IMG/VR virus record: IMGVR_UViG_3300006919_000540
Span: 1-21,811 of that record
Length of the DNA stretch: 21,811 nucleotides
Strand: one strand, 5' to 3'
Source: a virus
Part shown: in pieces, positions 1 to 21,811 of the stretch
Numbering within the stretch: position 1 is the first letter of the stretch
Layout: each line of letters opens with the position of its first letter
Program-made: the position numbers and the translations under genes
The notes under the pieces: model-generated
The model's input: only the letters and a program-made list of their open reading frames with translations
The model's database searches: none
What the model was told of the DNA's origin: nothing

Positions 1-1
1 A

Positions 2-2152
2 GGTGAAATTCCACCCGACTGGCCTGCAGACACAGAAGATGATCCCAGCATAGACAATAGTTGGAACGGTTATAAACGTTACAGCAGTAGGTATGAATCT
101 GATTTAAAAGATTTTATTACAAAAGATCCAAAAGGCCCAACTAATTTACAAAATGATAAAAATAATTTTTATTCTAAGTTAAATGAACACAACAATAGAA
201 ACGAAGGGACTTATTATACAAATCAATATATAAAATTTAGAACAAGATATATAGAAAAAGATCTTAAAGAAGCTAGTGGTTATTCAAATTTTGACAATGG
301 GACGCCTTGGGAACTGCCAAATGATAGTGCAAACATAGAAGCCAAAAATCTTATAAACACTATGCCATCTTATGGAAAGCAACTACAAAAAGAAATACAA
401 GATGATTTTAAGGTAGATGGAAACCCTAATAAAGCTTTATTTTACGATGATAATAATAAAATAAGTGATAAGTTCGATGCGGAAACTAAAGAGATTTGGA
501 AGTCATCAAGTTGTGTCAGTGTTATGATGTTTAACCTATACGACCCTAACTCTGAAGAAGACGACGACGGCCAACCAGAAAGTGTCCTTGTTGAAAAATC
601 TAAATTAAGAATAAATGGCAATGAGGCTGGGGTTTCTATTCAAGCTCAACCTGTTTATTTTTTTCTTGGATCAGTTTTACAAGCTATAAGCAAATCTACT
701 AATAAAAGAGTAAAGTTCTTTTATCGTGATTTAGAATCTAACTATTTCATACCACTACCTAGTGTCTCTAAGAGTTCAGTAGAACAACAAGCCAATCAAA
801 TAAATTCTTCTTTAGAGTCTATTAAAAAAGATATTGAAGAAATAGAAGTAAAAATAGAAACAAAAAAAGATGAAAACAATGAGGCCTTAACTGATGAAGA
901 CATTGATTTATTAAAAGAAGAATTAGAGGGAAAAAAATCTCAAAAAGATTTTTTAGAAAATTCAAAAGATAATTTAGAAACATTACAACCAAACTTGGTT
1001 GATTTTTTTACAACACTAACTGTTTCTAATACTTTTGAAATGCCTGTTGACATAAATGGCATTAAGCAAATTTTAACCCAAGAACCAGATGCACCTTTAC
1101 ACAATTTGATAAAAAAGGTTATTGAAATAGCCAACACAACAAATCCCACTATAAAGCTAGCGACAAGAACTTATAAAAATAGTGACACTATAGAGGTTTA
1201 CAGTGCAAGTATAAAAGTTGACGGAATTTCTAAAGAGATTTTTGAAAGTTTAGAAATTAACGTTGCTGAAAACGGCGGCAGCGCGCAAATTGAAGAGTTT
1301 GCATCTCAGTTTTCTCAAAAAGCGGTAGTATGTGAGTTTGGGACAGAAAGGTCATTAGTAGAAAATTTTTCTTTGAATTCAAAAGTAGATCCTATAGCTT
1401 TTGCGGCCTTTAGATTACCTTCTATTGTCGGCGGCCAAAGTGTAGATGTGTCTAGTGTTGTGAGAAAAAATTTGGATAACAATTATGGTTTTTTAGGAGA
1501 CATTACAGATGCCCTTCAAAACAATTTTATCAGTTCTAAAAAAGAATTAGAATCATTAAAAATAGTTACACTTAGTGATAAAGGAGACATTCAATCAGTA
1601 TCACAAAATAACTTAAGAGATTTTTTAACAGAAGACTCACCTCAAGCTAGTCAAGTTATAACAAGACTAATTGATGAGTTAAGAGCTTCCAGTGTTTCTT
1701 TTAATAACAATGTTATTGCTGCACAAAATGAGGAATTTTTATCTAACAACTCTAAAGGTGGTAAAGATCCAAGCTTTTTTGGTGGTATTTTAAGCAGCTT
1801 CTTAAGAAGCATAACTTTGACAGTTCATGGTGTTGTAGGTCTAACAATGTTTAATGTCGTTTATATAAAAGGCTTAATGAGAGGTATAGAGGGTGTTTAT
1901 ATGATAACCTCTGTGTCAGAAAGCCTTACTCCTTCTAATTTTAGTACAACATTAGAATGTAAGTTGGTTAATTATAAGAATAATAATAGTAAAACAAATC
2001 CTTTTGCTCAAAGAAAGTTTACTACATTACAAGAACTGGCATCCGAGGCTGCGACAGAGGGTTTTTCAAACTACGATACATTATTTAATAAAACCGAGAA
2101 GCGATTATCAGATGCAGCAAACAGAACTAACTTCACGTGGGGGTCGGGTTAG
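2..2152 (+). CDS. Baseplate hub-like tail protein (5' partial)
   Basis: The frame is open from base 2 with no stop, so the gene starts left of the window; the ATG at 362 is internal (about residue 121 of the visible part). At least 716 residues are encoded. The N-terminal visible part is polar and rich in Asn, Asp and Tyr. A mid-region segment (about bases 772-990) is Glu/Lys-rich with heptad-like spacing and looks like a coiled coil. The C-terminal part (about 1808-1976) has alternating hydrophobic residues with GLMRGIEGVYMITSV then SNFSTTLECKL, the pattern of the last beta-domain of phage hub proteins of the gpD/VgrG/gp27 type, where a 'G-x-Y-x-I-x-x-V' strand precedes 'F-x-T-x-L'. Being followed by an OB-fold spike and wedge genes supports a baseplate role. 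The family call is an inference from pattern; another tail-tip protein is possible. Confidence 0.55.
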   Translation, partial: GEIPPDWPADTEDDPSIDNSWNGYKRYSSRYESDLKDFITKDPKGPTNLQNDKNNFYSKLNEHNNRNEGTYYTNQYIKFRTRYIEKDLKEASGYSNFDNGTPWELPNDSANIEAKNLINTMPSYGKQLQKEIQDDFKVDGNPNKALFYDDNNKISDKFDAETKEIWKSSSCVSVMMFNLYDPNSEEDDDGQPESVLVEKSKLRINGNEAGVSIQAQPVYFFLGSVLQAISKSTNKRVKFFYRDLESNYFIPLPSVSKSSVEQQANQINSSLESIKKDIEEIEVKIETKKDENNEALTDEDIDLLKEELEGKKSQKDFLENSKDNLETLQPNLVDFFTTLTVSNTFEMPVDINGIKQILTQEPDAPLHNLIKKVIEIANTTNPTIKLATRTYKNSDTIEVYSASIKVDGISKEIFESLEINVAENGGSAQIEEFASQFSQKAVVCEFGTERSLVENFSLNSKVDPIAFAAFRLPSIVGGQSVDVSSVVRKNLDNNYGFLGDITDALQNNFISSKKELESLKIVTLSDKGDIQSVSQNNLRDFLTEDSPQASQVITRLIDELRASSVSFNNNVIAAQNEEFLSNNSKGGKDPSFFGGILSSFLRSITLTVHGVVGLTMFNVVYIKGLMRGIEGVYMITSVSESLTPSNFSTTLECKLVNYKNNNSKTNPFAQRKFTTLQELASEAATEGFSNYDTLFNKTEKRLSDAANRTNFTWGSG

Positions 2153-2198
2153 TGTAAAATAAAATTTTTTTCTATTAAAATTAAAATGTATTTCTATC

Positions 2199-2210
2199 TA
2201 TAATGAAAGG
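2199..2210 (+). promoter_or_regulatory. Possible -10 box and ribosome binding site before the sigma gene
   Basis: The 64-base gap before the sigma factor gene is nearly all A/T. It contains TATAAT at 2199-2204 with no convincing -35 element at the expected spacing, then AAAGG at 2206-2210, six bases before the ATG at 2217. The ribosome binding site is credible; the promoter is weak because such hexamers are common in AT-rich DNA. Confidence 0.25.
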
Positions 2211-2216
2211 TTATTT

Positions 2217-2870
2217 ATGAAGTATTGGGGACCAGAACAAGAAGAAGCTATTGTGGAGTTTAATTTAAGTGAAGATACTAAATTAAAACACAAAATCTAC
2301 AACAACATTATTTTTCCAGCTTTTTCAAAACTAGTAGAAAACATTTACTATACTTATAATTTTAATACAATTTTATTTGATTACGATCAAACAAAACATG
2401 AAGCCATGGCTCATCTTTATGAAAAATTAAGTAAATTTGATCCTAATTCTGGAGCAAAGTCGTTTTCTTATTTTGGAACGATAGTTAAAAATTGGATGAT
2501 ACAACAATCTAATGCGGCTAAACGTCAAACAGTGATAGATAATGAAAATTCTGATTCTATTATTTTTGATAAAAGTATAGAACACTACTATGATGTTGAA
2601 AAAGGTGAAGAAGATTATAATTTTATAAAAGAGCTAACTAAAAACTTTGATTCACTAATGGTAAGTGATTCTTTGAACAAAGAAGATTTAGCCGTTTTAG
2701 AAATTATAAACGACATATTAAAAAACTATAATAAATTTACTATTTATAATAAGAAGCAATTATATGTTTATGTAAAAGAGGCTACTGATTTACCGAGTAG
2801 AAAGATAACTAAATCAATTAAGAAAATAAAAATTGCTTACGCGACCATAAAAGACGATTTTATTAACTAA
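2217..2870 (+). CDS. 55: Late-transcription sigma factor (T4 gp55-like)
   Basis: A 217-residue protein resembling the reduced sigma factors that direct host RNA polymerase to late promoters of T4-type phages. Residues about 56-104 match a sigma region 2 core: an amphipathic helix (HEAMAHLYEKL), then KFDPNSGAKSFSYF and IVKNWMIQQ followed by basic residues, the usual 'FDP-x-x-G-x-x-F-x-x-Y' arrangement. Residues about 177-210 (KKQLYVYVKEATDL, then SRKITKSIKKIK) look like a C-terminal helix-turn-helix, as in many phage late sigma factors. The length is close to T4 gp55 (185 residues). The C-terminus ends DDFIN; T4 gp55 and gp33 carry short acidic-hydrophobic clamp-binding tails, so this might be an equivalent, but that is speculative. 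AAAGG precedes the ATG by six bases. It lies between baseplate genes, so it is probably co-transcribed with them. Confidence 0.75.
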   Translation: MKYWGPEQEEAIVEFNLSEDTKLKHKIYNNIIFPAFSKLVENIYYTYNFNTILFDYDQTKHEAMAHLYEKLSKFDPNSGAKSFSYFGTIVKNWMIQQSNAAKRQTVIDNENSDSIIFDKSIEHYYDVEKGEEDYNFIKELTKNFDSLMVSDSLNKEDLAVLEIINDILKNYNKFTIYNKKQLYVYVKEATDLPSRKITKSIKKIKIAYATIKDDFIN

Positions 2871-3085
2871 TGTATGATGAAGAAAAAGATGAATCACTTG
2901 CAAAAAGTTATGTAGATCTATTACAAATTTACAGTGATCAACTATCAGTTTTTGAGGCTGTTGTAACAAATGCCGAGAAAACAAGAGAAAAAATAATAAC
3001 ATTAGAAGAGGAACTCTTGAAAAGAGGGTTTAAAATAAACGAACTACAAGAGAAGGTAAATGAATCTAAATCCGACAAATCTTGA
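2870..3085 (+). CDS. Small coiled-coil protein, function unknown
   Basis: A 71-residue, strongly charged protein whose ATG overlaps the stop of the sigma gene by one base (TAATG). No Shine-Dalgarno site is visible, which suggests translational coupling to the sigma gene. From about residue 8 to the end the spacing of Leu, Ile and Val fits a continuous alpha-helical coiled coil (for example KIITLEEELLKRGFKINELQ). The 3' end overlaps the next gene by 26 bases. Overlapping genes on both sides argue that it is real. I do not recognise a family. Its position next to a late sigma factor invites comparison with the late co-activator gp33, but no C-terminal clamp-binding motif is seen. A small baseplate or assembly protein is equally possible. 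Confidence 0.6.
   Translation: MYDEEKDESLAKSYVDLLQIYSDQLSVFEAVVTNAEKTREKIITLEEELLKRGFKINELQEKVNESKSDKS
3051..3056 (+). promoter_or_regulatory. Ribosome binding site choosing the 3060 start
   Basis: AGAAGG lies three bases before the ATG at 3060. The in-frame alternative ATG at 3090 has only A/T-rich sequence in front of it and no purine-rich site, so 3060 is preferred although the spacing is short and the gene then overlaps the upstream one. Confidence 0.45.
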
Positions 3086-4640
3086 TAAAATGTTAAGTTC
3101 AAGAACTTTCCAAGAGGATGTTATTGCAATCTCAAGGGGTTGGAAAGTTCAGAATCATTTTGTTATGGATTTAGCTATAGTAATTGCCGTGAAAACGGGT
3201 GTTAGTTTTAATACTGACTATAGTGCCTCTATACCTCAATTCAGTATCAATGCAAGAGTTCTTGGGAAAAATGATAGTTTCAGTGAAAACCCACAACTTG
3301 ATATACCGAGCTGGTTTACCCCTCTATTCCCCAATAACATTGTGTGTGTTCCAGAGGTGGGTGAGTTGGTTACAATCCTTAGAGAAGGAACTAGCAACGA
3401 TTCAAAGGGTTATTGGATAGGCAGGGTGAACGATAGTGATTTTGTTAGCTTAAAGCTGGCTAAAGAACACTTAGGAAATCTTTCCCCACAAGAAAAATAC
3501 GGAATGCCATTTGATGTAAAGAACCTAAATGAAACATCAAGACAACCACAAGCCAACGACACAAGAAAAGTGTATCAATTACCTGCTAAGCTTGGTGATG
3601 TTATAATGCAGGGTCGTAATGGAAGTTTTTTAAGACACAGCTACAATCCTTCTTATGGTGCATTTAATAAACCTGGCGTTTTGGAAATGGGCATTTTGCA
3701 CGATAGACATTACAGAACAACAGGATTTCCTGCTGTCGGTGTTACAAAAACAAAAACCATTCATTTAGCCGAATCGAAAGCATCAAACTTAGGAAAGAGG
3801 GTTTTAAAAAGATCTTATTTAGATAATGATTTTGAAGTGTTGCCAGATGGTGCATTAATAGACACTCCAACAGGTCCAAGGCCTGCAGGGGATTTTCCAG
3901 AAGAAGTTAGGAAAAACATAATTGCTAGTTTTGCCGATGAGTTTTATAGTGTATCAACATCAGAAGATTCTGAAGAACTGATGCACAAACAAGTATTAGG
4001 GGAAAAATTAAATGACTCATTAACAGAACAAGATGAGTTGATAATGTCTCTTGTGGACTCTGTTAGTGCCTTATCAAATACAGTTGAACTATTATTTAAT
4101 TCTTATTTAGATCATACACACACATTGCCAGAAATTAACATAGACCTGCCAGAAAAAGAAATAGAATTTAAGACACTTGTTAATAAAGGCGTAAAACTTG
4201 TGCCTCAGCCTTCAAAAAGGGTTTTCGTCCCAGCGTCTAGAGTAAGAGTGCCCGGCAGCGGCGATGTTTATGAAACAGTTAAAGAAATAAATCGCTCAAA
4301 CGGTAAAGAAGTAGAGATTAAAAAATTGGTAGCAAAGGGGACACCAGGCTCTACAATAACTATACCATCAAAATTTATAACTGTTCCACAAGCACCCAAA
4401 GTAGTGAACAAAGGATATAGGACAGTAACAAAAAGAAAAAAGATTGACTTTGAGGCTATTACTATTGGCGGTCAATCAAACCCAAGAATAACAACAACTA
4501 TAGAAACAGATGATAAAACTACTTTAATTTTAAACAATTTAAATGATTTAGAAGATAGTTTTACAGACGCAAAAAGCAAATTTATTGACTTAATTGATAA
4601 GTTAGAAGAACACTTAAGTAAAAGAAATTATATTAATTAG
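3060..4640 (+). CDS. Baseplate hub/spike protein with OB-fold (gp5-like)
   Basis: A 526-residue protein. Residues about 35-130 are beta-rich and fit the OB-fold that opens gp5/VgrG-type proteins: VARVLGK-like strands, a WFTPLFPNN segment, then PEVGELVTIL and GYWIGRV, typical of 'conditions-fit, pGd-V' OB barrels. Residues about 172-200 (LPAKLGDVIMQGRNGSFLRH) form a second beta segment common in phage versions. Residues 351-358 contain DHTHTLPE, a His-x-His pair that recalls the metal-binding histidines at spike tips, though this is only a resemblance. The C-terminal third has Lys/Glu-rich strands and ends in a coiled-coil helix (about 490-522). No lysozyme domain can be recognised, unlike T4 gp5. 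It directly precedes gp25- and gp6-like genes, which fits a central baseplate component. Confidence 0.7.
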   Translation: MNLNPTNLDKMLSSRTFQEDVIAISRGWKVQNHFVMDLAIVIAVKTGVSFNTDYSASIPQFSINARVLGKNDSFSENPQLDIPSWFTPLFPNNIVCVPEVGELVTILREGTSNDSKGYWIGRVNDSDFVSLKLAKEHLGNLSPQEKYGMPFDVKNLNETSRQPQANDTRKVYQLPAKLGDVIMQGRNGSFLRHSYNPSYGAFNKPGVLEMGILHDRHYRTTGFPAVGVTKTKTIHLAESKASNLGKRVLKRSYLDNDFEVLPDGALIDTPTGPRPAGDFPEEVRKNIIASFADEFYSVSTSEDSEELMHKQVLGEKLNDSLTEQDELIMSLVDSVSALSNTVELLFNSYLDHTHTLPEINIDLPEKEIEFKTLVNKGVKLVPQPSKRVFVPASRVRVPGSGDVYETVKEINRSNGKEVEIKKLVAKGTPGSTITIPSKFITVPQAPKVVNKGYRTVTKRKKIDFEAITIGGQSNPRITTTIETDDKTTLILNNLNDLEDSFTDAKSKFIDLIDKLEEHLSKRNYIN

Positions 4641-4649
4641 AGATTATAG

Positions 4650-5066
4650 ATGGGTATTAATTTAAAATTTCCGTTGCGTTCTTATCGTAAAGGGTTTTTT
4701 GAGATGAATCAAACAACCGTTGACGCAGTAAGAGAGGACATAAAAATTCTACTACTAACAAAAAAGGGCGAAAGAGTTGTTAACTCCTCTATTGGAACTA
4801 ATATTCCTATTTTAGCTGGACAACTATTTGAGCCAGTAAAGAGAGAAGAATTAGAATTTAAGATAAAAAATGAAATAAAAGATGCATTAGCTAATTGGAT
4901 GCCTTATGTTAGTTTAGAGAGTTTGCAGGTATTTACAGAGGTGGATAAACCTAGGGGTATTGCTTTGAGTCCAACACAAGTTTTGGTTAGTATGAGCTAC
5001 AAAATAAATAACTCTGATGCACTTAGAGATAGTATACAATTAACTATAAATGGAACACCGAGATAA
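4650..5066 (+). CDS. 25: Baseplate wedge subunit, gp25-like (GPW/gp25 family)
   Basis: A 138-residue protein matching the GPW/gp25 family in length and pattern. The diagnostic stretch is residues about 22-62: TVDAVREDIKILLLTKKGERV, followed by IGTNIPILAGQLFEP, the family's 'I-x-x-L-L-x-T-x-x-G-E-R, G-x-x-L-F-E' signature. Residues 66-95 form the expected amphipathic helix ending in W-x-P-(Y), and the C-terminus is beta-rich. In T4 gp25 joins gp6 and gp53 in the baseplate wedge and helps initiate sheath assembly; despite its historical lysozyme label it is structural. It starts nine bases after the spike gene and is followed three bases later by the gp6-like gene, the pairing usual in contractile tails. 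Confidence 0.9.
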   Translation: MGINLKFPLRSYRKGFFEMNQTTVDAVREDIKILLLTKKGERVVNSSIGTNIPILAGQLFEPVKREELEFKIKNEIKDALANWMPYVSLESLQVFTEVDKPRGIALSPTQVLVSMSYKINNSDALRDSIQLTINGTPR

Positions 5067-5069
5067 AAG

Positions 5070-6893
5070 ATGCCAGATTATCAATCAACAAAACCAGTTT
5101 CAAAACAAAAGATGAATGTTAGTTATTTGTCTAAAGATTTTGACTCTATTAAAAAAGATTTAATAGACTACTTAAAAAGATATTATCCAAACGACTATCA
5201 AGATTTTAATGAGGCCTCTGGTGGTATGGCTATCATAGAGTTGTTAGCTTACTTAGGTGATGCAATGTCTTTTTACATTGATAGGCAAGTGAACGAAGGT
5301 TTTATAGATAGAGCAATAGAACCAAAAAACATTTTTTCTTTGGCTCAAAACTTGGGATACAAACCAAAATTTTCAAGGCCTGCAGTAGTTAATCTATCTG
5401 TTAGTGCAGTATTTGAAGATTCCACTAGTGCTGATTCTTTGTATACTATTAAAAAGGGATCAAAAGTAGTTACCAACTTTGAGCCAGCTATTCAATTTGA
5501 AACACTTTCTGATGCAGACTTTTCTAGCCCAAAAGATAGAGTGACAACAAAGCTATCAGCAAACACAACTCAGTATTCTATAACAAGTGTTTCAGCTATG
5601 GCTGGATCAGTAAGAACATTTACTTACACAGCTGGCGACCAAACTATACCTTTTCTAAAAACAACACTACCAGACAAAGAGATAACAGAGATTGTTTCAG
5701 TAACTTCATCTGATGGTAAAGAATATTTTCAAGTTGATAATTTAGCTCAAGGTAGTATTTTTACAGGATACAAAAACAATACATCTTCTTCATCTGATTC
5801 AGCTTACATTTTACAATACAAAAAGATACCTTATAGATTTACAACCGAGGTTTCTGCAGATGGGGAGACATCAATAATTTTTGGTGGCGGAACAAGTGAT
5901 TTAGAAGATTCCGAACTTATACCAAATCCCGAAGATTATGTATTGCCACCAACTCTTAGAGGATCACCTTCTGGTTTTTCACCAGCAATAATAGATTCTT
6001 CAAACTTTCTGAAAACCAAAGGTCTTGGCTATGCACCAAGAAATGTAACTTTAGATATAAAGTATAGATATGGTGGAGGCAATGATACTAATGTCGGCCC
6101 AAGAACTTTAAACAGGTTTGTGTCAAGGGTCATACAATTTGCAAATCAAGATTTTGCAACGAACAATAATGAAGTCGTTCAAAATGCAATCAACTCATTA
6201 TCTGTCACAAATGTTGAACAAGCGTCTGGAGGAGCTGACGAAGAAACAAGAACAGAGATTAAACAAAATGCGGCAGCATTCTTTAATGCGCAAAACAGGG
6301 CTGTCACACTACAAGACTATCAAGTAAGAGTTCTTTCTATGCCACCAGAATTTGGATCAATGTATAGAAGTTATGCAAGAAAAGACCCAAACAATGCATT
6401 AGGTGTAGAACTAATAGGTATAGCCAGAAATGCACAAGGATTTTTGCAAACCCCAACAGGAACATTAAAGAACAATGTTGAGACATACATAAATAGATTC
6501 CGATCATTTTCTGACACTGTAAGAATAAGTGACGGTAAGGTTTGTAACATAGGAATAGATTTTACTATTGTTCCCGATCCAAACGCTAATCTTAACGATG
6601 CATTAGTTGATTGTTTTATTTTACTACAAGGATTATTTGTTGTTGAAAATTCTAACTTTAATGCATCATTAATAATGTCGGATTTTTCTAGTAGACTACA
6701 AGCTCTTGATAAAGTTGCATCAGTTGTTAATTTTAAATTTACGAACATTTATGGAATAGTTGATAGTAGGAATTATGCCAATTATCAATTTGATATTAAA
6801 GCTAATACTCAAAATGGTATTTTAAGTTTTCCACAAGATGTATGTTGGGAATTAAAATATCCTAATTTTGACATAGTGGGGAGAGGAGCATAA
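5070..6893 (+). CDS. 6: Baseplate wedge subunit, gp6-like (baseplate J family)
   Basis: A 607-residue protein close in size to T4 gp6 (660). The N-terminal region (residues about 17-112) carries the conserved hallmarks: NVSYLSKDFDSIKKDL, YYPNDYQDFNEASGGMA, then IELLAYLGDAMSFYIDRQ and NLGYKPKFSRPA. Residues about 365-430 show the baseplate J-type signature: VEQASGGADEETRTEIKQ, then FNAQNRAVTLQDY. gp6 dimers form the ring that joins wedges around the hub, and gpJ plays the same part in P2-type tails. The start follows the gp25-like stop by three bases with only a weak purine tract in front, so coupling is likely. The stop overlaps the next ATG by one base. Confidence 0.92.
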   Translation: MPDYQSTKPVSKQKMNVSYLSKDFDSIKKDLIDYLKRYYPNDYQDFNEASGGMAIIELLAYLGDAMSFYIDRQVNEGFIDRAIEPKNIFSLAQNLGYKPKFSRPAVVNLSVSAVFEDSTSADSLYTIKKGSKVVTNFEPAIQFETLSDADFSSPKDRVTTKLSANTTQYSITSVSAMAGSVRTFTYTAGDQTIPFLKTTLPDKEITEIVSVTSSDGKEYFQVDNLAQGSIFTGYKNNTSSSSDSAYILQYKKIPYRFTTEVSADGETSIIFGGGTSDLEDSELIPNPEDYVLPPTLRGSPSGFSPAIIDSSNFLKTKGLGYAPRNVTLDIKYRYGGGNDTNVGPRTLNRFVSRVIQFANQDFATNNNEVVQNAINSLSVTNVEQASGGADEETRTEIKQNAAAFFNAQNRAVTLQDYQVRVLSMPPEFGSMYRSYARKDPNNALGVELIGIARNAQGFLQTPTGTLKNNVETYINRFRSFSDTVRISDGKVCNIGIDFTIVPDPNANLNDALVDCFILLQGLFVVENSNFNASLIMSDFSSRLQALDKVASVVNFKFTNIYGIVDSRNYANYQFDIKANTQNGILSFPQDVCWELKYPNFDIVGRGA

Positions 6894-8434
6894 TGTCTTT
6901 TGCAAGAACATACGCCACAAAAGATACTTGGATCACAGATGCTGCAGCATCGGCTAACTTTGGACTTTCACCTATTCTTGAAGTTTGGAGTAATTACAAT
7001 AATTTAGTGGAGAGAAAGCAACATGCAAGAATACTTGTAGAGTTTGCTTTATCGTCCCTATCTTCATCTATTATTAATCAAGGAAAGTATCCAGATCCAA
7101 GAACAAATAATACTGTATCTGCTTTTATTTGTATGACCAATGCCAAACATGGAGACTCTCTAGCTACAAATTTTTCTTTGGATGTAATACCATTGACAGG
7201 AAGTTGGTCAGAAGGTTTTGGACTAGATAATGACACTTATACAGATAGCGGCTATGCGAACTCATTAAGTGCTAGTAATACTATTCCGTGGACTTTAAAT
7301 AATGGACAAACTGGCGGGGCTGTTTTTCTTGGCGCTGATAACAATGTTTACGACTCTAATAGTGCAAGTCAATTATTTACAAACGGCCAAGAAGATTTAA
7401 AAGTTGATGTTACTGAGTTCTTCAAAGCTTATTTAAATTACTCTACCGGAACTCCTATAGCAGCTGGGGGAAGTGCAAACAACGGATTCTTAATAAAAAT
7501 GTCTGACATTTATGAATCTAATGATAGTCAGAGGGTTACTAGTTTGGGGGCTGCTGGATCAGTTACAGGTGATTCGTTTTATACCAAGAAATTTTATGGA
7601 AGAGAGACCAATACAAGAAACGCTCCCTATTTTCAATTAGAATGGGATGGAGCAATAAGAGACAATAGGTCTTTAATAAAGTTCTCTAAAACAGGCGATC
7701 TTTATTATTACAATGTTGTTGATGGTGTTTTAACTGATTTAAATGGGATAAGAGAGTTCCCAGGCCATGTTACTATTAGTGCTAATGGTGTTAACATTGA
7801 TACATCAAGTCCAGATGGACTGGTTCTAACAGCTGGTAGGGTTCTTAATGGTGTTTATAAGGTTAACATAGGAAACGCTACTAATGCAGCTGGAACATTA
7901 TCATTAACTGGTATTAACATAGGAGCATCTAGTGCAACCTCTTTTGTTGATAGTTGGACTATAACTACAGCTGGCGAATATGTTACTCAAAACTTTTCCT
8001 TTGATTGTAATCTACCCTCTAATGGTCAACAATACTTGAACACATCTAACTATCAAGTTTCATTAGGCAACTTGAGAGAAAATTATGAGAAGGGAACCTT
8101 ACAACGAGTTAAAGTTTTCGTTCTTGATAAAACAAATCTTTATCCTGCGTTAACTGGAACATCAAGTGCTATGAATGCTAGTTTAATAACAAACTCGACC
8201 TTTGAAATCAGAGAGTTGTTAAATGATGAAGTAGAGGTTCCACCATCCGCGATTTCTTATGACATCAATGGTAACTTTTTTAACTTAGATACAAATCTTC
8301 TTTATGAGGGGATTGATTATAAGATAGTAGTAAAAATAAATGTTAATGGTGAAACTATAGTTTATGATTATCCAGATAAGTGGCAATTTTCAATAGGTGA
8401 TGTATACACAACTAACTATAGATCGGGGTATTAA
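6893..8434 (+). CDS. Beta-sandwich virion protein, DNRLRE-like N-terminal domain
   Basis: A 513-residue protein with a one-base stop/start overlap (TAATG) with the gp6-like gene and a good GAGAGGAG site just before it. The first 255 or so residues follow the DNRLRE-type beta-sandwich plan: an opening ATKDTWITD with ASANFGLSPILEV, then RKQHARILVEFALSSL, then LKVDVTEFFKAYLN, GFLIKMSD, and closing FYTKKFYGRETN with APYFQLEW. The remaining part is also beta-rich and Gly/Asn/Ser-rich, probably one or two Ig-like domains (about 265-480). Such domains occur in secreted adhesins and phage appendages. Its place between gp6- and gp7-like genes suggests a baseplate-attached decoration or fibre-anchoring protein. 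The domain call is from pattern; the virion role is inferred from context. Confidence 0.6.
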   Translation: MSFARTYATKDTWITDAAASANFGLSPILEVWSNYNNLVERKQHARILVEFALSSLSSSIINQGKYPDPRTNNTVSAFICMTNAKHGDSLATNFSLDVIPLTGSWSEGFGLDNDTYTDSGYANSLSASNTIPWTLNNGQTGGAVFLGADNNVYDSNSASQLFTNGQEDLKVDVTEFFKAYLNYSTGTPIAAGGSANNGFLIKMSDIYESNDSQRVTSLGAAGSVTGDSFYTKKFYGRETNTRNAPYFQLEWDGAIRDNRSLIKFSKTGDLYYYNVVDGVLTDLNGIREFPGHVTISANGVNIDTSSPDGLVLTAGRVLNGVYKVNIGNATNAAGTLSLTGINIGASSATSFVDSWTITTAGEYVTQNFSFDCNLPSNGQQYLNTSNYQVSLGNLRENYEKGTLQRVKVFVLDKTNLYPALTGTSSAMNASLITNSTFEIRELLNDEVEVPPSAISYDINGNFFNLDTNLLYEGIDYKIVVKINVNGETIVYDYPDKWQFSIGDVYTTNYRSGY

Positions 8435-8437
8435 TAA

Positions 8438-11400
8438 ATGGCTGATGGCTTTACATTTAATAGTTTATTAACATCTATTTCTGGTGCCGGCTCTTCTAGT
8501 GCAGACTTGGTTAACAAAACACTTACTGGCAATAAAAGCAGAACTATACCCTTAGTTAACTATAATGATTTTTCTTCACACATATTTTTTGGTAATGCCA
8601 TTAGAAGATTCAATACAGCTTATAATGAAATTATTAATAAATATCCCATTGGTTTGTTTGGTTTATCTGCAGGTACCGAACTTCAAACAAACCCCGTAAT
8701 AGGATCAAAAGCAATTTTTGAAGTAGATAACTTTAGAAAATCGGCCGATGGTTTTACTCTTTTTATTTTGGATAGATTGGCTGCCACAGGTAGTGCCTCG
8801 GCTAATTTAGACTCTGAGCCTAATGCCACCCTTATAGCTAAAAATGATCGTGGGGAAAATGTAGAAATAGTTGCTGTTTACAGAAATAACTTAAATGCAT
8901 TGACAGGTGAACAGGCTATAGTGGCCGAAGACATAAGTAATCGAGCAAGATTGTTTGAAGAAGAACAATTAGATACAATTTATAAAACACCTGGCGTTGC
9001 AGTTGAAATAATTGGAACATCTACAGGAACTTATAGGTCTGAAGTATCTTATGCAGCTACTGCTGAAGAAACAATAACAAGATCTGAAAAATTAGAAAAT
9101 CTTTTACCCAGTGTTTTATTTGATCAAGATGATACAGATGTGTTGTCCAGACTATTAGCTGCCTATGGTGACATTATAGATGATTTAAAAATTTTCATTG
9201 ACCAGATACCAAATACAAAAACATTAGATTATGGTAATTATAACAGAATACCAAACAAACTTATTCCTTTGTTTTTGTCCTCTCAGTTTGGCGTAGATGT
9301 TTATGAAAATGCAAAGAAAAGTTCTTTTGAAAAGAGTCTTATAAATGCAGCAGCTACTGGTTTTACAACACAACAAATAACTTATGAAATTTGGAACAGA
9401 ATAGCCAACAATATCTCTCACCTTATAAAAACAAAAGGAACAAGAGAAACAATAGAATCTATTGGTAGAATTTATGGGGTTGATAGCAATTTTCTTAAAA
9501 CAAATGAATATTCTATTTTCTATAAACCAACATTAGTAAGAGAGGTAGAAGAAGTAGACACACCAACCCTATTCTCTGATGGAACTAAGTATGTGCAAAC
9601 CACTGCAAACAGTGCCACGGGGTCTGCCTTGGTCTTCGACATACCAGCCAATACAAACTTCACAATAGAGATGAGAGTCTCTGCAACGGGGTTTTCAGAA
9701 GGTTCTACGGGACATACCTTATTAGTCCACCCTCTGTATTCTATAGAACTCAACCCTTATGGTCAAGTAGCTTTTAGATCAACTGCATCTAGTAGCTTTT
9801 TTGCTCAAACAGAAATGAGTAATCTTTCTGGATATGTTAGAGGATATGGCGGCCCAGATAATTTTCTAAACGTAGCTGTTAGTAGGTCTGGAGACTTTAT
9901 AAATGTTTATGCCATGGCATTGTCATCATCTCCAACTGGAGGTAATGATTATGTTGTAGTAAATAAAAAGACAATTAGCACAGCTGATGTTCCTGGCAAC
10001 ATTTGGAAGGCTAACTTTAGCTCTTCTGGTGGTATAGGAGCTGCAATTAATTTAGACGGAACAGATTATTCACAATTTCCAGCATACTTTCCTGGCACTG
10101 GTGACACAAGATTTACAGGATACTTGCATCAAGTAAGGAAGTGGAATGTAGCCTTAAAAGATGAAGACATAAAAGACCATGTAAGAAATTTTGAATCAAT
10201 CTCTGTTAATTCATCAACAGCGACAGACATTGTTAATGGGGTAGATAATACAGCGAGTTTTGGTGGACTATCAGCTCACTATAAACTAAAAGAAAATGTA
10301 ATACTATCTGGTGACTTTAATTTTATAGTCGATTCCACAACAGCTTCTAACACTGCCCTACCTATTAATTTTGGAGAACAAAAAAGATATCGTGTTTTTC
10401 AAGATATGAAAAAGATAAACTATTATTATCCAGTTGGCTTAGCAGCTGATAATGATAGAATTAGACAAGACGATACTCAAGATGGTATTCAAGATTCGGG
10501 TTTTGTTAGTTTTAGTTTGAATCCGATTAATGCAGTCAACAGAGCTATAAAAAACTTAGATGCAAGTGTAGCTCCAACCGAACTATTAGGAGATGCAGAA
10601 GATCTTTTTAGAAAAGAGTATGGCGGAGATTTTAAGAAAAGATGGCATGAGATAGCAAGAGCGTTTGGTCTTGGCAATGAGGCAGAAATTTCTTCTGATC
10701 CATTAGAGAATGAACTAATAAAAAGAGGTGCATCTGTTTTAGGTAGTGGTATTTCTGGTGTTAGCGGAAACACAGCAAGCTTAGTTGACCTTAATACCTT
10801 CATAAAAGGTATGGGCAATTTTAATGACACTTTTGGTGGGTTATTTTCATTCGCTAAACAATTTTTACCAGCTAAAACAAACATTATTGGTGAGGGTATT
10901 TTTATAGAAAACCATATGTTTGAACGGCCAAAAATGAGAAGGCAGTTTGGTTTTAGAGAATCTACTGCAACAGGGTACGTAGGAGCACCTACTTCAAGTG
11001 GTAATCTTGGACACATTTCTTATGATGAAGGAAGATCAGAATACAACCAAACACCTAGTATAATAGCAATAGAGCCTGAAGTTTTTACTATTAACAATCA
11101 CAACTACGCTGGAGATTTGGCGGAGCAGGGATCTAATAGTGGAAATGAAAGATCTTTAATTGCATCTGCCGCAACGACTGCCGTATTTCAAGGATATAGG
11201 GTGGAAGATAGTGTTCAAGACTTTTTTGAAAAAAGTGTAGAGTCTGGCAGAGCTGTCCCTTCGTTGACAGATAATAGTAGCAGATCGGTTCCGAGATTTT
11301 CACCAACAAGAGTAGGTCGTGTTTTACCTGTTAAGATAACCCCAGCTGCTGGGCCTGTATCTGTTATAGATGTGACATTAGATACTTTATTAATTTCACC

Positions 11401-11881
11401 AACGGCAGCCCCAATTGAGAGTAACATAAGATCTTTAATAAAGGGCACAGCTAGATTGTTAACCAAAGGTCGTTCATTTAAGACCGATCAACCAAGTTTA
11501 AGATTTGAGTTCCCAGCCTCATCTGATGGAACAAACTTATTTGAAGCTACTGTGGGAAATATTTCTCAAGGTAAAGGAAGGCTAATAAAAGATAAAGATA
11601 CTACAATAACAACTACACTAGAAGATGAAAAAATAGAATTTGAACTAAGATTGGCGGATGTTGTGAGATCATTGACATCTGAAAATGCATCGCGTTCTGT
11701 TTCCATTAATGCTGTTGATGAAAGTATCTCTGGGTCTATTGGTATTGTTCCTATAAGAGTGGTAAATCTTTTTAATAATAATACACAAATCTTTAGAGTC
11801 GCTATTAATAGTGATGAAACAAGAGATCAAGACTTTCTTAGACAATTATCAGAACAGGGTGGCGAACAAGTTTCTTCATAG
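8438..11881 (+). CDS. Large baseplate wedge / tail protein I-like protein with LamG domain
   Basis: A 1147-residue protein. Residues about 40-75 (NDFSSHIFFGNAIRRFNTAY, then KYPIG) resemble the start of large wedge proteins of marine T4-type phages. Residues about 225-355 form a helical segment with LSRLLAAYGDIIDDLK, then IWNRIANNISHLIKTKGT and RETIESIGRIYGV; this 'hoLIKTKGT...YGV' pattern is typical of P2 gpI-like tail proteins. Residues about 377-590 are a LamG/concanavalin A-like sandwich (NFTIEMRVSA, then TRFTGYLHQVRKWNVALKDE). The last third contains a helical stretch, Gly-rich segments and beta strands. Size and order after gp6 match T4 gp7 (1032 residues), which bridges wedge and periphery, so it may be the functional counterpart. 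The LamG domain suggests glycan binding. It ends inside the next gene's ribosome binding site. Confidence 0.65.
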   Translation: MADGFTFNSLLTSISGAGSSSADLVNKTLTGNKSRTIPLVNYNDFSSHIFFGNAIRRFNTAYNEIINKYPIGLFGLSAGTELQTNPVIGSKAIFEVDNFRKSADGFTLFILDRLAATGSASANLDSEPNATLIAKNDRGENVEIVAVYRNNLNALTGEQAIVAEDISNRARLFEEEQLDTIYKTPGVAVEIIGTSTGTYRSEVSYAATAEETITRSEKLENLLPSVLFDQDDTDVLSRLLAAYGDIIDDLKIFIDQIPNTKTLDYGNYNRIPNKLIPLFLSSQFGVDVYENAKKSSFEKSLINAAATGFTTQQITYEIWNRIANNISHLIKTKGTRETIESIGRIYGVDSNFLKTNEYSIFYKPTLVREVEEVDTPTLFSDGTKYVQTTANSATGSALVFDIPANTNFTIEMRVSATGFSEGSTGHTLLVHPLYSIELNPYGQVAFRSTASSSFFAQTEMSNLSGYVRGYGGPDNFLNVAVSRSGDFINVYAMALSSSPTGGNDYVVVNKKTISTADVPGNIWKANFSSSGGIGAAINLDGTDYSQFPAYFPGTGDTRFTGYLHQVRKWNVALKDEDIKDHVRNFESISVNSSTATDIVNGVDNTASFGGLSAHYKLKENVILSGDFNFIVDSTTASNTALPINFGEQKRYRVFQDMKKINYYYPVGLAADNDRIRQDDTQDGIQDSGFVSFSLNPINAVNRAIKNLDASVAPTELLGDAEDLFRKEYGGDFKKRWHEIARAFGLGNEAEISSDPLENELIKRGASVLGSGISGVSGNTASLVDLNTFIKGMGNFNDTFGGLFSFAKQFLPAKTNIIGEGIFIENHMFERPKMRRQFGFRESTATGYVGAPTSSGNLGHISYDEGRSEYNQTPSIIAIEPEVFTINNHNYAGDLAEQGSNSGNERSLIASAATTAVFQGYRVEDSVQDFFEKSVESGRAVPSLTDNSSRSVPRFSPTRVGRVLPVKITPAAGPVSVIDVTLDTLLISPTAAPIESNIRSLIKGTARLLTKGRSFKTDQPSLRFEFPASSDGTNLFEATVGNISQGKGRLIKDKDTTITTTLEDEKIEFELRLADVVRSLTSENASRSVSINAVDESISGSIGIVPIRVVNLFNNNTQIFRVAINSDETRDQDFLRQLSEQGGEQVSS

Positions 11882-11886
11882 GAGGT
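11880..11886 (+). promoter_or_regulatory. Strong Shine-Dalgarno site
   Basis: AGGAGGT overlaps the last two bases of the upstream TAG stop and stands five bases before the ATG at 11892. It is the closest match to the anti-Shine-Dalgarno consensus that I noticed in the window, which suggests high or independent translation of the methyltransferase-like gene. Confidence 0.8.
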
Positions 11887-11891
11887 TATAA

Positions 11892-12446
11892 ATGAGTTAT
11901 AAGTTTATTTCTAATTTTAAACAATGCAGCGATGAACAAAAAGTGCAACTAGAGTCATTAATAAGAGAAAGGTTTAAGAATAAATCCATAGATAAGATAA
12001 TAGAGATAGGTTCTTGTGCAGGATTTATAACTCTTGCTCTATCTGGATTATCAAAAAAGGTTATAGCAATGGATAGAGATTATTTTATAAGTCCTTCATT
12101 GCCAGAACATCTTTCTTTAAATCACATAAAAAATGTGGATTACTGTAAAACTAATGATTATTTTGGATCTATTGAAAATCACATGAAGGAAAAGGTAGAC
12201 GCCATAGTTTTTTACGATAAATCTTTTTTTAACATAGAGGAATTAGAAAATTTTGTAAAATTGAAACAAACAAGCGATGTTGTTATTTTCTATTTAGGTG
12301 ATGAAGAGGACAAGTTTTTTTATAAGATAGTAAAACTACCTAAAGAAGATAAAAACAAAGACAAGATAAAAAACAACATTAAAAAAGTTATTAAAAAAGA
12401 AACGATAAATGATAATGAAATAGAAAATGAAGCACCGGAAGTATAA
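11892..12446 (+). CDS. Rossmann-fold, SAM methyltransferase-like protein
   Basis: A 184-residue protein. Residues 36-63 read IIEIGSCAGFITLAL and then KKVIAMDRD, matching methyltransferase motif I (E-x-G-x-x-x-G at 38-44) and the acidic end of strand 2 that usually contacts the SAM ribose. Residues about 102-112 (VDAIVFYDKSF) could be strand 4 (motif IV), and 128-135 (SDVVIFYLG) strand 5. The C-terminal 40 residues are a Lys/Glu/Asn-rich tail with low complexity. It is shorter than most complete class I methyltransferases, so it may be a minimal enzyme or a non-catalytic relative. It lies between a wedge gene and appendage genes, so its target might be a virion protein, but that is inference. 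No substrate-specific motif is visible. Confidence 0.5.
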   Translation: MSYKFISNFKQCSDEQKVQLESLIRERFKNKSIDKIIEIGSCAGFITLALSGLSKKVIAMDRDYFISPSLPEHLSLNHIKNVDYCKTNDYFGSIENHMKEKVDAIVFYDKSFFNIEELENFVKLKQTSDVVIFYLGDEEDKFFYKIVKLPKEDKNKDKIKNNIKKVIKKETINDNEIENEAPEV

Positions 12447-12515
12447 AACTATTACAAAAAACTATTTATTTTATCATGCGTTTTTATTAAAATAAAATAA
12501 AAAAGGAGCATACAA
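12447..12515 (+). promoter_or_regulatory. AT-rich leader before the appendage cassette
   Basis: This 69-base gap is one of three sizeable gaps between genes in the window. TATAAAAC at 12442-12449, overlapping the upstream stop, matches the T4 late motif at six of eight positions, so a degenerate late promoter is possible but weak. An all-A/T inverted repeat (TTTTTATT at 12481-12488 with AATAAAAA at 12496-12503) stops just at the ribosome binding site; it would be an unstable hairpin. Confidence 0.25.
12504..12508 (+). promoter_or_regulatory. Ribosome binding site selecting a TTG start
   Basis: AGGAG seven bases before TTG at 12516 identifies that TTG as the start; no in-frame ATG upstream is usable. 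The nearby ATG at 12476 is in another frame and stops after four codons. Confidence 0.7.
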
Positions 12516-13082
12516 TTGGCATTTCTTGATAGCACTACAGCGGTTATAGACGCAATTCTCACAAAAAAAGGTAGAGAATTATTAGCTAAAAATGACGGAA
12601 GTTTTCAAATCACTAAGTTTGCTTTTGGTGATGATGAAATTAATTACCAACACTATGAAGCAACAAGAGCAACCGGTCAAGACACCGACATACTTAATCT
12701 TCCAATCTTAGAACCAGTATCTAATGAAGATGTGGCTCTATTATATAGGCTAGTATCATTGCCTGCAGGGACTCTGAAGGTTGCAACTTTAAAAATAACA
12801 CCAACAATAGGAACAGTCGATTTTGGTGATGACCTAACAGTAACAGTTATAACTGAAAACGGTACTGATAGCCAAGGTTACGCAGCCACATCAAGAGATT
12901 TAAACATTGCCAAGTTAGATAACCTAACAGCAGAGCCTGATGATAATGGAGTAGCTACCTTTACTATCAAGACAGGCGAAAATGCTGGAGGATCAGATGG
13001 ATCTACCATTATTGACATAACAGGTATTAACACGGGCGCAAGAAGGCAGTTAACATTTAACGTTAGTTCTTCTGGAATTTAA
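12516..13082 (+). CDS. Virion appendage protein with C-terminal Ig-like domain
   Basis: A 188-residue protein that starts at TTG, chosen because AGGAG stands seven bases upstream and the N-terminus then aligns with a familiar pattern: MAFLDSTTAVIDAILTKKGR, then ELLAKNDGSFQITKFAFGDD and EINY. This N-terminal segment (residues 3-45) resembles a family of small structural proteins in T4-type marine phages, with helix 'VIDAxLTKKGRexLA' and strand 'FxITKFAfGDDEI'. Residues about 90-185 are beta-rich with alternating hydrophobics (LTVTVITENGTD, ATFTIKTGENAG, STIIDITGIN) and look like a single bacterial Ig-like domain. It opens the appendage cassette, fifteen bases before the next gene. A role as fibre base, neck or baseplate decoration is inferred. 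Confidence 0.6.
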   Translation: MAFLDSTTAVIDAILTKKGRELLAKNDGSFQITKFAFGDDEINYQHYEATRATGQDTDILNLPILEPVSNEDVALLYRLVSLPAGTLKVATLKITPTIGTVDFGDDLTVTVITENGTDSQGYAATSRDLNIAKLDNLTAEPDDNGVATFTIKTGENAGGSDGSTIIDITGINTGARRQLTFNVSSSGI

Positions 13083-13097
13083 AATTAGGGAATAATT

Positions 13098-13973
13098 ATG
13101 TCATTAGTCAATTTTGATTTAGAAAGAGACATTACAATCTCTGAGGTAGTATCAAAAACAAACTATCAAATAGATTCGGCCACTGCCGCAGCAGAGAGAA
13201 ATATAAACTCGTTTGTGACAGAATCTACTGCAACAGGTTTTCTCGCTAACGCAAGGGGCACAACAACTACTACTCCGCTGAGTTCAGCTTTTAGAAGTAT
13301 TTCAAATTATTATTTTTCTACTTCAGCGGCCGCTGTTGTTCCTGTAGCACAGAATAACATTGCTACTACTGGTATAGCAAGAGTTATAACACTGGGAAGA
13401 ACAACTGCAGATGATTCTATTTTATCTGGGTCTGTTACTGCACGTTTTAGTTTTGGTTCTGTTCCAAATAAAGTTATTATAGATAGACCAGAGTCTTCTA
13501 TCTCTGGCAACATTGGTAGAAAGGGTGATCTAGTTGAAAAGGCTGAGCCTTCAAATATTGTAGGTACTGTTTTTTATGACACAGGTACTATGGTTTTTCA
13601 TGGTGGCGATTTTTCAAGGGATACCAACTTTTTGGCTAATTCTGCCTCTGGATTTGTTTTTGGGCCTGGGGCCACCGCTGGTAAAATTGCAATTAATGAA
13701 TTAAGTTTTATTAGCTTAAACATGATTAAGAGAAGCGTGTTTTTTACAAGAGCTTTCAACAGAGATTTTAACTATACTAATAATCCAACATCAATACAAA
13801 ATACAGCTATTGGATCAATAACTTCTAGCTTAACAGGATTTCCTACAACATTTATAACAACGGTTGGACTATATAATAATGATAATGATTTGCTGGCTGT
13901 AGCTAAGGTATCGCCTGCAGTAAAGAAGGATTTCACTACTGAAAAAACTTTTGCTGTTAGATTACAGTACTAA
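13098..13973 (+). CDS. Appendage protein A, minimal GLYNxDND-module protein
   Basis: A 291-residue protein preceded by AGGGA. It seems to be mostly one conserved module, which recurs in the next two genes. The order of landmarks is: a strand pair IARVITLG with SILSGSVTARFSFG (about residues 93-120), a turn-strand GTVFYDTGTMVFHG (about 155-168), FNYTNNPTSI (about 224-233), and the C-terminal FITTVGLYNNDNDLLAVAKV, a Pro-x-Val-Lys-Lys turn and a final strand ending RLQY. It is rich in Ser, Thr, Ala and Gly, as phage fibre proteins are, with no signal peptide or membrane segment. Comparable modules occur in structural proteins of T4-type marine phages. Because it lacks inserts it can serve as the reference for the other two copies. 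Confidence 0.6.
   Translation: MSLVNFDLERDITISEVVSKTNYQIDSATAAAERNINSFVTESTATGFLANARGTTTTTPLSSAFRSISNYYFSTSAAAVVPVAQNNIATTGIARVITLGRTTADDSILSGSVTARFSFGSVPNKVIIDRPESSISGNIGRKGDLVEKAEPSNIVGTVFYDTGTMVFHGGDFSRDTNFLANSASGFVFGPGATAGKIAINELSFISLNMIKRSVFFTRAFNRDFNYTNNPTSIQNTAIGSITSSLTGFPTTFITTVGLYNNDNDLLAVAKVSPAVKKDFTTEKTFAVRLQY
13768..13970 (+). repeat. C-terminal GLYNxDND module, copy A
   Basis: Protein-level repeat: NYTNNPTS, then TTVGLYNNDNDLLAVAK, a P-x-V-K-K turn and a terminal beta strand. It aligns without ambiguity to copies B and C in the next two genes. The DNA is diverged, so this is an old duplication or modular exchange. Confidence 0.75.
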
Positions 13974-13989
13974 TCTGAGTTAAATAATC

Positions 13990-16347
13990 ATGTCTTATAA
14001 GGCCTTTAGTGAAAATGAAATTCAACCAACTCCATTAGATGATAAAACATCTATAAGTATTAGCGAGGACTCTCCCTGTGCTTCTCATGTGCATTTGTTT
14101 ACTGGGATAAGATCATTAGGAAAAGTTAACTTTTATGACCCTAATGAATCATCAGTCTTTGGGATAATAACACCAAAAGAAATACAATATAAATGGGCAT
14201 TTGATAATGTTGTTTTGGCTGGTCAAGATTCACTTACTGCCAAAATAACTGATGGCGTTTTTATAAGCACAGCAGATCAGACTTATAGAAGCTCAACTAA
14301 TAGTGAGTCTTTAGCTTCTCACCAAGATATCTTTAGGCACGCACAAGGATATCTTTACAGAGAAGATAAGGCTTTAAAAAATGGTGCTAAAATAACAGAC
14401 GCTCTTTTTAGTTCTTCTTCAGCTAATTATGAAACATCTGTAATCAGAGAGATTGTCATTAGAAGGGATCTTCTTAATTCCGGAATAGATCCAACTAGCT
14501 TTAGAGTCCAAATAAATAATTCAAACACCTCTATTACTGGCTCAGTCAATGGCCCTTCTGCAAATGATAAGTTTACTTCGGCTGTATTAGGTCAATACGG
14601 ACCCGAAACACCAAATCTTTCTGCCTATGCAGTTGCAATGGACATAAAGAATCCTTATGGAGGTGTAGAGGGCACGACAAAAAAATCTTTTTTTGGGGTT
14701 GATGTTAGTACAACTGAATCAGATCCCTTTTTAGCTAATAATGGATCTGGATATACATCATTTACTAATTTAGATAGTATAATAGATGCATGTTCAATAG
14801 AAGCTATCATTAGGCCCTTTAGAACTGATTCTACGATTTATTTTAGAAGATTAGCTAACTCTTCTTCACCTCTTTCAAAAGATCAGTTTATGAAGTTAGA
14901 GTTAACCAATGCTCCAGATGGTTCATCTCCAGCTTTTAGATTCTCTATTAGGTCTGCCACCGGGGATGGTGAGTTTGTAAATGACTTTGCTGTTGCTAAC
15001 ATTCAAGCTTCGGGACTGTTTGTTCCAAACGACGTTGGTATAAACATTTTTGATGGCAATTTCCATCACATTGTAGCCACTTGGGATGTTAGTGAAATAA
15101 TAGATACACAAAGTCAAGCTAGTGCAGAACGCGGGGCAGGGGTTGTTCTTGGATACATTGATGGTTATAAACTACAAAACAAAGAGCAAGTATTTCCTAG
15201 ATTGCCTGGATCTGATGCAGCTGATGGCCCAGCGCCTCAAGCTAATATGTTAGAGAATAGAATACCTATAAGAACATCTCCTCTTTACGATGGCACTATA
15301 GAAAATTCCCCAACTGGAAATAATGCATACATTGGTGTTTCTAATTATAACAGATTAGACGGCGACACTAAGGGCGACCGCGGTGAATTAGCCAGTCAGT
15401 TTGACGCTAAACTTGATGGACTATACGATGGACAAATACAACACCTAAGATTATGGAATCAAAGATTAAAAGATGGAACAACTGGGTATAACATTAATGT
15501 AGGTAGGCAAATCTATAATGATAGAAGTTATAGCTCCACCGGTTCTCTGTTATTATCTTTTGAGGATTTTAAAAACAGTGCGCTAACTTCATCCTCTGCT
15601 TCTAACATTGTATCATGGTGGAGTTTCAATAATGTTAATAGTACAACCGCAGCGGACATTGCAGGGGGCCTTAGTGGAAACTCAATGGGGATAGACGCCT
15701 TTGGTAACATTTCTTCAAACACAGGTAGTGTTATAGGTAATTCTACAATAAAAGTTTTTGATGCAAAAGACATAACTTTAGGGACAAGCGGAAACTTAAT
15801 TACTGACGCACAAATGGTGGATGTTCCTAGAGATTTTCTTTATTTTGATCAACCAGTAATAGAGAATCCTATAGACAACTTTATTAGACAAGGAAAACTA
15901 ATAAGAAACGCAATAGATGGAACACAAAGCTCAATAGGAGTTTTGTTTTATGACTTAGGAATAGCTTCTATAGACTCTGATGATGTCAACGCTCGTTTAC
16001 AATTTACACTACCCACCTCTGGAACTACTGGCGATTATGGATTTGCTGTGACAGGACACTTAAATACTAGTATTAATTTACAGAGGGTTTCTTTTGATTC
16101 GGTATCAAAGAAGGGAAGGTTGTTGTTAAATGCTGTAGCTTCAGGCACAGAAATGAATTATGCTGGCAATCCTACAGGTTTTAATAACGCAACTGCAGAA
16201 AGTGTTTTTGATGATCCAACATCTTTTATAACTTCTGTTGGATTATATAATTACGACAATGATTTAATAGCTGTTGCAAAACTAGCTAAACCAGTTAGAA
16301 AAGATGAAACTATTAATCTTACAACACAAATAAGTTTAGATTTTTAG
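13990..16347 (+). CDS. Appendage protein B: GLYNxDND module with nested LamG domain
   Basis: A 785-residue protein. Its first conserved half is at residues about 153-178 (EIVIRRDLLNSGIDPTSFRV), matching the 'I-x-PGS' strand pair of the neighbouring proteins. The second half resumes at about 648 (IGVLFYDLGIASID), then NYAGNPTGF and the C-terminal TSVGLYNYDNDLIAVAKLAK. Between them lies a LamG/concanavalin A-like domain (about 255-495; SIEAIIRPFRT, DGNFHHIVATWDV, GYIDGYKL, GQIQHLRLWNQRLKDG) and a following segment with IVSWWSFNN (about 538-546). The first 100 residues are specific to this gene. No clear Shine-Dalgarno site precedes the ATG; GAG at 13977 is the only candidate. Likely a fibre or spike with a glycan-binding domain; virion role inferred. 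Confidence 0.65.
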   Translation: MSYKAFSENEIQPTPLDDKTSISISEDSPCASHVHLFTGIRSLGKVNFYDPNESSVFGIITPKEIQYKWAFDNVVLAGQDSLTAKITDGVFISTADQTYRSSTNSESLASHQDIFRHAQGYLYREDKALKNGAKITDALFSSSSANYETSVIREIVIRRDLLNSGIDPTSFRVQINNSNTSITGSVNGPSANDKFTSAVLGQYGPETPNLSAYAVAMDIKNPYGGVEGTTKKSFFGVDVSTTESDPFLANNGSGYTSFTNLDSIIDACSIEAIIRPFRTDSTIYFRRLANSSSPLSKDQFMKLELTNAPDGSSPAFRFSIRSATGDGEFVNDFAVANIQASGLFVPNDVGINIFDGNFHHIVATWDVSEIIDTQSQASAERGAGVVLGYIDGYKLQNKEQVFPRLPGSDAADGPAPQANMLENRIPIRTSPLYDGTIENSPTGNNAYIGVSNYNRLDGDTKGDRGELASQFDAKLDGLYDGQIQHLRLWNQRLKDGTTGYNINVGRQIYNDRSYSSTGSLLLSFEDFKNSALTSSSASNIVSWWSFNNVNSTTAADIAGGLSGNSMGIDAFGNISSNTGSVIGNSTIKVFDAKDITLGTSGNLITDAQMVDVPRDFLYFDQPVIENPIDNFIRQGKLIRNAIDGTQSSIGVLFYDLGIASIDSDDVNARLQFTLPTSGTTGDYGFAVTGHLNTSINLQRVSFDSVSKKGRLLLNAVASGTEMNYAGNPTGFNNATAESVFDDPTSFITSVGLYNYDNDLIAVAKLAKPVRKDETINLTTQISLDF
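16150..16344 (+). repeat. C-terminal GLYNxDND module, copy B
   Basis: Protein-level repeat: MNYAGNPTGF, then ITSVGLYNYDNDLIAVAK, PVRKD and a terminal strand ending LDF. It aligns with copy A and copy C. Confidence 0.75.
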
Positions 16348-16356
16348 GAAATAAAA

Positions 16357-17331
16357 ATGCCAAAAGAATTAATACAACAATTTTTAAATGGATCAACAAC
16401 AGCTGGGCCTCGGATTCCAGTAGCTGTTCATCCTTTAATAAGCACGACATATGTGTCAATAGAGCCACAAGATCAGTTTTTCTATAATTGGGAAACTCAA
16501 TCATTAAGATCTATTACTGGTATGAATAATCAAAACCCAGGCAAAGAAGACCACATTATGACTCACAAGGACATAATTAAGGCATTCACAGCTAGTGTAA
16601 CTGGATCTAGTTCTTCTTATTTTTTTGTTGTTGGTGGGCTGGTTAATCAAAGAACGGGATTGTCTACCTTAACCTCAACAACTACTTCTAGTTTTATTAA
16701 CACTGGCAATGTTAGAGACATCGGCGTTTTTGCCTTAAGTAAAAGATTGTATGATAGTCAAGTTATTCCTGGCTCTTTGACAGCTACTGTCACCGGATCA
16801 AATTTTGAAGCGGAAGATATTTCGGGAGACTATTTTGATTCTGGATCTGGATCTCTTATTAAGAAAAACGATGGCCAAACTATAGGCATTGTATTGCCAG
16901 ACGATGGAATGTTTGTTGTTACCGCATCAAATTATAGAGAAGTTGCAACAGCAGTAACAGCAGTAAAATTTAAAACAAGAGTTCTTAACACAACCCTTAA
17001 TGTTTTTTGTAAAGTAAGTTCTGATCAATTAAATTATACTTTTAATCCCACTTCTTTTATGCAAAATGCAATTAGTGGCAACGCTGGTGCATCAGATCAA
17101 ATACAACAATCTTATAATAACATAACTACTAAATCAAGTTTAACAGGGGATTCATCTAGATCTCTTTATTTAAGTGGATTGGTTTCTTCTGGCACTGATT
17201 TTTCTCCATACATGTCATCTATTGGTTTGTATAATGACGATAATGATTTGTTAGCATTAGCTAAATTTACTAAACCACTTAAAAAGCCAACAGACTTACC
17301 TCTTACAGTGAAACTTCAATTAGACTTATAA
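16357..17331 (+). CDS. Appendage protein C, GLYNxDND-module protein
   Basis: A 324-residue protein with AGGAA overlapping the upstream stop codon, six bases before its ATG. The N-terminal 115 residues differ from proteins A and B; they include VAVHPLISTTYVSI and a Gly/Ser/Thr-rich stretch. The shared module follows: DIGVFALSKRLYDSQVIPGS (about 121-140), GIVLPDDGMFVVTAS (about 175-189), NYTFNPTSF (about 224-232) and MSSIGLYNDDNDLLALAKF near the end, with PLKKP and a final strand ending LDL. Relative to A it has about 30 extra residues between the NPTS and GLYN elements. Probably an appendage subunit whose variable N-terminus docks to a different partner; this is inference from the shared C-terminal half. 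Confidence 0.6.
   Translation: MPKELIQQFLNGSTTAGPRIPVAVHPLISTTYVSIEPQDQFFYNWETQSLRSITGMNNQNPGKEDHIMTHKDIIKAFTASVTGSSSSYFFVVGGLVNQRTGLSTLTSTTTSSFINTGNVRDIGVFALSKRLYDSQVIPGSLTATVTGSNFEAEDISGDYFDSGSGSLIKKNDGQTIGIVLPDDGMFVVTASNYREVATAVTAVKFKTRVLNTTLNVFCKVSSDQLNYTFNPTSFMQNAISGNAGASDQIQQSYNNITTKSSLTGDSSRSLYLSGLVSSGTDFSPYMSSIGLYNDDNDLLALAKFTKPLKKPTDLPLTVKLQLDL
17028..17328 (+). repeat. C-terminal GLYNxDND module, copy C
   Basis: Protein-level repeat: NYTFNPTSF, a copy-specific spacer, then SSIGLYNDDNDLLALAK, PLKKP and a terminal strand ending LDL. Confidence 0.75.
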
Positions 17332-17344
17332 GGATCTTTAAAAA

Positions 17345-19099
17345 ATGTTTAAAATTATACCAGCAGATGCAAGAGGCAAATGGCAAAAAATTAATGGAAG
17401 ACTAATAGAGAACCCAGAAACTATAGACTTCAGCGATACACCTTCTGAAGGATTACCCAGTGGGGTGCCAAGGACTGGATTAAATGTAGATGGAGTACTA
17501 ACTGGATCTGATCAATCTTTAGAGTTTGATGGCGTTGATGATTATTTTATTCTTCCTACGATTAATGGGTTAGGAACAGAAATTTTATTAGAGGGTATAG
17601 GTAAAAATGCAGTAACTCATGGATCAACTTCTAATAACATTGCATTTGAATCTTGGATTAAAGTAGAATCTTCAACCACTGCTACTGATAGAAACAGCGA
17701 AGTTTTTGAAGTAACCATACAAAGGAACTCTATTTCATCAACCACAGGTTATGATGGCGTTTATACCGTCCGTACAATAAATGCACTTAGTGCGTTCGAT
17801 TCTGATGTTACAACTCAACAATACGGTCCGGGTTCTGTACCACTTTCTGCTTATTATTTAGACTTCTTATTTGCTACAGCTAGTAATTTCGCTTATTCTG
17901 TTTCATCTACTTGTAATGTTCCTTTTGATGAGTGGGTTCATGTTTGGTGTGAACATTCAGTAACAGGTGGTTTAGGTGATCCGTTTTTTAAACCATCACC
18001 AAGGCACACCTTTAAGCTTTACATGAATGGTGAACTAAACAGATATCAAACAGGCGATGATTGTATGGCAAAGGCCAATGATTTAGATCCTTTTCCCTCA
18101 ACTACACTACCTCTTAACTTCTTTGGTGATAGACAGATAAGCTTTGATGGGCAGTTAGATGAAATGAGAATTTGGCTTAATTCTGGAACAACAGACTCTA
18201 TAATTGAATTAGCTAAACCAGAAAACATTGGAATAATACCAGAGGATTTTTCTTCTCAGGCTTTTTCATCTGAAGTTAAGTTACAATTTGCACCCAGTGC
18301 AGAATATTGTGTGGCTTGGTGGAGATTTGAAACACTATCTGCTGCAGATCTATTTGCAAACGTTGCAGATTCTATCGTTGATACTTCTGAGTATAACCAT
18401 AATGGAACACCTATAGGGTTTGTGGGGTCTGTAGACTTTTCTGAAGAAGAAACTATAGTGCAAGGCCAGACTATTTCTGGTGGGTGGCTATCATCGGTAT
18501 CGGGTGGACTTTTTGATCATGGAGGATTAACTATAATACATGATGACCAAGAGGAATTAATTTCTGAAGAAGGAGTGGAGAATTTAGTAGGATCTGGAAA
18601 TAGTTTATGGGTTGCGTCTGGTGACTCATCGATAGTTGGCATAGATAGATTAAATATATTTTATGGAGCTTCGGCTCATGTCATTAATACAAATAAAGCA
18701 GGAGAAGGAGCTATACATAACATTGACTATAGCAATTTACTTTATGACAGAAATGACTATACTCTTTCTATGAGAATGTTACTAACAACTGGTTCTGCAT
18801 CTGCTAGAGTAACTTACACATTAGGCCACGCTGCAAACTCTGCAGCAACAACTGCAGTTTTTAATAACGTTACATGGAAACCTTTAGTTATGACATTACC
18901 AGTTTCAGCAGATGTGAATGAGCCTTCTATAACAGGATCTGTTGGTATTCAACAATTACATAACTCAGCTGAGCCTGATAATGGATCATTATTTAGGGTT
19001 GATGGATTGCAATTGCAAGAAGGTGACTATTACTCTGTGTTCGTTGGCCCAGATCAAATTAGAAAAGGTTCACAATTATCATGGAATGTGGTGGATTAA
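17345..19099 (+). CDS. Appendage protein D, LamG plus C-terminal carbohydrate-binding-like domain
   Basis: A 584-residue protein preceded by AAGGA, which overlaps the stop of protein C. The LamG/concanavalin A-like domain occupies residues about 55-290: SLEFDGVDDYFILP, IAFESWIKVE, DEWVHVWCEH, KLYMNGELNRY, FDGQLDEMRIWLNSG. A segment after it (about 318-330, CVAWWRFE) matches the WW-x-F element that also follows the LamG domain of protein B. The last 150 or so residues are another beta-sandwich (YTLSMRMLLTTGSA, VTYTLGHAA, then RVDGLQLQEGDYYSVFVGP) that resembles CBM 4/9-like modules, where 'aDGLQLEeG' is a common closing pattern. It lacks the GLYNxDND module. Likely a glycan-recognising fibre or spike; two binding domains in one chain could raise avidity. 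The role is inferred. Confidence 0.6.
   Translation: MFKIIPADARGKWQKINGRLIENPETIDFSDTPSEGLPSGVPRTGLNVDGVLTGSDQSLEFDGVDDYFILPTINGLGTEILLEGIGKNAVTHGSTSNNIAFESWIKVESSTTATDRNSEVFEVTIQRNSISSTTGYDGVYTVRTINALSAFDSDVTTQQYGPGSVPLSAYYLDFLFATASNFAYSVSSTCNVPFDEWVHVWCEHSVTGGLGDPFFKPSPRHTFKLYMNGELNRYQTGDDCMAKANDLDPFPSTTLPLNFFGDRQISFDGQLDEMRIWLNSGTTDSIIELAKPENIGIIPEDFSSQAFSSEVKLQFAPSAEYCVAWWRFETLSAADLFANVADSIVDTSEYNHNGTPIGFVGSVDFSEEETIVQGQTISGGWLSSVSGGLFDHGGLTIIHDDQEELISEEGVENLVGSGNSLWVASGDSSIVGIDRLNIFYGASAHVINTNKAGEGAIHNIDYSNLLYDRNDYTLSMRMLLTTGSASARVTYTLGHAANSAATTAVFNNVTWKPLVMTLPVSADVNEPSITGSVGIQQLHNSAEPDNGSLFRVDGLQLQEGDYYSVFVGPDQIRKGSQLSWNVVD
19090..19095 (+). promoter_or_regulatory. Ribosome binding site choosing the 19101 start
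   Basis: GGTGGA-type purine tract five bases before ATG 19101, which itself lies two bases after the upstream TAA. The longer frame back to 18942 would overlap the previous gene by 158 bases and add a Cys/His/Trp-containing stretch unlike the rest of the protein, so the short form is preferred. Confidence 0.55.
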
Positions 19100-19100
19100 A

Positions 19101-20561
19101 ATGCAAGTTAATAATATAAACTTAGAATATAGAGTTGATTTTAAAAGTAATAAAGGTAATTTTGACAAACAACCCATCTTTAATTTAGTTAGAGGAGTTG
19201 GGCTAACAGGAAATGATTTTATTTCTCTTTATAGAGTAAGAAGATCTACTGAAAATGATATAAGTATAACTGCAGCAGGTTCAACCGCAGGTGCAGTAGT
19301 AGGTCTCACCTATGGCGACAACACAGGAATAACTTCTGTTACAGGTAATTATAGATTAAGATCTTATGCATTTGTTCCTGGCCAATCAAGCTTGACAGCC
19401 GATTGGGGATCAGATGCACTTGTTGATGGAGGTACAGCTTCTTTAACAAACATCTCAACAACTTCTGATCTTTATAAATATACTTATGATATAAATTTTT
19501 CCAAAAAAGATAACATTATAGATTTAATAATTCTTGATGAAACTAGTCAGATAACTGATAGAGTATTGCAAATAAAGGATGCACCTACTTTATCAGCTCT
19601 TACTGTTTTAGGTACAGGAATTAGGCCTATAGGTAGAGACTCTATTGAAGACACTACTCCTACAGGCGAATTAGGTAAAGCAGAAATATTGACCTATCTA
19701 TACAATCAAATGCAAGGCCTTCCAACGTGGGAGTCAGCAGGATTAACAGGAGTTTTTGATAGTTCTTATAATGCCCTTTCTGCATCATTAGAAGGTAAGG
19801 CAGCTGGAGGCACAGGTAATGTTCCTGTTCCCAGTGAAAGAGTAACTTTTGAAAATGGTGTTTTAACAGGAACTATTAGTGGTTGGTCTATGGGTCCAAC
19901 AGAGGGTGGATTCAGATTAGATGGTGGAGGATTTATTAAGAGTGTACCCAGTGAACTCTTCAAAACTAGACACCATAGTACTACTGGAATGACAGTAATG
20001 GGATATGTGAGATTGCATAGTAGTGCTTCTAATCAATCTTTATTTCATCTCGGAGATACTTCTGATAGATCATTGCAATTAAGATTGGAAAACGGTGAAT
20101 TAGTTTTTTCAAATGGATTAGCATCAATTACTGCTGGTGCAATAACTGCTGGAGATAATCCAATGGCTGGCGGTAGAAATTATAAACTTAATAGATGGTA
20201 CCACATAGCCGCTAAAATAACAGCTACTGGATCTGACTCTGGTATGAGTATGTATGTTAATGGAGAAAAAGCATTACTTGCAAGAACAATTACCGGAGAT
20301 TCTCTGACAAGCACAATTTCTGGAGGTGGAGATATTATAACAGCTTTAGATAGTTCAGCTTGGACAGTTGCTATGGATCGTGTTAGCAATACACAAAGAC
20401 TATTTATAGGTGATGACTCTTCTTCTACTGGAACAAACCTTCCTTTTGACGTAGGTTTAACAAGAGTTTTTACTAGGCCACTATCTGATAGCGAAATTTT
20501 TATTAACTTTATTTCAACAATACCTAGTAACACTGTTATTAAAAACATCAAAGCAGGTTAA
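19101..20561 (+). CDS. Appendage protein E with C-terminal LamG domain
   Basis: A 486-residue protein from the ATG at 19101. The N-terminus is MQVNNINLEYRVDFKSNKG. The first 130 or so residues are beta-rich (FISLYRVRRST, VVGLTYGDN, GNYRLRSYAFVPG), followed by a further beta/helix part containing ILTYLYNQMQGLPTWESAG. Residues about 269-480 are LamG/concanavalin A-like: GGFRLDGGGFIKSV, TGMTVMGYVRLHS, LFHLGDTSDRSLQLRL, LNRWYHIAAKIT, GMSMYVNGEKAL, LFIGDDSS and VGLTRVFTRPLSDSEIFINF. The 'W-Y-H-I-A' and 'V-N-G' elements are the usual LamG core. It closes the appendage cassette and is followed by an 81-base gap with a late promoter motif. Likely a distal fibre or receptor-binding subunit, inferred from domain and position. 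Confidence 0.6.
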   Translation: MQVNNINLEYRVDFKSNKGNFDKQPIFNLVRGVGLTGNDFISLYRVRRSTENDISITAAGSTAGAVVGLTYGDNTGITSVTGNYRLRSYAFVPGQSSLTADWGSDALVDGGTASLTNISTTSDLYKYTYDINFSKKDNIIDLIILDETSQITDRVLQIKDAPTLSALTVLGTGIRPIGRDSIEDTTPTGELGKAEILTYLYNQMQGLPTWESAGLTGVFDSSYNALSASLEGKAAGGTGNVPVPSERVTFENGVLTGTISGWSMGPTEGGFRLDGGGFIKSVPSELFKTRHHSTTGMTVMGYVRLHSSASNQSLFHLGDTSDRSLQLRLENGELVFSNGLASITAGAITAGDNPMAGGRNYKLNRWYHIAAKITATGSDSGMSMYVNGEKALLARTITGDSLTSTISGGGDIITALDSSAWTVAMDRVSNTQRLFIGDDSSSTGTNLPFDVGLTRVFTRPLSDSEIFINFISTIPSNTVIKNIKAG

Positions 20562-20569
20562 TTATAATT

Positions 20570-20577
20570 TATAAATA
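20570..20577 (+). promoter_or_regulatory. T4-type late promoter (TATAAATA)
   Basis: An exact TATAAATA sits in the 81-base gap, 65 bases before the ATG at 20643. T4 late promoters consist of just this octamer, read by gp55-loaded RNA polymerase, with initiation a few bases downstream. A gp55-like gene is present in this window, which supports it. About three chance copies per strand are expected in AT-rich DNA of this length, and two more (19473-19480, 21332-21339) lie inside genes, so the intergenic position is the main support. AATTATAATT, a perfect palindrome, abuts it at 20560-20569, and a small GTAAG/CTTAC inverted repeat is at 20601-20612. Confidence 0.5.
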
Positions 20578-20642
20578 ACTTTTCTTTTATTTTTTATGTC
20601 GTAAGTGCTTACTAGTAATGAATTTTCTTAAGGATTTAAACT

Positions 20643-21203
20643 ATGGATTTCAGAATTGATAAAAAAAATTTGGTTAATAGATTTAAGGACTATATAAAGA
20701 AGTTTGATGACGAGTATAGTAATTACAAACCTAGCCATTCAAAAAGATTGAGCACCCCAACTAAATATTATGTTTTAGATCGATTAAGATCGCTATACTA
20801 TTGGGTGACATCGGAAATAATTTTGGATTTGCGCCATGAGTTTATTCATAATGATGATGAATTTGCAAGAGTAAAGGGCGAATTAGAAAATTACATAAGA
20901 AATAAAATAAGAATAAAACCAACCGGCCAAATTTACTTGATGATTAAGGATGTTGAATTTACAGGTGACTTAGATCAGTATAAGGATCACATTCTGCACA
21001 ATAGAACAAAGCTTATTTCTTTATTTGGGAAAATAATTGATGAACTCAATGACTTCTTTTCTGGTGATTTAGAGATAGATAAAAATAAACCCGTTCTTAA
21101 TGATACTTTAAAAAACGAACAAGTTGACAATCAAGAAAATAAAGAGATATTTATAAGTGATGATAATTTTAATCTTAAAAGTGTAATGAGTGTAATAAAA
21201 TGA
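20643..21203 (+). CDS. Charged helical protein, function unknown
   Basis: A 186-residue protein with AAGGA eight bases before its ATG and a TATAAATA motif 65 bases upstream. I do not recognise a family. The first 150 residues are predicted helical by eye and rich in Lys, Asp, Arg and Tyr, with an aromatic-rich stretch (YYVLDRLRSLYYWVTSEIIL, about 42-61) followed by DLRHEFIHNDDEF and a basic segment (YIRNKIRIKPTG). The last 35 residues are Asn/Asp/Glu-rich and probably flexible. There is no signal peptide or membrane helix. Its TGA overlaps the ATG of the next gene (ATGA), so the two are likely translated together. Virion assembly (head or connector) is possible from the operon position, but nothing in the sequence proves it. 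Confidence 0.6.
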   Translation: MDFRIDKKNLVNRFKDYIKKFDDEYSNYKPSHSKRLSTPTKYYVLDRLRSLYYWVTSEIILDLRHEFIHNDDEFARVKGELENYIRNKIRIKPTGQIYLMIKDVEFTGDLDQYKDHILHNRTKLISLFGKIIDELNDFFSGDLEIDKNKPVLNDTLKNEQVDNQENKEIFISDDNFNLKSVMSVIK

Positions 21204-21811
21204 AAGACACTATAAAAAAATTAATTATAGAATCTAAAAAATTATACATTAGTGAATCTTATGAAGATTTTATTAAAAGTAATAATGTAAGAAAGGGTGA
21301 AGAAGATGTTACTATAGCCACCGCTTTAAATTATAAATACAGCGAAGAACCAATGGATAATGAGAAAAAAGCTGCTTATAGTTCCGCTGTTGGATTATTA
21401 AAGAAGGCTGTAAAGTCTGGTGACTTAGAAACTAAAGAAATACCTCAAGACTTAGCTAGTGACATTCAAAATGCAAAAGATCCCGAAGAAGAAGAAAAGG
21501 ATAATCAACAGCAAGTCACAACTACACAAAATGATACTGCCCAAGATTTTGCCGACATTGGGTCGGCAAATAATGACGATCGCACGGAAATCCGTGATAA
21601 AAAAGAACAACCTACAAAAGCAATAGACTCAGAAATACAGTCAAGAATAGATCAGAATAAAGAAAGAATACAAAAGTTTCGTGAAGCAAGAGATAAGTTT
21701 GCGGCTAAAGGTGATGATGGTATGATAGAATACGAAGATTACCTTGTAGACCAAATAAAAAACAATGAAGAAGTTATTGGTGATGCTCTTGATGAGATTT
21801 TAGACATTGAA
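21200..21811 (+). CDS. Charged coiled-coil protein, function unknown (3' partial)
   Basis: ATG at 21200 overlaps the previous stop by four bases (ATGA), and the frame is open to the window edge: 204 codons visible. The N-terminus MKDTIKKLIIESKKLYISES is a basic amphipathic helix. A Glu/Gln/Asp-rich low-complexity section follows (EEEEKDNQQQVTTTQND, about 93-110), then a long Lys/Glu/Arg-rich helix likely to form a coiled coil (about 140-200, including RIDQNKERIQKFREARDKF). Such a composition is seen in scaffold or prohead-core proteins of T4-type phages, but I see no family-specific motif, so I leave the function open. A run of palindromes lies inside it at 21548-21596. Confidence 0.6.
   Translation, partial: MKDTIKKLIIESKKLYISESYEDFIKSNNVRKGEEDVTIATALNYKYSEEPMDNEKKAAYSSAVGLLKKAVKSGDLETKEIPQDLASDIQNAKDPEEEEKDNQQQVTTTQNDTAQDFADIGSANNDDRTEIRDKKEQPTKAIDSEIQSRIDQNKERIQKFREARDKFAAKGDDGMIEYEDYLVDQIKNNEEVIGDALDEILDIE
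21548..21596. repeat. Cluster of three palindromes inside the last open frame
   Basis: A perfect 9-bp inverted repeat TTTGCCGAC / GTCGGCAAA with a 5-base loop (21548-21570) is followed by the 6-bp palindrome CGATCG (21577-21582) and then CACGGA-AA-TCCGTG (21583-21596). About 54% of the bases from 21551 to 21596 are G or C, against roughly one third in the surroundings. Confidence 0.7.

Follow-up and report, generated by a model that had tools for sequence, protein, structure and literature searches.

Introduction

In siphophages of Gram-positive hosts, evolved Dit proteins carry carbohydrate-binding modules inserted in the peripheral-domain loops of a conserved tail scaffold, and they bind the same host as the main receptor-binding protein (PMC7291167). 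In the gene order of T4, the genes for gp7 to gp12 come after that for gp6. How the locus described in the following compares with these systems is the focus of this report.

The window (i.e. the whole stretch of viral DNA analysed, 21,811 nucleotides) contains three consecutive genes, here called A, B and C, whose products, homologous along most of their length, are paralogues within a scaffold family of T4-like contractile phages that has not been described before. Predicted baseplate wedge genes, gp25-like and gp6/J-like (4650..6893, forward strand; PF04965 2.1e-7, PF04865 6.4e-6, phrog_219 2.9e-32), place the scaffold block in a contractile-tail baseplate cluster. A late sigma factor-like protein (2217-2870; phrog_234, E 2.7e-5) is also encoded amid the tail genes.

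Three scaffold paralogues and their family

Copy A (13098..13973, forward strand, 291 aa) is a scaffold without insert, in which four segments can be distinguished: N0 (residues 1-77), N1 (95-137), C1 (155-231) and C2 (249-291). Copy C (16357..17331, forward strand, 324 aa) is likewise insert-free, with N1 at 122-168, C1 at 176-232 and C2 at 282-323. The open reading frame of copy B (13990-16347, also forward) consists of an N-terminal scaffold part (13990..14538, residues 1-183, ending just past the IDPTSF strand), an insert of about 450 residues (14539..15885, residues 184-632), placed by the scaffold profiles on both flanks, and a C-terminal scaffold part (15886..16347, residues 633-785 plus the stop).

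Sub-profiles of the four segments were built from insert-free copies. For copy A, which is itself within the alignment behind them, they give E values of 3.6e-8 (N0), 7.6e-7 (N1), 4.1e-13 (C1) and 4.4e-20 (C2); for copy C the values are 2.4e-7 (N1), 1.9e-13 (C1) and 2.6e-18 (C2), and C2 of copy B scores 1.3e-17. The succession N1, C1, C2, by which the family is defined, is found by the sub-profiles in A and C; in B, the sub-profiles find C1 and C2, and the N-part is found by an HMM of last-type copies, i.e. those in the last position of their block.

Pairwise identity among the three is only about 30%. The BLASTP values are far above chance, from 3e-17 for A-B (32% over 207 residues) through 4e-10 for B-C to 4e-9 for A-C, the last pair reaching 5.6e-18 by hhalign, and they bear out the shared module that a sequence-only reading had proposed; the coordinates of the three ORFs and the order of the landmarks in each are also as it gave them. 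Neither Pfam nor PHROGs yields a significant match for any of the three. All contain NYxxNPT and GLYNxDNDL(L/I)A(V/L)AK; the upstream landmark, first written as I-x-PGS/PTS, is present in B and C, but A has SGS in place of PGS. The distance from this strand to the next landmark is about 42 residues in A (ILSGSV 108-113, VGTVFYDTG 155-163), about 36 in C (VIPGSL 136-141, GIVLPDDG 177-184) and 478 in B (IDPTSF 166-171, GVLFYDLG 650-657), in keeping with the short gaps and the long one of about 470 residues noticed at the outset. The shared module is real, but it is wider than was thought, and takes in all of A and also the N-terminal part of B.

With an iterated profile of the common C-terminal region, 88 ORFs were retrieved in the first locus set and at least 249 family ORFs after a wider scan; two of the scans matched at least 600 stretches each, and the family is, therefore, large. 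Its named members are found in Microcystis phage Mel-JY01 (five copies), Flavobacterium phage immuto (two) and Rhodothermus phage RM378 (one), and a 484-kb metagenomic phage has two. Exactly two copies are present in 63 of the 69 untruncated loci, three in four, five in one and a single copy in one, numbers that describe carriers only, because the loci were picked for homology to the module. The block has a conserved leader, the protein P0004 of the window (12516..13082, forward strand, 188 aa, N-terminus ILTKKGRELLAKNDGSFQITKFAFGDDEINY), with weak matches to PHROG tail and tail fiber families; in all 69 untruncated loci the first scaffold copy is directly preceded by a homologue of P0004, at 60 nt or less in 67. 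Two relatives out of 72 have a match to phrog_1215 (4e-6) and two to DUF7209 (4e-5), families that are both without function. The genome contigs gave no relative of A, and no paper on the scaffold family was found in a literature search. The picture is that of a widespread family, associated with the baseplate, for which Pfam and PHROGs offer no functional model.

Contents of the insertion loop in related phages

Among the matches listed, 215 copies have both N1 and C1, and the gap between them has quartiles of 9, 22 and 29 residues. Its distribution is bimodal: no values fall between 80 and 239 residues, and 13 copies lie at 239-519. Twelve of these 13 long loops are LamG-type, seven by Pfam scan (Laminin_G_3 from 1e-7 to 6e-20) and the remaining five by the similar look of those inspected, and one, in L036 (L-numbers are labels of related loci or contigs), is an FG-GAP beta-propeller (E 2.2e-15). 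Laminin_G_3 is also found in the inserts of L271 and L275 (2.5e-10 and 5e-18, respectively), which makes nine of nine for the fused LamG-type inserts that were scanned, and in the split copy L080 (E 2e-6); the cultured phage Mel-JY01 has it, at 1.6e-15, in a scaffold copy (L043:20481-22253). In the propeller group, a dockerin-like insert of 162-178 residues (PF00404 E 0.0013, short of the Pfam cut-off) occupies a second loop, the one between NPT and YITTxGLY. The expectation that homologues would carry different domains in the same loop is thus borne out by LamG, by the FG-GAP beta-propeller and by gene breaks with PKD or propeller parts. Parsimony counts three origins of the loop insertion; independent origins are not claimed, because an AU test is compatible with a single clade (p 0.28). 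A 1063-aa ORF (L051:3256-6447) has a last-type scaffold-like start followed by long Thr-Pro repeats.

Scaffolds broken into separate genes

Most genes of the propeller group are interrupted at the N1-C1 insertion loop itself. At least 80 C-halves, in 13 sequence clusters, belong to this group, and 74 of the 80 have an N-half gene upstream, 60 nt or less away in 66 of these 74 and with a 4-nt ATGA-type overlap in 27. In L014, for instance, the N-half (8280-8903, 207 aa) and the C-half (8900-11215) are joined by such a stop-start overlap; the split with ATGA overlap is conserved across many contigs among its relatives, L013-L024. Programmed frameshifting at the L014 junction was considered, but with the stop two codons before the C-half ATG and no slippery run evident, separate translation is more likely. 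The same parts are fused in one gene in L036 (8344-11187), a relative of L014 and L032, and the N-half of L032 (8337-11132, 931 aa) carries four PKD domains (PKD_4 3.2e-54) and, at its end, leucine-rich-like repeats.

The propeller may even form a gene of its own. L250 (5899-8822) has three consecutive genes, for an N-half of 209 aa, a free-standing beta-propeller of 469 aa and a C-half of 294 aa; L247 is arranged in the same way, L248 and L251 have the same gap, and the propeller as third gene characterizes one of the 13 sequence clusters. The break lies elsewhere, past the VGNIFY strand, in L004 and L009. A simple frame disruption in one contig, L054, was rejected as a split copy and, for that reason, left out of the count.

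Some further arrangements were observed. In L256 (3959-6093) one C-half gene is preceded by two different N-half genes. A GlcNAc-transferase gene (PF11397, 4e-72) and a Thr-Pro-repeat ORF lie between the scaffold halves of L004 (4890-8303). In L022 (8318-9358), a NUMOD3 homing-endonuclease-like gene separates the N-half gene from the first scaffold copy; it is absent in close relatives such as L014.

Conservation of both halves suggests that they reassemble. More tentatively, and with rather more doubt than confidence, it may be proposed that the loop is a true modular socket, that the scaffold would fold even with its chain broken there, that N-half, display domain and C-half would assemble in trans on the baseplate, and that host-binding parts would be exchangeable as whole genes. 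Natural gene breaks at this same loop would amount to an unusual split display scaffold, and could guide the display of binding domains on laboratory phages.

Proposed role of the scaffold and its insert

In the reading that we prefer, with a probability of roughly two in three, A, B and C are scaffold paralogues, the loop of B holds about 450 residues that include a diverged LamG-like domain, and the scaffold parts are most likely located in the outer baseplate, with the insert held outward onto host glycans. Each scaffold would consist of an N-part, made of a long strand followed by the PGS/PTS strand, and a C-part with the motifs VGxxFYxxG, NYxxNPT and GLYNxDNDLLAVAK, the loop between the two being the one that would tolerate insertion; insert-free copies would serve as structural or adaptor units. 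Location in the virion, with host-binding domains displayed outward at the baseplate, is what the gene context and the loop contents suggest, and the binding of host surface glycans is what the domain type points to; a literature search found neither virion proteomics nor binding evidence for any relative.

Related phages fill the loop with other domains or break the gene there, which gives it the appearance of a natural socket in which host-binding parts are displayed. LamG and propeller domains are, on the other hand, also protein-binding modules, the scaffold block lies inside a baseplate cluster, and the inserts are retained within clades, all of which would suit contacts inside the virion, or assembly, instead of host binding. 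We hold this alternative to be improbable: unrelated domains (LamG, propeller, PKD tails) swapped at one site fit a variable receptor contact better. Display of domains that contact the host, as in evolved Dit, is the best explanation for the exchange of unrelated binding-type domains at a baseplate-linked loop.

The insert of copy B

That B is an interrupted scaffold follows from matches on both sides of its insert. The C-terminal flank (residues 632-785) matches independent copies with an hhalign E of 4.4e-24. On the N-terminal side, residues 59-182 match an N-part HMM whose only source is the last-type copies of other phages (13.3 bits, E 4.7e-6), and none of 4000 shuffles did as well; the orthologue of B in L050 scores 15.4 bits with the same HMM (E 1.1e-6, again 0/4000 shuffles), and the score of the L049 orthologue is not significant alone. 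The best values stand, because correction for the thirty N-part tests (six HMMs on five sequences) leaves them intact. Independently, MAFFT aligns IDPTSF of B with the IKPASF found in LamG-bearing copies from other phages. Profile similarity extends, therefore, well beyond the short GLYN motif, and B can be described as a single scaffold that has taken up about 450 residues at one loop. The sequence-only reading had postulated just such a scaffold with an insertion-tolerant loop, and both the flanks of B and the different fillings in other phages agree with it.

The C-terminal similarity is by far the strongest, both in BLASTP and in hhalign, and could be taken to mean that only the C-terminal 150-190 residues are common, as a tail-docking module, so that B would be a plain fusion, with an unrelated N-terminal part and LamG joined to the docking module and no loop insertion. 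In line with this, single sub-profile searches miss the N-part of B, and hhalign of this part with the pooled family gives only a weak 0.006. This reading is judged quite unlikely, given that the independent last-type HMM matches B and its L050 orthologue collinearly up to the PTSF strand, and that other LamG-bearing copies have an unmistakable N-part beyond the insert.

What fills the loop of B is less straightforward. The LamG domain that had been proposed is indeed at the loop in the form of an insert with a WW-x-F partner strand (HHIVATW 15064, GYIDGYK 15151, YDGQIQHLRLWNQRLKD 15424, partner strand WWSFNN 15616), but Pfam is blind to it: the insert has no match even at E 10, the PF13385 cut-off is not reached, and no LamG match is found in its orthologues. 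The connection is provided by the next protein (17345..19099, forward strand, 584 aa), which has a Laminin_G_3-like domain and then a WWRF partner, with landmarks in the same order as in the B insert. This protein matches PF13385 at E 4.6e-4, short of the Pfam cut-off; it is matched by the B-insert profile at 4e-5 (hhalign), across the YDGQ...LRLW and WW.F landmarks, and matches bona fide Laminin_G_3 inserts at 3e-10. The B insert is, thus, probably a diverged LamG-like domain, whose link to LamG is transitive. For a putative ConA-like fold, the AlphaFold model is of low confidence (pLDDT about 27-64 in that region), and profile searches of solved structures with the insert gave no match. Besides B, full or partial Laminin_G_3 matches occur in three further proteins of the window (8438-11881, 17345-19099 and 18942-20561, within 8438-20561), and several LamG-like domains are therefore present in one cluster of this phage.

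Predicted structures

The AlphaFold model of A is mainly beta (pLDDT 73.8, pTM 0.65). In BFVD it finds a 330-aa phage protein at 5.5e-16 and two phage proteins annotated as 'Concanavalin A-like lectin', one of 530 aa (TM 0.48 over 532 columns, with the insert spanned) and one of 546 aa (TM 0.49), and the predicted fold thus matches viral lectin-bearing relatives end to end. The model of B (pLDDT 42, pTM 0.30) is too poor for superposition. Its better-predicted parts include residues 1-20, about 150-170, 634-660 and 701-785, the last being the best (pLDDT 61-81), with strands ordered as in A, an agreement with the alignment that is no proof, because the input alignment already carried that register.

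Foldseek of the A model against the PDB gave no match with E below 0.27. In VIA, the top-ranking entries, namely a P1 head-structure chain (Z 5.8), the C-terminal part of T4 gp6 (Z 5.4) and a baseplate chain of Klebsiella phage KP1 (Z 5.3), do not rise above the stated background. Profile searches of solved structures with the scaffold family gave no match. No known fold is claimed for the scaffold, because the PDB matches are not above background.

Age of the duplication

The window had been read as a case of serial duplication in one phage. Three copies are indeed present, but this understates the case, in that a first/last pair is conserved in nearly all relatives. In a tree of the conserved C-parts, from which insert columns were excluded and which rests on few resolved columns, first-position and last-position copies form separate deep groups in nearly all phages, and the first/last pair is therefore old. 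A, B and C of the window each cluster with orthologues from L047-L050, and these follow in the same order in L048, L049 and L050; no C copy was found in L047. The duplication appears, on this evidence, to be ancient and not peculiar to this phage, and the middle copy B to be particular to the clade of the window.

A recent local amplification in this phage, as the adjacent and co-directional genes might suggest, is highly improbable with a pairwise identity this low, and for A and C it is already contradicted by the deep split of first-type and last-type copies over many phages and by the shared order of the orthologues. The first observation was, in sum, right and its interpretation largely holds, within a wider view, supported by the data above, of an ancient paralogue family with a recurrent site of insertion and breakage.

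Comparison with known systems

The scaffold block occupies the same place in the gene order as gp7 to gp12 of T4, after wedge genes of the gp25/gp6 type. It differs in having no profile similarity to the T4 baseplate set: hhalign with gp6, gp7, gp8, gp9, gp10, gp11, gp12, gp53 and wac gave nothing significant, and the structural score with the C-terminal part of gp6 is background. The fibre N-terminus of P2 gpH, which we had presumed to be possible kin of the scaffold, was dropped when Pfam gave no support.

Mel-JY01, immuto (gp105 and gp106) and RM378 (Rm378p128) encode proteins that the HMM assigns to the scaffold family, and in each of them the leader gene stands upstream; these phages differ in copy number, and all the proteins are annotated only as hypothetical.

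The closest analogue would be the evolved Dit proteins, by likeness of architecture. In both cases a glycan-binding-type domain is found in a tail-scaffold loop, here Laminin_G_3 between N1 and C1 in the relatives; for B the likeness lies in the placing of the insert at the loop, the LamG identity being transitive. No Dit match was found in Pfam or PHROGs for A, B, C or the 72 members, although a fold may be shared even so. The differences are as marked as the likeness. Dit, a hub protein of siphophages, has a peripheral domain of the galectin type, whereas the scaffold family sits in contractile baseplate clusters, in the form of tandem paralogues often gene-broken at the loop, and its neighbours are gp25- and gp6/J-like wedge genes instead of the siphophage TMP-Dit-Tal triad. 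The loop would be a concrete site at which phages swap host-contact domains, and would extend the evolved-Dit principle to contractile phages.
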